From Oceanispirochaeta crateris (GTDB taxonomy: Bacteria > Spirochaetota > Spirochaetia > DSM-2461): 64,000 nt of DNA. Below are positions 1 to 64,000 of the stretch, piece after piece. Numbering within the stretch: position 1 is the first letter of the stretch; the number at the start of each line of letters is the position of its first letter. The stretch covers positions 3,514,439 through 3,578,438 of the forward strand of contig NZ_CP036150.1 in NCBI RefSeq assembly GCF_008329965.1. Reading direction: 5' to 3'. Both the position numbers and the translations under genes were made by a program. The notes beneath the pieces were generated by a model. It searched no databases. It had not been told where the DNA came from and saw only the letters and a list, made by a program, of their open reading frames with translations.

Positions 1-254
1 TTATGGTGTTGGGTTGTCGATATTATGACAGTGATTCTGTTTTTGAAAGCAAACAACTGCTTTTTGAAGAAACACAAAAGATCCTCTTGGCCTTTAATGA
101 AAAATTTGGTAGCACTGAGTGTTTTTCCCTTCTTAAAATTGATTTTCATAAACCGGGAGGATTGCAGAAAGTCCGGGAAAAGAGGTTGTTTGAAACCCAC
201 TGTCAGGCGTATATACGGGAAAGTTGCCGGCTTCTGAAGGAAGCCGGTCTTTGA
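1..254 (+). CDS. C_GCAxxG_C_C family redox protein, C-terminal part
   Basis: The reading frame is open from the first base of the window, so the gene starts upstream and only about the last 84 residues are present. The visible part has the typical tail of the C_GCAxxG_C_C (putative redox-active) family: an FGSTEC segment followed by a charged stretch and a second cysteine in ETHCQAY, ending in a short helix. The family's GCA motif would lie in the missing part. The function of the family is poorly known; it is thought to be redox related from its conserved cysteines. It converges on the permease/thioredoxin remnant on the opposite strand. The family assignment is from motif memory and is moderately sure. 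Confidence 0.6.
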   Translation, partial: MVLGCRYYDSDSVFESKQLLFEETQKILLAFNEKFGSTECFSLLKIDFHKPGGLQKVREKRLFETHCQAYIRESCRLLKEAGL

Positions 255-274
255 TCGGGGTACATACCTCTTTA

Positions 275-406
275 TCAGGTTTGTAAAAGATCAATGATTT
301 CCGGGGAAGTGAGAATCTTCCCTATACTAATGACCTTTCCATCCAAACCAAGAGCTGGCAATGACATGACCTGGTAGGCCATGATTTTGTTTCGTAAGCC
401 CTCAAT
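275..406 (-). pseudogene. C-terminal remnant of a thioredoxin-like (TM0996/MTH895 type) protein
   Basis: Directly after the permease stop codon the same frame stays open for 43 codons and reads as the second half of a small thioredoxin-like disulfide protein. It contains the cis-proline region MSLPALGLDGK followed by VISIGKILTSPEI and a final helix, then a TGA at 275-277. The N-terminal half, with the redox CxxC, is absent and there is no start codon or ribosome binding site of its own. Small thioredoxins of this type are often encoded beside, or fused to, ArsP/DUF318 permeases. This is therefore probably the leftover of such a partner after a deletion. It is too short to be functional. Confidence 0.6.
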
Positions 407-1378
407 TTAATAAAAGGCATTGAACAGCCATCCTGCACTGGTGAAAAAGACAAGAAGCATGATGAAGAAAATCAATAGAAGACGAGGTTTCATAACCTGT
501 TTTAGCATCATAAATTCAGGGAAGCTGGCTGCTACAGTACTCATCATAAACGCTAGGGTCGTGCCCACGGGCAAACCCTTGGCTAATAGTGTTTCCGCTA
601 CAGGGACTACCGCCGATGCAGAAGTATACAGGGGGATTCCCAGTAGTACAGCCCCGGGAACGGTCCACCAGTTTCCCTTGCCCAAATTGTCAGTAATAAA
701 GTGTTCAGGAACATAACCATGAAGAGCCGATCCAAGGCCGACACCTATGAATATCCATTTCCACACCCGGTTAACAATGGATTTTACTTCATCTTTAGCA
801 AAAACATGTCTGTCTTTCAAACTCAGTTTTTGGGGCGCCATTCCGGGCTCATCCCTTGTTTTAAAATTCTTAGCCTGTTGTCCCAGGGGAGTCAAATATT
901 TTTCGGCCTTGATGGCATCAATAAAAAAACCACCCAAAATACCCGCAGTCAAACCGGTTACAACATAGAAAATCATAAATTTGACTCCCAGTATGGAGCC
1001 TAGAAGAATCAGCGCCACTTCGTTGATCATGGGGGAGGTAATGAGAAAAGCCATGGTGATACCCAATGGAATCCGTGCGGAAGTAAAGCCAAGAAAAAGA
1101 GGGATGCTCGAGCAGGAGCAAAATGGTGTCACACTGCCGAAAAGAGCGGCCAGAATGTAGGCTATTCCTCTATTTTTCCCTTTCAAATAGTCTCTGATTC
1201 GGTCTGTATCTACAGCGGCTCTTAGCAAAGCAATAATATAAATCATGATAAACAGAAGGAAGAAGATTTTTGTTGTGTCCTCAATAAAAAAATGGACCGC
1301 TGAGGCTAAGGATGTGGTTGAATCCATCTTCATGACAGAATATGTTAAAAAATCTGCCAGGAGGGTAAAGATATGCAT
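407..1378 (-). CDS. ArsP/DUF318-family membrane permease
   Basis: A 323-residue integral membrane protein of the PF03773 (ArsP_1, COG0701) permease family. The diagnostic segment TPFCSCSSIPLF with cysteines at residues 87 and 89 is followed by SARIPLG and the SPMINEVA stretch. About eight hydrophobic segments fall in two blocks separated by a charged loop near residues 170-205. Members export organoarsenicals or other soft metal/metalloid compounds, but the substrate here cannot be read from sequence. It is divergent from an ArsR-type regulator 86 bases away, which supports a metalloid or metal efflux role. A thioredoxin-like remnant follows the stop codon in frame. Confidence 0.8.
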   Translation of the reverse strand: MHIFTLLADFLTYSVMKMDSTTSLASAVHFFIEDTTKIFFLLFIMIYIIALLRAAVDTDRIRDYLKGKNRGIAYILAALFGSVTPFCSCSSIPLFLGFTSARIPLGITMAFLITSPMINEVALILLGSILGVKFMIFYVVTGLTAGILGGFFIDAIKAEKYLTPLGQQAKNFKTRDEPGMAPQKLSLKDRHVFAKDEVKSIVNRVWKWIFIGVGLGSALHGYVPEHFITDNLGKGNWWTVPGAVLLGIPLYTSASAVVPVAETLLAKGLPVGTTLAFMMSTVAASFPEFMMLKQVMKPRLLLIFFIMLLVFFTSAGWLFNAFY

Positions 1379-1404
1379 GGTTATTCCTTTTGTTCAATTA
1401 GATG

Positions 1405-1414
1405 TTTAGCTAAA
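1405..1414. promoter_or_regulatory. Palindrome in the permease/arsR divergent promoter region
   Basis: The perfect 10-base palindrome TTTAGCTAAA lies midway between the divergent permease and ArsR start codons. ArsR/SmtB repressors bind AT-rich inverted repeats in such positions, so this is a candidate operator core. It is short, and no second copy is seen. Confidence 0.3.
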
Positions 1415-1464
1415 TGTAGCAATAAGCCGTTGCTTAGGCAAGAGTTCTCTGATATTTTTTTAGA

Positions 1465-1809
1465 ATGAAGAATGTGGTGAATCAATTAAAAGCCTTGGGT
1501 GAAACCAACCGCTTTAGAATTTGCATGATGCTGCTTGAAAAACCTCTTTGTGTCTGCGAGCTACTCTCTGTCCTTGATATTGCCGGGGGAACCTTGTCAA
1601 ACCATTTGAAAATTCTTAGACATGCCCATTTGGTTGATCAAAGGAAGGAAGGAAAATGGGTTGTTTGCCATATTGCGGATGAAGGTGCGGAAAAATTAAT
1701 CCGTTTTGCGGCTTCCTGTATGACTGATACAGAAATCACAGATGATGATCACGACAGGATTTGCTGCTCCAGTAGAGAACTTTGCTCTGTTACAAAATCT
1801 CCGGAGTAG
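1465..1809 (+). CDS. ArsR/SmtB-family metal-responsive repressor
   Basis: A 114-residue winged-helix protein of usual ArsR length. The recognition region reads GGTLSNHLKILRHAHLV, and the ELCVC-type metal site appears as LCVCEL (Cys29, Cys31) at the start of the DNA-binding helix pair, as in arsenite/antimonite sensors. Two further cysteines (ICCSS) and CSV near the C-terminus could be extra ligands. It is divergent from the ArsP-like permease and probably represses it until metalloid binds. Its 3' end overlaps the convergent TtcA-like gene by 20 bases. Confidence 0.85.
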   Translation: MKNVVNQLKALGETNRFRICMMLLEKPLCVCELLSVLDIAGGTLSNHLKILRHAHLVDQRKEGKWVVCHIADEGAEKLIRFAASCMTDTEITDDDHDRICCSSRELCSVTKSPE

Positions 1810-2527
1810 ACTTAGGCAGCAGGTCCGTACGGATATGACTCAGTGATCTGTACATGTTGTATTTAAGGCTATCCTTGCCTCCGCTCATCAACTCAAGCAC
1901 CGAGGCGGCTTCCTTTCGCCGTGTTTCTCCTTCATAGGGACAGTGTTTTGCCGGTATATTCCAATTCATCTCGTTAACAAAGCTCTGTATATGGTGTTCC
2001 TGAAGCAAACATAAGGGGCGGATCATCTTTAGTTCAGAAGTATAATCCAGACGGGGAGGCATGGCTGCCAGTTCCCCCTGCCAAGTCATGTTCATAACCA
2101 GTGTTTGAAGTAGATCATCCATATGATGACCCAGGGCAAGGACTCTGAAGTGATGTTCCCGGGCAAAATTAAGAAGAGCCTCTCTCCGGCTGCGGGCGCA
2201 GAGAAAGCAGTTAAAGTCTTGCCCCGGTCTGAGTTTGTTTTTAATTTCACTGCTTAGTATGGTATGGGGAATTTCCCACTCATTCATCAGAGATGACAGA
2301 GTGGCGCCGAGCTCCGGAGGATGAACCTCGGAACGCACATGGAGGGCATGGACCGAGAAAGGGATCGGGAAGGAGCGGGACATCCGGTTTAATAGCCAGC
2401 ATAGAGCCAGCGAGTCTTTTCCTCCCGAGAGGGCTATAAGAACCTTATCATTTTTTTCTATGAGGCCATATTCCATGATCGCTCTGCTGATCCTCTTGGA
2501 GAGGAGGCCTTTCTTGCTTTTAGACAT
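1790..2527 (-). CDS. ttcA: TtcA-like tRNA 2-thiocytidine synthase (PP-loop ATPase)
   Basis: A 245-residue PP-loop ATPase. The ATP-pyrophosphatase motif SGGKDS is at residues 34-39, a CFLC pair (Cys107, Cys110) sits after it, and a third cysteine is at 196 in HCPYEG. This arrangement matches TtcA, which uses an iron-sulfur cluster to thiolate C32 of certain tRNAs, rather than TilS. The ALGHHMDD segment is also typical. It stands alone on the minus strand, downstream of the amino-acid transporter operon and convergent with arsR. The exact tRNA target is inferred from family only. Confidence 0.7.
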   Translation of the reverse strand: MSKSKKGLLSKRISRAIMEYGLIEKNDKVLIALSGGKDSLALCWLLNRMSRSFPIPFSVHALHVRSEVHPPELGATLSSLMNEWEIPHTILSSEIKNKLRPGQDFNCFLCARSRREALLNFAREHHFRVLALGHHMDDLLQTLVMNMTWQGELAAMPPRLDYTSELKMIRPLCLLQEHHIQSFVNEMNWNIPAKHCPYEGETRRKEAASVLELMSGGKDSLKYNMYRSLSHIRTDLLPKSTPEIL

Positions 2528-2547
2528 GGCTAGGAGTATACAGCCCT

Positions 2548-2569
2548 CAGCCTTGGGGGAGCAAGGCTG
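2548..2569 (-). other. Stem-loop between aapP and ttcA
   Basis: Arms CAGCCTTG and CAAGGCTG form a perfect 8-base-pair stem with a 6-base loop. There is no T-run on either strand, so it is not a standard terminator. It could protect the 3' end of the amino-acid transporter transcript or lie in the ttcA leader. A second inverted repeat (AAGCTTG at 2581-2587, CAAGCTT at 2610-2616) lies just upstream. Confidence 0.35.
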
Positions 2570-2623
2570 TGTTTACTACGAAGCTTGAGATAGACGTCCT
2601 TGCCCATCCCAAGCTTTCCTGCA

Positions 2624-3412
2624 TCAGGAAATAGCGTGAATCTGCTTCAGGAACTGTATGGTTCGTTCGTTCTCGGGTTGAGTAAAGAACTTATCAGGAA
2701 CCTGACGTTCTACGATCTTTCCCTCATCCATGAAAATGACATGGTCGGCTACCCTTCGGGCAAAACCCATCTCATGGGTGACGCAGAGCATGGTCATTCC
2801 TTCATCGGCCAGGGTCACCATAACGTCCAATACCTCGTTGACCATTTCGGGGTCCAGGGCAGAGGTTGGCTCATCAAAGAGCATGATTTTAGGCTGCATA
2901 CAGAGGCTGCGGGCAATGGCAGCTCTCTGCTGCTGTCCCCCTGACAGTTGAGAAGGAAATTTATATGCGTGTTCGGCAATGTTGACTCTTTTCAGGTATT
3001 TCCATGCCAGTTTGTCTGCTTCTTTCTGTGAAATCTTCCGCAGCCAGATGGGTGCAAGCGTCAAATTCTGCAGAATGGTCAGATGGGGGAAGAGGTTAAA
3101 ACTCTGGAAAACCATACCTACTTCCCTTCGGATGGCCGATACGTCTTTTGTGTTTTCTGTGAGTTCGTGACCCATCACATTGATGCATCCCTGTTGGTGC
3201 TTTTCAAGTCGGTTAATACAGCGGATCAAAGTAGATTTACCAGATCCGGAGGGACCGCAGATGACTATTTTCTCACCCTGGGCAACCTTGAGGTTTACGT
3301 CGATGAGAACATGGAATTCATCGTACCATTTGTTCAGATTATCAATGGAAATTATGAAATCCTCTCCGGGGGTTTTTGTTTCCACCCTTTCGGTCATTTC
3401 TTGTGTTATCAT
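2624..3412 (-). CDS. aapP: Amino-acid ABC transporter ATP-binding protein (AapP/GlnQ type)
   Basis: A 262-residue ABC ATPase of the polar amino-acid uptake group. Walker [10 protein letters not shown] is at 53-61, the Q-loop reads [10 protein letters not shown], the signature LSGGQ is at 156-160, and Walker B IMLFDE is at 176-181 followed by PTSALDPE. The N-terminal 20 residues before the first strand are longer than in GlnQ. It is the last gene of a four-gene operon and its start overlaps the upstream permease stop (ATGA, 3409-3412). It powers uptake through the two permeases encoded next to it. Family members of the Aap/Bzt group take up a broad range of L-amino acids. Confidence 0.9.
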
Positions 3413-4488
3413 TTTATTGCTCCTGTTGTAGGCAGTTCATTTACTTTTTTTTCTACCTTATAGGTCAGTCTGGATATGCTGAAACAGATGATCCAGTAGA
3501 GTATTCCTGCAAAAATAAGACCCTCCGGTTCCATTCCCAGCCAATTGGTATCGCTGGCCAGGGGACTTACGATTCCCAGAAGGTCAAACATTCCAATGAT
3601 CAGGACAAGGGTGGTGTCTTTAATATAGGAAATCGAAATGCCTCCGATATTGGACACGGTCATCTTTAGAACCTGAGGTAGGATGATGAGATAGGACTGA
3701 AGACCAAATTTAAATCCCAGAGCATCGGCGGCTTCGTACTGCCCCTTGGGGATAGACTGCAAACCTCCTCTAATAACTTCTGCCAGATAGGCAGACTGGA
3801 ACAGGGTCATCCCGATGACAACACGCACCATTTTGTCAACTGAGACACCTTCGGGTAAAAAGAAGGGGACTACAACCGAAGACATAAAGAGGATTGTGAT
3901 AAGGGGAATCCCTCTGAAAAACTCAATGTAGGCAACAGACAGGCCTTTGATTACCTTGAGCTCGCTTCTCCTGCCAAGGGCCATGATGATTCCTATGGGG
4001 AAGGAGTAAAGAAGCCCTAGGATGGAGAGGATAAAGGTCAGAGTCAGTCCTCCCCAGTCATTGGATGAAATCTTTTCAAGACCGAAACCACCGGAGAGAA
4101 AGATACTGATGATCAGAGGCCAGAGGATCATCTGTGCTCCCATGACCAGAATCTTATGCTGAATCTGCTTCATGAAATAGGGAATCATTGTGAGGCTCAA
4201 GACCAGAATGGTGACAGGTATACGCCATAACTGTTCTTTAGGATAAAAGCCAAACATGAAGAACCGGAACTTTGTGATGATAAATGCCCAGGTGGCTCCA
4301 CCTTCGCGGGCAACATCTCTTGTTTCGCCTGTCCATACGGCGTTAATAAAGGCCCAGTTAATGAACCATATTCCTGTTTTGACAACCAGCCAGGCCATGA
4401 ATAGTGTCATTATTGTGTTCAGGGGTGTATTAAAAAATTCCTTCCGTAGAAAGGTCATATTTTTTTTCAAACTCATATTCAGATTCAT
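3409..4488 (-). CDS. aapM: General amino-acid ABC transporter permease (AapM type)
   Basis: A 359-residue membrane protein with a long N-terminal extension and a C-terminal BPD_transp_1 domain. The EAA loop reads [11 protein letters not shown], ending at LPQVLK, where it would dock to the ATPase. The length and the N-terminal hydrophobic segments match AapM/BztC rather than the short GlnP permeases. It sits between the other permease and the ATPase with 4-base overlaps on both sides, so translation is probably coupled. Substrate breadth is inferred from the family. Confidence 0.85.
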
Positions 4489-5651
4489 AGAGGTATGTCC
4501 TCCTTGCTCAGCAAATCACCTTTCTTGTCGATGATGGCCTTGTTGTACCAGTTCATAATCAGGGATGTTACAAGGCTGATGATGAGGTATGTCATCATAA
4601 CCATGGACATGACTTCCAGGGCTCTTCCTGTCTGATTGAGGGTTGTTCCCGCAAAGACTGAGGTCAAATCAGGGTAGGCTACTGCCATACCCAAAGAGGT
4701 ATTTTTAATCAAATTCAGGTACTGGTTTGTTACCGGGGGAATCATGGTCCTCAAAGCCTGGGGTATGATGATCAGCTGTAGTCTCTTCCAGGAGGGGAAT
4801 CCCAGGCTCTTGGCTGCTTCAAGCTGTCCCAGAGGAACAGACATGATGGAGCTTCGCACGATCTCGGATATGTAGGTTGAAGTATAGGTACTCAATGCTA
4901 CTACCACAGAAAAGAGTTCGGGACGCATGGTCATTCCGCTTGAAAATTTGAATTTTGTTATTTCGGGCAGAACCATATCATAGGGATTCATGATGGGGGC
5001 TGCTATCACAGGAAGGAGGAGAAACAGGAGCTGCCAGGGCCATAACCGTTTATGGACACCCCTCAAGACCATTCTCTTTTTCACCAAGCTCAGATAGATG
5101 ATGGCTATGATGGAAACAAAAATCAATAAAGAATAGGTATGGGCATTCTGCTGTGGAATGAAAGAGGGTATGGTGATTCCTCTAACATTGATATACAGCC
5201 ATTCTCCCATTTTGAATGATTCTTTGAAGGGAGGAAGTACGTTTAGAAAGACAACTTGATACCAGAACAGAACATGGAGCAGGGGAGGAATGTTTCTCAG
5301 GGTCTCCACATACACCAGTGCTGTAATGCTGATGAGTTTATTCTTTGACATCCTCATCAAACCTACCAGAAACCCAAGGGCTGTGGTCAGGATTATCCCG
5401 ATAAAGGAAGCCAGAAGAGTGTTTAGCAGTCCAATGACGAAGGTGCGGGCAAAAGTGTCTGCTTCGGTATAGGAAATCAGAGTCTGACTGATGGAAAAAC
5501 CGGCTGTATCGTCCATAAACCCGAAACCAATACCGATATTCCTTTTGGAAATGTTTTCAAGATAATTGTATCCGAAGTAAGTAAAAAGACCCAGGAGCAG
5601 GAGAATCATACCTGTCTGGATCAGAATATTCCGGCCTTGTGTTTTATTCAT
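4485..5651 (-). CDS. aapQ: General amino-acid ABC transporter permease (AapQ type)
   Basis: A 388-residue permease paired with the downstream AapM-like protein. The EAA-type loop reads LEAAKSLGFPSWKRLQLI and is followed by PQALRTMIPPVTNQYLN, typical of polar amino-acid permeases. It has about eight predicted membrane segments, with a large periplasmic loop near residues 140-170, as in AapQ/BztB. It begins 75 bases downstream of the binding-protein gene, separated by a stem-loop, and its stop overlaps the start of the next gene. Confidence 0.85.
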   Translation of the reverse strand: MNKTQGRNILIQTGMILLLLGLFTYFGYNYLENISKRNIGIGFGFMDDTAGFSISQTLISYTEADTFARTFVIGLLNTLLASFIGIILTTALGFLVGLMRMSKNKLISITALVYVETLRNIPPLLHVLFWYQVVFLNVLPPFKESFKMGEWLYINVRGITIPSFIPQQNAHTYSLLIFVSIIAIIYLSLVKKRMVLRGVHKRLWPWQLLFLLLPVIAAPIMNPYDMVLPEITKFKFSSGMTMRPELFSVVVALSTYTSTYISEIVRSSIMSVPLGQLEAAKSLGFPSWKRLQLIIIPQALRTMIPPVTNQYLNLIKNTSLGMAVAYPDLTSVFAGTTLNQTGRALEVMSMVMMTYLIISLVTSLIMNWYNKAIIDKKGDLLSKEDIPL

Positions 5652-5682
5652 TTGTTTACCTGTAAGTGAGGATCAATCAAAC

Positions 5683-5704
5683 CCTCTGCCGTGTGCAGCA
5701 GAGG
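5683..5704 (-). other. Intercistronic stem-loop after the amino-acid binding protein gene
   Basis: Arms CCTCTGC and GCAGAGG form a perfect 7-base-pair stem with an 8-base loop between the binding-protein stop and the first permease start. There is no U-tract. In binding-protein transporters such hairpins usually stabilise the upstream message, giving more binding protein than permease. Confidence 0.5.
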
Positions 5705-5726
5705 ATCTGACTGTCAATAGGGGATA

Positions 5727-6815
5727 TCAGCGTACGGGCATACCGTACTGAAGTCCACCGTCAACCCAGAGGGCGTTGTATCCTCTTTCAATGTTGAGAG
5801 GCGATCCTGCTCCCAGGTTTCTGTCAAAGCTTTCTCCGTAGTTTCCTACCTGTTTGATGATGTTGTAACCCCAGTCGTTATCAAGACCGAATCCTTCGGC
5901 TACTCCACCTTCAACACCCAGCATTCTTTTTACGTTGGGGTTGGTACTGCTTGATTTCATTTCATCAACATTGGCAGAGGTCACACCGTATTCTTCGGCA
6001 TTGAGCATAACATTCAATGTCCATCCAACAATGTCAAACCACTGATCGTCACCTTCACGGACAACGGGTCCCAAGGGCTCTTTTGAAATTACTTCTGGCA
6101 GCATTATGAAGTTATCAGGCTCTTTAAACTTGGTTCTTAAGGCGTACAACTGAGACTGGTCACTGGTTACCGCATCGGCACGTCCTGCTTCCAAAGCGGC
6201 AGAAGCCTGGTCATTCTTTTCAAATGTAATCAGTTCCAGTTCCATTCCCTGTTTTCTAAAATAGTCAGACAGGTTCAGCTCTGTAGTTGTTCCGGCCTGA
6301 ACGGCAATGGTCGCTCCATCCATATCAGCCAAGCTGGTGATGCCTGAATCTTTGGCAACCATGAAACCCTGACCGTCATAGTAGTTGACTCCTGCGAAGT
6401 TCACACCCAGTTCGCTATCTCTGGTCGCTGTCCATGTGGTAACACGGGACAGAAGGTCAATTTCACCAGACTGAAGTGCTGTGAATCTTTCTTTTGCGCT
6501 GAGGGGACGGTACTCGATGGCGTCGGCGTCTCCCAGAACAGCCGCTGCAACGGCTCTTCCGAGGTCTACATCAAATCCTTGCCATTTTCCTTCGCTATCC
6601 GGTGCGGAGTAACCGGGGACACCGGCTGTTACACCCAGAATGATTTTTCCGCGTTCTTTAACAATTTCAAGAGTGGATTTACTCTCTTCTACAGGGGCAG
6701 CTGTCTCAGTACCGGCAGCGGGTGCTTCTTTGGCACCACAGGACACAAACAGAACAGCCATTACAATGAATGCAATTGGCAGTATTAGTGACTTTTTCAA
6801 GAAATCTTTAATCAT
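5727..6815 (-). CDS. aapJ: Amino-acid ABC transporter substrate-binding lipoprotein (AapJ type)
   Basis: A 362-residue periplasmic binding protein with a lipoprotein signal (hydrophobic stretch ending LFVSC, lipidated Cys about residue 26). The family-3 fold begins at ERGKIILGVT. Conserved AapJ/BztA features include GFDVDLGRAVAAAVLGD, the LTARERF-like segment LSAKERFTALQSGEIDLL, and the TRDSELG stretch. This longer subgroup (about 340-360 residues) binds many L-amino acids. The ribosome site GGAGAAAG precedes the ATG. It is the first gene of the operon and lies behind a sigma-54-type promoter. Being lipid-anchored, it differs from the sugar-binding proteins further along the window, which lack a lipobox. 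Confidence 0.9.
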   Translation of the reverse strand: MIKDFLKKSLILPIAFIVMAVLFVSCGAKEAPAAGTETAAPVEESKSTLEIVKERGKIILGVTAGVPGYSAPDSEGKWQGFDVDLGRAVAAAVLGDADAIEYRPLSAKERFTALQSGEIDLLSRVTTWTATRDSELGVNFAGVNYYDGQGFMVAKDSGITSLADMDGATIAVQAGTTTELNLSDYFRKQGMELELITFEKNDQASAALEAGRADAVTSDQSQLYALRTKFKEPDNFIMLPEVISKEPLGPVVREGDDQWFDIVGWTLNVMLNAEEYGVTSANVDEMKSSSTNPNVKRMLGVEGGVAEGFGLDNDWGYNIIKQVGNYGESFDRNLGAGSPLNIERGYNALWVDGGLQYGMPVR

Positions 6816-6840
6816 CTTACTTTCTCCAGATCTAATTTGT

Positions 6841-6850
6841 TTTGTACAAA
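6841..6850. promoter_or_regulatory. Palindrome at the predicted start of the aap transcript
   Basis: The perfect palindrome TTTGTACAAA sits where transcription from the adjacent sigma-54 site would begin. It may be a regulator site or chance; there is no second copy nearby. Confidence 0.25.
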
Positions 6851-6859
6851 CTTCCTTAA

Positions 6860-6875
6860 TGCAAAGTTTGTGCCA
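6860..6875 (-). promoter_or_regulatory. Sigma-54 (RpoN) promoter of the amino-acid transporter operon
   Basis: Read on the minus strand this is TGGCACAAACTTTGCA, matching the -24/-12 consensus TGGCACGNNNNTTGCW with GG and GC exactly 10 bases apart. The start point would fall near 6849, leaving a leader of about 35 bases before the aapJ ATG. Sigma-54 control of amino-acid uptake is well known in other bacteria. No enhancer-binding activator gene is visible in the window. Confidence 0.65.
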
Positions 6876-6940
6876 AGTGCTCTGGAGTAGGTAATAGGTG
6901 GGTGTTAAAAGGCTTTTATGTCTTTATAGCTCATTATAAG

Positions 6941-7162
6941 TTACATTTTAGTAGTATGATTTTTTTGATAGTACAAATGTGTAGCAAAATTCTGAACTTG
7001 TTTCTCCTTTAAGCCTTCATTTCCTTGGTGGAGTTCTTTTTCATATTTGTTGTCATTCCTTAAAATATGATTGAGATAGATTCGTGATCCTATAATCCCT
7101 GTAAGTAGTACAAAGAGAATGAGGAGGAGAGCCCCAAACAGATACTTAACACTCTTCTTCAT
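6941..7162 (-). CDS. Small single-span membrane protein
   Basis: A 73-residue protein starting MKKSVKYLFGALLLIL, with one strong transmembrane segment followed by a charged, Lys/Glu-rich tail of about 45 residues. The start at 7162 is chosen because AAAGGA lies 8 bases upstream; an ATG at 7171 in the same frame has no such site. It overlaps the end of the GntR gene and is the last gene of the ABC exporter operon. YtrA-type operons in other phyla may end with a membrane-anchored adhesin-like protein, so this could be a shortened relative, but no recognisable domain remains. Function unknown. Confidence 0.5.
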   Translation of the reverse strand: MKKSVKYLFGALLLILFVLLTGIIGSRIYLNHILRNDNKYEKELHQGNEGLKEKQVQNFATHLYYQKNHTTKM

Positions 7163-7529
7163 AGACTTCATCCTTTAGAAATTTTTCATAACCCTCTGTC
7201 AGCTCTTGTATATTGATATCCAGCAGAGTGATCATTCTGTAGAATTCAGGTAATGTCTGTTTCATAAAATCTTCTTTTTTCATGGCCTTCAGCTCTTTGA
7301 CTGCCCCGGGTGAAACAAAATAACCAATGCCCCGTTTATTGTAAATGACGCCCGCTTCCTGTAAGTGCGCATAGGCTCTCATAACAGTATTCGGATTTAC
7401 TTCCAGTTGAACAGCCATCTCCCTGACAGAGGGTATCCGGTCTTCCTTCTGCCATACTCCCTTGAGAATATTATCCGAGAAATAGTCGGCGATCTGGACA
7501 TAGATTGACTTTCTTTCCTTAAATTCCAT
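7146..7529 (-). CDS. GntR-family (YtrA subfamily) transcriptional regulator
   Basis: A 127-residue protein with the N-terminal GntR winged helix: IYVQIADYFSDNIL, then RIPSVREMAVQLEVNPNTVMRAYAHLQEAGVIYNKRGIGYFV. The C-terminal tail is short (about 50 residues), as in the YtrA subgroup that controls ABC exporters. The ATG at 7529 has GAGG 7 bases upstream; a TTG four codons earlier is less likely. Unusually it is the third gene of the operon it probably controls. A palindrome of the YtrA type lies in front of the first gene (9157-9178). Confidence 0.8.
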   Translation of the reverse strand: MEFKERKSIYVQIADYFSDNILKGVWQKEDRIPSVREMAVQLEVNPNTVMRAYAHLQEAGVIYNKRGIGYFVSPGAVKELKAMKKEDFMKQTLPEFYRMITLLDINIQELTEGYEKFLKDEVYEEEC

Positions 7530-8313
7530 CTTTAACCTCAATTTCTCTCATTCTGATCCAGGATATAAACCAGAAAAATGGGGCAACCACTACGAAATAA
7601 ATCAGTTTTAAAGAATTTTTTAGAAGGGGGTTGAGATGGTGGAAATTCAAATTCATGATGAGACTGCTTTGTTCAAAGAAATCGGGGTTACCATTGAGAA
7701 ATTCCCTGATGGGGCCCCAATATGTCAAGGATGCGATTCCACCTACTGTCAGGGCCAATAGAATCTGCAGGATGTTAATGGTCAGAACGGTTTTTATAAA
7801 ATTGTATTTTCGGAACCAGATGGCACCTAAAAAGAAAATGGACTGGATAACCAAGTAATGACTAATGTTCAGCCATACCCAAGACTGTGCTGGGTTGAAC
7901 AGAGGGACTGCCTGTTTGAAGATGATCAAATAAATAAGGCTGTTCAAACATGTCGCCAGGAAAAATCCAATAATGAGAGCTAATACATAAAAGACCGTTG
8001 TCAGAAGGAGCTTTTCTATGAATTTTTCGAGAGGCGAGGCCGGGGTCATTAGCCAGTTATGTATCTGGCTGGATGAGTGAGTCTCTCTGAAACAGATACT
8101 GGTGAAGATGAATCCTCCTATCCAGAGAAGAGATAGAAACAGGCCTTCTGGGATTTCCCTGGAGGCTCCATTAGACGTAGAAACGAAAAGTAAGAAAAGA
8201 ATCGTGGCAAAAAGGGCACCGGACGTGACCAGTAGGGCCTTGTAACTCTGTATGATATCTCTCTTGAAAAGGAGTAGAAGACGCCGCGTATTGAAATGGT
8301 TTTGTTGTTTCAT
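7519..8313 (-). CDS. ABC-2 type exporter membrane subunit
   Basis: A 264-residue membrane protein with about six hydrophobic segments. It has an N-terminal cytoplasmic stretch (FKRDIIQSYKALLV) typical of ABC-2 permeases and a cytoplasmic tail WIRMREIEVKDGI. It follows the ATPase gene with a 4-base overlap and overlaps the GntR gene by 11 bases. It probably forms the channel of a two-component exporter with that ATPase. The substrate is unknown; YtrA-regulated exporters elsewhere often respond to envelope stress or peptide antibiotics. Confidence 0.65.
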   Translation of the reverse strand: MKQQNHFNTRRLLLLFKRDIIQSYKALLVTSGALFATILFLLFVSTSNGASREIPEGLFLSLLWIGGFIFTSICFRETHSSSQIHNWLMTPASPLEKFIEKLLLTTVFYVLALIIGFFLATCLNSLIYLIIFKQAVPLFNPAQSWVWLNISHYLVIQSIFFLGAIWFRKYNFIKTVLTINILQILLALTVGGIASLTYWGPIREFLNGNPDFFEQSSLIMNLNFHHLNPLLKNSLKLIYFVVVAPFFWFISWIRMREIEVKDGI

Positions 8314-9134
8314 GATAAGCCTCTCGTATTGATTGAAAAATTGAATAGAAATTCAAGATCCATACTTTTTCCCTCTAAAGACGGGCCCTCTTTGACGACG
8401 GAGTAACCTCCCAACACCTTTTCCCAGTAGAGGGCTTCTCCTGGTTCTGGCTTTGATTCCTGAAAGCTCATGTGGTATTGGCTCATAATCTCTTCCATGG
8501 ACTTGTTTAAAATGACTTTTCCTTTTTCAACAATGATTATGGGATCAATCAACATTTCCATATCCCTAACCTGATGTGTGGATATGACCAGACTCCTGGA
8601 TTCCATATCCAGGCCGGCGACCACCTGCCTGAACTGACTCTTGGATGGAATATCCAGCCCGTTGGTTGGTTCATCCATAAGGAGGAGGGTGCAATGGGTA
8701 GCTATGGCAAAGGAAATGAAGAATTTCTTTTTCTGACCATAGGATAGTGTACTTAGCTTTTTGGTCTCATCCACTTCAAACTGTCTCAGGACCTGGTCAA
8801 AGGTTTCTTTTCTGAAGCGGGGATAAAAGGGTGCATTCAGGCTGACATACTTGTCGCCCCGTATTTCAGGACCCTGGATGTCTTCGGGTAGATAATATAT
8901 GTCGGATAGCATGGAGGTGCTGCGGCGGACGGGATTTTCCCCCAGTGTGGTACATTGTCCATCCCGGGGATAGAGCTGTCCGGAGATGATTTTCAGTAAA
9001 GTGGATTTTCCCGCTCCGTTCTTCCCTAAAAGCCCATAGATACCAGGGCCAATTTTCAAGGTCAAATCTTTAAACAAGGCTTCTTTCCCATACTGAAAAT
9101 GTAATGTTTCGATATGGATGATTGGTTTCTCCAT
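8310..9134 (-). CDS. ABC-2 type exporter ATP-binding subunit
   Basis: A 274-residue ABC ATPase. Walker A GLLGKNGAGKST is near residue 35, the degenerate signature LSYGQKKKF replaces LSGGQ as in many exporters, and Walker B LLLMDEPTNGLD and the switch STHQVRDME follow. About 45 C-terminal residues extend beyond the ATPase core. It is the first gene of the exporter operon, 23 bases downstream of the predicted GntR operator. It supplies energy to the adjacent six-span membrane subunit. Confidence 0.85.
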   Translation of the reverse strand: MEKPIIHIETLHFQYGKEALFKDLTLKIGPGIYGLLGKNGAGKSTLLKIISGQLYPRDGQCTTLGENPVRRSTSMLSDIYYLPEDIQGPEIRGDKYVSLNAPFYPRFRKETFDQVLRQFEVDETKKLSTLSYGQKKKFFISFAIATHCTLLLMDEPTNGLDIPSKSQFRQVVAGLDMESRSLVISTHQVRDMEMLIDPIIIVEKGKVILNKSMEEIMSQYHMSFQESKPEPGEALYWEKVLGGYSVVKEGPSLEGKSMDLEFLFNFSINTRGLS

Positions 9135-9156
9135 TGCATATTCCTTAATATCCAGT

Positions 9157-9178
9157 GTGTACTACATAAGTAATACAC
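9157..9178. promoter_or_regulatory. Operator palindrome for the YtrA-type GntR regulator
   Basis: Arms GTGTACTA and TAATACAC (7 of 8 positions complementary) are separated by 6 bases, directly upstream of the ABC ATPase gene. GTGTA-N-TACAC inverted repeats are the usual targets of YtrA-type regulators, and the operon encodes one, so autoregulation is likely. Confidence 0.6.
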
Positions 9179-9276
9179 TAATAATGTAGTCTCTAAACGA
9201 GCCTTTGTCAATGTTTTAAAAAGCGGTTCAAGATTCTGGAAGAATGGGAGAATCGTTAAAAATTTATAAAAAACAA

Positions 9277-9305
9277 TTGATTCTATGTATAGAAACGGTT
9301 ACAAT
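9277..9305 (+). promoter_or_regulatory. Sigma-70 type promoter of trpB
   Basis: TTGATT (-35) and TACAAT (-10) are 17 bases apart, 45 bases before the trpB start codon. The spacer contains GAAACGGTTAC, which resembles half of a LacI-type operator, but this is weak. Confidence 0.5.
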
Positions 9306-9349
9306 CTTCCTGTGGTCGAAAAAAGATATATGAGATAAAGGAAGATACT

Positions 9350-10552
9350 ATGGGATATTTTAAAACAAACCCTGATGAGAAAGGTAACTTCGGAGAGTAC
9401 GGCGGCTCATTCATTCCACCGGATTTGCAAATTGAAATGGAAAAGATTACAGACGCCTATTTTTCAATTAGTAAATCACATGATTTCATCACCGAACTGA
9501 GATCCATCAGAAAACATTTCCAGGGAAGGCCTACCCCTGTTTATTATGCAAAATCCCTATCTGAAAAGTATGGAGGCCGGATCTATCTGAAAAGAGAAGA
9601 CTTGAATCATACTGGTGCTCATAAACTCAACCATTGTATGGGTGAAGCCCTGTTGGCAAAATATTTAGGAAAAAAGAAACTGATTGCAGAAACTGGCGCC
9701 GGACAACACGGAGTGGCCCTGGCCACAGCTGCTGCATATTTTGGCCTGGAATGTGAGATTCATATGGGTGAAGTCGATATTGTCAAAGAACATCCCAATG
9801 TGGTTAGAATGAAAATACTGGGAGCGAATGTCATACCTGTTTCTTTTGGTTTAAAAACTCTCAAAGAGGCCGTCGATTCCGCCTTTGGTGCTTATATGGA
9901 AGATCCCATTAATAGCATTTACTGCATTGGTTCTGTCGTCGGTCCCCATCCGTTTCCCATGATGGTCAGAGATTTTCAAAGGGTAGTGGGGATTGAAGCG
10001 AAAGAACAGTTTCATGAGATGACAGGAGAACAGCCTGATAATCTTGTCGCCTGTGTCGGCGGTGGCAGCAACGCCATGGGGCTCTTTTCGGCATATATTG
10101 AAGATGAGTGTGAAATCTATGGTGTGGAACCTGCTGGACGTTCCCTTAACTTGGGCGATCATGCGGCTACCATGACTCTTGGTAAACCCGGTATGATTCA
10201 TGGATTCAAGTGCTATACCCTCCAGGACGAAAAAGGTGAACCCGCCCCGGTGTATTCCATCGCCAGCGGTTTGGACTATCCCGGTGTCGGGCCTGAGCAC
10301 TCCATGCTCAAGGATATGGGGAGGGTCAATTATGTCACCGCGGATGATAAGGAAACTCTCGATTCATTTTTTGAACTAAGCCGTCTTGAAGGAATCATTC
10401 CGGCCCTTGAAAGTGCTCATGCAACAGCATTTGCATGCAAACTGGCACAGCAGAAACCAAAGCAGTCTATCCTGGTGAATCTGAGCGGCAGGGGAGATAA
10501 GGACATTGATTTTGTCATGGATCATTATGGAAAAGAATACGGTATACTCTAG
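9350..10552 (+). CDS. trpB: Tryptophan synthase beta chain (stand-alone)
   Basis: A 400-residue PLP enzyme that condenses indole with serine to make tryptophan. The PLP lysine lies in HTGAHKLNH, the catalytic glutamate in AETGAGQHG, the phosphate-binding loop is GGGSNA, and the C-terminal SGRGDKD is present. Length and motifs fit TrpB1. Differences from common TrpB proteins include [10 protein letters not shown] where most have an ALNVFRM-type stretch, and GEALLAK for GQALLAK. No trpA or other trp gene is near, and it is flanked by its own promoter and a strong terminator. It may serve indole salvage or partner a trpA elsewhere. Confidence 0.88.
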
Positions 10553-10575
10553 AGACTAACCTTTTTAATCATTTG

Positions 10576-10602
10576 AGGAGCCCTTGAAGGGCTCCTTTTT
10601 TT
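10576..10602 (+). terminator. Rho-independent terminator of trpB
   Basis: Stem arms AGGAGCCC and GGGCTCCT (8 perfect pairs) enclose a 5-base loop and are followed directly by a run of seven T. It lies 24 bases after the trpB stop codon. Confidence 0.9.
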
Positions 10603-10747
10603 ATTGAATAGAATTAGAGGAAAGGATGAATACCCTGAGGAACAAAAATAAAAATTAGGGGATTGTTCTTTCAGGATTCATGCGCTCTTTACAATATAGA
10701 TAAACCAAATTATATTTGGTTCACTTTTAGCACAAAGAGAGATTTTA

Positions 10748-11278
10748 ATGATTGATGTGATCCGCATTGCCGGCATAATTCTTCTTCTAAGGATTGGTCA
10801 GGATACCCTGTTTCTGGCCAAAATAGATGCCTTCAATAGAGGTAATAAATACTATTCCATGGGGATCAATTTTTTTGAAGCCATGTATGGAATCACTGTC
10901 ATTAAGATTATCCTCGATCTGATGCAGGCTAGTCTCTGGTATGTCTTGATTTATGGTTTTGGATCCCTTCTGGGGGGATTGCTCAGTTCTACAATAAAAA
11001 AGAAATTGGACCATCGTCTTCAGGGGGAGAGACAGTATTTTGCCCGTATTTCACTGGAGAGCGATATTGACCGTTCCGATCTTATTCGAATTCTATCTGA
11101 CAGGAAGTTCGCCTTTACCCTGGCAAAGCGTGAATACTTGTCGGGGGAGACCAAACTTGTGATTGAAGGGTCTTTGGATAATCGCAACCGGATGCTGGAA
11201 CTCAAAGAAATTTTGAGGGGCAGACCCGGTAAGCATGTCACCATATTCAAGGCTGATGAAGTATACTTACTCAAGTGA
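10748..11278 (+). CDS. UPF0316/DUF2179-like membrane protein
   Basis: A 176-residue protein with three hydrophobic segments in its first 80 residues and a soluble C-terminal half (about 90-176) of alternating strands and helices. The pattern RIGQDTLFLAKI, then an FFEAMYGITVIK helix, then a Gly-rich helix ending in KKKLDHRL, resembles UPF0316 proteins such as B. subtilis YebE. The C-terminal part would be the DUF2179 domain. The function of the family is not known. It precedes the RimK-associated pair by 70 bases and may be co-transcribed with it. Confidence 0.5.
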   Translation: MIDVIRIAGIILLLRIGQDTLFLAKIDAFNRGNKYYSMGINFFEAMYGITVIKIILDLMQASLWYVLIYGFGSLLGGLLSSTIKKKLDHRLQGERQYFARISLESDIDRSDLIRILSDRKFAFTLAKREYLSGETKLVIEGSLDNRNRMLELKEILRGRPGKHVTIFKADEVYLLK

Positions 11279-11348
11279 TCTCTCCGGAAGATAATTCTTT
11301 CTTCCCATTTTAGACATTCTGATAATTTTATTGGTTAAGGATAAACTA

Positions 11349-11849
11349 TTGAACCAAAAATATTTGAATAAATTGACGCCTATAGGCTGGAGAGAGTGGG
11401 CCTCCTTTCCGGACTGGGGAATTGATTATATTAAGGTTAAAATCGATTCGGGAGCAAAAACTTCCTCTATTCATGTGGATGACCTCGTCTATTTTGAAAA
11501 AGAGAACACATCCTGGGTTCGTTTTAAGGTCTCTCCCTGGCAGAAATCTAATGAAGATCAAATGACCGTGGAATCTCCTGTTCATTCACAGCGTGAGATC
11601 AGAAGTTCTTCCGGATATCTTGAGAAAAGGCCCGTTGTGGTGGTTTTACTCAAGGTTGCTGGAAAAGTTCTGGAGGTTGAACTCTCCTTGACCAATAGAA
11701 GTAAAATGGGATTCCGCATGCTCCTGGGAAGAGAGGCTCTCAATGGTAATTTTCAAATCATAACAGGGAAATCATACCTAAGCGGCAAACCTCCCAAAGA
11801 GATTCGTCAAATGAACAACAGACGCAAATGGAAAAAAGAGCGCAAATGA
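11349..11849 (+). CDS. RimK-associated retropepsin-like protein (PF05618, putative ATP-dependent zinc protease family)
   Basis: About 166 residues. The N-terminal IGWREWASFPDWG and the active-site-like KIDSGAKTSSIH, with the Asp-Ser/Thr-Gly triad, are the hallmarks of PF05618. A second conserved block is LTNRSKMGFRMLLGREAL. The tail is very basic (NNRRKWKKERK). The TTG at 11349 is chosen because AAGG lies 8 bases upstream; another in-frame TTG at 11331 lacks a ribosome site. These proteins are usually encoded beside rimK, as here (28 bases apart). They are proposed to act with RimK-type ligases on peptide tags, but their activity is not settled. Confidence 0.75.
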   Translation: MNQKYLNKLTPIGWREWASFPDWGIDYIKVKIDSGAKTSSIHVDDLVYFEKENTSWVRFKVSPWQKSNEDQMTVESPVHSQREIRSSSGYLEKRPVVVVLLKVAGKVLEVELSLTNRSKMGFRMLLGREALNGNFQIITGKSYLSGKPPKEIRQMNNRRKWKKERK

Positions 11850-11877
11850 ATCATTTCAATATGGGAGCAATGAATCC

Positions 11878-13077
11878 ATGAAACTAGCTATCCTCTCAAG
11901 ATCACCCCAGTCTTACAGTACCCAGCGTCTGAAACTGGCGGCCCTGGACCGGGGCCATAATTGCAAAGTTCTCAATACTTTGCGCTTTGCTATTGACCTC
12001 TCGGGAAATTCTCCGGATCTTCAATTTCAGGGAAAGCAGCTTTCCGATTATGATGCAATTCTTCCCCGTATAGGTTCTTCCATCACCTACTACGGAACGG
12101 CTGTGGTTCGGCAGTTTGAGCAGATGGATGTGTACACACCCAATACAGCGAATGGAATTTCAAATTCAAGAGACAAACTCAGGGCCACTCAGATTCTTTC
12201 CCGTCATGATATAGGTATCCCTTCTACAACCTTTGTGCGTGATCGTAAGGATGTGACTGCTGCCATAGAACGTGTTGGGGGAGCTCCTGTAGTCATCAAA
12301 CTCTTGGAAGGCACTCAGGGTATCGGTGTGATCCTGGCTCCGGACAACAACGTCGCAGAAGCCATCATTGAGACACTTCACAGCACACAGCAGAATGTTC
12401 TGATCCAGCAGTTTATATCCGAAAGTAAGGGAAAGGACATCCGGGCTCTGGTGGTGGGCGACCGGGTTGTCGGTGCCATGAGGCGGAGTGCCCAGGGGGA
12501 TGAGTTCCGATCCAATGTTCACAGGGGAGGAACAGTAGAAGCCATTGAACTGGATTCTGTGTATGAAAGAACTGCCGTTAGAGCGGCCCAGATCATGGGC
12601 TTAAGAGTCGCAGGTGTCGATATGTTGGAAGGGCATGACGGCCCTCTGGTTATGGAGGTCAACTCCTCTCCCGGTTTGGAAGGCATTGAAAAAGCGACGG
12701 GTCTTGATATTGCCGGGTCTATCATTGACTACATAGCCAATCAGGTTGACTTTCCAGAACTGGATGTAAGGCAGCGTCTGACCATTAGTACTGGTTATGG
12801 CGTAGCAGAGCTTATGGTGAAGGATGACAGTCATCTAGTGGGAACAACTATTGCTAACTCGGGATTACGAGAACAGGATATCACTGTTTTGACACTGCAC
12901 CGGGATACCGAGGTCATTCCGAATCCCCGCGAAACCAGAATACTAAATGCGAATGACCGGCTCTTGTGTTTTGGACGGTTGGAATCCATGAGAAGTATGA
13001 TACCAAAACGTAAAGAGAGACGTCCCTCTATCAAGAAATTAAAAGAGAGTTTGTTACCGGATTTTCATGACAATTGA
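11878..13077 (+). CDS. rimK: RimK-type ATP-grasp ligase fused to an RCK_C (TrkA-C) domain
   Basis: A 399-residue protein. Residues 1 to about 290 match RimK closely: MKLAILSRSPQSYS, IPRIGSSITYYGTAVVRQFE, the ATP-grasp lysine in VIKLLEGTQGIG, RSNVHRGG, and metal-binding MEVNSSPGLEGIE. E. coli RimK, which adds glutamates to ribosomal protein S6, ends near residue 300. Here about 80 extra residues (VAELMVKDDSHLVG to NANDRLLCFG) have the layout of an RCK_C/TrkA-C ligand-binding domain, which senses small ligands in K+ channels and transporters. The fusion suggests ligand-controlled ligase activity (inference). It follows the retropepsin-like gene and may be translated with it. Confidence 0.85.
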   Translation: MKLAILSRSPQSYSTQRLKLAALDRGHNCKVLNTLRFAIDLSGNSPDLQFQGKQLSDYDAILPRIGSSITYYGTAVVRQFEQMDVYTPNTANGISNSRDKLRATQILSRHDIGIPSTTFVRDRKDVTAAIERVGGAPVVIKLLEGTQGIGVILAPDNNVAEAIIETLHSTQQNVLIQQFISESKGKDIRALVVGDRVVGAMRRSAQGDEFRSNVHRGGTVEAIELDSVYERTAVRAAQIMGLRVAGVDMLEGHDGPLVMEVNSSPGLEGIEKATGLDIAGSIIDYIANQVDFPELDVRQRLTISTGYGVAELMVKDDSHLVGTTIANSGLREQDITVLTLHRDTEVIPNPRETRILNANDRLLCFGRLESMRSMIPKRKERRPSIKKLKESLLPDFHDN

Positions 13078-13273
13078 TTGTTAGGTTGAAAAAGACAGGC
13101 AATCTTCCTGAAAAGAGATGTCCAGGAATCTTGTTGTTGGAAAGAAAGTATCCTTTTAATATGAAACTACTTGTTATGTAATTGTTTAATTAGAAACATA
13201 TATAGTGATGGCACTTCGAAGAAGATCCACCCTATTAAAAGGATTAGAATAAATCTTATTTATATATGAAGAA

Positions 13274-13462
13274 TTAAACTCTTCTTACATTCACAGCGCA
13301 GGGACCTTTGGGTCCTGAACCGATTTCAAATTCTACTTTATCACCTTCATTGATGTTGCCCTGGACTTCATTCTTATGAACAAACATGTCCTCTCCACTT
13401 TCCTGTTCGATAAAACCAAATCCTTTTGTGGGATTAAACCATTTCACGGTTCCTGTTAACAT
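13274..13462 (-). CDS. cspA: Cold-shock domain protein
   Basis: A 62-residue single cold-shock domain with RNP1 as KGFGFI and RNP2 as DMFVH, starting [14 protein letters not shown]. It binds single-stranded RNA/DNA and acts as an RNA chaperone. Length is slightly under the usual 65-70. The start is supported by AGAGGT upstream of the ATG. It is monocistronic, with its own promoter. Confidence 0.93.
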
Positions 13463-13492
13463 AAATTACCTCTTAAAAAAAATATTGATTGC

Positions 13493-13521
13493 ATAGTAAT
13501 CGTAATGTCTAAGTTAAGCAA
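13493..13521 (-). promoter_or_regulatory. Promoter of the cold-shock gene
   Basis: On the minus strand TTGCTT (-35) and TACTAT (-10) are 17 bases apart. The start point would leave only about 25 bases of leader, so the long cold-shock leader known from E. coli cspA seems absent. Confidence 0.45.
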
Positions 13522-13838
13522 TGGATAAAAATTATGAATGAACATAAATCCACTGAATTAACACAATAATCATCACATAAAGGATTTTTTAGACATTTTT
13601 TCTAGAGTATTCAATAATAACTCCCTTTCCTTAGCGTAAATGCATATCGAGGATGCTGCCGGTTCTGCCAAAAAGATCAGGGCGTTGAGGATGAAGATCA
13701 TGAATAAGAACGATACGACTCATTCACATTCTACGGATACAAAATCCTGGACCAGTTTTTCAATTTTATTGCGTATCTGCCTGATATTTTCTAAATTGGA
13801 GCTGTCTTCAGTATAATACTGGGAAGGATCAGCCAGCT
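13522..13838. other. AT-rich gap with gene remnants
   Basis: No intact gene is seen. The half nearest the cold-shock gene is AT-rich and promoter-like. The part from about 13640 to 13838 reads like decayed coding sequence on the minus strand, including a possible arsenate-reductase tail (listed separately) and a short open stretch containing RPDLFGRTGS that I do not recognise. Confidence 0.3.
13720..13835 (-). pseudogene. Possible C-terminal remnant of an LMW-phosphatase-type arsenate reductase
   Basis: A minus-strand frame without a start codon reads FTPGKLKLADPSQYY, then EDSSNLENIRQIRN and a final helix before TGA. The order P-G, then D-P-S about seven residues on, then a helix with R-x-x-R-N/D-x-I, is the pattern of the C-terminus of thioredoxin-type ArsC. 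The phosphatase loop and catalytic cysteines are missing. A stop lies just upstream in frame and the 3' end of the ferredoxin gene overlaps it. The resemblance is short and the call tentative. Confidence 0.25.
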
Positions 13839-14549
13839 TTAACTTTCCTGGGGTGAATTCATTTTTGCATACTTTTTAAAAGCCCATCCGAACTTTAAAG
13901 TCCTTTTTACAGGACAAGCTGCTATACACTCCATACAATTTATACACTGTGCGTTACGGACATCGGGGTGTTGGGATATTTGTATCTGAGAGGGGCAGGC
14001 TTTATCACATTTTTTACAGGAAATACATTTTGTTTCATCTCTTGTAATTGTGAATAACCTGGCCAGGCTGACGATACCGTAACGGGCTCCCTCGGGACAA
14101 AAGAAGCGGCAAAAAGGTCGGTCTATGATGAACGAAAGAGTCAGAAAGCTAATCATGAGGACCCATGCTGCCTGGGTAATGTAGCTCATATTTCGATCCA
14201 CTACTCCCATGAATGAGGCATAGGGACTCTGCAACAGCAGAACTGCTGCCAGTCCGGTCATTGAAAGACCTAGAAGTATATACCTGCTCAAATTGAGCCA
14301 GCGAACAGCCTTTAGAGGAATCCTGATTTTAGGAATTCTAAGGAGCTGCCCCAGTTTACCTATCCACTCCTGGGCAAAGCCGAAGGGACAGAACCAACCG
14401 CAGAACCAGGCCCCTCCTAACAGGGTTGATCCCATGAGAACTCCCATGAATATGATATTTTTACTCATAACCCCTTCGATCAGGAGGAGCATATAGGCAA
14501 TGGGCATGAGTGCCCTGACGATTTGATACCAGCGGATTTTTTTTAACAT
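13839..14549 (-). CDS. NapH-like membrane polyferredoxin
   Basis: A 236-residue protein with about four to five membrane segments. CGWFCPFG (Cys50, Cys54) and FCRFFCPEG lie at membrane edges, as in NapH/MauN/CcoG-type proteins. Two classical 4Fe-4S motifs follow at the C-terminus (CISCKKCDKACP and CINCMECIAACP). Proteins of this type carry electrons between the quinone pool and periplasmic or cytoplasmic enzymes. It is the last gene of the Tat/flavoprotein block, 38 bases after tatA, and is the likely membrane electron donor or acceptor for the exported flavoprotein (inference from position). Confidence 0.8.
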   Translation of the reverse strand: MLKKIRWYQIVRALMPIAYMLLLIEGVMSKNIIFMGVLMGSTLLGGAWFCGWFCPFGFAQEWIGKLGQLLRIPKIRIPLKAVRWLNLSRYILLGLSMTGLAAVLLLQSPYASFMGVVDRNMSYITQAAWVLMISFLTLSFIIDRPFCRFFCPEGARYGIVSLARLFTITRDETKCISCKKCDKACPSQIQISQHPDVRNAQCINCMECIAACPVKRTLKFGWAFKKYAKMNSPQES

Positions 14550-14587
14550 TGTGTTCTCCTATTTACTTCGCATATCAACGTTAGGTT

Positions 14588-14767
14588 TTAAGCTTTGGTT
14601 TCTGTTTCACCGGCAACTTGACTTTTCAGGTCCCGGGTTTCTTGCATTCCCCGTTCAAATTCAAGACGGGCTTTTCCAATATTCCTTGCAAATTTTGGCA
14701 GAGCTGAAGCTCCAAAAAGTAAGACGACTACTCCGCTGACGACTAAGACTTCTGTTGTTCCAATCAT
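14588..14767 (-). CDS. tatA: Twin-arginine translocase subunit TatA/E
   Basis: A 59-residue protein: a short N-terminus MIGTTEVLVV, one membrane helix, the hinge FGASALPKFARNIGKAR with the conserved F-G and L-P, then an amphipathic helix. The ATG at 14767 has AGGAGT upstream; an upstream in-frame extension overlapping tatB is not believable as protein. It would form the pore component with the TatB- and TatC-like proteins encoded just upstream. At 59 residues it is short, like TatE. Confidence 0.85.
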   Translation of the reverse strand: MIGTTEVLVVSGVVVLLFGASALPKFARNIGKARLEFERGMQETRDLKSQVAGETETKA

Positions 14768-14768
14768 T

Positions 14769-15038
14769 TTATGACTCCTGATGTTTGAGAGATGTTTTTT
14801 CCCTCTTAAATGGTTTTTTTTTGTAATCAAATACTTTATCTTCATCAAAACTTGCTGCGGTTTTGATTTCTTCTTCAAAGCGTGCAAAATTCTTTCTTAT
14901 TCCATTCATCTGCCTCATAACCGATCCATAAACTCGTCCTATCTTCCTGACAAGGGCAGGAATATCTCTAGGGTTCACTAAAACAATTATGACGATTAGA
15001 AGAGTTATTATTTCTGTAATTCCAAATCCGAACATCAC
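14769..15038 (-). CDS. tatB: Twin-arginine translocase subunit TatB-like
   Basis: An 89-residue protein starting MMFGFGITEIITLLIVIIVLVNP, where FGxGxxE is characteristic of TatB. It has one membrane helix, the hinge NPRDIPALVRKIGRVYG, a longer amphipathic helix and a basic tail. It is immediately downstream of tatC (stop and start adjoin) and one base upstream of tatA. TatB-like proteins help TatC bind twin-arginine signal peptides. It could be a second TatA rather than a true TatB. Confidence 0.8.
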   Translation of the reverse strand: MMFGFGITEIITLLIVIIVLVNPRDIPALVRKIGRVYGSVMRQMNGIRKNFARFEEEIKTAASFDEDKVFDYKKKPFKREKTSLKHQES

Positions 15039-15797
15039 TCATTCTCCAAATTTAAATATTTTTGCAACCAGCAAGGTCAGATAAAATAGGCCTGTCATAG
15101 GCAGTGCCAAACCAACCTGTGTCACAAAGTCCGGGGGTGTCAAAAGTGCTGAAATCAGGAAAAATAGTACCACCATATAACGACCAATTTTCAACAGTAC
15201 TTTTCTCTGAACGACATTCAACACGAGGAGAATCTCAATCAGTACGGGCATCTGAAAAACAACCAGGGTCATTAAAATAAACTGGAGAATGTAAAAGAGA
15301 TTCCCTCCGAAACTCAGTAGCATTCCTGTATTTTCAGGTATAAATCCAGTTCCTGTCAGAAAAACGATAGAAACGGGTATTATGCTGTAATAGCTGTAAA
15401 AGAATCCCCCTACAATAAAGAAAAAACTGCATATCAAGGTTATGATAAGTATTTGCCGCTCTCTCTTTATAAGACCTGGAAAGATGAAATAAAGGAGATT
15501 GAACAGGTGTACCGGCAGAGAAATGATAAATCCGGCCAAGGCTGATATTTTCAGTTTGACGAGAAATCCCTCTGCAAGGGTAGTAATGTACAGCACATTA
15601 CCGCCACTGCCTTCAGCCAACTGCAAAAGAGGTTCGAAAAGGAAGGCCATAATTTTGTCATACAGGCCGATGGCAATCCCGAAGCCTCCTGCCAGAGCTA
15701 TGGCAGAAATGATAAGACCGCGTCGCAGCTCCATAAGATGAGCGAGTAGGGGCATCCGGTCTTCCGCTGTTCTCTTCATGCTTATTGAGCTGGCCAT
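15039..15797 (-). CDS. tatC: Twin-arginine translocase subunit TatC
   Basis: A 252-residue, six-span membrane protein. The N-terminal MPLLAHLMELRRGL matches the signal-peptide-binding region of TatC (consensus HLxELRxR). A conserved FxxxFGxPVLI-like stretch appears as FQMPVLIEILLVLNVV, and the C-terminal part includes LLTPPDFVTQVGLALPM. The 5' end overlaps the flavoprotein stop by 16 bases; an alternative start is Met7 at 15779. The coupling to one Tat substrate gene suggests a dedicated translocase. Confidence 0.92.
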   Translation of the reverse strand: MASSISMKRTAEDRMPLLAHLMELRRGLIISAIALAGGFGIAIGLYDKIMAFLFEPLLQLAEGSGGNVLYITTLAEGFLVKLKISALAGFIISLPVHLFNLLYFIFPGLIKRERQILIITLICSFFFIVGGFFYSYYSIIPVSIVFLTGTGFIPENTGMLLSFGGNLFYILQFILMTLVVFQMPVLIEILLVLNVVQRKVLLKIGRYMVVLFFLISALLTPPDFVTQVGLALPMTGLFYLTLLVAKIFKFGE

Positions 15798-17539
15798 TTG
15801 TCAAAGTCCTGTTTTTCTAACTTCATTTCTCCGTCACTCCCTTGATAAATATTGATCCAGGCCTGCCAGTTTTCGTAATCGACCTCAGGATAATCCAAAC
15901 GAAAGTGAGAGCAACGGCTCTCTTTGCGCATGATCGATGCCTTGAGCTTCATTTCGGCATTGATGATCATGTTGGATGTTTCGTGAGCCAGTCTGAGTTC
16001 ATGTAGATTGGCTGCTTTGAGCATGGGGCTGTGGTGATTCCGGAGTTCTTCAATATAAGCCAGAGCTCCTTTGAGGATGCTTTCCTTTTTGATATAAAGA
16101 ACAAAGTTGGGGATCATAATACCCTGCAGTGTCTGGGTTACCCAGGCAGGACTGTAACCGGAGTCCCTTTTCAAGGGAGCCAGAATTTCTTCTTTGATCC
16201 TGTTAATCTGCCTTGTAGAAATCGTTTGAAACTGCACTGTTTTAGAGTATTCTGCTGCCGCTTGGGAAACGATTGTGCCCTGGACTGCCGACCCTGCCAG
16301 TGATGATCCTATTTGGGTATAGATAGCTCCGGCCATATAGGAGCCCAATGCATCTCCTGCTGCATATAAACCAGGAATATTGGATTCTCCCTTCTCATTG
16401 ATAGGAACCAGTCCCTCTGATTTATGAATGGACATCCCAGCAGAGGCTCCCCCGGAAGAAGATCCTGCCATCCCGGGAGGGGCTCCGTCTTTACCTCCAG
16501 GAGGAGGCCCGTTTTTACTGCCTGAAGGAGGTCCGTTTTTATCTCCGGGAGGAGGTCCTTCTTGTCTGTCTTTCATCGAGAATGCAGCCGGTATATACGG
16601 TCCGCCTTCTACTTCCACTGAGTCTCCTCTGCCGGGCATCATGGAGACAGGATTTCCCAGTTTATAGGCCTTGTAGTTTACATCTACTCCCAGATCATGG
16701 TGAACCTCAACTCCAGTTGTCGAGGGGGTTTGCTCAAACATACCATGCCATCCGTCATAACAGGCGGCGGGGTTTATTGTTGAACCGCTATGACCATCGT
16801 TCCACTCTTTTCCGGTTATTTTAGCGCCGATTTTGTAGGCCATGATCGAGCCGTCATGTGTCAGGTCACAGATGGGGAAACCATTGGGTTTGAACCCTCC
16901 TGCACCTGTACAGAGTATGACAGATTTTGCCTTAAATACGTGTATAACGGCATCGTCTATGCTGAATCCTGCGGCTCCTGCTATGCGCCCGTTTTCCTTG
17001 ATCAGGTGGGTAATCATGATCCTTTCCATTACAGGAATTTTCCTCTCGGAAATAGGCTTGTTGAAGGAATCGTAACAAAGAGGAGATTTAAAGAATCCCC
17101 ATTCTTCAAGTTCATCTACTCTCTCTTTTGAATGTTCAGCCATTTGTCTCGTATAGACTGGATTGTTTGTTTGCAGTGCTGAAGCAGAAACCTTGTTTGT
17201 AAACTCGTCCAGAGTGAGGCTTGCTGTGTCAGAATCGTAGGACATGATTCCCTTGGCAAAAGGGGTTTGTCCCGATGTTCCCAGGCGTCCTTTGGATACT
17301 ACCAAAACTTTTGCCCCTGCATCATACCCTTTCACGGCAGCGAAGAGACCTGTCATGCCGCCGCCAATGACAAGGACATCTGTTTCATTTTCCTTGTAAT
17401 CCACTTTATCGGGATCCAGTTCTCTATTGTTTTTTGTCCAATTGATATTCATTCCCATAGATGCCAGTGCGGCTGCTCCGAGAACTCCGCCGGTGAGACC
17501 TAAAAACTGTCGTCTGGATATTCCATTCTTGTCATTCAT
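15782..17539 (-). CDS. Tat-exported FAD-dependent oxidoreductase (fumarate reductase/AprA superfamily)
   Basis: 585 residues. A twin-arginine signal SRRQFLGLTGG (residues 8-18) is followed by a hydrophobic stretch. The FAD dinucleotide motif VIGGGMTGLFAA is at 57-68, and a second FAD contact, GLYAAGDALGS, at 390-400. The fold and the C-terminal helical region (RLAHETSNMIINAEMKLKASIMRKESR) are as in succinate/fumarate reductase and APS reductase flavoproteins. Residues 328-369 hold four imperfect 8-residue repeats of the form xGPPPGxK, not expected in this family. The start at 17539 is preferred (GGGGG upstream). The substrate is unknown. A ferredoxin gene lies just upstream and tatC overlaps its end, so it is probably folded with FAD, exported by Tat and fed electrons in the periplasm. 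Confidence 0.85.
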   Translation of the reverse strand: MNDKNGISRRQFLGLTGGVLGAAALASMGMNINWTKNNRELDPDKVDYKENETDVLVIGGGMTGLFAAVKGYDAGAKVLVVSKGRLGTSGQTPFAKGIMSYDSDTASLTLDEFTNKVSASALQTNNPVYTRQMAEHSKERVDELEEWGFFKSPLCYDSFNKPISERKIPVMERIMITHLIKENGRIAGAAGFSIDDAVIHVFKAKSVILCTGAGGFKPNGFPICDLTHDGSIMAYKIGAKITGKEWNDGHSGSTINPAACYDGWHGMFEQTPSTTGVEVHHDLGVDVNYKAYKLGNPVSMMPGRGDSVEVEGGPYIPAAFSMKDRQEGPPPGDKNGPPSGSKNGPPPGGKDGAPPGMAGSSSGGASAGMSIHKSEGLVPINEKGESNIPGLYAAGDALGSYMAGAIYTQIGSSLAGSAVQGTIVSQAAAEYSKTVQFQTISTRQINRIKEEILAPLKRDSGYSPAWVTQTLQGIMIPNFVLYIKKESILKGALAYIEELRNHHSPMLKAANLHELRLAHETSNMIINAEMKLKASIMRKESRCSHFRLDYPEVDYENWQAWINIYQGSDGEMKLEKQDFDKWPAQ

Positions 17540-17544
17540 TTCAT

Positions 17545-17757
17545 TTACCCCCATGACACGATTACCGGTATTGATTTTTCAGGTGTAATTGTTATGGCAT
17601 CTACAGGACAGTACATTCTGCATAGATGGCAGATCTGACAGTCTTCGGGATAAGCAATGTAAGCTTTGCCATTGTCTTTCAACCTGATTACATCTGTAGG
17701 ACAGGTTTTGACGCAGGTCCCACAGCCTATACATCCGTATATACTCTTGATAGCCAT
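17545..17757 (-). CDS. Two-cluster 4Fe-4S ferredoxin (AprB-like)
   Basis: A 70-residue protein with two complete cluster motifs: Cys9-12-15-19 (CIGCGTCVKTCP) and Cys40-43-46-50 (CQICHLCRMYCP). There is no signal peptide. The pairing with a flavoprotein gene 5 bases downstream mirrors aprBA. It may bind the flavoprotein before export and ride through the Tat channel with it, or stay in the cytoplasm; the sequence does not decide. Confidence 0.88.
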   Translation of the reverse strand: MAIKSIYGCIGCGTCVKTCPTDVIRLKDNGKAYIAYPEDCQICHLCRMYCPVDAITITPEKSIPVIVSWG

Positions 17758-17793
17758 CTATTTATCTCCTCAGTTTTATTGGATTTCTGCGGT

Positions 17794-18318
17794 TTATACT
17801 TCCTGCAGAGCGTTGATTACATCGGATAACATTTCAGTCATATCCATCTTTTCTGGTCCAGGACCATTTGAAGGCCTGCTATTGTTATCACCCTGAGGGG
17901 GAGCTCCATTTCCGCCTTGAGGAGGGGCTCCATTACCACCTTGAGAGCCTCTTTCTCCACCGGGAGGCGGAGGGAGCATCGCATTCTGCTGTTCCGTGAG
18001 TTCTGAAGTTATACGTTCTACAAAGGTTTCTGGATCTGTTTCGGAGTCTTCCAATCGAGCATCCTGCCACTCTTCAAGAATGGGGATAATCTTTACAGCT
18101 TGATCTGCTGTGAGGGCTATGGCGTCCTCTTCCACTTCTGCAAGGTACTGAAGCTTTACGACTGTCAGCTCAGATTCTGAAGGCATGGGGCGGTCCTGTT
18201 CTGGACCTCCCTCCGGTCTGGAGTTTCCAGAATCTGAGGGATTGCTCCCTGAGGCAAAGGTGAACATGGCCAGGTTGAATAGAAGAGCAACCATTACGAA
18301 TCGAGTGTATTTTTTCAT
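17794..18318 (-). CDS. Secreted LTxxQ-motif protein with Gly/Pro-rich repeats
   Basis: A 174-residue protein with an N-terminal signal (hydrophobic to residue 22, then ASGSN). The middle region has two LTxxQ motifs, LTADQ at 69-73 and LTEQQ at 107-111, the signature of CpxP/Spy-like periplasmic chaperones, within predicted helices. Residues 116-155 are low complexity and include two tandem GGNGAPPQ repeats; a short helix closes the protein. The Gly/Pro repeats resemble those inserted in the neighbouring flavoprotein. It is the first gene of the Tat/flavoprotein block, 36 bases before the ferredoxin. A chaperone or binding role for the exported enzyme is an inference. Confidence 0.6.
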   Translation of the reverse strand: MKKYTRFVMVALLFNLAMFTFASGSNPSDSGNSRPEGGPEQDRPMPSESELTVVKLQYLAEVEEDAIALTADQAVKIIPILEEWQDARLEDSETDPETFVERITSELTEQQNAMLPPPPGGERGSQGGNGAPPQGGNGAPPQGDNNSRPSNGPGPEKMDMTEMLSDVINALQEV

Positions 18319-18493
18319 TCTTAATCCTTATCTAGAGTTTCAGGTTGTTACCTGTTGAATCCAGATTAGCAGAATTAAAAATATCCTTGGTAAAGGGTGT
18401 GTAAAAGAAGTGTAAACTGTGTAAATTAGGGGAAGAAATTCCGGATCAAAATATCTATCCTGTCTGTGCCTATTGGAATTTTTATCCTGTATT

Positions 18494-19699
18494 TTAAAAA
18501 CTGTAAATACAAAGGGCATTCATCGAATGCCTCATAGGCCAGGCAGAGAGTTCGTTAAAGTCATGACTGTCAAGGTCAAATAATCCTGTGTAACCAAACT
18601 GGACACTGAAGCTGCCAGAGAAATTATGAGTGACGGCGGGTAGCAGAGTCAGCGCTCCAGAATCCGGGGCAATCAGGGCTGATATAGTAATCTCTGTATT
18701 GATGTCATAGAAGGGCTGGCTCAGATTCAACAGGAAGTAGTGACGTCCAAAATAGCCCGGCGAATAGTGATCAAAAAGATCGGGGATTATGGGAAGGGCA
18801 CTTTCAAAGTCGGATCTTTCTGATTTGTTATACCCTTCGCCGTTGTAAAAGTATTCCACGACTGAGGACAAGCCACTTTTGAAGGTGTATTCTAATCCCA
18901 GGAGTCCGGAAAAAAGCCAATCCGTTTTTCTTTCTCCAATACTGCTTGCGGTGGGAAAGAGGTTCCGGCTGCCTTTGCGTAAAGCAAGCTCCGAATAAAT
19001 CCCGGCTCCCCATAGGTCCAAAATAGCCGCTGTGCCGAGGGCCGGTGTGTAACCGTCACTTTCCTTGCTGTTCTCATCATCCCAGAATCCGGAGAGCATC
19101 AATTCGATTCCCGGAAGGTAGAGAGTCATCTCAGTCCCCGCTTTTGTCTCGCCGTATGTCCATCCCTCTTCAGAGGGAGATTCAGGCAGTAGGGCATAAA
19201 GTTTGAGAGATATCGTTTCATTGGGATAGATCCGGAGAGACACAGCGTCTACACCTTTGAGCTCGGCATCAGGATCAGATGGATCTTTTTGAGGATTGGC
19301 AAAATCAATGGGATTCCATCCATAACCGTAGCCTGTCAGCATGCTCTGCCGCCCTGTTTCTACCGAGATCGTATTGTTTATGTAGATGAGGGCAGAAAGG
19401 CGCAGCAGATTCAGAGAGTAATCGCTCCTCTCGGGGGCAGTGCTTTCTCCCAGGGAAAACCAGGCCGAAAAGGTCGTTTTTTCATCACCAGCATCAATTT
19501 TTGCCGTGAGGGAAGAGAGCATCGACAGATCTGTTATTCCCAAATCGTCCCTTGAAAAAAGACTCTCACTATCCAGAGATTCGGGAGCGTTGGCTGTGAT
19601 ATTCATTTCAGCCTTCCCCGAAAAGCTGGCCTGGGAAAATAGGGGAATCGTCAAAAATACTGCCAATAGGGGTAAAATCATTTTCTTCATGTCTCTCAC
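18494..19699 (-). CDS. Outer-membrane beta-barrel protein, function unknown
   Basis: 401 residues with a signal peptide (cleavage near FSQA) and a pattern of alternating polar/hydrophobic strands throughout, ending MNALCIYSF with a terminal aromatic as in outer-membrane barrels. Phrases such as VETGRQSMLTGYGYGWNPIDFANP resemble DUF1302-type barrels that accompany RND (MMPL-like) exporters and LolA-like proteins. The start overlaps the LolA-like stop (ATGA). It is the last gene of the TetR/RND operon; role in the export of a lipid-like compound is inferred. Confidence 0.6.
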   Translation of the reverse strand: MRDMKKMILPLLAVFLTIPLFSQASFSGKAEMNITANAPESLDSESLFSRDDLGITDLSMLSSLTAKIDAGDEKTTFSAWFSLGESTAPERSDYSLNLLRLSALIYINNTISVETGRQSMLTGYGYGWNPIDFANPQKDPSDPDAELKGVDAVSLRIYPNETISLKLYALLPESPSEEGWTYGETKAGTEMTLYLPGIELMLSGFWDDENSKESDGYTPALGTAAILDLWGAGIYSELALRKGSRNLFPTASSIGERKTDWLFSGLLGLEYTFKSGLSSVVEYFYNGEGYNKSERSDFESALPIIPDLFDHYSPGYFGRHYFLLNLSQPFYDINTEITISALIAPDSGALTLLPAVTHNFSGSFSVQFGYTGLFDLDSHDFNELSAWPMRHSMNALCIYSF

Positions 19700-20490
19700 C
19701 TTATGCTTTCCAAGTAGCCTATGGTAAAAAGTCTGTCCTGGACTTTGGAGCTATCCATTTCCAATTTGATGACTTCAACCACTGTTACAGATGGCTTCGT
19801 GTGATTTTCCATGGTCTGACGGAAGGGGTATACCTTGGATCCAACAGTTCTGAAATCATGGAGAGTCATGCTCTTGATGTTGGCGTTTCCTTCATAATAA
19901 TCAATCCTCAGGTACCGGAATCCTTCTTTGGTGATAAAGACGACCATCTTTTCATAGGGGGCATCAGAGTCGGCAGCCAGGAGTTCCACCTTATAGCAGT
20001 CTTCTCCTTCGACTGTGTCATCTCCCAGGAGTCTTGCCCTGTATTTTTCGGAAATACCCTGTCCGCCATCTCCCATGTCGGCATAGGAAAAATCGGTACC
20101 TCCCGCGGAGTTCTTCTTGGCCGAACTGCTCAACTTCCGGGTTCTCCCGGTCGAGCCGAATCGAACCCACAGATCATCCTCTATCATTAAGTTTGCCGTT
20201 CCTTTCATCCTGTTCGGGGCCGTGTAGATCGATAGAGAATAGGATTTTCCCTCTTTCTCCATGGAATATCCTTCCATTTCCTGAACCGGCTGTGCTTTAC
20301 CTGATTTGTACACGGTCATACGGCTGGTGCTATAAATACGATCTCCCTTGAGGGCTTCATCAGCTCTTTTTACGATTTCATCCGCACTTTGGGCGGCAGC
20401 AGAATTGGGTAAAAAAGCTGTAAGAAGGGTTACAAGCATGAATACCATGATGGGCTTCAAACGATCCGTTTTCATTACTAAAAAGCTCAT
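19696..20490 (-). CDS. LolA-like outer-membrane lipoprotein-sorting family protein (PF17131 type)
   Basis: 264 residues from the ATG at 20490, which has GGAGG upstream and overlaps the RND stop by 4 bases; a longer in-frame start inside the RND gene is less likely. A signal peptide (LVTLLTAFLPNSAAAQ) is followed by SADEIVKRADEALKGD, typical of the start of this LolA-like family, and later strands such as VFITKEGFRYLRIDYYEG. Members occur with MMPL-type RND exporters and probably bind lipids in the periplasm. It links the inner-membrane exporter and the outer-membrane barrel in the same operon. Confidence 0.75.
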   Translation of the reverse strand: MSFLVMKTDRLKPIMVFMLVTLLTAFLPNSAAAQSADEIVKRADEALKGDRIYSTSRMTVYKSGKAQPVQEMEGYSMEKEGKSYSLSIYTAPNRMKGTANLMIEDDLWVRFGSTGRTRKLSSSAKKNSAGGTDFSYADMGDGGQGISEKYRARLLGDDTVEGEDCYKVELLAADSDAPYEKMVVFITKEGFRYLRIDYYEGNANIKSMTLHDFRTVGSKVYPFRQTMENHTKPSVTVVEVIKLEMDSSKVQDRLFTIGYLESIR

Positions 20491-23246
20491 TTTTTCCTCC
20501 AAGGGGCCAGATTCCATCCCCATTTTTCATGAACTATGATCAGTATTGCCGGATGGAGCAATACGGAATACAGAAAAGCTATGGTCATAGCCAGGGTCAG
20601 CACGATTCCCGTACTCTTCATGGCCCGCATCACTGAGGGAATAAAGGAGGCAAAACCGAAGATGGTGGTGAGGGTCGTCAGTAACAGAGCGGTCCCTGTT
20701 CGGGCTATGACAAGTTCCATTTTCCCTTTTCCCTCTTTAAGGTATCTGTGATTGATATGGACCGCATCATCTATGCCTATTCCTATTAAGAGGGGGACAA
20801 CGATAATGTTTAAAAAATCAAATTTTATATTTGTTAAACCCATGAATCCAAAAAGAGTCAAAAAGGAAGCCATGAGAGGGAGCATTGTCAGAAGAGCTAG
20901 CTTTATATTTCTAAAATCGATGACCATGATTATAAAGATAACTATCAGGGCGAGTATAGCTGCTCGGACACCATCTTGTTCCGCCATGATGGTCAGCTGG
21001 TCTCCGGCGAGGATCGTTCCTGTGGCCTTGTCTGTTACAGATTCTATCTGGGCGGTATAAATATCACGGAAATCTCCTTCCCAGGGGCTCTGGGTCGGGT
21101 TGATTGTTATGAGATAGGAAGATCCATCTTCTGATATCATGGAGTCTGTGATATTAGAAGGCAGCATCTCTAGAGTTACTCTGCCGGTTTCGGCCATGGT
21201 TCTCACACGATGATTCATAGCATCGAAAAGCATATTCTGAAAGTGGTCAAGAGCCTCTTTTTCCTGAGGCTCCGCGGGATTTTCGAGGGAGGTAAAGAGG
21301 CTGTCAAAGCTGGTTTTCTTTGTTTTTACTCCTTCCATGTTGATCCCGGTTAGCTCTCCCAGGGTATATACCAAGCGGTTCATATTTCCCAGGAAGGCCA
21401 GATCTCCCAGTTCTATCAGGTTTGCTTCCAGTCGGTAGAGTTCTTCCAGTAGTTCTACCCGGTTGACTGTCTTTAGGGGTGATCGTTCATCCAGCTCTGT
21501 AATGAAGGATTTGATGAAATTTCCTCTTTCAATATATTCACTGTCCCGTACATAGAATTCTGATAATGATTCCACTGATTTTACAGAAGAGAGGTCTTCG
21601 AGTTTTTCTGTTAAGGCTCTTACTTCCTCCAGATCATCACTTATAATTGATAGCCCATCCGGAGCCATTCCAAATTCTTTGGCCATCTCATCGTTCAGCT
21701 GTACCGATTCGAGACCTTTAGCTTCCATCTCCAGGATATTCTTCTGAAGACTGATGTCTTTAACCTTGAAAGAGAAAGCTACGATTGTAAGGATCATGAC
21801 GACTGTGATTGTTACCGGAGCTTTAACGATAAGTCTCCCAATTCCTGCGGCGGCATCTGACTTGATCTTTACTTTTGAAAACAGTTTCTTTTCGGTTTTC
21901 CCCTTTTTTATCATTCGGTATTCTCTAAAAGACAGCAAAGGAGGAATCAATAAAATCATAACAAGGAGTTCACTTAAAATCCCCAGGCCGGCTACGACTC
22001 CCAGTTCTCTCATGATGCCGGTTTTAGCAATGGTGAGTGTGAAAAACGCGGCAGAAGTTGTTAATGCACCAGTTAGTATCCCTGAGCCGCTTTTTATCAG
22101 TGAGTTTTCGACGGATGTTTCAAAATCTCTTCCATCGTCTCTTTCCTGAATATATCCAGATAACAAATGAATGGCATAATCGATTCCCAGTCCCAGAAGA
22201 GCCACAATATACATGGCTGTCATAATGTTGAGGCGGTCCAGGAAATAACCGCTGAGGCCTACTGCCCAGAGTATTCCCGTGAGAAGCGGTATTCCTGCGA
22301 TGAAAGGGACAGAAAACATCCTAAATACAAAAATCAAAAGTCCAAGAATTAAAACAAAGGCAATGATGGAAGACCCAGCAAGTCCTTTTTCAGAGCTGAC
22401 CATTTCATCCCGGCCAATCACTGTGAAACCGGTTATTCCTGCTGTAACTCCATGCTGGGAAGCAATGTGTTTGGCTCCTGATTCTACTGTATTCACCCCA
22501 GCCCGGAGTAGGGCTAAATCGTTGATAGTAAAGGTAGGCTGAACAACCATGAGACCCATTTTATTGTCGTTGCTCATAATATATTCATCACCCAGCATAT
22601 AGGCATCCAGAGCAGCATGGAGATCCTCATCAGAGATTTTTCTACCCTGTGTAGCTTCATTTATCAGCTGTAAAAGCTGGTCCAACCCTCTAAAGAGTCC
22701 CACCGCTTGTGTCTCATCCTCTGCAAGTTTATCACTGTTTCCAGAATACTCAGCTTCAAAGTCATCGTTGATGTGTCTGATCAGCGGAACGAGGTTGAGA
22801 TTTCTATAGGTTCTTTTCTGGCGTTTAAGATCTTCCATTTTTGTGAGCATAAGTCCATGTTCTTTAAAGAAACTCATATCCATTCGTCCTGTCGTTCCAG
22901 AAACATAGGGCTCGTATTTTTCTCCTGAGTACTCCTCAATGAGGCTATCTATTGTATTCTTTACAATCCTTTCCGCCTCGGCAGGATCTAGAATGGACCG
23001 TCCATCAACAACTACAAGAATTCCGGAAACTGCAGGAAACTCTTCGACTATTCTCTGCAAATCCCTTACCTGGTTTGATTTGTCCGGAAGGATGGAATAG
23101 AAGGTCATTTCCATCCTGAGTCTTGTCATTCCATAAGCAATAATGATGGTCAGTCCTAAGACAATAAGGAGTGCCTTCCCCCAATTCTTTACTGACCACC
23201 GGGCCCACCGGCTCAGGATTTTTTCTCTCAGATTCAGTTGTTTCAT
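20487..23246 (-). CDS. RND superfamily (MMPL-type) exporter
   Basis: 919 residues with the two-fold repeat of this superfamily: one N-terminal span, a large periplasmic domain (about 40-270), five more spans (about 280-440), then the same plan again (about 475-900). The GLGIDYAIHLLSGY and GIGIDDAVHINHRY motifs at equivalent positions in the two halves carry the aspartates expected in proton-driven members. Homologues move lipids, hopanoids or other hydrophobic compounds rather than drugs. It heads an operon with the LolA-like protein and barrel and is controlled by the adjacent TetR regulator. Confidence 0.85.
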   Translation of the reverse strand: MKQLNLREKILSRWARWSVKNWGKALLIVLGLTIIIAYGMTRLRMEMTFYSILPDKSNQVRDLQRIVEEFPAVSGILVVVDGRSILDPAEAERIVKNTIDSLIEEYSGEKYEPYVSGTTGRMDMSFFKEHGLMLTKMEDLKRQKRTYRNLNLVPLIRHINDDFEAEYSGNSDKLAEDETQAVGLFRGLDQLLQLINEATQGRKISDEDLHAALDAYMLGDEYIMSNDNKMGLMVVQPTFTINDLALLRAGVNTVESGAKHIASQHGVTAGITGFTVIGRDEMVSSEKGLAGSSIIAFVLILGLLIFVFRMFSVPFIAGIPLLTGILWAVGLSGYFLDRLNIMTAMYIVALLGLGIDYAIHLLSGYIQERDDGRDFETSVENSLIKSGSGILTGALTTSAAFFTLTIAKTGIMRELGVVAGLGILSELLVMILLIPPLLSFREYRMIKKGKTEKKLFSKVKIKSDAAAGIGRLIVKAPVTITVVMILTIVAFSFKVKDISLQKNILEMEAKGLESVQLNDEMAKEFGMAPDGLSIISDDLEEVRALTEKLEDLSSVKSVESLSEFYVRDSEYIERGNFIKSFITELDERSPLKTVNRVELLEELYRLEANLIELGDLAFLGNMNRLVYTLGELTGINMEGVKTKKTSFDSLFTSLENPAEPQEKEALDHFQNMLFDAMNHRVRTMAETGRVTLEMLPSNITDSMISEDGSSYLITINPTQSPWEGDFRDIYTAQIESVTDKATGTILAGDQLTIMAEQDGVRAAILALIVIFIIMVIDFRNIKLALLTMLPLMASFLTLFGFMGLTNIKFDFLNIIVVPLLIGIGIDDAVHINHRYLKEGKGKMELVIARTGTALLLTTLTTIFGFASFIPSVMRAMKSTGIVLTLAMTIAFLYSVLLHPAILIIVHEKWGWNLAPWRKK

Positions 23247-23291
23247 CGCTTCTTTCTCCCTATCCCGCGGATCGGGGTGAATGGTCTTATT

Positions 23292-23891
23292 CTATGCCTG
23301 GACTCTCTTCAGGGTGGACTGAACAAGACTCTCACCAATGGTTGTGAAATCTATATCGCTTGTAAATTCTGAAATCAGCATGACACCTTCTGCCATGGCA
23401 ACAAGTTCAAAAGCCAGCTGCCGACAATCAATCTCTTTACGGACATCACCTTCTGTTTGTAAATGAGAAATTAAATTCTCTAGGTCCTTTTGCATTCCCC
23501 TGTAAATTTCGGTAATCAACTCCTTAATCGCAGGGAATTTCTTAATCCCCATAAACATGAGGTAGCTGAAATTTAGATAATTTCCGGCAAAGTCTATCCC
23601 CGTGTTTTTTTCGAATTCATTCAGGTAGGTTTCAAAGGAAAATAGACCCCGCAGCAGTTCTTCCAGGGAGTAATCTCCTTTGAGTGAGTTCATCGTAATG
23701 TTCTGCATTTTTGAAAAGACAGTCCGCAGACACTCCTGGAAGAGTTCCTCCTTGCTACCGAAGTAATGATAGATGCCGCCCTTGGTGATTCCTATGCCAT
23801 CTGCAATAGAATTGAGGGAGACTCTTTCATAGTCATTTTCCACCAGGAACTGTAGGGCTTTTAGTAGGATCTTTTCTTTTGTCTCTTTCAC
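23292..23891 (-). CDS. TetR-family regulator of the RND operon
   Basis: 199 residues. The N-terminal TetR domain has the usual SLNSIADGIGITKGGIYHYFGSKEELF; the C-terminal half is helical and ligand-binding. It lies 45 bases upstream of the RND gene on the same strand. A strong palindrome of TetR type precedes it (23909-23931), so it probably represses itself and the exporter genes. Confidence 0.85.
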   Translation of the reverse strand: MKETKEKILLKALQFLVENDYERVSLNSIADGIGITKGGIYHYFGSKEELFQECLRTVFSKMQNITMNSLKGDYSLEELLRGLFSFETYLNEFEKNTGIDFAGNYLNFSYLMFMGIKKFPAIKELITEIYRGMQKDLENLISHLQTEGDVRKEIDCRQLAFELVAMAEGVMLISEFTSDIDFTTIGESLVQSTLKRVQA

Positions 23892-23908
23892 ATATACTCC
23901 ATTGAAAT

Positions 23909-23931
23909 AACATACCTACGGTCGGTATGTT
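23909..23931. promoter_or_regulatory. TetR operator palindrome
   Basis: Perfect 8-base arms AACATACC and GGTATGTT are separated by 7 bases, 17 bases upstream of the TetR start codon. The form (ACATACC-N7-GGTATGT) is typical of TetR/QacR operators. Confidence 0.65.
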
Positions 23932-24149
23932 TAAATTTTAGTCTTTCCATTTCGAACAAGTCAAGGTAAAAGACAGCTAAGCCGAGAGGAAAGTCTCCAT
24001 CTTTTACCTCGGTTGTTGTCAGGGAGTGTCAGAGGTCTCAGTTAAAACCGATGGGATGGGTTTTTAAAAAATTATTCCATTTTTTAAATCAGGGAATAAT
24101 TCTCTTCTGTAAATAAGGTAATTCAATCTTTTTGTTAAAGGAGAAATGT

Positions 24150-24581
24150 ATGAACAACCTTAACAGCGTCATTTTGGAAGGTAATCTGGTGCGAGATCCC
24201 GAGGCCAATCTGACTCCCAAGGGAACCCCTGTGTGCAAATTTTCTGTAGCCAGCAACCGCTATTACAAATCAGAAGGTATCCGTCAGAGCGAGGTGTCCT
24301 ATTTTGATGTAGAAGTGTGGTCAAAGGTGGCTGAAGCCTGCGAAAAACATCTGCAGAAAGGTCGAGGTGTTCGTGTTGTGGGACGATTAAAACAGGACCG
24401 CTGGACTGATGAAGAGGGGAGCAGCCATTATAAGGTGAAAGTTGTAGGGGAGCATGTGGAATTCAAACCTCAGCTTAGTGCCTCAGCGGGGCCTGGTAGC
24501 ACGAATGAATCAGAAGAAGAGCCTCTTGGGGAATCTGTAGAGGACAATGCCGAGGAGAATATGGAGGAAGCCCTTAGCTGA
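24150..24581 (+). CDS. ssb: Single-stranded DNA-binding protein
   Basis: 143 residues. The N-terminal OB fold runs MNNLNSVILEGNLVRDPE, CKFSVASNRYY, then FDVEVWSKVAEACEKHLQKGRGVRVVGRLKQDRW. The C-terminal 35 residues are acidic and disordered but end EEALS rather than the usual DDDIPF-type tip. The ATG at 24150 has AAGGAG upstream; the longer TTG frame is not needed. It stands alone rather than between ribosomal genes, so it may be a second or specialised SSB. Confidence 0.88.
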   Translation: MNNLNSVILEGNLVRDPEANLTPKGTPVCKFSVASNRYYKSEGIRQSEVSYFDVEVWSKVAEACEKHLQKGRGVRVVGRLKQDRWTDEEGSSHYKVKVVGEHVEFKPQLSASAGPGSTNESEEEPLGESVEDNAEENMEEALS

Positions 24582-24960
24582 CGATCTAATATCAGGCTGT
24601 ATTTTTGGCCAGAGTTTTTTTGCACTGGTCAAATGATTCCTTCTTCAGCACTACCACTTAGTTCTATTTCCCGATCTTCTGGGATGTTTCCCTTCTGGAT
24701 TAAGAGCAAGTGCTACAGCAAGGTCCAAATCTGTGAGATGTTGTGGAAGTAGGGCAGGAACATTCGTATAAGATGCGTAAGGGGTAGAGCTTAACAGCAG
24801 GGTGTTACTATGTTTATGGAGCCTAAAATCGCTTGCTTTCTACTTTTGCATCTATCGATATTTTGAAACAGAATTCCCAGGATCAATACTTCTGAAATGA
24901 TGGAATCTATGTGCTTCTTCTCTCATTTTGATTACGTTTGTAACTACTTTAGTTCTGTTT
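24582..24960. other. 379-base gap without a recognisable gene
   Basis: The region between ssb and the DMT transporter gene holds no intact gene. A weak hairpin (GGCCAG at 24610-24615 with CTGGTC about 12 bases on) follows ssb. On the minus strand a 60-codon frame without a start codon (containing NTLLLSSTPYASY) looks faintly protein-like and may be a remnant; I could not identify it. Confidence 0.25.
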
Positions 24961-25905
24961 TCACTCTGCAATTATGGCTTTCCTGATCCGTGTCAGAAGA
25001 TTCAAATCAAGAACTGGAACAGTTAAGATGAACAAGCATGCTATGATGAGACCAATTCCATACCATGCTGTCAATGAAATTTGTTCACCAACAATAATCA
25101 CTGCGAAGAGTGTGGCTACTGCTGGTTCAAAAAGGGATAATGTCGTCGCCATGCTCGCGTTAATCTTTGAAAGACCGTAGCCAAAGAAGAGATAACCAAT
25201 AAACATGGGGATAGTTGCCATATACATGCCGACGGCTAAATTTAGCCACGAATTCAGAAAGGACTTTCCTGTAAATAAGAGAACCGGTAAGAGTATTGCT
25301 CCACCCAGGCCGAATAGTGATCCCATGGCTGCACGGCTGGCAACACCCCGTTTCATCAGCTTATGAGCAACATACGAAAAGAGGGCATAGGTAAATGCTG
25401 CAAGGACTCCTGTCAGTACACCGAATGTTTTTTTGTAATACATCATTTGAATTTCGTTAGATTGCTGACCGGACTTTGTCAGACAAAGTAATACAACCCC
25501 CAGAATTCCAATCAATGCCCCCATTTTCCACTTCATTGAAAGCTTTTTTCTGTCAATAATAGATTCGAGAAGCGCCGATATCAATGGAGCAAGTCCGATA
25601 GATATCACTGTCCCCACTGCAACACCTGCGAGCTTCATTGAGGTATAGAATGTCAGTGGATAAACTCCTATGGCAACGCTGCCTATAAGAAGCAGTCTCC
25701 ATTGTTGGACTAATACATTGCGGTAGATCGATATCAAACCTCTTGCCGAGAGGAACTGCATGATTCCACCAATTCCCATAGCCGCTGCTCCTATGGCTAT
25801 AGGGTTCACATCAGGAGCAAAAGTTGCCGCAGTGCCCGTTGTCCCCCAAAGAAAGGATGCAGCCAACACTCCCATGGAACCACAAAAGACCTCATTCCTT
25901 TTCAT
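24961..25905 (-). CDS. EamA/DMT-family transporter
   Basis: 314 residues with ten membrane spans in two EamA repeats; the first starts GVLAASFLWGTTGTAATFAP and the second near residue 160. This drug/metabolite transporter family exports amino acids, metabolites or toxic compounds; the substrate is unknown. It overlaps the TetR-family gene upstream by 4 bases, which points to substrate-induced expression. Length is as usual for the family. Confidence 0.85.
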   Translation of the reverse strand: MKRNEVFCGSMGVLAASFLWGTTGTAATFAPDVNPIAIGAAAMGIGGIMQFLSARGLISIYRNVLVQQWRLLLIGSVAIGVYPLTFYTSMKLAGVAVGTVISIGLAPLISALLESIIDRKKLSMKWKMGALIGILGVVLLCLTKSGQQSNEIQMMYYKKTFGVLTGVLAAFTYALFSYVAHKLMKRGVASRAAMGSLFGLGGAILLPVLLFTGKSFLNSWLNLAVGMYMATIPMFIGYLFFGYGLSKINASMATTLSLFEPAVATLFAVIIVGEQISLTAWYGIGLIIACLFILTVPVLDLNLLTRIRKAIIAE

Positions 25906-26480
25906 AAGGTCTCCAGCATATGAGTCGCTAACTTTTTAGCATGAATTATTTTTTCACTGCTTCCTTCCAGGCCGGCTCTGGCCATTGCGCCTTCCAGAAG
26001 AAAGGATAAATGCTCGGCAATAGACTCTGATTTCTCCTGAGTCATAGAAGGATACTCGAGTAGATGCATTTGTAATATAGCTTCTACTTCGTCCTTGTGT
26101 TTCCTAACAGCCTCTCTACCTCGGGATTTCGCCGGGAGTTCCGCAGCCGCATTAAGAATGCCGCATCCCCTGAAACCCCGTTCATACTCAAACGCGGCAT
26201 GATCAAGGTACACATCAAATACAGCCAGGACACGCTCCCTCGGTATATTTGATTTTTTTAATCTATTTCTATACAAATCCAGCCATTCAGAATGTCGTTT
26301 ATTAATGTATGTTTGCACCAAGTCGTCTTTAGACGAAAAATTATTATAAAGGCTCATCTTAGCCACTTTGGCTTTTTTAATAATTGAGTCAATTCCTGTC
26401 GCTGCTATCCCATTGTTGTAAAAAAGATTTGCTGCCGCATTGAGCAGCCGTTCGCGAGCAGAAGTTTTTTGGGTCGACAC
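25902..26480 (-). CDS. TetR-family regulator of the DMT transporter
   Basis: 192 residues, GTG start. The HTH region reads NGIAATGIDSIIKKAKVAKMSLYNNFSSKDDLV. The C-terminal domain includes FRGCGILNAAAELP, common in the TetR_C_16/YcdC-like group. It is the first gene of a two-gene operon with the DMT transporter and probably represses it. An imperfect palindrome lies upstream (26506-26523). Confidence 0.85.
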   Translation of the reverse strand: MSTQKTSARERLLNAAANLFYNNGIAATGIDSIIKKAKVAKMSLYNNFSSKDDLVQTYINKRHSEWLDLYRNRLKKSNIPRERVLAVFDVYLDHAAFEYERGFRGCGILNAAAELPAKSRGREAVRKHKDEVEAILQMHLLEYPSMTQEKSESIAEHLSFLLEGAMARAGLEGSSEKIIHAKKLATHMLETL

Positions 26481-26505
26481 TCTTGGCAGCCTCTTTCTGA
26501 TTGAA

Positions 26506-26523
26506 GTATACAGATCAGTCTAC
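26506..26523. promoter_or_regulatory. Candidate TetR operator
   Basis: GTATACAGATCAGTCTAC is an imperfect 18-base palindrome around GATC (14 of 18 positions symmetric), 26 bases upstream of the TetR start codon. Confidence 0.35.
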
Positions 26524-26719
26524 CTATTGTTTGATGATTGTCAAGTCGGGTTTTAGTAACGTCTCTCTGATCAATTTATAATAAATAAGAGTCCTAATTT
26601 CTGATGTTGTCTCATATTGTTCCTCTAACCCTCAGGGGCAATTATTCATAATACTGGTCATCTTTACTATCAGAAAAAAGATGGAAAAATCGGAGATTGT
26701 TTTAGTTGACTGTTTTATT

Positions 26720-26742
26720 GTAAGCGTTAAATCTACAGGCCC
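26720..26742. repeat. Left terminal inverted repeat of the IS66 element
   Basis: Starts GTAAGCGTTAAATCTACAGG; it matches the right end in reverse complement with a single difference (T for C at position 9). Confidence 0.9.
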
Positions 26743-28293
26743 TTGAAAGCCACCTTCTTGATCGCTTCCTTGTCACATTTCCAGGGAAGCAGTGTTTCAT
26801 TATCAAAATTATCACCTTTGCCTGCGTACTGCTCGAAGATCCAGTAAAGATATCCATAAGGATTCAAGTCGTTGGCTTTTGCCGTCTCGATCAGGGAATA
26901 GAAAAGGCTGCTGGCCTTGGCCCCGGTGGGCGATCCTGAGAACAGCCAGTTTTTTCGTCCCACTACGAAGGGCTTGATAGATTGTTCTGCTGTATTGTTA
27001 TCCGGAGTCAGATAAGGAGAATCCAGGAAACGGATGATCTTGCTCCACTGTCCCAGAGTATAGGAGACAGCCTTTCCTGTAGCCGTTGAAGGGCGGACCT
27101 TTTCAGCCTTATCGTCCAGCCAGGATTTCAGGTCATCGAGAAGCGGCTGGATCTGTGTCTTTCTTTGGTTCAAGAACTCGGACTCATCCAGATCCTTATC
27201 TCTCAGTCTGCTCTCAATCCGATAGATCTCCTTGATCTTCTTAACCGCGATCTGGGCACTTCCAGCCCTTTGACGCCTTGGCATCCTCGACAAACTTCCG
27301 GCGGGCATGAGCCATACAGCCAACATGAACGATGTCGTCATTGCCATCAAGAGCAGTTTCATAGGCCTGGTAGCCATCGGTCTGAAGGTATCCCGAGAAT
27401 CCTTCCAGGAATGCCTTGGCATGCTGAGAACTTCTGGTTTCATGGTACTCGTAGATCACAAGAGGCGATTCCGGAGGACCTCCCCGTGCCAGCCACATAT
27501 AGGATTTTGAAGTATCGGGACGGTTCTCTTCTCCCATAACCTGGACCGTGGTCTCATCCATCTGAATAACCGGCCCTTCTTTGATCTTTTCTTTGAAGAT
27601 ATCCATTAGGAACTGGAGGAAGTCATATACTTTGTTTGTCCAATTTGACATATCCTGGCGGCTGATATGGGCGCCGATGCGTTCGAAACGTTTCTCTTGT
27701 CTGTAGAAGGGCAGATGATCGCAGAATTTATTCACCAGGATAAAGGCTTGAAGACCAGAAGTAACGATACTGCCAGGTAGAATGGAGGGAGGCGCCGGTG
27801 CAACCCGGAAAACAGGCTTGTCTTCGTCTCAGGAGCCTTCACAGTTCTTACAGGCGTATTTGGGACGGATATGCCGTTCCACATAGATCTGCTCGGGTAT
27901 ATGTTTCAGCCTCTCACTGATGACCTCATCTACCTTTACAAGCATATGACCGCAGCGGCAAAGCTTCTCTTCTTCGGGGATGTCATGGATGATGTCTTCA
28001 CGGGGAATACTGGGGTCTAAGGGCTTGCGACCTGCCTTGGTTCTGCGATGAGGCGGTACGGAGATCTGTTCTTTGGGGACGAGCTCTTCTACTGAAGGGG
28101 TATCTTCCTCGAACATATCTTTCTGACTGGGATCTATCTTCTCACTGGAACGGCCGAACTTTCGATGAAGAGCAAGGCGAAGCTCATCCTTAAGCTGCTC
28201 TATCTGAGCATCGCGTTTTTCAACGGTTCCAGTTAACTGTTGAATTAGCTCAAGAGCTTTCTTCGGTGACTCCTGTATCTCCGCCAAGTCCAT
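26733..28293 (-). pseudogene. tnpC: IS66 transposase TnpC, inactivated
   Basis: The N-terminal part (from 28293) has the IS66 leucine-rich helix, FGRSSEKI, and a zinc-binding domain (CRCGHML, YACKNC). A TGA at 27829-27831 interrupts the frame right after CKNCEGS, and the same frame resumes at once with the conserved AP-PSILPGSIVTSGL and KFCDHLPFYRQEKRF. Near 27265 the frame shifts, and the DDE C-terminal part with NNTAEQSIKPFVVGRKNWLFSGS continues in another frame to 26733. Two independent lesions mean no full transposase can be made. Confidence 0.85.
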
Positions 28294-28334
28294 GACGAAA
28301 TTCTATCATCTTTGAATTTCTGTGGGAAGATGGT

Positions 28335-28682
28335 TCAGGTAATCTCTTCATAACAGAGAGTCTGGTGGGCATGCCAGAAGTCGATACCATCAAGAAGCAT
28401 CTTCAACTGGTCCTGTGATATATGTCTGGCCTGCTCTTCTGTTTCAGGCCAGGGGTACTTTCCTTTCTCAAGACGCTTCTGCCAGAGACAGAAGCCATTT
28501 CGATCCCAAAAGATACACTTGATCAGCTTCCTGTCTCTACTGCAGAACAGAAACAGGTTGCCAGAACCAGGATGAAGTTCCATCTCTTCCTCTGTGATGA
28601 TGGATAGTCCGTTTACCTGCTTTCGCATATCAGTAGCACCGGGACGAACATAGATCTGGATGCTCGATAGATCAGGGATCAT
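28335..28682 (-). CDS. tnpB: IS66 Orf2-like protein TnpB
   Basis: 115 residues with the family's core: IYVRPGATDMRKQVNGLS, HPGSGNLFLFCSRDRKLIK and WDRNGFCLWQKRLEKGKYPWP. It appears intact. The protein is required for IS66 transposition but its role is unclear. It overlaps the tnpA stop by 4 bases. Confidence 0.9.
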   Translation of the reverse strand: MIPDLSSIQIYVRPGATDMRKQVNGLSIITEEEMELHPGSGNLFLFCSRDRKLIKCIFWDRNGFCLWQKRLEKGKYPWPETEEQARHISQDQLKMLLDGIDFWHAHQTLCYEEIT

Positions 28683-28987
28683 TTGAACACCTCGTTCAGA
28701 TCGGTAACCAGACGCCGCAGCATATTGGAATTGTAGTTCCCAGGAATGTGAATCTTATGACCTGAGGGATATTCGAGAGAAAACGAACCGGATTGAGTCG
28801 GTTGAATTACAACCGGAAGCTTTACCAGGCTGTCCCCTTCTGCCTTTTCAGACTCCTTACGGATTCTATACCGCCAGTAGTCGAAGGTTGAAACGGGAAA
28901 ATTATTCTGCCTACAGTACTCTGCTCTCTTTAAACCGCTCTCTTCCCATTCTTTAAATCTCTGTACCCAAATGTCTTTTGTTTCCAT
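28679..28987 (-). CDS. tnpA: IS66 Orf1-like protein TnpA
   Basis: 102 residues from the ATG at 28987, which has AAGGAG upstream; an in-frame ATG at 29017 lacks one. The WVQRFKEWEESGLKRAEYCRQNNFPVSTFDYWRYR region is the IS66 Orf1 helix-turn-helix. It appears intact. Confidence 0.85.
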   Translation of the reverse strand: METKDIWVQRFKEWEESGLKRAEYCRQNNFPVSTFDYWRYRIRKESEKAEGDSLVKLPVVIQPTQSGSFSLEYPSGHKIHIPGNYNSNMLRRLVTDLNEVFK

Positions 28988-29037
28988 GCTGTAATTCTCC
29001 TTGCGGAAATTGTGCATGGAACTTCTGAATATTCGTA

Positions 29038-29060
29038 GGGCCTGTAGATTTGACGCTTAC
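29038..29060. repeat. Right terminal inverted repeat of the IS66 element
   Basis: Reverse complement of the left repeat apart from one base; it ends GACGCTTAC at 29060. Confidence 0.9.
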
Positions 29061-29308
29061 GAAAGAACCTTAAAGAGATAAGGAAAATGGGCATCATTTT
29101 ATATGATTAGTGGATAACTGTTTTCACGAAGTGTTAAAATGGGGACTCTTTATTCGAATTAAAATTAGTACGAGCAATGCTAAGTAGGAAGTGTTGAATA
29201 AGGATTCTAATTCATCTTTCGTTAGATTAGTCTCATTTACTTCGTAAATCCAGCTTGATATCTTAAATCTTATATATGATCATGTTAATGATAGATCTCT
29301 ATTTTATT

Positions 29309-30883
29309 TCAATGCAAAGGCTTTATTATGGGGGATCGCTTCTTTTTTAAGGCATCATTACGGAAATCGCGAGGCGATTTACCAGTCAATTTCTTGAATG
29401 TACGACTGAAATGGTGCTGGTCTTGAAAACCGATAAGTAATGATATGTCTCCAATTTTCTCATCAGTCTCCTGAAGATATTCTTTTGCTTTCTCTATTCT
29501 GAGTCCAAGAAGATAACATTGGTAATTTACTCCTATTAAGTTCTTAAATTCTTTACTCAAATAACTGATATTTAAATTTTGTTTGTTACAATAATCTTGA
29601 AGTGACAGGGGATTGGTAAAATTATCATCAATATAGGCTTTAAACAGAAAGACTCTTTTTTGACGGTAATCAGTACCAAAATCTAAATTTTCTTCCAAAA
29701 CCACTTTAGAAAAAATCATTTTGATATGATCGAATAGTGATTCAACATTATTGAATTCATATACTTTCTGATCTGTTTGCAGGACACTTACATACTGTGA
29801 ATCCTGAATAGAATCTCCTAGAATAGAAAACAGTTTTTGAAAAACGCTTTCGTAGACTCCATACCCGAACCCACCATCATTAAGATCTTTCTTTATCTTC
29901 TCTAAAAACTCAATAATACGGCGTATATCACTTTGTCTGATTAAATGGGTGAGTTGTTGGGTATCTACAATCTCAAGTTTACCAGAGTTTTTTAACATTA
30001 CAATATCGTCATAGGTTATTACACGTTTCTCAGGAAATAGTATTTTATGCTTCATCATAAAGCGACTATCCTTCATTGAGTTGTAGTGCGTCAGATTAGA
30101 GCGCCCCAGTCCTATTGTGGGGGCTTCAGATGAGATCTTGGATAATTGTTGGTGAATTGTTTCAGCCAGTACTAAAATCCTTTCCTGATTCACCGATAAT
30201 TGTATTTGATCAACCAGGAAAAGAATGTGATATTCGTGTTCGGATATTTTCATTAAAAAAGAATTCTTCTGACGATTCCAATACCGGGAATTCTCGATCG
30301 AATTTGCAATTGTAATAAGAAACAGTTGTTCTTCTACTAGGGGTGCATAAATGGAGAGAGACTGGTACAACGAGTTCTGTTTTTTTGACTTCTGATCAGA
30401 TGCATGGTTTATTGTATTTTCGTTTTTGCTCTCCATCAGTATTTTCCAATTGTTTCGAGATTCAGATACAATGGTTGCAATTTCAGAATATTCTCGATTG
30501 CTCCTTTTCAGATGAATTTTAGAAATAGACCTATGAATCGCTAGTTTCAAATCATCCGAATCTATTGGTTTTAAGAGATAATCATTGACATTGAGAGATA
30601 AAGATTTTTTTGCGTAGCTGAAGTCACTGTACCCGCTAATTATTATTATTTCAGAGTCAATCTTTTGATCGGAAATCTTAGTGATCAGTTCAAACCCAAA
30701 CCTATTTCCTATTCGAATGTCACAGATTATGATATCGGGTAATTCTTCCGAAATTAACATATATGCTGAATCAATATTAGATGCATCTTTAATCCATATG
30801 AAATCTATCTGCATCTTATTTAATTTTTTTATAATACTCTTTCGAATTATCTCTTCATCATCAACAACTAAAACTTTATACAT
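29309..30883 (-). CDS. YesN-type response regulator with AraC output domain
   Basis: 524 residues. The receiver domain (1-125) has the acidic pair VVDDEE and phospho-acceptor Asp55 in IIICDIRIG; KPID carries the conserved lysine. A long middle region of about 290 residues follows, then an AraC-type HTH (about 420-515: LQDYCNKQNLNISYLSKEFKNLIGVNY and GDISLLIGFQDQHHFSRTFKKLTGKSP). It pairs with the histidine kinase 17 bases upstream. Such pairs usually control a nearby sugar transporter, here the divergent importer starting at 32888. Confidence 0.88.
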   Translation of the reverse strand: MYKVLVVDDEEIIRKSIIKKLNKMQIDFIWIKDASNIDSAYMLISEELPDIIICDIRIGNRFGFELITKISDQKIDSEIIIISGYSDFSYAKKSLSLNVNDYLLKPIDSDDLKLAIHRSISKIHLKRSNREYSEIATIVSESRNNWKILMESKNENTINHASDQKSKKQNSLYQSLSIYAPLVEEQLFLITIANSIENSRYWNRQKNSFLMKISEHEYHILFLVDQIQLSVNQERILVLAETIHQQLSKISSEAPTIGLGRSNLTHYNSMKDSRFMMKHKILFPEKRVITYDDIVMLKNSGKLEIVDTQQLTHLIRQSDIRRIIEFLEKIKKDLNDGGFGYGVYESVFQKLFSILGDSIQDSQYVSVLQTDQKVYEFNNVESLFDHIKMIFSKVVLEENLDFGTDYRQKRVFLFKAYIDDNFTNPLSLQDYCNKQNLNISYLSKEFKNLIGVNYQCYLLGLRIEKAKEYLQETDEKIGDISLLIGFQDQHHFSRTFKKLTGKSPRDFRNDALKKKRSPIIKPLH

Positions 30884-30900
30884 TCTTGTGCTCCAACCCT

Positions 30901-32655
30901 TTACAAAATATTCTTTCTGCAGGGAAGTTTTATCATTATAGTCAATCCACTAACAGCTCCTGGCTGAACTGTTATTCCATACTCTTCCCCATAGTAAATT
31001 TTTATCCGATAGTTAATGTTGCTAAGACCAATGTGGTTAAAATACATTTTATAATCATCTGATTCATCTATATTTCCCAGGTTCTTATTCATTTCATCTA
31101 TTTTATTAAATTCCATTCCGTCTCCATTATCAGTGATTGAAATGGACATATCGTTCTCATTGCTTATTACGCCTTCCACAGATATTTTTCCTTTTCTGGT
31201 GTCAGAAGGAAAAGCATGAACAAAACAATTTTCCAAGATTGGTTGAAGTATGAATTTAGGTATTGTCATGCTCTTTAGACGCTCATCGATATAGAAAGAA
31301 ATATCTACTCTATCACCAAACCGAATTCGTTCAATGACACAATATTTCTTTGCCATTTTTAATTCCTGCTCAAGGTATACAAATGTATTTGCTTTTAGAT
31401 TGTATCGAAGAAGAGATCCCAGTGACGAGGCCATTATCTGAACCTCTTCCTGGTCATGAATTTCACCATATGCTTCTATCGTTTGAAGGGAATTAAATAG
31501 GAAGTGTGGATTAATCTGCAGCTCAAGCATTTTCAATTGTGCTTCTTTTGTTAAAATCCTATTTCGATAGACTCTGTTGATCAGATCATCAATTTCTCTA
31601 GACATTTCATTAAAATGTCCAAAGACCAATTTTATATCTTCATCAAGATTTTCAAGATTTAATTCAATAGAATAATTTCCTTCTTTGACAGAACCCATCG
31701 CTGCTGTCAGTTCATTCAGTACAAACAATTTCTTTTCAAGGCGAATTCGCATCCCGTATGCTGTTGATAATAAAAGAACCAGAAGGATGACAGCATTGAG
31801 GGTCTGAACGTGTATCATATCAGAGACTAAGTATTGGTTAGGAATTTCAATGACTATTTTCCAATTCGTATATTCGGAAAATATTTCAATATAAGTAGAA
31901 TCCTTTTTCCTTCTGGGCATTTCAAGTTGATTCTTGTTAGATGTTACAAGCTCATTTTGTGAATCTATCAGAAAAATTGTACAGTCATTTTTCCTCTCGT
32001 TATTAATGATTTTAGCATTTTGCTCCAGGACCTGACGTAACTCAAAAGTATCCAGCAATACGGCTACAAAAGCCATTGGTCCATCACTATATAAATTCCT
32101 CAATGGTTGAATATAGATACAGAATGTGTTTCCTCTATCGTCTACTATTCCATGTTCATTGGGTGAGACTAATTGAAAACGACTTTGATAAACCTTATCA
32201 GGTGATTTGAGACCATCAAGTAGATTCTCTTCTGACCAAATTCGATAAGGGGATTTCAAAAGTAAATTTCCTGTACTGGAATAAAACTCAGTCGAAATAT
32301 TATCTCCCATTAAAGTGCTGAAGATAACCTGATTACTTATATCCCGTTCCAGTGCATCTCTCTCTAGAATGGAGTCTTCACCAAGCGATTGTATTCCGAC
32401 TAATGCATTCTGGATTTTAGTATTTCCAAGGATAATCTTTGCTGTTCTTTCCATAATGCGAATTTGTGCATCAATGCTTTGAGAGATAAATTCACCCGAA
32501 AGCTTCAAAGCTTCCATCTTTTGAGCTTTGGTTATTCTGAAGGCTTGAACGTAAACAAATAAGATACTGATAGAAATACTCATGAAAGCAAAAACAAGAA
32601 AAATCTTTGCAATATTGGCAGATATTGATTTGCTACGTAAATTGAGTCTTTTCAT
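30901..32655 (-). CDS. YesM-type sensor histidine kinase
   Basis: 584 residues. It has an N-terminal span (about 15-35), an extracytoplasmic sensor region to about residue 280, a second span, a HAMP-like linker, then the His_kinase domain with the phospho-acceptor in LQINPHFLFNSLQTIEAYGE and an HATPase domain (N box LENCFVHAF, G1 box ITDNGDGM). It is divergent from the binding-protein gene at 32888 and forms a two-gene operon with the YesN-type regulator. It probably senses the glycan or its loaded binding protein. Confidence 0.88.
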   Translation of the reverse strand: MKRLNLRSKSISANIAKIFLVFAFMSISISILFVYVQAFRITKAQKMEALKLSGEFISQSIDAQIRIMERTAKIILGNTKIQNALVGIQSLGEDSILERDALERDISNQVIFSTLMGDNISTEFYSSTGNLLLKSPYRIWSEENLLDGLKSPDKVYQSRFQLVSPNEHGIVDDRGNTFCIYIQPLRNLYSDGPMAFVAVLLDTFELRQVLEQNAKIINNERKNDCTIFLIDSQNELVTSNKNQLEMPRRKKDSTYIEIFSEYTNWKIVIEIPNQYLVSDMIHVQTLNAVILLVLLLSTAYGMRIRLEKKLFVLNELTAAMGSVKEGNYSIELNLENLDEDIKLVFGHFNEMSREIDDLINRVYRNRILTKEAQLKMLELQINPHFLFNSLQTIEAYGEIHDQEEVQIMASSLGSLLRYNLKANTFVYLEQELKMAKKYCVIERIRFGDRVDISFYIDERLKSMTIPKFILQPILENCFVHAFPSDTRKGKISVEGVISNENDMSISITDNGDGMEFNKIDEMNKNLGNIDESDDYKMYFNHIGLSNINYRIKIYYGEEYGITVQPGAVSGLTIMIKLPCRKNIL

Positions 32656-32829
32656 TCCACATTAATACCATACTAAATGGTGAGTTTGGAAAAAAGAATT
32701 TCTTTCAAAAAAAGTGGCAAAATAATGCACAAAAAAGAGAAAATAAAGGCATAAAAAAGTATTTTTCCAGTTTTAAGCATAATTCTTATTAAAAGTTGAC
32801 ACAAAGGTAACAAATTGAATGCATCGACT

Positions 32830-32858
32830 TTGAGCTTTTCTGCTTTACCATGTATATA
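32830..32858 (+). promoter_or_regulatory. Promoter of the first sugar ABC operon
   Basis: TTGAGC (-35) and TATATA (-10) are 17 bases apart, 30 bases before the start codon. An upstream TTGACA at about 32794 lacks a good -10. Confidence 0.4.
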
Positions 32859-32887
32859 ACAATACTTATACAATATGGAGGTAAAGT

Positions 32888-34189
32888 ATGAAAAGGAACT
32901 TAATCGTAGCTCTTGGATTATTCTTTATGATGACAGGAGTGGTCTTTTCTAATGGAACTGCAGAGTCTGGGGATGAGCAGTTAGGTGGAGAATTGACCGT
33001 ATTAACAAATGCAGAAGGAGCAACAGGTCTTGATGCTGCTATAGAGGCATACAATGAACTTTATCCAGACATAGATTTGGAAGCCACTGTTTATTCTGAT
33101 GATGCAGCCAAAAATGCTATTATTGCTGCAAAAGTTGCATCTGGTGACCTTCCCGATGTTATTCTATCAGTCATCAACAGCCTCACTGTTGATCTAGCCA
33201 AGAAAGGCTATTTGTTACCCCTTACAAATACAGGGTTTCAGGATCGTCTGTCGGATATTGAATATCCACTAGGCTGGTATAATAATGATGTCTACTGTAT
33301 TCCAATGAATCTTAGTGTTTCTGGTCTTTTTGCTAACGATGACCTTCTTAAAGAATATGGTATTGCCGACTATCCCCAATCACTGGATGAATTGGTTGCT
33401 ATCTGTGATCAATTGCAGAAAGCAGGGTTGGAAGAACCATTGTTGGTCGCAGCTAAAGAAGTTAACCCGGTAAATGCATTTGTTTATCAGTATATTTATC
33501 AGAATCTGTATGGTTCAAATCCTGATTGGTATGCTGACCTGCTCACTGGCGATGGTCGTTGGAGTGATGATGATTTTAAAGCTGTCTATTACGGTTATGG
33601 TCGTCTGAAACCATATATGAATAAAGACGCTTTAGGATTGGATGATTCTGGATCTATTAGACGTTTTGCATCAGGACAGAATGCATTTATGGTTGGCTCC
33701 AATTTTGGATCAAACATACGAATTGCTAACCCAGATCTAAACTATTCAATTATTCCTGGACCGTTTAATGAAACAAAAGAAAACTTTTTATTGACTACTG
33801 ATGCGGGACAGGGGTTCAGTATTACTGCAGATTCAGAGAATCAGGACCTTGCAATCAAATTGCTTGATTTCTTGACAACCGCTGAAGGAGCGGGAGTTTT
33901 TTCTAAAGCTATTGGAAATTTCTCATCTGTTATGGGCGTGTCAGGTTCAGTTGATCCCGCCGGTGATTATCTTCAGGGACTTCTCAGCAGTGGTTTCCCT
34001 ACTACTAGAACTATGACCAGAACATGGATTCCTGGAATTAAAGAATACATGAAGAAAGGTACTCAGGAGTGGTTTGTCGGTGGTGATGTCGATACTATTG
34101 CCGCAGGTATTGAAAAGGAGCATCAACGTTTAATGAAAGCTTCTCCTGACTTTGTCGAGTCCTTCCTCGCAGATCATAAATTCCAGTAA
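32888..34189 (+). CDS. Sugar ABC transporter substrate-binding protein (family 1)
   Basis: 433 residues, with strong GGAGG before the ATG. A signal peptide runs to about residue 21 and the mature protein begins NGTAESG, with no lipobox cysteine. The family-1 fold shows in GELTVLTNAEGATGLDAAIEAYNELYPDIDLEATVY and later FASGQNAFMVGSNFG. It belongs to the oligosaccharide-binding (UgpB/MalE-like) group; ligand unknown. It heads an operon with two permeases, and probably the GHL6-like glycosidase and dehydrogenase. Confidence 0.88.
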   Translation: MKRNLIVALGLFFMMTGVVFSNGTAESGDEQLGGELTVLTNAEGATGLDAAIEAYNELYPDIDLEATVYSDDAAKNAIIAAKVASGDLPDVILSVINSLTVDLAKKGYLLPLTNTGFQDRLSDIEYPLGWYNNDVYCIPMNLSVSGLFANDDLLKEYGIADYPQSLDELVAICDQLQKAGLEEPLLVAAKEVNPVNAFVYQYIYQNLYGSNPDWYADLLTGDGRWSDDDFKAVYYGYGRLKPYMNKDALGLDDSGSIRRFASGQNAFMVGSNFGSNIRIANPDLNYSIIPGPFNETKENFLLTTDAGQGFSITADSENQDLAIKLLDFLTTAEGAGVFSKAIGNFSSVMGVSGSVDPAGDYLQGLLSSGFPTTRTMTRTWIPGIKEYMKKGTQEWFVGGDVDTIAAGIEKEHQRLMKASPDFVESFLADHKFQ

Positions 34190-34200
34190 TATATTATTAG

Positions 34201-34238
34201 GCCGATTTTCAGACCTCAATTATGGTTTGGAAACCGGC
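34201..34238 (+). other. Intercistronic stem-loop after the binding-protein gene
   Basis: Arms at 34201-34215 (GCCGATTTTCAGACC) and 34224-34238 (GGTTTGGAAACCGGC) pair over 15 positions with a few mismatches or G-U pairs and an 8-base loop. There is no U-tract. Confidence 0.4.
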
Positions 34239-34258
34239 TTTCATGAAAGAGATAAGAT

Positions 34259-35149
34259 ATGAAATTAAAAATTAATACAGGAAGCGATGCAATCCTGGGA
34301 TCCCTGATGCTCCTACCTGCTCTGGCTTTATTCCTTGTTTTCGTGATAACCCCGTTGATAGGAGGAGCTTTTCTTGGCTTCACAAATTGGGATGGTGTTT
34401 CTCCTGCTCTGAATTTTGTTGGACTGAAAAATTACGTTGAAATATTCACAAGTGAAACATCGATTACTCCCTTGAAAAATACAATTGTATTTGCTTTTCT
34501 TTCTACAATCTCAATCAATGTGTGTGCTCTTGCTGTAGCTGTAGCTTTGAATCGGAAATTACATACAAAGAAGTTTCTAAGGACCGTTTTCTTTCTTCCG
34601 ACAGTACTAAGCCCTCTTGTTGTAGGATTCGTCTTCAGCTTTATTTTTTCCGTTCCCATCGCAGATTTTGGGAAAAAAATCGGTGTCGAAGTTATTGCGT
34701 ATAATCTTATTGGAAGTTCCCAATGGGCACTTCATACTGCAATATTTACAAATACCTGGAGAATGCTTGGATGGTATATGATTATCTATATAGCTGGTCT
34801 TCAGAATATTCCTCAGGATCTTTATGAAGCTTGTGATATCGATGGTGCGTCTGCCTGGCAAAGATTTAGGGGCATTACTTTTCCGTTGATTGCCCCCGCA
34901 TTGACCATCAACCTTGTTCTTTCAGTTTCCCGGGCTTTTAAAGAATATGATTTGGTCTATGCCCTTACAAATGGTGGACCGGGTATTTCCAGTCAAATTA
35001 TTTCAATGAGTATTTACAGAGAATCTTTCGTGAATCGCAGAGCCGGATATGGATCTGCCTTAGGAATTGTTCTGTTCGTTATGATACTAATAATTACTCT
35101 AATTCAGATCAATATATTGAGAAAGAGAGAACGAAATGCTGAGTACTAA
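34259..35149 (+). CDS. Sugar ABC transporter permease (UgpA/MalF type)
   Basis: 296 residues, six membrane spans. The EAA loop reads YEACDIDGASAWQRFRGITFPLI and is followed by TNGGPGISSQIISMSIYRESF, typical of the first permease of carbohydrate importers. It overlaps the second permease gene by 14 bases. Confidence 0.9.
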   Translation: MKLKINTGSDAILGSLMLLPALALFLVFVITPLIGGAFLGFTNWDGVSPALNFVGLKNYVEIFTSETSITPLKNTIVFAFLSTISINVCALAVAVALNRKLHTKKFLRTVFFLPTVLSPLVVGFVFSFIFSVPIADFGKKIGVEVIAYNLIGSSQWALHTAIFTNTWRMLGWYMIIYIAGLQNIPQDLYEACDIDGASAWQRFRGITFPLIAPALTINLVLSVSRAFKEYDLVYALTNGGPGISSQIISMSIYRESFVNRRAGYGSALGIVLFVMILIITLIQINILRKRERNAEY

Positions 35150-35978
35150 AATATATAAACAGAAACGAAGCCTGGTGGCTTTTGAAGGTATATTAGTCAT
35201 TATTGGTTTGGCATTCCTCTATCCATTTTATATTATGCTTTTTGTTGCTGTAAAATCCGGACGGGAAGCTATTATGAGTCCAGCGTCATTTCCTAGAGAA
35301 TGGCATTTCGAAAATTTTTTGATAGCTGGTAAGAAAATGAAGTTTTTTCTTACTTTTTTCAACAGTTTTACAGTGACTGCCGTCGCTGTCTTTGGTGTCG
35401 TCCTATTAGCTGGAATGGCAAGCTTTATCATTGTTAAATCAAGAAGTAAGTTTGTTCGGAGCCTTTACCTGCTATTCATTTCCGGCACAATTATCCCGTT
35501 TTTTACATCCATGGTGCCTTTAATACGAATCATGGGGGACCTAAATCTACTGAACTCAAGACTGGGGCTTTCCCTTGTTTATATTGGTAAAGCTTTACCA
35601 TTCGCCATATTCCTGTATGCGGGATTCATCCGAAGTTTGCCAAATTCGATTATTGAATCTGTTCAAATTGACGGTGCTAACAGATGGCAAACTTACTGGA
35701 GTATCATTTTTCCAATGATAAAACCAATAACAGCAACAGTTGTCATAGTAGATGTCTTATGGTTCTGGAATGATTTTTTATTACCTCTTTTAACCCTCGG
35801 TAAACGCAGACTCAATACTATTCCTATGGTCCAAAATCATTTTCATAATGAGTTTGCAACTCAGTGGGAATTATCCTTTGCTGTTTTTGTCCTAGCAATG
35901 ATTCCTGTATTGTTAGTTTTCTTTGCTTTGCAAAAATATGTTGTCAGTGGAATGACCAGTGGTGCACTAAAAGGATAA
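35136..35978 (+). CDS. Sugar ABC transporter permease (UgpE/MalG type)
   Basis: 280 residues, six spans. The EAA-like loop reads IESVQIDGANRWQTYWSIIFPMIKP, where the first residues are degenerate, and the C-terminus is KYVVSGMTSGALKG, the standard end of MalG-type permeases. No ATPase gene lies in the operon, as is usual for family-1 importers that share an MsmK-type ATPase encoded elsewhere. Confidence 0.9.
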   Translation: MLSTKIYKQKRSLVAFEGILVIIGLAFLYPFYIMLFVAVKSGREAIMSPASFPREWHFENFLIAGKKMKFFLTFFNSFTVTAVAVFGVVLLAGMASFIIVKSRSKFVRSLYLLFISGTIIPFFTSMVPLIRIMGDLNLLNSRLGLSLVYIGKALPFAIFLYAGFIRSLPNSIIESVQIDGANRWQTYWSIIFPMIKPITATVVIVDVLWFWNDFLLPLLTLGKRRLNTIPMVQNHFHNEFATQWELSFAVFVLAMIPVLLVFFALQKYVVSGMTSGALKG

Positions 35979-36215
35979 GAAAGTGTTCTCTCGAGAAAAA
36001 GCTTCAATCATTAGCAAAATGAGAGAATAGAAAAATGATGAGAAAACCTTTATCAAAAATGGTTTTAAGTTATATGGAAAACTTGAATGAAGATAATCTT
36101 GGGTCTCTGGATCATGGCGGGTTGGTTCAGTACTTCGAAAAATAGAACAACGTTGAAGTAAAAGAAGATTGAATATGAGAGTGCTTCTTTAAAAGAAAAT
36201 AATTAGGAGATATAA

Positions 36216-38228
36216 ATGAGTCATTGGAGTCAACATTTTCCATGGAGGCAGATACAGACAAATCTTCCCGAAATAGATATGGAAGATATAGATGCAGAAG
36301 TGTATGTTGAATCATTGAAAAAAATGCATGCTTCAGTTGCTATGATAAATACCTCTGGTATTATAGCTAGTTATAAAACGGACTTACCTTTTCACTTCCA
36401 AAGTCCTCATTTAAACGGTGACAGTCTTGAGACTATCATCGCTGCTTGTCATCGGGAGGGCGTTAAAGTCATTGCAAGAACCGATTTTTCTAAAGTACGC
36501 AGACCGATATATGAAGAACATCCGGACTGGGCTTGTATTTTTCCGGGAGGTGTTATTGAGGACTTTGCCGGAAATGTACATTGTTGCGTGAATAGTGATT
36601 ATCAGAGAATTTATGCTCCTCAAATTATAGAAGAAACTCTGACAAAACTCGACATAGATGGAATCTTTTTCAATATGGGTGGGTATAATACTGAAAACTA
36701 TGAGCATCGTTATCTGGGAATCTGTCAGTGTGAAAAATGTAAAACTATGTTTTATGATCGGTTTCAACTTATTTTGCCTGTTCAAGAAGATATGAACGAT
36801 CCTGCTTTCCGCAAATACCTAGTATTTAAACGTGAAACAATCAGCAGTCACAGAAGTAGAATCGTTAAATTTATTAAAAAAATACGTCCTGATATAATGA
36901 TTGATAAGGTCACTGAGGGAGACTTTGGTTTTGAGCGGGTCGAATCCAATACCGAGTTCAAAAGACCTCTTCCTCATTGGCAATACAGTGGATCAGATAA
37001 CTCTAAATGTGTGGTAGCATCTCATCCTGAATTCAAGTCCAGCAATACCAGTGTCGACTTTATAGGATTTTTTTACAGGCATGTAGCAGTAGCTCCAGCA
37101 TTGCAGGAATTAAGACTTTGGCAGGGCCTTCTAGCCTGTGGAGGCTTAGACTACTATCTCATAGGGCGTCTTGATAATCATAGAGATCGCAGTGGATATG
37201 AAGGGGTTAAAAGAGTCTTTTCTTTCCATGAGAAACACTTTAAAGATACGTACGATGGTTTAACTCCTGATTCTAAGACGTTACTGATTTCTCTCGGTGG
37301 ATTTGAGTCGACAGATGATTACAGGGGAATGTATCGTCTACTCTCTGAAAATCATATTCTTTTTGATGTCATCAGTATCGGTCGTATTACGAAAACGGAT
37401 CTCTCTGAATATGATGCCCTGGTACTCCCTAACTGTAAATATTTCTCTGATGAGGCGGCGTCATGTGTTGACAAATTTGTCGAGCAGGGTGGAACTTTAG
37501 TTGCTACTGGAGAAACAGCATTTTATGATGATGAATATGAAAGACGGGAGTCTTGTGCTCTGGAATCTACCGGAATCTTACATGTAAAACATGTGCGTCA
37601 TGATATGAGATCTGCCATGCTGGAGCTAGATAGTAAAGAAGGTTATCCATCAATGGAAGATCGAGATCTGATATATTTTGGTGATACTTTCATTTTTGCT
37701 GAATATTCCGATTCTGCTAAAGGATCACTTCGTCTTATTCCCCCTCACTGGGTAGGCCCTCCTGAGCGTTGTTATTGGAAACAGGTCAGTGATATTCCCG
37801 GTGTTGTTGTCAATTCTTATGGTAAGGGGAAATGTGTCTTTCTTCCATGGCTTCCAGGGCGTCTGTTTCTCCAAGAAGGACATGATAATACTGTTGTTTT
37901 TATGGGAGATCTACTGAAGGAGACTGCTGCACTGAAATCTGTTGGCGGAAATCTATCTCCAATGGTTGAAGTTAGCATGGCTAGAGGAGCGAATGATTTT
38001 TTCAGTCTGATACAGCTTGTTAATACATCAGGGCACTATGGAACAACTTTCTATGATCCAATCCCGATGGCAGATCTAAAAATCAATGTTCCGTTCAATG
38101 TCGATCCTGTCAGAGTTATTAAACTCAGTGACGGAAGTGAAGTTCCATTTAGTTATAATAAGGGGCATCTTTCTATCACCCTAGACCGGTTGGGATTTCA
38201 TGAGGGCTTGAAGATCCTTTTGGTTTAA
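36216..38228 (+). CDS. Putative glycoside hydrolase (GHL6-like) with beta-galactosidase-trimerisation-like domain
   Basis: 670 residues without signal peptide, so cytoplasmic. The N-terminal half is a TIM-barrel-like region with CHREGVKVIARTDFSKVRRPIYEEHPDW, matching the hypothetical glycosyl hydrolase 6 (GHL6, PF14871) pattern, and CQCEKCKTMF, a possible metal site. The middle (about 345-420) has a GATase-like fold (LLISLGGFE, then LPNCKYFSDEAASCVDKFVEQGGTLVATGET) like the beta-galactosidase trimerisation domain. The C-terminus is beta-rich. AGGAG precedes the ATG. It probably cleaves the oligosaccharide imported by the adjacent transporter; specificity unknown. Confidence 0.6.
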   Translation: MSHWSQHFPWRQIQTNLPEIDMEDIDAEVYVESLKKMHASVAMINTSGIIASYKTDLPFHFQSPHLNGDSLETIIAACHREGVKVIARTDFSKVRRPIYEEHPDWACIFPGGVIEDFAGNVHCCVNSDYQRIYAPQIIEETLTKLDIDGIFFNMGGYNTENYEHRYLGICQCEKCKTMFYDRFQLILPVQEDMNDPAFRKYLVFKRETISSHRSRIVKFIKKIRPDIMIDKVTEGDFGFERVESNTEFKRPLPHWQYSGSDNSKCVVASHPEFKSSNTSVDFIGFFYRHVAVAPALQELRLWQGLLACGGLDYYLIGRLDNHRDRSGYEGVKRVFSFHEKHFKDTYDGLTPDSKTLLISLGGFESTDDYRGMYRLLSENHILFDVISIGRITKTDLSEYDALVLPNCKYFSDEAASCVDKFVEQGGTLVATGETAFYDDEYERRESCALESTGILHVKHVRHDMRSAMLELDSKEGYPSMEDRDLIYFGDTFIFAEYSDSAKGSLRLIPPHWVGPPERCYWKQVSDIPGVVVNSYGKGKCVFLPWLPGRLFLQEGHDNTVVFMGDLLKETAALKSVGGNLSPMVEVSMARGANDFFSLIQLVNTSGHYGTTFYDPIPMADLKINVPFNVDPVRVIKLSDGSEVPFSYNKGHLSITLDRLGFHEGLKILLV

Positions 38229-38321
38229 TTTTCCTTTAAATATGGGAGCGTTTGTGTTGTAGGATAATAGATCTGGACCCTCTCATATATGAATTAGTAT
38301 ATAGGAAAGGAAGTACTGTAA

Positions 38322-39302
38322 ATGATAGATATTCACTCCGTGTTGATAGCTGTATCTTTCGACGAAAAATATATGCAACAAATTAGAGATATCTATACGC
38401 CAGCAAAAATTATTGAGCTGAATTTTGATGATGAAAAAGGCATTGTCGAGGCTCTTAAGAGTGTTGATGTCGCCTTTATCGGGGGAGATTTAGATGACCG
38501 ATATATAAATGCTCCCAAACTTCAATGGGTTCATTGTGGGCATGCGGGTCTTAATAAATTTGCCAAAAAAGAAATTTTTGACAAAGGTCTGGTTGTTTCC
38601 AGCTCTGCTGGTCGTTCAGCCCCCGCTCTAGCAGAACATATCATTCTGTTTATGCTGGCACTGAGCTACAAAATCAGTGATTTTATTGAGGCTCAAAAAA
38701 CTCATACATGGGGAATCAAAGGACAGAGTAATCTTAGAGCCCTGTATGGGCAGACCATTGGTATTATTGGAATGGGACACACCGGGAAGGAACTTGCTGT
38801 TAGAACAAAGGCTATGGGTATGAAAGTGATCGCATACAGCAATAAAGAGAAAGCTCCAGAAAATGTTGATTCCTATTATTCTGCGGCCAAAGAAGATACC
38901 TTAGATGACATTCTCAAAGAAAGTGACTTTTTAGCTCTATGCATTCCTTTAACTGATAAAACCTATCATATGATCTCAACCAAAGAACTTAAGATGATGA
39001 AACCTAGTTCTTGCATTATCAATATGGCTCGAGGGGCTGTCATTGACGAGTCAGTTCTCATTAAAGCTCTCAAAGAGGGTTGGATCGCAGGGGCAGGACT
39101 AGATACATTTGAGCAGGAACCTTTGAGTTCAAAAAGTGAATTGTGGGATCTCCCCAATGTATATATGACTCCACATTGTACTCCGCAGGTACCAGATAGA
39201 ACAGGTAGAACCATAGAGATATTAAAAGAAAATGTACTGCGGTATAGAAAGGGACTTCCATTGTTGAATCAGCTGATGATTCATGATATTTTCAGCCGTT
39301 GA
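38322..39302 (+). CDS. D-isomer-specific 2-hydroxyacid dehydrogenase
   Basis: 326 residues. The NAD-binding motif is IGIIGMGHTGKELA, and the catalytic triad residues appear in NMARGAVIDE (Arg), FEQEPL (Glu) and TPHCTPQ (His; most members have TPHxxG). It reduces or oxidises a 2-keto/2-hydroxy acid. Its place at the end of the GHL6-like operon suggests it acts on a sugar-acid product, but the substrate is not readable. AAGGAAG lies upstream of the ATG. Confidence 0.85.
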   Translation: MIDIHSVLIAVSFDEKYMQQIRDIYTPAKIIELNFDDEKGIVEALKSVDVAFIGGDLDDRYINAPKLQWVHCGHAGLNKFAKKEIFDKGLVVSSSAGRSAPALAEHIILFMLALSYKISDFIEAQKTHTWGIKGQSNLRALYGQTIGIIGMGHTGKELAVRTKAMGMKVIAYSNKEKAPENVDSYYSAAKEDTLDDILKESDFLALCIPLTDKTYHMISTKELKMMKPSSCIINMARGAVIDESVLIKALKEGWIAGAGLDTFEQEPLSSKSELWDLPNVYMTPHCTPQVPDRTGRTIEILKENVLRYRKGLPLLNQLMIHDIFSR

Positions 39303-39315
39303 AATCTTTTTAGTT

Positions 39316-39376
39316 CTGTAATTTTACAGGACTACTGCTATGGCTCCTGAGGTACTCTTGGACATTCAAGAGTACC
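39316..39376. terminator. Two stem-loops between convergent genes
   Basis: CTGTAA/TTACAG (39316-39329), then GGTACTCTTG/CAAGAGTACC (39351-39360 with 39367-39376), the latter a perfect 10-base-pair stem with a 6-base loop. They lie between the dehydrogenase gene and the convergent membrane-protein gene. There is no long T-run, so termination strength is uncertain. Confidence 0.4.
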
Positions 39377-39493
39377 CCTGTCTGTAAGTTTGTCTTGTCA
39401 AATTATCGATTCTTTGGCAGTCTTTAGGTGGCTCTTGAAAGAAAGTGCATAAAAATGATTTATGAACTCGTCGTTTTTTGCCTCTGGAGCCTT

Positions 39494-41461
39494 TTATTCT
39501 CTAAATCTAGCCACTGTAGAACTCATAAAAAATATAAGTCCAGCAACCATATAAGCTACTGAAATCAGGAGAGATTTCAGGAACCGTGTAAACGCACTGA
39601 TTTCTATCATCCCGAGAGTCTTGAATCCCTTTAGATCATACCAAGGGGCTGAGAAGTCTTGTGGGGAGTACAGGTAATACTCTCCTTCCATAAAGGTCAA
39701 AGTTGTAGATTGGTATGCTTTTTTAATCAATTCATCAATGGGCAACAGGTATAAGTTTTTCTCCCGTTCTACTTTATTCTCTCTGCTTAGTGCTTCCGGG
39801 AGGGGAAAGTCTGCGTATATAAAGAGGGGATAGGGAGTGGTCCTTAACTGTTCATGAGAATTGCTGAGCTGTAACCTTTTCCACCCTATCCCGGCTTCAT
39901 CATAGATTCCCATTTTGACATTTGACGCCAAATTCTGGACCAGCCAATTTATACGGTCCCTTGAATAGGCAGGATTGACGATCACATCATCCAGGGGCAT
40001 TCTGGCATTGTAGCGATGATCCTGGGACAGATACTGCATCAGCCGGCCTGGATCTTTGCAGATTACAGTTTTACTGTCCATGTAATAAAACTGTTCTGCA
40101 TCCAAATCCAGCTTGGAACCATCAGCATGGCGGAACATACTGTTCATTGATCTGGAAAACTCAGTCCAGTGCTGCTTCAGGGATTCTGTGAGCTCTTGTT
40201 CTGCAGGATTCGTATGTTCGAAGAGATCCATGGGAGCACTGACGGGTAGAAATCCTCCTGATATGATGTAGTCTACCGGTTGTATCAAAAACTTCTCAAA
40301 TCGGATGGTCTCTCCCTCTTTGAGGTTTTGGGTCTCCTCTGGAGTGTGCAGAACCCGGGGGCCGTTTTTCAGATTCCCCGGAATTGCAGCAAGAAGACTC
40401 CAAGGCTTGTCATACATTGTTATAGAAAATACAGTGAGTCCTGTGAAAAACAGGGTCAGGAAAAAAGGTACCCAGCAACGGGGGGCTTTGATGATTCGAG
40501 ACCGAAGCCTTTGATCCAAATCATAGGAATCGGCTCGAACGAGTTTACAGGAAACTCTCCCTGTAAGAGCCTTCTTCTTAAAAAAAATATCAACCTCTCC
40601 ACGAAGTCTTTCCTCAGATAGATTCTTTTTAGCTGCTCTTGAGAGGGTGAGCCGGATGTCTGTTCCCTTTAAGCCATAGCGATGAGTCCTTGGATTTCTA
40701 CTTTTTATTTTTTCCCAGCGACCAGATACCGAGCAAATCTCATCTTCACCCTTCCTTGAGGGAGCCCGCCAGGCTTGTATTAAGAAGGATAGGATCATCA
40801 GCACAGATCCTGCGGTCAACAGAAACAGGGCATCTTCCTGATTCTGCATGTCTTTCATATAGAAGGAACCTAAGAAAAGTGGTGCTGTAGGCAGCAAAAG
40901 AAGTATGGATGGCCAACGAACTGTTTTGATCAAGGCTTGTCTTTCCCGTGGAGTGGCATCCCTAAGATGCCAGCGGGGCTGAATTAATTGACCAGAAAAG
41001 GAACGTTCTTCTTCGAAATTGGTTGTAATTGAATATGAGCCGATGCAGACAGGAAATGCTTTTCCCCGGGAATCGAGGATATACTCGCAAATCAGAGACT
41101 CCTTCTCATCCAAGATATTTTCTATAAGTTTGTCATCTTGTGATTTCCGGGGACTCCTGCGACTCTGAATCTGTATGCCGTTGACCCAGAATTCGCGATA
41201 CACCGAATACCGACCTTTTAGTGTGAGAGATTCTATGGCTCCTTCTGTTTTATAAACTTCTGTATTTGAGGGAACCTGTACACCGAACATCCATCTTAAT
41301 CCCACAATTTCAGAAGCATTGGCTGTTCTGATGGGAGTCTTTCCCTTTCGGATTTTCTGCTCCCTTTTTTTCAGAGCATGCCGGCTGTAGTAGTATCGGA
41401 AAGATATAGAGACAACGTAGATGACAATAAAAGCATAAAAAATTAATGAAATAACAAACAT
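39494..41461 (-). CDS. Multi-domain membrane protein resembling IgaA/YrfF
   Basis: 655 residues: an N-terminal span (1-22), a cytoplasmic region of about 170 residues, a pair of spans (about 185-235), a second cytoplasmic region of about 100 residues, a span near 335-355, a large extracytoplasmic region (about 360-625) and a C-terminal span. This layout, and phrases such as TPRERQALIKTVRWPSILLLLP and WRAPSRKGEDEICSVSGRWEKI, recall enterobacterial IgaA (YrfF), the inner-membrane brake on the Rcs phosphorelay. Conservation is low and I cannot align it here. No Rcs-like genes are nearby. It is flanked by sugar-operon genes with which it has no obvious tie. Confidence 0.45.
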   Translation of the reverse strand: MFVISLIFYAFIVIYVVSISFRYYYSRHALKKREQKIRKGKTPIRTANASEIVGLRWMFGVQVPSNTEVYKTEGAIESLTLKGRYSVYREFWVNGIQIQSRRSPRKSQDDKLIENILDEKESLICEYILDSRGKAFPVCIGSYSITTNFEEERSFSGQLIQPRWHLRDATPRERQALIKTVRWPSILLLLPTAPLFLGSFYMKDMQNQEDALFLLTAGSVLMILSFLIQAWRAPSRKGEDEICSVSGRWEKIKSRNPRTHRYGLKGTDIRLTLSRAAKKNLSEERLRGEVDIFFKKKALTGRVSCKLVRADSYDLDQRLRSRIIKAPRCWVPFFLTLFFTGLTVFSITMYDKPWSLLAAIPGNLKNGPRVLHTPEETQNLKEGETIRFEKFLIQPVDYIISGGFLPVSAPMDLFEHTNPAEQELTESLKQHWTEFSRSMNSMFRHADGSKLDLDAEQFYYMDSKTVICKDPGRLMQYLSQDHRYNARMPLDDVIVNPAYSRDRINWLVQNLASNVKMGIYDEAGIGWKRLQLSNSHEQLRTTPYPLFIYADFPLPEALSRENKVEREKNLYLLPIDELIKKAYQSTTLTFMEGEYYLYSPQDFSAPWYDLKGFKTLGMIEISAFTRFLKSLLISVAYMVAGLIFFMSSTVARFRE

Positions 41462-41576
41462 TTTATCAGGTTAGCACAGACTATAATTTTGGAAAAGAGA
41501 ATCCCTGGTTCGCGATCAAGAGAGGAATATGCTCCCCCTTTAAACCCTAGAGAATATTTTATAAAAAATAGTAACT

Positions 41577-43187
41577 TCACTTTTCAGCAACAGGATCACT
41601 TCTGTTTAAACTTGGATTCAATTCTTCTCCCCAGACCTTCCGGGTCATCACATGACAGCTGTATTTATCATTACATTTTAGTTTCATAATGACCGGTTTT
41701 TTGTTGGATTCGAGGATGAGCTTGTCAAATAATTCGCGTGTTAGTTCTTGCTGCATGGTGGAGTACTCGGGAAGATTGTAGAGATTCCTTGTCTCTTTAG
41801 GGTCTTGATTCAAGTTGTATAGCTGCCCCCCTTTTTCTCCGGCAAAATAGATAAGCTTCCAACCGTCGTTCCTGATTAAAATATGCTGATCTGAAACAGA
41901 TGGGTTAAGAACAGATTTTGCATGATGGACAGTCAGAGAAGTCCTAAGGGCCTCTTTTTCTCCCTGGATCATGCTTTTTTGTGAAATTCCATCGTAGGGC
42001 AATGCGGGCAATCCCTCTTCCTCCTTAATGCCCAGAAAATCAAGAATTGTCGGAACGATGTCTATAAAGGAGAATAATCCGTCTCCACGGGTGTTCCTTT
42101 TTATTTTTCCAGGTAAAGAGGCGATGAACGGGACATTGATGTATTCTTCCCAACAGACTCCTCCTTTTGCCATCATTCCGTGGGCTCCCATATACTCCCC
42201 ATGATCCGTAGTGAATATGACCAGGGTATTCTCCCTCAGGCCTTCATCATCCAGTGCTTTTATTATCCGTCCAATGTTTTTGTCAATGAGGGAAATGGTT
42301 CCCCAATAGGCACGGGTGATGATCTCTATGTCTTTGTCCGCGAGGACTTTATGTCCTCCGCCATCAAAGTCAGGCATACGACCCATTTTGAGGTAGTTCT
42401 TAATGACAGTGGGGTAGTTTTTGAGGTTGGGATCATTTTCAAGAGGCTCGTAGTCTGTGTTTATGGTTGTGTTTTCATACATTTTATAATAACTGGGAGG
42501 TGGCATGATCGGCCAATGGGGATCGGGAAAGCTGCAGAAGCAGTAAAAAGGGGTTTCTGCCTGGGCCATCTCCTTTAGAAATGCGGTCGTTTTATCTCCT
42601 ACGTATGTGGAAGAATGAACCTCTTCCGGTATTTTTGTGAGGTAGACTCCCTGGCCGCAGCTGACATCAGCGGGAGTTAGATTCTCTTCGGCAAAGAGAT
42701 TTATTTTATCTCGGTGTTGTGTTTTCATCCAATCACCATAATGTCCTGTTAAGGGATTACTGTGACCAAGGATTATGTCCACTGTTTCAAATCCTTCATA
42801 GGGGCCGTGCCATCCGTCATAGGCCCCGTTTCTCCAGTCTTGGATGGACTCTTCTGTCCCTTCCTGTTCCTGTGATTTGAAGTGGGGTTTTCCTATGAAG
42901 TGAGTTTTGTATCCTTTGCGTTTGAGATAGTCTCCCAGGCAGGACTCATTTTCAGGAAGATTACTGTTATGAACCGTCGCCTGATGATGGATCGACTTCC
43001 TTCCTGTGATCATCGTATTCCTTGATGGTATACAGATTGGATTCTCACAATAAGCCCGGTTTAATGTGATTCCTGATTGTGCTAATGCATCAAGGGAGGG
43101 AGTTTTTATCAAATTGTTCCCGTAACAGCCTATTGTGGATTTTTGCTGTTGATCGGTGGTTATAAAGAGTACATTCATCTTTTTCAT
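41577..43187 (-). CDS. Sulfatase (formylglycine type)
   Basis: 536 residues. The N-terminal metal site is FITTDQQ, the maturation motif C-I-P-S-R is at 52-56 (Cys52 would become formylglycine), followed by NTMITGRK. Further family features are GKPHFKS, TTDHGEYMGAHGM and the C-terminal YNLNQDPKETRNLYNLPE. No signal peptide is seen, so it may act on imported oligosaccharides in the cytoplasm. The ATG three codons downstream (43178) is an alternative start. It is divergent from the AraC-family gene at 43279. No sulfatase-maturing enzyme is encoded in the window. Confidence 0.88.
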   Translation of the reverse strand: MKKMNVLFITTDQQQKSTIGCYGNNLIKTPSLDALAQSGITLNRAYCENPICIPSRNTMITGRKSIHHQATVHNSNLPENESCLGDYLKRKGYKTHFIGKPHFKSQEQEGTEESIQDWRNGAYDGWHGPYEGFETVDIILGHSNPLTGHYGDWMKTQHRDKINLFAEENLTPADVSCGQGVYLTKIPEEVHSSTYVGDKTTAFLKEMAQAETPFYCFCSFPDPHWPIMPPPSYYKMYENTTINTDYEPLENDPNLKNYPTVIKNYLKMGRMPDFDGGGHKVLADKDIEIITRAYWGTISLIDKNIGRIIKALDDEGLRENTLVIFTTDHGEYMGAHGMMAKGGVCWEEYINVPFIASLPGKIKRNTRGDGLFSFIDIVPTILDFLGIKEEEGLPALPYDGISQKSMIQGEKEALRTSLTVHHAKSVLNPSVSDQHILIRNDGWKLIYFAGEKGGQLYNLNQDPKETRNLYNLPEYSTMQQELTRELFDKLILESNKKPVIMKLKCNDKYSCHVMTRKVWGEELNPSLNRSDPVAEK

Positions 43188-43278
43188 GCCTAGATTATAG
43201 AAGATATAAGGGGTCCTAGAAATGTCATTCTAAAATCAAAAGATGTCAAAAAGTACCCATTTGTGTATAATGTAATTT

Positions 43279-44106
43279 ATGATGATTTCAAATTATGAGT
43301 TACATCTCATCGAGTTGATTCTTGATCAGTTGTTCTTCAAGGGAGACGCTTTGGAAAGAATCGATGTTCTCAAAGTCTTTAATTTGAGAGTTCCCGTTCA
43401 TTGGAGAATCGAAGAGAGGACGCTGGGGCACTTTCTTTTCTCAGTAATTTCCGGAGGGAGAGGGCAGTTGTTTATGGATGATGAGGAGTACAAGCTTGGA
43501 CCGGGATCGGTCTATCTGATTGCCCCTGGAAAGGAGCATTCAATCTCTACAGATCCAAAGTCTCTCCTTGAGATTCATTCTGTTCATTTCAGTCTGGGAG
43601 ATATCGTTGTTGAGTCCAATTGTATTTATAGAATGCTGTTATGGAATGAAACAAGGCAGTATCTTGATGCATTGAAAAATAGCTCCTATGCCAACTATCT
43701 CCCATTGGATCGGTATCACTCCTACGCGGTTAAAAACTCAGTTCTCCAAATTCTATTGATGTTTCGAGGCTGTCTAATGAATCTGCCAAAGGGAGAACAT
43801 AACTTTATTTCCAGATTAAATGAACTGGATGGGGCCGCTGATTTGACCGTCAAAGAACTGGCAGGGGTTTGCGGTTATACCGAAAAAGCCTTCATAAGAT
43901 CTTTTAAGAAGCTCTATGGAACGACTCCTCATCAATATATGATAAAGAATAAAATCCTTCAGGCTGAATATCTCCTTCTGTATAGTGACTTCTCAATTAA
44001 AGAGATTGCTTCAAACTTGGGGTATAAAGACCAGTATATATTTTCGAAGCAATTTAAAAAACAAACAGGGTGTTCTCCCAAGGGCTATCGCGAACAACTT
44101 AGTTGA
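43279..44106 (+). CDS. AraC-family regulator with cupin sensor
   Basis: 275 residues. The N-terminal cupin-like part contains FSVISGGRGQLFMDDEEYKLGPGSVYLIAPGKEHSI; the C-terminal AraC HTH pair reads LTVKELAGVCGYTEKAFIRSFKKLYG and IKEIASNLGYKDQYIFSKQFKKQTGCSPKGYR. It probably responds to a sugar and controls the divergent sulfatase and/or the importer that follows. TATAAT lies only 7 bases before the ATG and no ribosome site is seen, so the message may be leaderless or the true start may be the TTG near 43351 preceded by AAGGGAG. Confidence 0.85.
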   Translation: MMISNYELHLIELILDQLFFKGDALERIDVLKVFNLRVPVHWRIEERTLGHFLFSVISGGRGQLFMDDEEYKLGPGSVYLIAPGKEHSISTDPKSLLEIHSVHFSLGDIVVESNCIYRMLLWNETRQYLDALKNSSYANYLPLDRYHSYAVKNSVLQILLMFRGCLMNLPKGEHNFISRLNELDGAADLTVKELAGVCGYTEKAFIRSFKKLYGTTPHQYMIKNKILQAEYLLLYSDFSIKEIASNLGYKDQYIFSKQFKKQTGCSPKGYREQLS

Positions 44107-44112
44107 AGAATG

Positions 44113-44124
44113 TTGAACATGTTT
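44113..44124. repeat. Operator-like repeat, copy 1
   Basis: TTGAACATGTTT, with palindromic core AACATGTT. An identical copy lies 142 bases downstream at 44255-44266, and a half copy (TTGAACAT) at 44133-44140. They flank the promoter of the second sugar ABC operon. Confidence 0.45.
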
Positions 44125-44221
44125 TATATATTTTGAACATTTTCTTGAAGTTAAAGAGGGAAAAATGGTTTAATTTACATACTAGTACTACTTTAGTCTA
44201 AATAATCAGTTGATATTTTTC

Positions 44222-44251
44222 TTGACAGTTGATCTATTCTCCATGGATAAT
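44222..44251 (+). promoter_or_regulatory. Promoter of the GH95/sugar ABC operon
   Basis: TTGACA (-35) and GATAAT (-10) are 18 bases apart, 39 bases before the binding-protein start codon. The second TTGAACATGTTT copy covers the expected start point. Confidence 0.5.
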
Positions 44252-44254
44252 AAA

Positions 44255-44266
44255 TTGAACATGTTT
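44255..44266. repeat. Operator-like repeat, copy 2
   Basis: TTGAACATGTTT, within the larger near-palindrome AAATTGAACATGTTTAATTT. It sits just downstream of the -10, where a repressor would block transcription. The LacI-family protein encoded in the same operon is one candidate binder; its usual sites have a central CG, which this lacks. Confidence 0.45.
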
Positions 44267-44290
44267 AATTTGCATGAAAGGAGATGTATT

Positions 44291-45580
44291 ATGAAGAAGG
44301 TTTTTATTGTATCCTTTTTGATTCTTTTGACACTTGGTTCAGTTTGGGCGAATGGACAGCAGGAATCTAAGTCCGAAGAGCAAACTGTTTTGAACTATTG
44401 GACATGGTATCCCGGTGAAGCAACTATTCGGGAAGCCTTGGACGCATTTGAAATGCAGAATCCCAGTGTAAAAGTGGAGCTGACCGTATTTGAATCTCAG
44501 GCTTATCAGGAAAGGCTTCCTCTGGCATTGGCCTCCGGCGAGGAACTGGATGTCTTTGGCGTGCAGACAGGTGTGATGGCTCCCCAGGTAAAATCCTATT
44601 TGGAACCCCTGGATAGTTATTTTGAGGCGATGGATGGAGCGGAATGGGAAAGTCAGTTTAATGAATTGGACCTGGATATCGCCAGAGGACAGACCGAAAG
44701 CGATGAATTGCTTTTTATAACTGCCGGACGCTTGGGATCCGCAATCGCCCTCTATAATGCGAAAATGTTCGATGATCTGGGACTTTCTGTTCCCAATACC
44801 TATGAAGAAATGAAAGCCGTTGCTGCAACCATAAGAAAAGAGCTTCCAGGTGTTCTTCCTGTTGTGTTTACAGGTGACGGATGGTTCGTTGATGAAATGC
44901 TTCTCACAGTCGTCGCACAGGAATCCGACCTGTTCAATGAAATCCGCTACGACGGTGGACGTTTTGATGATCCTCGTTTTGTTCAGGCTTTGAGTGATTT
45001 CAAACTCATGTTTCAAGACGGTGTTTTCGAAAATATGACAGATATTTCTTATGGAAGGTCATTGGAGCTTTTCGATACTGGCAAGGCTGCCATTCTCTAT
45101 CAGGGAACCTGGGAAGCGGCAAGGCTATCCAGCACTTTCAGGGAAAAGAGCGGCATTGCTCTTGAGAATGTGGGAGCCATGGCAATGCCTGTTATGAGAG
45201 ATTCAGGTAAGGCAACACTCAGAGCGTATACTGAGCTTGGATATGGTATTTCCAATAGCTCTTCCAATAAAGATGCAGCTGCAAAGCTTGTTCACTTTCT
45301 TACAGCCGGCGAAGGTTTTGAAATTATGAATCAGGGGATGTTTTTGATTCCCAATAATAAGAGAGCCCAAATGCCAGATTCATTGTTCAACTCAGATGAA
45401 GGCCGAGAAGGCTGGGAGTTGGTTCAGAAGCTGGTTGCCGAATCAACTTCTCATCGGAACAACCTATCAGGATTCAGCAATACGGCAGGACAGGTCATTC
45501 AGATTATGCTCGGTGGCGATCTTACTCCCCAAGAAACAGCAGAGATGATTCAGAAGGAATTTGAAAGATCTGGTCTTTAA
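44291..45580 (+). CDS. Sugar ABC transporter substrate-binding protein (family 1)
   Basis: 429 residues from the ATG preceded by AGGAG; a longer in-frame start upstream would cross the promoter. A signal peptide ends at SVWA and the mature protein begins NGQQESKSEE. Family-1 features include VLNYWTWYPGEATIREALDAFE and AAILYQGTWEAARL. It is the first gene of a long operon (two permeases, GH95 enzyme, LacI regulator, then CoaX-like and pdxST). A fucose- or galactose-containing oligosaccharide is the likely ligand, judged by the GH95 gene. Confidence 0.88.
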   Translation: MKKVFIVSFLILLTLGSVWANGQQESKSEEQTVLNYWTWYPGEATIREALDAFEMQNPSVKVELTVFESQAYQERLPLALASGEELDVFGVQTGVMAPQVKSYLEPLDSYFEAMDGAEWESQFNELDLDIARGQTESDELLFITAGRLGSAIALYNAKMFDDLGLSVPNTYEEMKAVAATIRKELPGVLPVVFTGDGWFVDEMLLTVVAQESDLFNEIRYDGGRFDDPRFVQALSDFKLMFQDGVFENMTDISYGRSLELFDTGKAAILYQGTWEAARLSSTFREKSGIALENVGAMAMPVMRDSGKATLRAYTELGYGISNSSSNKDAAAKLVHFLTAGEGFEIMNQGMFLIPNNKRAQMPDSLFNSDEGREGWELVQKLVAESTSHRNNLSGFSNTAGQVIQIMLGGDLTPQETAEMIQKEFERSGL

Positions 45581-45603
45581 TTTAAATTTGTAAGGTTTAC
45601 ATA

Positions 45604-45633
45604 CGGCTGTTTCCTTTCGAGTGGAGACAGCCG
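45604..45633 (+). other. Intercistronic stem-loop after the binding-protein gene
   Basis: CGGCTGT and ACAGCCG pair perfectly, and the stem extends inward by four more pairs (one G-U) to an 8-base loop. There is no U-tract. It lies between the binding-protein and permease genes. Confidence 0.5.
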
Positions 45634-45697
45634 GTTTCAAGCAGGAAAACAATTCTGGTAAACCATATTCATCATCATAGGATAGGAGGAAATAAGG

Positions 45698-46591
45698 GTG
45701 GTAAACCTTTCTAGAAGCAAACAGAGGAACAACGATAAGAATGCAATTCTTTTTCTGTTTCCTTTGATGTTAATTGTCGGAATCCTGCTTTTTTACAGCA
45801 TTTTTTTCATTATAAAAAATAGTTTTTTTAACTTTGATTTGTCGTTTCAGAAATTTACATTTGTAGGTTTGAACAACTATGCAAGACTTCTGACAGACCC
45901 GATTTTTTACAAAAGTATATTCAACAACCTGGTCTTTTCTGGAGTTGTCATTTTGGCCGGGGTCACCCTGGGATTCTTATTTGCCGTTCTCCTGTCGACG
46001 AATATAAGAGGAAACCGCTTGTTTTTTGCTATTTTGTTTCTCCCCTCCATCGTTCCTAGAGCCTTGATTGCCACTGTTTTCAAAGAAATGCTGGAATTCC
46101 ATAGCGGCACCGTGAATGCGGTCTTGAGTTTTATGGGGATGAATGTCCAGAATCTGACCTGGCTGACTGACCCTGGAATGGCTTATGTTTCAGTCTTCAC
46201 TGTTCTCATCTATATGATCGGGATACCACTTTTGTATTATAATGCAGAACTGACAACTATAGATTCCAGTATTTTTGAATCTGCCCAGTTGGATGGTGCT
46301 AACTTTCCGACATTGATCACAAAGATTATTTTTCCCCTCGTTAAAGCCAGTCACAAAACGATTGTCATTTCGACGCTGTTGGCTACGTTTAGAATGTTTG
46401 AAGTCATTTTTCTGCTCACATCCGGAGGCCCCGGTTTTACAACAGAAATAACAGGGACCTATATTTATCGTTTTACCCGCAGGGGATCCGATTTGGGGTA
46501 TGTTTCTGCCGCAGCTACGATCATCCTGGTTATTGCCCTATTTTTATCGGTTCTTCAGATAAAACTACTCTACAAATCAAAAAAAAATTAG
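45698..46591 (+). CDS. Sugar ABC transporter permease (UgpA/MalF type)
   Basis: 297 residues, GTG start with AGGAGG upstream. Six spans; the EAA loop is degenerate, FESAQLDGANFPTLITKIIFPLV, followed by TSGGPGFTTEITGTYIYRFTRR. It partners the permease 9 bases downstream. Confidence 0.9.
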   Translation: MVNLSRSKQRNNDKNAILFLFPLMLIVGILLFYSIFFIIKNSFFNFDLSFQKFTFVGLNNYARLLTDPIFYKSIFNNLVFSGVVILAGVTLGFLFAVLLSTNIRGNRLFFAILFLPSIVPRALIATVFKEMLEFHSGTVNAVLSFMGMNVQNLTWLTDPGMAYVSVFTVLIYMIGIPLLYYNAELTTIDSSIFESAQLDGANFPTLITKIIFPLVKASHKTIVISTLLATFRMFEVIFLLTSGGPGFTTEITGTYIYRFTRRGSDLGYVSAAATIILVIALFLSVLQIKLLYKSKKN

Positions 46592-46600
46592 GAACGTAAT

Positions 46601-47425
46601 ATGAGTAACACAAGTATACTTTCATTTTCGGGATGGAAGAAAAAGACCCTGCAGGCTGTCATGATAATCATTGCGTTATGCTGGTTAATTCCTGTGGTTT
46701 CCGCTGTTTATAGATCCTTCAGGTTCATGGGATTTCAGAATTATGTTTATGTTCTCACTACGAGGATCAATGGAATCTATTTTGTCCAGGCCCTGCTTAA
46801 TTCGTTTATCATTGCAGCAGTAGCCGTTTCGCTGACGGTTTCGGTTTCCAGTCTTGCAGGTTTCTGCTTCTCGAAAATAGACTTCAGGTTGAATCGACTT
46901 TTCTATCTGTTGACTCTTTGCCTTCTGGCTATTCCAGGGGTTACTATTTTGATTCCTCTGTTCTTCACCATTAAGAATTTAAATCTCATGAATACTCATC
47001 TCGCTGTAGCCCTGCCGGAAGTAGCTCTTACGCTTCCTTTTGGTGTGCTCCTTATGCGGAATTCATTCGATGCCATCGATAATGCCTACCTGGAAGCGGC
47101 GACTATTGATGGGGCCAATTATTTCCAGGCATTCATTAAGATCTATTTTCCTATGAATATCGGGACGACAATAAATTTGGCTATACTTCAATTTATCTGG
47201 TCTTTTCAGGACTTTTTACTGCCTAACTATTTCATTTCTAAGAAAGCAATTATGACGACAACTCAGTTGATAAGCTCTTTCAATCGAGCCATGACGGTCA
47301 CTCCAAAGGATTTAGGGGCTTTCAGCGCCTCTCTTGTTCTTCTGGCAATGCCTATCTTGGTCGTATATCTAATATTCAGCCGATATATTAAGAGTGGGCT
47401 CACCTCCGGCGGTCTTAAAGGCTAG
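46601..47425 (+). CDS. Sugar ABC transporter permease (UgpE/MalG type)
   Basis: 274 residues, six spans. The EAA loop reads YLEAATIDGANYFQAFIKIYFPM and the C-terminus is RYIKSGLTSGGLKG. AGGA lies 7 bases before the ATG. No ATPase gene in the operon. Confidence 0.9.
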   Translation: MSNTSILSFSGWKKKTLQAVMIIIALCWLIPVVSAVYRSFRFMGFQNYVYVLTTRINGIYFVQALLNSFIIAAVAVSLTVSVSSLAGFCFSKIDFRLNRLFYLLTLCLLAIPGVTILIPLFFTIKNLNLMNTHLAVALPEVALTLPFGVLLMRNSFDAIDNAYLEAATIDGANYFQAFIKIYFPMNIGTTINLAILQFIWSFQDFLLPNYFISKKAIMTTTQLISSFNRAMTVTPKDLGAFSASLVLLAMPILVVYLIFSRYIKSGLTSGGLKG

Positions 47426-47447
47426 AGCTTCAAAGGTAAAGCAACAT

Positions 47448-49799
47448 ATGGATACGACGATTCTACAATTCAGAACACCGGCCTCACTCTGGGAAGAGAG
47501 TTTCCTTTTGGGAAACAGCAGGATTGGTCTGGCTCTCTGGGGAGGACTGGGACATGAGACCATACAGCTCAATCATGATACGTTTTGGGCAGGTCATAAT
47601 TTGGTTTCACCCATCAAAATATCGGCCGAAAAACTAGGCTCTATCAGAAACCTTCTGAAGCGAAAGGAGTATTCTAAGGCCGAATCCGCACTGAGCTCTA
47701 CCTTTACCGGGCGTTATACCTTTCCCTATCAGCCTCTGGGAGAAATCAAAGTCAATTTTGATGGGCAGTATGAAGAAGGCCTTTCAGATCAAGTCAGAAC
47801 TTATGAACGGGAGTTGGATCTTTCTACGGGTCTTTATACTCAGGTTGTCTCCAGGCGCTACAGCTCCGAGGGATTTGTGTCTTTTCCGGACAATTGCGGA
47901 GTTCTTCGCTTTGATGCAGCTTCGGGACGGCCTCTCTCGGGGCGCATTACTTTTTGTTCTCCGTATGAAGATAATCCTGCCATTATTATTGAAAATGACA
48001 ACATCCTGCAGTTTGTTCTATCTGCTCCCCATGATGTTGACGGATTCTTCGATCAGGGAAGAGAGGATGTTTCATATACGGGAATCACAGGCTGCACAAC
48101 TCTTGGAATCACTTACAGTGGTGGAACGATGAGATTGCATGAAGGCAGTATCATCCTTGAGAGTGTTGAACATTTACAGCTCTTCATTCACACAGGAACC
48201 GATTGGAACAACCCGGAATTTTTAAGTGATGGCATGAATACCGTACAGGATTGCATTGGCAAAGGGTATGAAAGTTTGCTAAATCGGCATATTGAGGACT
48301 TTCAGAGACTCTATCGGTCGTTTGCTCTAGAATTAGGTGTGGACGATGATCCGTTTCTTTCACTCCCGCCGGACGCCTCATGCAGGAGCGAGTCGGTAAA
48401 GCAAAAGCTGATCAAGGGGCTGTTTGATTATGGCCGGTATCTACTGATTTCTTCATCCCGTCCAGGAAGTCAGCCGGCTAATTTACAGGGAATTTGGAAT
48501 TCCAAATTATCACCTCCCTGGTGGTCGAACTATACCATGAATATCAATCTGGAAATGAATTATTGGGGTGCTTCCACGACCGGATTGTCTGAATGTTCAC
48601 TTCCGCTTTTTGATTATGCGATGAGGCTCATGGAAAATGGATTAAACACAGCTCAGAATCTTTACAGCGCTCAGGGCTGGTGTTCTCATCATCAAAGCGA
48701 TCTTTGGGCGCAAACTCATCCCAGAGGATGCACAAAGGACAGTATTTCCTCGGGCAATGCCGAATATGCTATTTGGCCCTTCAGCGGTGTCTGGTTGTCC
48801 CTTATGGCCTGGGATCATTACCTATATACTCAGGATGACATCTTCCTTAAGACACGGTGTTTCCCTCTCCTTGAGGGGAGTGTTCGTTTTCTAAAAGATT
48901 TTCTTGTGGAAGATGAGGCGGGCCATCTGATAACGAGTCCTTCCACTTCTCCGGAAAATCGGTTTGACTGGAAAGGGGAGCGGAATGCCGTTTCCACAGG
49001 AAGCACTATGGATCTGTCCTTGACCCTGGAAGCTCTCTCCTCTTACCTTGAAATGAGCCATCATATTCAATGTGATGACGGTCTGTTGAGCTGGGTAAAT
49101 GAAGCCGTAGGGAAGATTCACCCTTTCCGTCTGGGGCGGTGGGGGCAGCTCCAAGAGTGGTCTGATGATGTGGATCGCGAATTCGAAGAGCACCGTCACC
49201 TTTCTCATCTCTTTAGTTTGTATCCGGGTAAGAAACTCATGGACAATGATCTGGACCATTTTCGGGAAGGCGCCGCTCGTTCCCTTCATGGGAGAGATCT
49301 TGAATCAACGGGATGGAGTACTGTTTGGAAGATTGCTCTGAATGCCCGTCTGGGTAATGCTAATAACATCCCCGACCTGATCGACAGGTTCATTACTCCT
49401 ATTAATCCGCATGATAGGGGAGTCCAATTCAAAGGAGGTGGGATATATCCAAATCTCCTTTGTGCCCATCCTCCATTTCAAATTGATGGGAATCTTGGAA
49501 TTGTTGGAGCATTGCTGGAGCTGCTGATACGTCAGGTGGATGACAAAATCTTCCTCCTCCCCTGTCTTCCGTCTTCTTGGTCTAAGGGGCGAATAAAAGG
49601 CTATCATCTGTCTGGAGGTGGAATAATTGATTTTCAATGGACTGACAAAGTGTTAGATTATATTAAGATTACCCCCTCGTATTCAGGGAGTTGTGTGGTT
49701 CAATACAATCACAAGAAAATCAGGCTGAATTTGAAGAATAATGAAATTGTGAGGTTGAATAATCAGTTATGCACGATGGAAAAACAACCGTTACCCTAA
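47448..49799 (+). CDS. Glycoside hydrolase family 95 (alpha-L-fucosidase/alpha-L-galactosidase)
   Basis: 783 residues from the ATG at 47448; a GTG at 47394 inside the permease gene is less likely. The N-terminal beta domain has LLGNSRIGLALWGGLGHETIQLNHDTFWAG, standard for GH95. The (alpha/alpha)6 barrel includes LQGIWNSKLSPPWWSNYT, then MNINLEMNYWGA with the conserved N-x-N and E-M-N-Y-W residues, and QEWSDDVDREFEEHRHLSHLF, which carries the family's catalytic-region motif. No signal peptide, so it works on imported oligosaccharides. GH95 enzymes remove terminal alpha-1,2-linked L-fucose or L-galactose by inversion. It overlaps the LacI-family gene by 31 bases. Confidence 0.9.
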   Translation: MDTTILQFRTPASLWEESFLLGNSRIGLALWGGLGHETIQLNHDTFWAGHNLVSPIKISAEKLGSIRNLLKRKEYSKAESALSSTFTGRYTFPYQPLGEIKVNFDGQYEEGLSDQVRTYERELDLSTGLYTQVVSRRYSSEGFVSFPDNCGVLRFDAASGRPLSGRITFCSPYEDNPAIIIENDNILQFVLSAPHDVDGFFDQGREDVSYTGITGCTTLGITYSGGTMRLHEGSIILESVEHLQLFIHTGTDWNNPEFLSDGMNTVQDCIGKGYESLLNRHIEDFQRLYRSFALELGVDDDPFLSLPPDASCRSESVKQKLIKGLFDYGRYLLISSSRPGSQPANLQGIWNSKLSPPWWSNYTMNINLEMNYWGASTTGLSECSLPLFDYAMRLMENGLNTAQNLYSAQGWCSHHQSDLWAQTHPRGCTKDSISSGNAEYAIWPFSGVWLSLMAWDHYLYTQDDIFLKTRCFPLLEGSVRFLKDFLVEDEAGHLITSPSTSPENRFDWKGERNAVSTGSTMDLSLTLEALSSYLEMSHHIQCDDGLLSWVNEAVGKIHPFRLGRWGQLQEWSDDVDREFEEHRHLSHLFSLYPGKKLMDNDLDHFREGAARSLHGRDLESTGWSTVWKIALNARLGNANNIPDLIDRFITPINPHDRGVQFKGGGIYPNLLCAHPPFQIDGNLGIVGALLELLIRQVDDKIFLLPCLPSSWSKGRIKGYHLSGGGIIDFQWTDKVLDYIKITPSYSGSCVVQYNHKKIRLNLKNNEIVRLNNQLCTMEKQPLP

Positions 49800-50800
49800 G
49801 GGATATTGCCCGCAGAACCGGTATTTCACTTGGGACTGTTTCTCGTTTTATAAATGGCGAGACCGTGAGGGAGTCTACAAGAGAAAAACTCGAAGCAGCC
49901 ATATTAGATTTAGGGTATAAGGAGAATATCGTTACCAGAGCTAAGCGTACCGGTAACTCCATGACGATTGCCGTGGTTGTTTCTCAGCTGAATGCGGAGT
50001 TTTTCATGGATATTATCCAGTCTATGGATAACTTCCTGAGAGATCAAATGTACAGCATATTGCTTTGTAATTTCCAACACGATTCCCATATTCTTAAAAA
50101 GCGCCTGGAGGAACTGCGATACAGATCCATTGACGGCATCGTTCTGTTCCCTTCTGGATTGGAAGGGGATGTCGTTTCAGAGCTGAAGGCTTTTTTGAAT
50201 GAAGGGACTCCGGTGGTCGTAATTGATGATAAGGTTCACGGTTTAAAAACAGATTCTATATCTACAGATAATTTTAATGCGACCTATGGTGCAACGGAAT
50301 ATCTTATTCGTAAAGGCCATAGGCGAATAGGGTTTCTGGCAGGTCGAAAAACTTCCTTTGTCGCCATGGATCGTTATCGGGGCTGTAAGGCTGCTTTTGA
50401 AACCTATGATATACCCTGGGATGATGATTTGGTCCGATGGGCGGATTTCGAGGTAGGGAAAAGCAGCACTCTCTTTAACGAACTGGTGAGTATGCCCGAT
50501 CCGCCTACGGCGGTTTTTCCCATGAGTTATGACATGACTCTCGGGGTCTTACTCTCTACGGTCAATAGACATATCCAGATTCCTGGAGATCTGTCGGTTT
50601 TCGGGTTTGATTTGTTTTCCGGGGTTGAGGCCTTGTCTACGAAATTGACACTTATGAAACAACCTACAGCCAAGATGGGGCAGGTCGCAGCCGAAACTCT
50701 CTTAGAACGGATTCAAGGGCATTGGGACAGCTTTCCCTTGAATGTGGAGTTGAAGGCTAAGATGATTGTTCATGACTCCATATCTGCCATCGGCTCATAG
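49769..50800 (+). CDS. LacI-family transcriptional regulator
   Basis: 343 residues. The HTH is VTLRDIARRTGISLGTVSRFINGE with the hinge helix near residues 50-60 (somewhat unusual: NIVTRAKRTGNS in place of NxxARxL). The sugar-binding core shows IAVVVSQLNAEFF, DGIVLFPSG, GHRRIGFLAGRK and the C-terminal FGFDLFSGVEAL. It overlaps the GH95 gene and probably controls the operon. Residues at the hinge differ from the family's minor-groove leucine pattern, so its operator may be atypical. Confidence 0.9.
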   Translation: MHDGKTTVTLRDIARRTGISLGTVSRFINGETVRESTREKLEAAILDLGYKENIVTRAKRTGNSMTIAVVVSQLNAEFFMDIIQSMDNFLRDQMYSILLCNFQHDSHILKKRLEELRYRSIDGIVLFPSGLEGDVVSELKAFLNEGTPVVVIDDKVHGLKTDSISTDNFNATYGATEYLIRKGHRRIGFLAGRKTSFVAMDRYRGCKAAFETYDIPWDDDLVRWADFEVGKSSTLFNELVSMPDPPTAVFPMSYDMTLGVLLSTVNRHIQIPGDLSVFGFDLFSGVEALSTKLTLMKQPTAKMGQVAAETLLERIQGHWDSFPLNVELKAKMIVHDSISAIGS

Positions 50801-50870
50801 GATTGACCCTTCGGACAATCAGGACTATAGTTTTTACTATCTGGGTCGATTCCATTAGGAACGGTACCGG

Positions 50871-51713
50871 GTGAAATACAATATTTTATCAATCAGGCTT
50901 GATTCGTGGAGGACAGGTGCTGAACAAATTCAAAAAGCGATGATACTGACAATAGATGCAGGGAGCAGCCGGATATTCGGAGGTCTACTGCAGGATGGAC
51001 AGATCAAAGCTACTTTTCAGAAAAACTCTTCTACCGGCATGAGCGCAGATGAGATAGGTCTTTTTCTTATTCAATGGCTGTGTGTAAACCACTTCAGTGC
51101 TGATGATATTGAGGGATTTGTCTACTGTTCTGTTGTGCCTGAACTCAACAAAGTCCTGGACGAGTGCAGCCGGAAATATTTCAATCTGGAAGCTCTGTCT
51201 CAGAAAGCAGGAGTGAAAAGCGGTTTGCAGGTCAAGTATACCAATCATCATGAATTGGGTGCAGATCTAATAGCCAATGCTGTAGCAGGAGTTAAACTTC
51301 ATCCCGGAAAAAATCTCATAATTGTAGACTTTGGCACGGCAACCAGCCTTTGTGCAGTCAGCCGTCTCAAGGAATATCTGGGGGGAACTCTGGTTCCCGG
51401 ATTGGATATTGCCATGGAAGCCCTGGCTGATCGTACAGCATGGCTACCGGAAGTCGAGATAAGACAGTCGAAAAATGTCTGTGGAAGGGATACGGTGAGT
51501 GCAATTCAGGGCGGTCTTTACTTTGGAACCATAGGCATGCTCAAAGAGTTGATTTACCGTATGAAGAAAGAGTGTTTCTCACAAGAAGGAGCCTTGGTTC
51601 TGGCAACAGGTACCTATGCTCAGTTGTTTCAAAATACCCAAATATTTGATGAAATCGTTCCCGAACTCGTCCTCCTCGGTCTGGAAGAAATTAGAAATCT
51701 CAACCTGAATTGA
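50871..51713 (+). CDS. CoaX-like (type III pantothenate kinase) protein, divergent
   Basis: 257 residues if started at the ATG at 50940, 280 from the GTG at 50871; neither has a convincing ribosome site. CoaX family features are MILTIDAGSS at the N-terminus, YCSVVPELN, GADLIANAV, VDFGTATSLCAVS and EYLGGTLVPG. True CoaX proteins have D-x-G-N-T and G-A-D-R; here the first is D-A-G-S-S and the Arg that contacts pantothenate is Leu. These changes may mean a different substrate or a non-catalytic role. It is followed 18 bases on by pdxS, and may be a vitamin-related kinase of the same acyltransferase-like ASKHA fold. Confidence 0.7.
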   Translation: MKYNILSIRLDSWRTGAEQIQKAMILTIDAGSSRIFGGLLQDGQIKATFQKNSSTGMSADEIGLFLIQWLCVNHFSADDIEGFVYCSVVPELNKVLDECSRKYFNLEALSQKAGVKSGLQVKYTNHHELGADLIANAVAGVKLHPGKNLIIVDFGTATSLCAVSRLKEYLGGTLVPGLDIAMEALADRTAWLPEVEIRQSKNVCGRDTVSAIQGGLYFGTIGMLKELIYRMKKECFSQEGALVLATGTYAQLFQNTQIFDEIVPELVLLGLEEIRNLNLN

Positions 51714-51731
51714 TAGAGGCTGGAGGTCGCA

Positions 51732-52637
51732 ATGAGCGAACAGACCTGGTCTGCAAGACAGACTGCAAATTGGAAAAGTAAGGTGGGCCTGGCAGAAATG
51801 CTGAAGGGGGGAGTCATCATGGACGTCGTCACTCCCGAACAGGCTATGATTGCCGAACAGGCGGGAGCTGCCGCAGTAATGGCTTTGGAAAGGGTGCCTG
51901 CGGATATCAGAAAAGACGGGGGTGTGGCCAGAATGTCCGATCCCATGATGATTGAAAGCATACAAAACGCCGTCACCATCCCGGTAATGGCTAAATGCCG
52001 GATCGGTCATATTTCCGAGGCCCGCATGCTTGAAGCCTTGGAAATTGACTTCATTGATGAATCGGAAGTTTTGACACCGGCGGACGACAGGTATCATATT
52101 CTAAAAAGTGATTATGCCGTTCCCTTCGTCTGCGGATGCAGAAATCTCGGCGAAGCTCTCAGACGCATTGCCGAGGGGGCTGCCATGATCCGCACCAAGG
52201 GGGAAGCCGGAACCGGTGATATTCTTGAAGCTGTACGTCATATGAGAACCCTTAAAGAAGATATAGCCCGCATTCAGGGGATGCCTAGGGAAACTCTTAT
52301 GACAATTTCAAAAGAGTTTGCTGCTCCTTATGATCTCATCCTCGAAGTGGCAAAAACAGGAGAGCTTCCTGTGCCCAACTTCTCAGCGGGAGGTGTGGCA
52401 ACACCTGCCGATGCCGCTCTTATGATGCATCTGGGCGCTCAGGCTGTATTTGTAGGGTCTGGAATATTTAAATCAGAAAATCCAGAAAGAAGGGCCAAGG
52501 CCATTGTAAAGGCGGTTACATATTTTAATGACCCGGCCATTCTGGTAGACCTGAGCCGTAACATAGGGGCTCCCATGACAGGCATTTCCATGGATGAATT
52601 AACGGCAGAACAGAGGCTGGCCGGAAGAGGTTGGTGA
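51732..52637 (+). CDS. pdxS: Pyridoxal 5'-phosphate synthase, PdxS subunit
   Basis: 301 residues. The (beta/alpha)8 synthase core has Asp31 ([11 protein letters not shown]), catalytic Lys88 in MAKCRIGH and the second lysine Lys156 in [10 protein letters not shown]; the phosphate loop is [12 protein letters not shown]. It makes PLP from ribose 5-phosphate, glyceraldehyde 3-phosphate and ammonia supplied by PdxT. Highly conserved and full length. It overlaps pdxT by one base (TGATG). Confidence 0.97.
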
Positions 52638-53191
52638 TGAATGTTCCGGGAATCCTTGCACTGCAGGGTGGCTTTGCCGCCCATGAAAAGATCCTGAAAG
52701 AAATGGGATATTCTCCTATTCTTGTTAAAAACGAAAAGGATTTGGAGACGATTGACCGCCTCATATTACCAGGGGGCGAGAGCACCGTAATGATCCGTTT
52801 ACTCAATGAATCAAAGCTCAAAGGTTCTCTTATTCAAAGGGTTCGGGAAGGGATGCCTCTCTTTGGGACCTGTGCCGGACTGATCCTGCTCTCATTGGAA
52901 CTCATAGGCTTGGGCCTTGAACCCCTAGGGCTCATGGATATTAAAGTAAAACGGAATGCCTATGGCCGTCAAATTGACAGCTTTGAAACAAGTCTTAGCT
53001 GGAGAGGGATGACTCTGCCTGCTCTGTTTATCAGGGCTCCCCAGATCTGCGAGTACGGACCGAAGGTGGAGGTTTTAATCAGCCATAAGGGAGTCCCTGT
53101 CCTGGTCAGGCAGGGAAAGATGTTAGCGGCAAGCTTCCATCCAGAATTAAACAAATCTACAGTCCTTCACCGGTATTTTATGGAATTTTGA
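52637..53191 (+). CDS. pdxT: Pyridoxal 5'-phosphate synthase, PdxT glutaminase subunit
   Basis: 184 residues from the ATG overlapping the pdxS stop. The class-I glutaminase features are GILALQGGFAAHE, LPGGEST, nucleophile Cys79 in FGTCAGLILL, the arginine/glycine block NAYGRQIDSFE and the His/Glu pair SFHPEL. It releases ammonia from glutamine for PdxS. It is the last gene of the operon. Confidence 0.96.
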   Translation: MNVPGILALQGGFAAHEKILKEMGYSPILVKNEKDLETIDRLILPGGESTVMIRLLNESKLKGSLIQRVREGMPLFGTCAGLILLSLELIGLGLEPLGLMDIKVKRNAYGRQIDSFETSLSWRGMTLPALFIRAPQICEYGPKVEVLISHKGVPVLVRQGKMLAASFHPELNKSTVLHRYFMEF

Positions 53192-53423
53192 TTTTTATCG
53201 CGGTAGGGTCATTTTTATTGCATTGGCTCTGCTGTGATTCTATTCATCTAGTTGATCTCTCTCAAAATTTCCTTTGATCTCATGTGTGATAAGATATATT
53301 TAGAGCATGATGGGTAATATTTATAGTAGATGATATGTTAATTACCTTACAGAATTGTATTATTGGGTGAAAAGGAATATTTGACAATCACCTATGAATC
53401 TAAAGGGAAAAAGGAGAATCAAT

Positions 53424-54683
53424 ATGTCAAAAAAAGTCGTTTTTATGATTGCCTTCTGTCTGATAATCAGCGGATCATTTGCATGGGCCGCCGGACAGGG
53501 TGAAGAAAACGTATCGTCAGAACAAACTTTGAAGTTCTGGAGAATGGGGACAGATGATGTCTGGGTTAATTATGTCCGGGATTTTATCGGTCGCTATGAA
53601 GAGAGAAACCCCGGGATCAAGGTGGAATATGAGTATTTCATACCTAAGGATCTTCCCCAGAAATTAAATACATCCCTGGCCGCCGGTATCGGTCCCGATG
53701 TTGTCGGCTGTAGTATTCAGCATGTATCCGAGTATGCAGACAAGGGTGTTTTTATGCCTATCGATGAGTATCTTGATTCATGGGAAGCTAAATCCGATAT
53801 ACCAGACTCCATCTTGAATGTCTCTCTCCTCAATGGAAAGCACTATGCCTTGGCTTACCATCCTGACCCCTATGTTTTTGCTTACAGAAAGGATTTTTTC
53901 AGGGAAGCAGGGCTTGATCCGAATGATCCTCCTGAAACATGGGAAGAACTCCTGGAAGTGGCTCCAAAGCTGACAAAACGGGATGGCGATATTGTTACTA
54001 GAGCAGGATTTCTGATGCCTATCGATGACTTCCTAACCTTCGTTCCCTTTGCCGTTATGAATGGCGCTTCTTATATAAGTGAAGATTCACAACCGACTTT
54101 TAACGGACCTAAATGGGTAGAGGCTCTGGAAGTTCTGACTACTCTGGTAAAAGACCAAAAAGTCACCATGGAAACAACAAATAATCAGGAGTGGACCCAG
54201 TCTACGTTCTCTAAGGGGAATGCCGCCATTGCCCAGGTCAATACCATTACACTGCAGCAGTTCTTTAATGCTTATCCAGATAAAAAAGATGAGGTTGGAT
54301 ATTTTGCCATTTCAAGAGAGCGGGCAAGCAACTGGAATGGTGCATGGCTCTATGCCATCAATTCCAGGTCTAATATGAAAGATGAAGGCTGGTCCCTTAT
54401 AGAACAGTGGATGGAACCCGATGAAGTCTGGACCTGTTATCAGGCTACTGGAAACATCCCGGTTCTCAAGAGTCTGTCTGCAAAATTCACCGCTGAGAAT
54501 CCCGTGTTAAACAGTGCTCTGTTTGCCGGAATCGAAAATGGTCTTGGAAATCCTCTGGTTCCCTGGGCTACTCTTCAGATCAAGTACATGAGAAAGGCCA
54601 TGTCTGAATCCTTCTATGGTATGTCAGATCCTCAGACGGCTCTGGAAGAGAATTATCAACTACTTTTAAATGAAATTAAATAA
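53424..54683 (+). CDS. Sugar ABC transporter substrate-binding protein (family 1)
   Basis: 419 residues from the ATG with AAGGAG upstream; ten extra in-frame codons upstream are unlikely. The signal peptide ends FAWA and the mature protein begins AGQGEENVSS. Family-1 features include IGRYEERNPGIKVEYEYF, AAGIGPDVVGC and NAAIAQVNTITLQQ. It heads an operon with two permeases, a sulfatase and a PBP-AraC regulator, which suggests a sulfated sugar as ligand. Confidence 0.88.
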   Translation: MSKKVVFMIAFCLIISGSFAWAAGQGEENVSSEQTLKFWRMGTDDVWVNYVRDFIGRYEERNPGIKVEYEYFIPKDLPQKLNTSLAAGIGPDVVGCSIQHVSEYADKGVFMPIDEYLDSWEAKSDIPDSILNVSLLNGKHYALAYHPDPYVFAYRKDFFREAGLDPNDPPETWEELLEVAPKLTKRDGDIVTRAGFLMPIDDFLTFVPFAVMNGASYISEDSQPTFNGPKWVEALEVLTTLVKDQKVTMETTNNQEWTQSTFSKGNAAIAQVNTITLQQFFNAYPDKKDEVGYFAISRERASNWNGAWLYAINSRSNMKDEGWSLIEQWMEPDEVWTCYQATGNIPVLKSLSAKFTAENPVLNSALFAGIENGLGNPLVPWATLQIKYMRKAMSESFYGMSDPQTALEENYQLLLNEIK

Positions 54684-54701
54684 TCATTAACAATCAGAGA
54701 T

Positions 54702-54723
54702 CCCGCCTGAATCATGGGGCGGG
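54702..54723 (+). other. Intercistronic stem-loop after the binding-protein gene
   Basis: CCCGCC and GGCGGG form a perfect 6-pair GC stem with a 10-base loop, extended outward by a few weaker pairs. There is no U-tract. It lies just before the first permease gene. Confidence 0.45.
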
Positions 54724-54746
54724 GTTCCTATTCTTCAGGATATAAA

Positions 54747-55616
54747 ATGAAATATAAGCATAACATTTCAGGACACTTGATGATCCTTCCCTGCTATGTG
54801 ATCTATCTGTTTTTCGTGCTTCTTCCGGTTCTTATGACCGTATGGTTCAGTTTCCGAGATTACGATTTATTTACACAAAGTAATTTTGTGGGGATAGATA
54901 ATTTTACACGTCTGTTTACGGACCCGCTTTTTCTGGTGTCTGTTAAAAACACATTCATTTATGCATTGGGAACCATTATTCCCCAGATTCTTTTGGGGCT
55001 TCTTCTGGCCGTGCTGCTGAATACCAATATACCCGGTAGAGGTTTCTTCAGGTTGGCCTTCTATATTCCCTATCTTGTTTCTATGGTCTCTGTAGCAATG
55101 CTGTGGCTGTGGATCTATGATCCTGCAAGCGGAGTCCTTAATCGATTTGTGAAATTCATCGGCCTGCCGCCTCAACGCTGGTTATTTGATATGAAGTTGG
55201 CATTAAGTTCTCTTATGGTTATGGGAGTCTGGAAGATGTCGGGGTATAATATGATTATATACTTGGCTGGCCTCCAGCAGATTCCCCCTCAGCTCTATGA
55301 AGCGGCAGACATTGACGGCATCAGTGGGTTTCGGAAATTCCTGCACATAACGATTCCTTTGATTCAGCCGACAACATTCTTTCTTGTCGTCATTAATACA
55401 ATCCAGTCATTTGCAGTATTTGAACAGGTCAATATTATGACCGATGGAGGACCCAGTAATGCGACGACGACGATTGTCCATCAGATGTATGAACGGGGAT
55501 TCGTCGATTTTCAAATGGGTTATGCCAGTAGTATGGGTGTTTTTCTTCTACTCATAACTATTCTCTTGACAGTCTTCAATTTTAAATATGGCCGAGAGGG
55601 CCAGGATCTATCCTAG
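54747..55616 (+). CDS. Sugar ABC transporter permease (UgpA/MalF type)
   Basis: 289 residues from the ATG at 54747 (AGGA upstream); the ATG at 54714 lies in the stem-loop and is less likely. Six spans; EAA loop YEAADIDGISGFRKFLHITIPLI, then TDGGPSNATTTIVHQMYERGF. It pairs with the next gene. Confidence 0.9.
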   Translation: MKYKHNISGHLMILPCYVIYLFFVLLPVLMTVWFSFRDYDLFTQSNFVGIDNFTRLFTDPLFLVSVKNTFIYALGTIIPQILLGLLLAVLLNTNIPGRGFFRLAFYIPYLVSMVSVAMLWLWIYDPASGVLNRFVKFIGLPPQRWLFDMKLALSSLMVMGVWKMSGYNMIIYLAGLQQIPPQLYEAADIDGISGFRKFLHITIPLIQPTTFFLVVINTIQSFAVFEQVNIMTDGGPSNATTTIVHQMYERGFVDFQMGYASSMGVFLLLITILLTVFNFKYGREGQDLS

Positions 55617-55628
55617 GAGAGCCACATA

Positions 55629-56492
55629 ATGCAAAAAAAATCAGCATCTACCTATATTCTCTTCATTATTTTACTCCTGGCATCCATTGTTGTTGTCATG
55701 CCTTTTGTCTTAATGATTACAGCCTCACTCAAGACCTCTGCAGAAATCAATGCGTCCGTCTTTAAGTTCTTTCCTGCGAAAATGCAGTTTTCAAATTATC
55801 CCAAAGCCTTTGCCAACTCTCCCTGGGGGCGCTGGTTTGCCAATACAATATTTGTTACGGTCCTGGCCACAGTGGTGAGCCTTGTGACCAATTCCATGGC
55901 GGGATTCTCCTTTGCACGGCTTCAGTTCAAGGGGCGGGATCTCCTGTTTTATTCCGTCCTTCTGGGCATTATGGTTCCTCCTCAGCTGACAATCCTGCCC
56001 ACCTTTCTCATCATGAGGGGAATCCCACTAACAGGTGGGAACAACCTTTGGGGACAGGGAGGAACAGGTCTTATTGACAGTTATCTGGGGCTTACCCTTC
56101 CCATCTTTGCCGGGGCCTTCGGGATATTCCTTTGCAGGCAGTATTTTCTGAATTTTCCAGACTCTCTGGATGATGCTGCTGAAATCGACGGCGCCGGGGT
56201 TTGGAAAAGATTCTGGGCTATTTATGTCCCCAATAGCAAACCTCTACTCTTGAGTCTTGGAATCCTGAAGGGCACCTATACCTGGAATGACTACATTTGG
56301 CCTCTCGTGGTTGTCTATTCAGAAAAAATGATGACTGTTCAGCTTGGACTCTCCCGGTTTAGAGATGTCATTATCAACTGGGAACTCTTAATGGCTGCCA
56401 CAGCGACTGTAATGCTACCTCTGGTGATTCTGTTTATTCTCAGCCAGAGGTATTTTGTGTCAGGCCTTGTCACTAGCGGAATGAAAGGATAA
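55629..56492 (+). CDS. Sugar ABC transporter permease (UgpE/MalG type)
   Basis: 287 residues, six spans. EAA-like loop LDDAAEIDGAGVWKRFWAIYVP and C-terminus RYFVSGLVTSGMKG. AGGAGA precedes the ATG. It is followed 6 bases on by the sulfatase gene. Confidence 0.9.
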   Translation: MQKKSASTYILFIILLLASIVVVMPFVLMITASLKTSAEINASVFKFFPAKMQFSNYPKAFANSPWGRWFANTIFVTVLATVVSLVTNSMAGFSFARLQFKGRDLLFYSVLLGIMVPPQLTILPTFLIMRGIPLTGGNNLWGQGGTGLIDSYLGLTLPIFAGAFGIFLCRQYFLNFPDSLDDAAEIDGAGVWKRFWAIYVPNSKPLLLSLGILKGTYTWNDYIWPLVVVYSEKMMTVQLGLSRFRDVIINWELLMAATATVMLPLVILFILSQRYFVSGLVTSGMKG

Positions 56493-56498
56493 TCCCAG

Positions 56499-57902
56499 AT
56501 GAAACCTAATGTAATTTTTATACTTGTAGATGATCTTGGCTATGGAGATCTGGGAAAATACAATCCCAATGAATCATTGAGCCCTCATATTGATTCACTC
56601 ATGGATGAAGGGGTCTGCTTCTCTCAGTGCTATGCCGGATCGCCTGTGTGTAATCCATCAAGGGCTTCTTTGCTTACGGGACGGTATCCAATGAAAACCG
56701 GTTCTGTGGATACCCTGGAATGGCGTGGCCTGGAACGTTTGAATCTCGAAGAAATCACCATGGCTGATTACTTTAAAGCAGGAGGATACAAAACCGGGAT
56801 TGTCGGGAAATGGCATCTGGGGGCGTTTGATATGAAATACCATCCCCAGAACAGAGGGTTTGATGAAACTGTCTGTTTCCGGGGTGGTATGCATGATTAT
56901 TACGACTGGAGACTGGAATATGGAAACAGCATCAAGCGGGGAGACGGCCGCTATCTGACAGACCTCTGGACTGATGAAGCCGTAGACTTTATCAAGAGAA
57001 ACAGCAAAGAACCGTTTTTTCTACATCTGGCCTATAATGCTCCCCATACTCCATTGCAGGTTCCCGGAGAGGAAGCAGAACCCTTCCTGCAGAAAGGCTG
57101 TTATAATGAATCTGTTTCAGCTCTTTATGGGATGATTAAGAGGATGGATAAGGGAATTGGACGGGTCATGGAAGAAGTCAAAAATCAGGGCCTGGATGAA
57201 AACACCATTATCATCTTTTCCAGTGACAATGGTCCTCAGTTTGAGTACGGTACCAATCATGGAGGAAATGACGCAAATGATTCTCTTGAAAGATTCAATT
57301 GTAACCTTCATGGATCGAAAGGCACTGTTTATGAGGGAGGCATTAAGGTTCCCCAGATCATCCGTTGGAATAATACCATAAAAGCCGGGACATCAGATAA
57401 TGATATGTTTCATTTTTGTGACTGGCTTCCCAGTCTGAAGTCCTTGTGCAGCCTGCCTTCTCTTGAGAAAGGTAAAGAATTGGATGGAGTGGATTTCTCT
57501 GAAAGGATCATGGGGAAAGCCGGAGGAGACTCACCGGCCCGTTTTTGGCAATGGAATCGTTACAGCCCTGTTCCCGGTTGCAATACAGCCATCAGAGATG
57601 GGAAGTGGAAGCTGGTTCTCCCGGAGATTCCCGAAGCCATGGAGGTTTTTGACATACAATGGCTGAACAAGAGCATGTATGAGCCTGAATATTTTATTGA
57701 AAGAGGTATCATCATGGACGAAGATCCGCCTCGTACTATAAGTTCTCCTTTGAAGGCTGAACTCTATGATATAGAGTCCGACCCCGGAGAAACCAATGAT
57801 CTGGCTGATGAAAACAGGGAATTAGTAGGGCTGTTAGAGAATAAATTGAGCTCTTGGTTTGAATCAGAATATAAAGAATACAGCAAGGTCTCTAGGAGTT
57901 GA
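56499..57902 (+). CDS. Sulfatase (formylglycine type)
   Basis: 467 residues, no signal peptide. The metal site ILVDDLGYGDLG is at 8-19, the maturation motif C-N-P-S-R at 51-55 followed by ASLLTGRY, then GKWHLG, the metal-binding SSDNGPQ, and HGSKGTVYEGG, the usual lysine-containing segment. The last part includes YDIESDPGETNDLADE. It resembles arylsulfatase-A/N-acetylgalactosamine-sulfatase-like S1 enzymes. Co-expressed with the importer, it would remove sulfate from incoming sugars in the cytoplasm. Its stop lies beside the start of the next gene. Confidence 0.9.
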   Translation: MKPNVIFILVDDLGYGDLGKYNPNESLSPHIDSLMDEGVCFSQCYAGSPVCNPSRASLLTGRYPMKTGSVDTLEWRGLERLNLEEITMADYFKAGGYKTGIVGKWHLGAFDMKYHPQNRGFDETVCFRGGMHDYYDWRLEYGNSIKRGDGRYLTDLWTDEAVDFIKRNSKEPFFLHLAYNAPHTPLQVPGEEAEPFLQKGCYNESVSALYGMIKRMDKGIGRVMEEVKNQGLDENTIIIFSSDNGPQFEYGTNHGGNDANDSLERFNCNLHGSKGTVYEGGIKVPQIIRWNNTIKAGTSDNDMFHFCDWLPSLKSLCSLPSLEKGKELDGVDFSERIMGKAGGDSPARFWQWNRYSPVPGCNTAIRDGKWKLVLPEIPEAMEVFDIQWLNKSMYEPEYFIERGIIMDEDPPRTISSPLKAELYDIESDPGETNDLADENRELVGLLENKLSSWFESEYKEYSKVSRS

Positions 57903-57909
57903 ACCGGGA

Positions 57910-59628
57910 ATGCTGACCGATAGAAATAGAAAAAAGCTCAAGTATGATGACATCTTCATACTTTGGGATAAAGATCCCGATAAGGCTATTCCTCCCAGAC
58001 CGGAGAACCCGGAATTGTATCCCGAGGACGACTCTCGTCATTGGTATGATAGCGAATTTGTAGGTTTTAATGTAAAAAGGCTCCCTCAGCCAGACTCTCT
58101 CGGTGACGGTCCCAGGAATAAAAACGTTGTAGGGATTCTGCCTGTGAAGCATCCCTATATGATTACATTTGGAGAGAGCATGATGCAGACTGCCGAGCAG
58201 TTTGGTATGAATATCAAGCTCCTTTATGGGGACAATAGCCCTGAAAAATTTGATGAGCTTGTGGAGCAGGCTCTAGAGATTAAACCGGATATGGTCTTAC
58301 TTGATCCTTTCTTTCAAAATGAATCCACGGCCTGGTTTAAGAAATTCTATGAACATCGGATTCCGGTCATAGCCTGTAATATGATTCCGGCAAATGAGGG
58401 GTTCCGATATATTCTGTCCTGGACAGGACCAGATGCCTGGGGAGAATCCAGGATGCTTGCAAATAAACTCTCCGAACTAATGAATCAGGAAGGAGGGTAT
58501 GCCATAGTCCGTCATTATCCGGGTTCTTCAACCTATGATTCCCGAACCTGGTCTATCGTTACTGAATTGAAAAAAACAGCTCCCCGCATGAAATGTCTAG
58601 CCATGGAAACAAGCTACTTGAATACAGATAAGACAGAAAAACTGGTGAATGAATGGCTCACAACTTATGGTTCTAAATTAAAAGGTATTGTGAGCTGCGA
58701 TGATGATACAGTTCAGACAGGAATAAACCGGGCTTTGGATAAGGCGGGACGGCGGGACATCATTAAGGTTTCCAACGGAAGCACCAAAGTAGGGATGGAC
58801 TTTATTAGAAAGGGAGAGCTTCATGCAATCTGTTTGAAATCGCCGCTTATTGACGGAGCTACACCCGTCAAAGCTGCTGCAGACTGGTTTAACGGGTTGG
58901 ATATTTCCCAGATGCGGTTTTTACCTAAACATATTATTACCATCGATGATGTGGATGATATGTTTCTGAAAAATTATGAAATCAAAAAGATCGGACTTTT
59001 TTCTCTGGAGCAGTCAATCAGGGATGGGAACAGTGGGAATCTGGAATCTGTTTTTCAAGATTTCTTCAAGAAATTTGAATCTTCCAAGATTATTTCGCTG
59101 GAGTATTTCAGGGGATTTACAATCGATGTCATCTCACGTCTCATTCAGATATGCAATGAATTTAATATAGAATTTGAACAAATTTTCGGTTCATACGAGA
59201 TGCTGTTCAAAGAACTTTTCTATCAGAAATCTGTCGAGAATACCATGTCTTTTCTATTCAGGATATCAAAGGATATTGTCATTGCCGTTCATAATAAAAA
59301 AAATGTGTCCGATCCCATAGAAAAAGTTCTTATTAAGATAGACCGTGACTTCAAGGAGCCCATTTCTTTGAAAGTGTTAGCTGCAGAGATGGATATGTCT
59401 CCCAAGTATCTGGGGCAGTTGTTTAGAAAACGGATGGAGAAGAATTTTAGTCAGTATGTAAAGGAGAAAAGAATCAGTTACGCGGAAGATTTGTTGAAGA
59501 ATACATCCTACAGTACCGTGGATATAGCTGAAAAATGTGGATTTCCCAATAGAAATTACTTTTACACTGTTTTTAGAGAGCTTCGGGGAATCTCTCCGAG
59601 TCAATTCAGATATAAGAGTCAGGATTGA
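57910..59628 (+). CDS. AraC-type regulator with an internal periplasmic-binding-protein domain
   Basis: 572 residues from the ATG at 57910 with AGGAG about 11 bases upstream; the frame is open to a TTG at 57859. After a 70-residue lead, a type-1 PBP domain (about 75-350; VVGILPVKHPYMITFGESMMQTAEQFG, IKPDMVLLDPFF, LKGIVSCDDDTVQTGINRAL) resembles ribose/rhizopine-binding proteins. A helical linker follows, then an AraC HTH pair (ISLKVLAAEMDMSPKYLGQLFRKRM and VDIAEKCGFPNRNYFYTVFRELRGISPSQFR). No signal peptide, so the sugar is sensed inside the cell, as in XylR-like regulators. It probably controls the sulfatase importer operon that precedes it. Confidence 0.82.
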   Translation: MLTDRNRKKLKYDDIFILWDKDPDKAIPPRPENPELYPEDDSRHWYDSEFVGFNVKRLPQPDSLGDGPRNKNVVGILPVKHPYMITFGESMMQTAEQFGMNIKLLYGDNSPEKFDELVEQALEIKPDMVLLDPFFQNESTAWFKKFYEHRIPVIACNMIPANEGFRYILSWTGPDAWGESRMLANKLSELMNQEGGYAIVRHYPGSSTYDSRTWSIVTELKKTAPRMKCLAMETSYLNTDKTEKLVNEWLTTYGSKLKGIVSCDDDTVQTGINRALDKAGRRDIIKVSNGSTKVGMDFIRKGELHAICLKSPLIDGATPVKAAADWFNGLDISQMRFLPKHIITIDDVDDMFLKNYEIKKIGLFSLEQSIRDGNSGNLESVFQDFFKKFESSKIISLEYFRGFTIDVISRLIQICNEFNIEFEQIFGSYEMLFKELFYQKSVENTMSFLFRISKDIVIAVHNKKNVSDPIEKVLIKIDRDFKEPISLKVLAAEMDMSPKYLGQLFRKRMEKNFSQYVKEKRISYAEDLLKNTSYSTVDIAEKCGFPNRNYFYTVFRELRGISPSQFRYKSQD

Positions 59629-59661
59629 CATTTTCTAAATATAAAAAAAGATGATCCTTCT

Positions 59662-59697
59662 CACTGAAGTCCTTGCTCTTTAGTGGTGATTTTTTTC
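59662..59697 (+). terminator. Rho-independent terminator
   Basis: CACTGAAG and CTTTAGTG form an 8-pair stem (one G-U) with an 8-base loop, followed shortly by a run of eight T. It ends the sulfatase/regulator operon. Confidence 0.6.
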
Positions 59698-59787
59698 CTA
59701 CTTCCAATGTTTCTATTTTGCAGTATCATGAATGAAGATGTATGATTCAGAAATACCGGGTATGAAACATTTATCAGGACTTTTGCT

Positions 59788-61017
59788 TTGCTGAAAAAGA
59801 AGTATTCCTCTCATTATGATATAAAAGTCATTCTCTTTTCCATGGTTTTGATGCTTCTGGCATTTGTACAGTTTCATCTAATGCATTCCAGTATTCCCAG
59901 TTTTGACCGTTTTGCCTGGCAATTCTATTTTCTGATTGTTTCCACATCCCTTTTAAGTATTGGTCTCTTTTATTTTCAAGGACTAAGAAAGGCCGGGTTT
60001 GTGATCAAGATGCTGATTTTTTTTCTCATGGCCTATCCTTTTGGCGCCTATCCCTGGTTGGGATTCACCCTACTTCTTTCTCTTCTCATTGAATCCGGAT
60101 TGTATTTTGAATTTCCCGGTAATCTGTGGGGTATGATAAGCTCTCTGGCTCTTTTCCTTATACTTCAAAGACCAAAGAGTGCTTTCTATACCGAGCTGCC
60201 GGCACCTCTTCTGCATGATTTTTTAACCACGGTTACCTATGCTCTTATGGTCCTATTGTTGCTGGCTCTATATACACGGGAGCAGAAGAATCATAGGGAG
60301 GAGGCAGTTTTAACCAGGAGGCTCGATGATGCTTTGAGCAGCATGGCAAAAGCAAATCTAGGGTTTCAGACCTATTCAAACAGCCTGGAACTAGAAACTC
60401 TAAAAAAGGAACGCAAGCGAGTTTCCCGCGAAATTCATGATACGGTTGGCTATTCGTTGACTAACATAAGAATAATGCTTGAAGCAGCCAGTATGATGAT
60501 TGAGGATAATCCAGGAGAATCGGGGAAACTAATTCAGAAATCGATGAAAGAGGCAGGCTACTGTTTGGAAGAAACAAGGGGCGCTATGCGGCTCTTAAGA
60601 TCAAAAGAGATCGGACGGCCCAGAGGTATCCGTGCTTTCTTTCAGTTGGTATCAGTTTTTGCAGAAGCTACAGGTATTGAGGTTTATACAGAATTCGGTA
60701 ACTCCCCCGATAGCTTTGGAAGTGTTATCGACAAGGCTATATTCCGTTTTATTCAGGAAGGATTGACCAATTCCTTCAGGCATGGCAGGGCCAGTGAGAT
60801 TAGGATCTATTTTTGGGTTCAGAATAAGACTCTCCGTGTCAGTCTTCAGGATAATGGCCTTGGGGCTGTTTCTCTTAATGAAGGGATCGGGATGGCGGGT
60901 ATGAAGGAAAGGTTGGATGAATTAAAGGGATCTTTGGATTATCATAATATAAGCAGTGGTTTTGAAATATCCATATCAGTCCCTCTCTCAGAAAATCAAA
61001 CTCCTGTAGAAGGCTAA
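59788..61017 (+). CDS. NarX/DesK-type sensor histidine kinase
   Basis: 409 residues, TTG start with AGGA 8 bases upstream. Six hydrophobic segments fill the first 165 residues, with no large outside domain. The HisKA_3 helix carries the phospho-acceptor in RVSREIHDTVGYSLTNIRIML, and a short HATPase domain ends with LQDNGLG and GIGMAGMKERL. It senses a membrane or small-molecule signal. It is followed two bases later by its response regulator, and then by a sugar importer that the pair may control. Confidence 0.85.
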   Translation: MLKKKYSSHYDIKVILFSMVLMLLAFVQFHLMHSSIPSFDRFAWQFYFLIVSTSLLSIGLFYFQGLRKAGFVIKMLIFFLMAYPFGAYPWLGFTLLLSLLIESGLYFEFPGNLWGMISSLALFLILQRPKSAFYTELPAPLLHDFLTTVTYALMVLLLLALYTREQKNHREEAVLTRRLDDALSSMAKANLGFQTYSNSLELETLKKERKRVSREIHDTVGYSLTNIRIMLEAASMMIEDNPGESGKLIQKSMKEAGYCLEETRGAMRLLRSKEIGRPRGIRAFFQLVSVFAEATGIEVYTEFGNSPDSFGSVIDKAIFRFIQEGLTNSFRHGRASEIRIYFWVQNKTLRVSLQDNGLGAVSLNEGIGMAGMKERLDELKGSLDYHNISSGFEISISVPLSENQTPVEG

Positions 61018-61019
61018 AG

Positions 61020-61715
61020 ATGATAAGAGTATTACTTGTTGATGATCAGGTTTTGTTTGCAGAGACACTGCAGACTGTTATATCGATGAAGGCTGACGAT
61101 ATAGATGTTGTAGACATTGCATATAACGGGAAGGATGCTATCTTAGCGGCCAAGAGACTCATTCCAGACATTATTCTGATGGACGTAAGAATGCCTGTCA
61201 TGGATGGTGTTCAGGCCGCTTGTGAAATCCATCAGATACTACCGGATATCAGGATCATGATGCTCACGACTTTTGATGATGATGCCTATGTTCATCGAGC
61301 TCTTGAGGGAGGAGCTGTAGGATATCTGCTTAAGAACATGCCCTCTGGAGAATTGATCAATTCCATCAGAGCGGTTAATAACGGAACACTCCAAATCTCT
61401 CCCTCAGTTGCCTCGCAGCTGGTTACGAATCAGAGACCGGATAATCAGTCTCAAGAAGATGAACAGAAAAGGGATGACTCTGAATATAGTATTGATACCC
61501 TGAGCCGGCGGGAAAGAGAAATTCTTTATCTCATGTCCAGAGGTTATGATAACCCGCATATCGCAGAAAAGCTTTTTATTGCTGACCAAACTGTGAAAAA
61601 TCACATCAGTCATATTTATAATAAACTGGATGTCCATGACAGGATGTCTGTAATGAAAGCCGCAAGAAATTCTGAATTAAAAGAGTACTGCCGCTATCTC
61701 CTGGATGATGAATAA
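61020..61715 (+). CDS. NarL/FixJ-family response regulator
   Basis: 231 residues. The receiver has LLVDDQ, phospho-acceptor Asp55 in ILMDVRMPVMDG and the conserved lysine in LLKNMP. The C-terminal LuxR-type HTH reads LSRREREILYLMSRGYDNPHIAEKLFIADQTVKNHISHIYNKL. It partners the kinase just upstream. Confidence 0.92.
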   Translation: MIRVLLVDDQVLFAETLQTVISMKADDIDVVDIAYNGKDAILAAKRLIPDIILMDVRMPVMDGVQAACEIHQILPDIRIMMLTTFDDDAYVHRALEGGAVGYLLKNMPSGELINSIRAVNNGTLQISPSVASQLVTNQRPDNQSQEDEQKRDDSEYSIDTLSRREREILYLMSRGYDNPHIAEKLFIADQTVKNHISHIYNKLDVHDRMSVMKAARNSELKEYCRYLLDDE

Positions 61716-61811
61716 ACTCTTTCCTGGTACTAAAATGGTACTCAGTTGTGAATGCTTTCTCCATGATACCTGTATTAAAATGAAGTTAAATATCTCAAAG
61801 GAGAAGTTTTT

Positions 61812-63194
61812 ATGAAAAAACTGATAATCTTGTTAATGAGTTTTTTACTCCTCACATCATTTGCTTATGCATCTGGTCAAAGTGAGGACGCAATGGAATC
61901 TCAGGTCTCTCAGGGACCCGTGGAAATCGACTTCTGGACGACTCAGACTCAGTCTGAAAGATTAGCAACGATTCAGGTGCTCATTGACACATTCGAAGTT
62001 ATGAATCCTGATGTTAAAATCAACCTGATCCCTATCGATGAGAATGATATGGCTACTCAGTTGAATACTGCAGCAGCAGCTGGAAACCTTCCGGCTTTAC
62101 TTGAAAGTGCAACCGAGAATGCAGTGGCTTTCGGATCACAGGGGCTTCTGGATTCCGCTGCTGTAACAGAGTTGATTAACTCAATTGGTACAGATCAGTT
62201 TTATGCCGGGACTCTCAAATTGAATGAAAGTGATATACCCGGAAGTTATTATGCAGCTCCTTATCACGGTTGGGTTCAGGGAATCTGGTATAGGGCCGAC
62301 TGGTTTGAAGAAGCCGGACTTAATCCTCCTTCTTCTTGGGAAGACATTCTCAAAGCAGCAGAGTATTTCTATCAGCCTGACAAGAATCAGTATGGTATTC
62401 TTGTCGGAACAAAAGCAGAGGCCTATGCAGAACAGTGTTTTACCCAGTTTGCCATGTCCAATGGTGCCGGCCTCTTTGATAAAGACGGAAATCTGATATT
62501 CAATTCTCCTGAAATGAAGGAAGCCATTGAATACTATGCCGAACTTGCCAAGTTTAATCCTCCTGGACCTCAAACCTGGAGAGCCCGAGACTATTACCTG
62601 CAGGGTAAGATGGCAATGTTCTTCTATTCAACATATATCATGGATGATCTGGCAATTGCCGAAGTGGCTGCCGGTTCTCTATCCAGTGAAAACTTTGAAG
62701 ACCTGGCGGGAACAAGCTTTGATCCGGATTTGGTAAAAAATACAAGAATGGCATCAACCATTTCAAATTCAGAAGATGCCGGCTTCGGTGTGGTTGTATC
62801 GCTATCTCTACCTGATCAGGGCGATCCGGCTAAAACTGCGGCAGCCAAGAGCTTTATGCGCTATCTTTATACACCCAACGCCTATATCACCTGGCTCCAT
62901 ATGGCTCCAGGCGGTATGAATCCTGTTCTTAAAGATATTGCAGTAAACGAACGTTTTCAGAATGATCCAAAAGGAATCTTCAATAATTACGGCAAAGAGA
63001 AAATGGCTGAAATTATCGATGGACTGGATAATATTGAGACTTTCAGCATTGTTGACGGTAACAGAATTTCTGCCGCAAGTTCCATCTATTCCAAGCAAAT
63101 CATACCTCAAATGCTCTACAAGATAACTCAGGAAGGTATGGATGTTGATAAGGCTATGGCCTGGGCAGAAGAAGAAATGGGTAAATTACAGTAG
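61812..63194 (+). CDS. Sugar ABC transporter substrate-binding protein (family 1)
   Basis: 460 residues with AAGGAG before the ATG. Signal peptide ending FAYA; mature start SGQSEDAMES. Family-1 features: VEIDFWTTQTQSERLATIQVLIDTFE, NLPALLESATENA, GWVQGIWYRADWFEEAGLNPP and GKMAMFFYSTYIMDDL. It is followed by a permease gene that runs out of the window. Ligand unknown. Confidence 0.88.
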   Translation: MKKLIILLMSFLLLTSFAYASGQSEDAMESQVSQGPVEIDFWTTQTQSERLATIQVLIDTFEVMNPDVKINLIPIDENDMATQLNTAAAAGNLPALLESATENAVAFGSQGLLDSAAVTELINSIGTDQFYAGTLKLNESDIPGSYYAAPYHGWVQGIWYRADWFEEAGLNPPSSWEDILKAAEYFYQPDKNQYGILVGTKAEAYAEQCFTQFAMSNGAGLFDKDGNLIFNSPEMKEAIEYYAELAKFNPPGPQTWRARDYYLQGKMAMFFYSTYIMDDLAIAEVAAGSLSSENFEDLAGTSFDPDLVKNTRMASTISNSEDAGFGVVVSLSLPDQGDPAKTAAAKSFMRYLYTPNAYITWLHMAPGGMNPVLKDIAVNERFQNDPKGIFNNYGKEKMAEIIDGLDNIETFSIVDGNRISAASSIYSKQIIPQMLYKITQEGMDVDKAMAWAEEEMGKLQ

Positions 63195-63209
63195 TTTCAG
63201 TAACCTGAT

Positions 63210-63229
63210 CCCTCCGGGATTCCGGAGGG
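63210..63229 (+). other. Intercistronic stem-loop after the binding-protein gene
   Basis: CCCTCCGG and CCGGAGGG form a perfect 8-pair stem with a 4-base loop. A second, weaker inverted repeat (AGAGG-GGAG with CTC-TCCTCT) follows before the permease start. There is no U-tract. Confidence 0.5.
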
Positions 63230-63290
63230 TTACCCACTAAAATCACTAAGAGGGGAGGTTCGCGTTAATCTCTCCTCTCGGAGTTATTCT

Positions 63291-64000
63291 ATGACAAATC
63301 TATTAGCCACTCAAAGGCTGGGGCAGAAAAGCAGAGAGCAGTTATTAGGATGGGGGCTCGTGTTTCCGGCTGTTTTTATCATTCTTTCGTTAATTTTGTA
63401 TCCCATTATTTATAATATATATTTAAGCTTTTTTGATGTGAATCTTCACGAAGGAAATACTTTTACGGGACTGGAAAATCATCGATCGGTTCTAATGGAT
63501 TCTTTTTTCTGGAAATCAGTAATGACGACTGTCATTTATGTTTTTTTTACGACAGTCGGGACGACTCTTTTTGGTTTGATTGTTGCCTTAGTGATGAATC
63601 AGGATTTTCCTTTAAGAGGGCTTGTTAGAAGTTTAGTTCTGTTTCCCTATGTAGCCCCCGTTATTTCTGTTGTTTTTGCCTGGCAGTTTATCTTTGATCC
63701 GGTCAATGGGATTGTAATGGATGTTCTTGTTGAGAGGTTAGGGTTTTTTAGCGAACGTGTAAATCTTATCGGTTCTCCCTCATCCGCTGTTTGGATTGCC
63801 ATTATATTCAGTATCTGGAAGAATTTTCCTTTTTCTTATCTTATGATTCTTTCCCGTTTGCAGGGAATCGATAAAAATCTCTTCGAAGCTGCCGAAGTGG
63901 ACGGAGCCTCTGGCTGGGAAAGATTCCGTTTTATTACGCTCCCTGAAATTTACTTTGTAACTGGATCTATTATTTTATTACGGGTTATTTGGAATTTTAA
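63291..64000 (+). CDS. Sugar ABC transporter permease (UgpA/MalF type), 5' part
   Basis: The first 236 residues of a permease, cut by the window end. The ATG at 63291 has GGAG 8 bases upstream. Six-span pattern beginning LVFPAVFIILSLILYPIIYNIYLSFF; the EAA loop reads FEAAEVDGASGWERFRFITLP. It is the expected partner of the preceding binding protein; the second permease should follow outside the window. Confidence 0.9.
   Translation, partial: MTNLLATQRLGQKSREQLLGWGLVFPAVFIILSLILYPIIYNIYLSFFDVNLHEGNTFTGLENHRSVLMDSFFWKSVMTTVIYVFFTTVGTTLFGLIVALVMNQDFPLRGLVRSLVLFPYVAPVISVVFAWQFIFDPVNGIVMDVLVERLGFFSERVNLIGSPSSAVWIAIIFSIWKNFPFSYLMILSRLQGIDKNLFEAAEVDGASGWERFRFITLPEIYFVTGSIILLRVIWNF

Follow-up and report, generated by a model that had tools for sequence, protein, structure and literature searches.

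A putative self-contained periplasmic reductase cassette with its own Tat translocase in the spirochete Oceanispirochaeta crateris

A cluster of seven genes in Oceanispirochaeta crateris probably encodes a self-contained periplasmic reductase, in which a flavoprotein and its ferredoxin would be exported together through a TatCBA translocase of their own and would deliver electrons to a substrate unlike fumarate. The cluster lies in a stretch of 64,000 nucleotides, which we call the window. The cassette is a lineage-specific form of a far more widely spread, putatively periplasmic flavoenzyme. On balance we lean towards the reading that the flavoenzyme represents a new family of Fe-S flavoprotein reductases in the periplasm, acting on a new substrate, mostly marine, present in many phyla and served by three kinds of membrane donor, which takes its own translocase along in Tat-poor lineages; Tat would be inherited there as part of cassettes for single enzymes, rather than as a general route of secretion.

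Organization of the gene cluster

All seven open reading frames lie on the minus strand and run from 18318 to 13839 (Table 1). The preliminary description of seven head-to-tail genes with overlaps or short gaps was confirmed for each of them in place and order; the ferredoxin and flavoprotein frames overlap by 10 bp and those of the flavoprotein and TatC by 16 bp. Homologues of TatC (PF00902, 2.4e-44), TatA (PF02416, 2.4e-10) and TatB together make up a Tat translocase, TatB being assigned from a weak match below the cut-off (TIGR01410, 7e-9) and from its conserved position. The flavoprotein matches PF00890 (3e-21) and PF02910 (6e-12) and carries the Tat motif SRRQFLG followed by a hydrophobic stretch, and the ferredoxin sequence holds two 4Fe-4S sites. 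The membrane polyferredoxin has the transmembrane Fer4_5 motifs and C-terminal 2x[4Fe-4S] region of the NapH family (PF12801, 3e-16, in two stretches; PF13237; TIGR02163, 8e-25); because it reaches 88 of the 213 bits of the TIGR02163 cut-off, we call it NapH-like and not NapH. The LTxxQ-like protein is named for its two motifs and its signal peptide, and it matched no Pfam family, PF07813 (LTXXQ, CpxP/Spy) included.

Table 1. Features of the cluster and sites of the proline/glycine motif (positions in the window unless a locus is named)
Feature	Position	Strand	Remarks
Secreted LTxxQ-like protein	17794..18318	-	174 aa; signal peptide; LTADQ and LTEQQ motifs; Pro/Gly-rich tail PPPPGG..APPQGG
Two-[4Fe-4S] ferredoxin	17545..17757	-	70 aa; without signal peptide; near-invariant C-terminal tail PEKSIPVxVSWG
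Tat-signal flavoprotein	15782..17554	-	590 aa; FrdA/AprA superfamily; hypervariable Pro/Gly-rich linker at about residues 325-365
TatC, flavoprotein-linked clade	15039..15797	-	Domain match and TatC tree
TatB	14769..15038	-	Weak TIGR01410 match; conserved place between TatC and TatA
TatA	14588..14767	-	Domain matches
NapH-like membrane polyferredoxin	13839..14549	-	Domain matches; replaces the ferric-reductase-like cytochrome of most relatives
GPPP/PPPGG-like motif sites	16430-16580 and homologous linkers; L022 2228-2629; L038 6364-6636		

No Rfam RNA was found near the cluster at gathering score, and a phage origin was rejected after yielding no match. A promoter scan did not exceed shuffled sequences and a terminator scan exceeded them only slightly; neither was used. 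Just upstream on the same strand, a separate group of genes (18494-23891) encodes a TetR-like regulator, an MMPL-family exporter, a LolA-like protein and an outer-membrane-like protein.

A widespread flavoenzyme that is linked to tat in spirochetes

A scan of bacterial genomes recovered 80 flavoprotein loci with 57-76% identity by best segment, distributed over Spirochaetota, Bacteroidota, Thermodesulfobacteriota, alpha- and gammaproteobacteria, Campylobacterota, Planctomycetota, Ignavibacteriota and other lineages; several of the 80 are metagenome bins whose taxonomic assignment may be wrong. Judged by name or source, the carriers are mostly marine. Full-length alignment of 30 members gave 60-79% identity to the flavoprotein of the window. 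The core conserved over many phyla consists of the 70-aa two-cluster ferredoxin and the Tat-signal flavoprotein (57-79% identical), which occur together in 72 of the 79 loci on the gene-order map. We infer that horizontal transfer, chiefly between marine bacteria, disseminated this core enzyme. It is a strongly conserved putative periplasmic redox enzyme, and a search of open-licence papers found no earlier description of the gene set.

In most phyla the widespread unit comprises the ferredoxin, a ferric-reductase-like cytochrome and the flavoprotein, without tat. Within the mapped locus set tatCBA is confined to spirochete loci, and the order TatC-TatB-TatA, with TatB in the middle, is conserved. 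Relatives of the LTxxQ-like gene adjoin the ferredoxin in two loci (L012 and L019) and lie 7 kb away in another (L015); the gene is a common yet inconstant neighbour. The notion of the whole set as one conserved module therefore stands in part: synteny of the flavoprotein with tatABC is kept in spirochetes (7 of the 9 flavoprotein genomes of the class), but most phyla lack tat and the LTxxQ-like gene is frequent without being constant. Since the arrangement recurs in several families, the linkage is not due to chance, an explanation that we also rejected on account of a TatC clade specific to flavoprotein loci.

A Tat system that follows its substrate

The genome has two TatCs. The second belongs to another tatCBA (C1:224.9 kb), whose operon also encodes a Tat/lipobox 4Fe-4S protein, FdhD and an aldehyde ferredoxin oxidoreductase (AOR). 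TIGR01409 and PF10518, two independent Tat-signal models that are short and miss divergent signals, each find the same two Tat proteins in the 4.0-Mb genome, one beside each tat operon. In a tree of 75 TatC sequences all 8 of 8 flavoprotein-linked TatCs, from several families, form one clade (100/100), and the other TatC of the window's genome falls among AOR-linked TatCs; a second tree without long branches agrees. TatC therefore tracks its substrate rather than its host, even where one cell has two Tat systems, so that Tat acts as a portable accessory of one enzyme. This makes the cassette a clean natural system for testing Tat substrate specificity.

Across the class, TatC scores above the cut-off in 68 of 297 genomes and the flavoprotein occurs in 9, with TatC directly adjacent in all except G003 and G294. 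G003, a member of the same genus, carries the flavoprotein without linked tat. Of its two other tat operons, the first adjoins an FMN/FAD Tat flavoprotein and the second lies 3.9 kb from a flavoprotein paralogue with 34% identity; another Tat can thus presumably serve the flavoprotein there. The G294 copy (L209 9595-11326) is decaying: its flavoprotein gene has been split in two, and no tat adjoins it. Within the family of O. crateris, TatC is above the cut-off in 5 of 26 genomes, and each of their 7 tat operons has a Tat-signal redox protein nearby, counting G006, where the flavoprotein sequence is divided between two contig ends, and G003, where one such pair is 3.9 kb apart on opposite strands. 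Class-wide, a strict Tat-motif frame lies within 4 kb of 25 of 73 tat operons, so substrate linkage is no general rule in spirochetes, and we discarded the rule that every tat operon has a linked substrate. Most non-spirochete carriers of the flavoprotein use an unlinked Tat.

An independent repeat of the combination was found on plasmid pILYOP01 of Ilyobacter polytropus (Fusobacteriota), which encodes a NapH-like/FMN_bind protein, a secreted protein that is LTxxQ-like by motif only, a ferredoxin, two signal-less paralogues, a Tat flavoprotein, TatA, TatC and TatB. This flavoprotein is 45% identical to that of the window, shares the same kind of Pro/Gly linker and is the sole protein on the 0.96-Mb record in which a Tat signal was found. 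Its TatC falls outside the spirochete flavoprotein-linked clade, though on a long branch, which indicates that the combination was assembled, or its Tat exchanged, more than once.

The tat genes are thus linked to one substrate and inherited along with it, and the comparisons support a tatCBA that appears dedicated to the flavoprotein, adjacency being no proof of exclusivity. The preliminary description had coupled tatABC to a single substrate and had asked for a second tatABC in the genome; the one beside the AOR/Fe-S pair answers that question, and together with the two Tat signals, the specific TatC clade and spirochete synteny it bears out the coupling. The tat genes might instead be a general cell translocase that stands beside the flavoprotein by coincidence, as Tat translocases in general accept foreign substrates and many tat operons of the class have no linked substrate. 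We regard this as very unlikely in view of the second operon, the mere two Tat signals detected, the confinement of one TatC clade to flavoprotein loci across several families and the repeat in Ilyobacter. Bacillus subtilis TatAdCd-PhoD and Listeria tatAC-fepCAB likewise encode a translocase beside the particular substrate that it serves (PMC3068169, PMC4481299), but these are minimal TatAC systems for other substrates, whereas the cassette holds a TatABC lineage that tracks its substrate across host families together with an electron-transfer chain.

Two other tat cassettes were observed alongside. The second locus of O. crateris (L013 4811-10107; G000:C1 ~220.8-226.1 kb) also encodes, between the aldehyde ferredoxin oxidoreductase and FdhD, a 186-aa protein without Pfam match, a possible chaperone, and in seven other spirochete loci a similar Tat Fe-S protein is encoded about 3.3 kb upstream of TatC. 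In the congener, the 34%-identical Tat flavoprotein and a ferredoxin paralogue (L014 6647-8923) have an esterase-like protein (PF20434, BD-FAE) and a further TatABC in their vicinity.

The flavoprotein lacks the arginines of fumarate reductases

The flavoprotein has the FAD_binding_2 and Succ_DH_flav_C domains and the FrdA-like fold of the FrdA/SdhA superfamily, and its structural model resembles APS/PAPS reductase, FrdA and SdhA with Z of 30-40. Its best sequence match among solved structures is APS reductase (1jnr/2fja), with the capping region unaligned. The alpha subunits of APS and PAPS reductases are the closest solved proteins in sequence and fold and also pair with a ferredoxin-like subunit, but identity over the structural alignment is ~20-25%. 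Those reductases are cytoplasmic, and the Tat signal of the flavoprotein speaks against a cytoplasmic enzyme.

In fumarate reductases and L-aspartate oxidase, the region that matches residues 179-462 contains the arginines that bind the substrate and donate protons. Over this region no arginine is conserved (80% or more) among 30 family members, and the flavoprotein reads YTQIGSSL where SdhA has R-L-G-G-N-S-L, a segment with a substrate arginine in SdhA. Both the capping-domain and the R-L-G-G-N-S arginines of fumarate reductases are therefore missing, so dicarboxylate reduction is unlikely and we set aside a fumarate reductase function. An ordinary periplasmic fumarate (dicarboxylate) reductase, in which NapH replaces the quinol donor, would fit the common superfamily fold and the example of 8-methylmenaquinol:fumarate reductase (MFR; sdhABE of Wolinella and Campylobacter), whose Tat-exported flavoprotein likewise works in the periplasm with an Fe-S partner and an electron donor in the membrane (PMC2680327). 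With the arginines gone and a 70-aa 2x[4Fe-4S] ferredoxin in place of an SdhB-type subunit, we give this reading little credence. The cassette further differs from MFR in its NapH-like or PF01794 donor and its linked tat operon; it joins two known kinds of system, Tat-exported flavoprotein/Fe-S reductases such as MFR and substrate-linked Tat systems such as PhoD-TatAdCd.

Residues C215, H233, H255, H286, H377, K378 and Q414 are invariant and may mark a different pocket, in a region where the model is weak. Guesses at the substrate include an oxidised periplasmic protein, a polyphenol or a compound linked to a sulfated polysaccharide.

Exchangeable membrane donors and the direction of electron flow

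Most loci carry a ~215-aa PF01794 protein (ferric-reductase-like, heme b) between the ferredoxin and the flavoprotein. In a single clade of 13 gammaproteobacterial loci a longer protein combines PF01794 with FAD- and NAD-binding domains instead, and the window and three family relatives (L009, L010 and L011) have the NapH-like donor, adjoined in L011 by an FMN_bind protein. No PF01794 match was found anywhere in the window's genome, which rules out such a donor elsewhere in it. Because three donors swap within the same gene set, electrons would reach the flavoprotein from a membrane donor, as the preliminary description had proposed. The interchangeable donors point to a periplasmic reductase fed from the membrane or the cytosol.

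In known NOX and ferric reductases with the PF01794-FAD-NAD architecture, NAD(P)H electrons move outward, and the NAD(P)H-binding version of the donor accordingly hints at outward flow here. Electrons might run the other way, the flavoprotein being a periplasmic dehydrogenase that gives them to the membrane; NapH-like modules do serve oxidases as well as reductases (PMC8238504), but the gammaproteobacterial fusion argues against this direction, which we think improbable. As for the reductase that we favour, we infer its acceptor and direction of flow, and quinone as its donor.

In MsrPQ, which repairs methionine sulfoxide, a PF01794 heme-b membrane donor feeds a Tat-exported periplasmic reductase. 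Most relatives of the cassette share this plan, but their enzyme is a flavoprotein/Fe-S pair and not a molybdoenzyme, and the window's copy has NapH instead. NapH-type proteins also give electrons to extracytosolic oxidoreductases in other systems (PMC8238504); the carrier in the cassette, unlike theirs, is a ferredoxin, and FMN_bind domains occur in some relatives only (L011 and Ilyobacter).

A model for co-export and electron transfer

The nearly invariant tail of the ferredoxin is in line with a fixed, putative ferredoxin-flavoprotein complex. The ferredoxin has no signal peptide and might simply stay in the cytoplasm while the flavoprotein alone is exported. The strict pairing of the two genes and the invariant tail are, however, as expected for a tight complex, and in MFR a signal-less Fe-S subunit is exported together with the flavoprotein (PMC2680327); cytoplasmic retention seems unlikely to us. 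In the co-export that we prefer, the flavoprotein would fold with FAD in the cytoplasm and bind the ferredoxin, and the folded pair would leave through the TatCBA of the same operon by hitchhiker export. In the periplasm, the NapH-like protein would take electrons from quinol or a cytosolic low-potential carrier and pass them to the ferredoxin, then to FAD and finally to an acceptor that is not fumarate-like. Tat is often absent from spirochetes, in which the gene set would travel with its own translocase.

Neighbouring genes and a shared proline/glycine motif

Frequent neighbours among the 79 loci are CotH (21), LTxxQ-like proteins (16), a small QGPPPEAIAAC protein (17) and, within ~8 kb, Lcl_C (DUF1566) proteins (19). 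The predicted structure of the Lcl_C protein is of low confidence; the C-terminal domain of Legionella Lcl binds sulfated glycosaminoglycans (PMC11162425). The O. crateris genome has its single Lcl_C gene at 2.995 Mb, in trans to the cassette and next to the gene of a membrane AraC regulator (L212 7199-9930). Similar AraC-type membrane regulators adjoin the cassette in L009, L010, L015 and L018, and relatives of the Lcl_C protein and the regulator adjoin it in other spirochetes. In Bacteroidota loci (L020, L047, L058 and others) the flavoenzyme cassette is accompanied by LytTR-type regulators and VTC/DUF4956/DUF2490/CotH genes.

GPPP-type motifs are present in 1% of unclassified neighbours but reach 86% among the flavoproteins, 82% among the small QGPPP proteins and 71% in one LTxxQ group. 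A GPPP/PPPGG-like motif is common to non-homologous secreted proteins, namely the flavoprotein (in its linker), the LTxxQ-like and QGPPPEAIAAC proteins, some Lcl_C proteins and sensor kinases.
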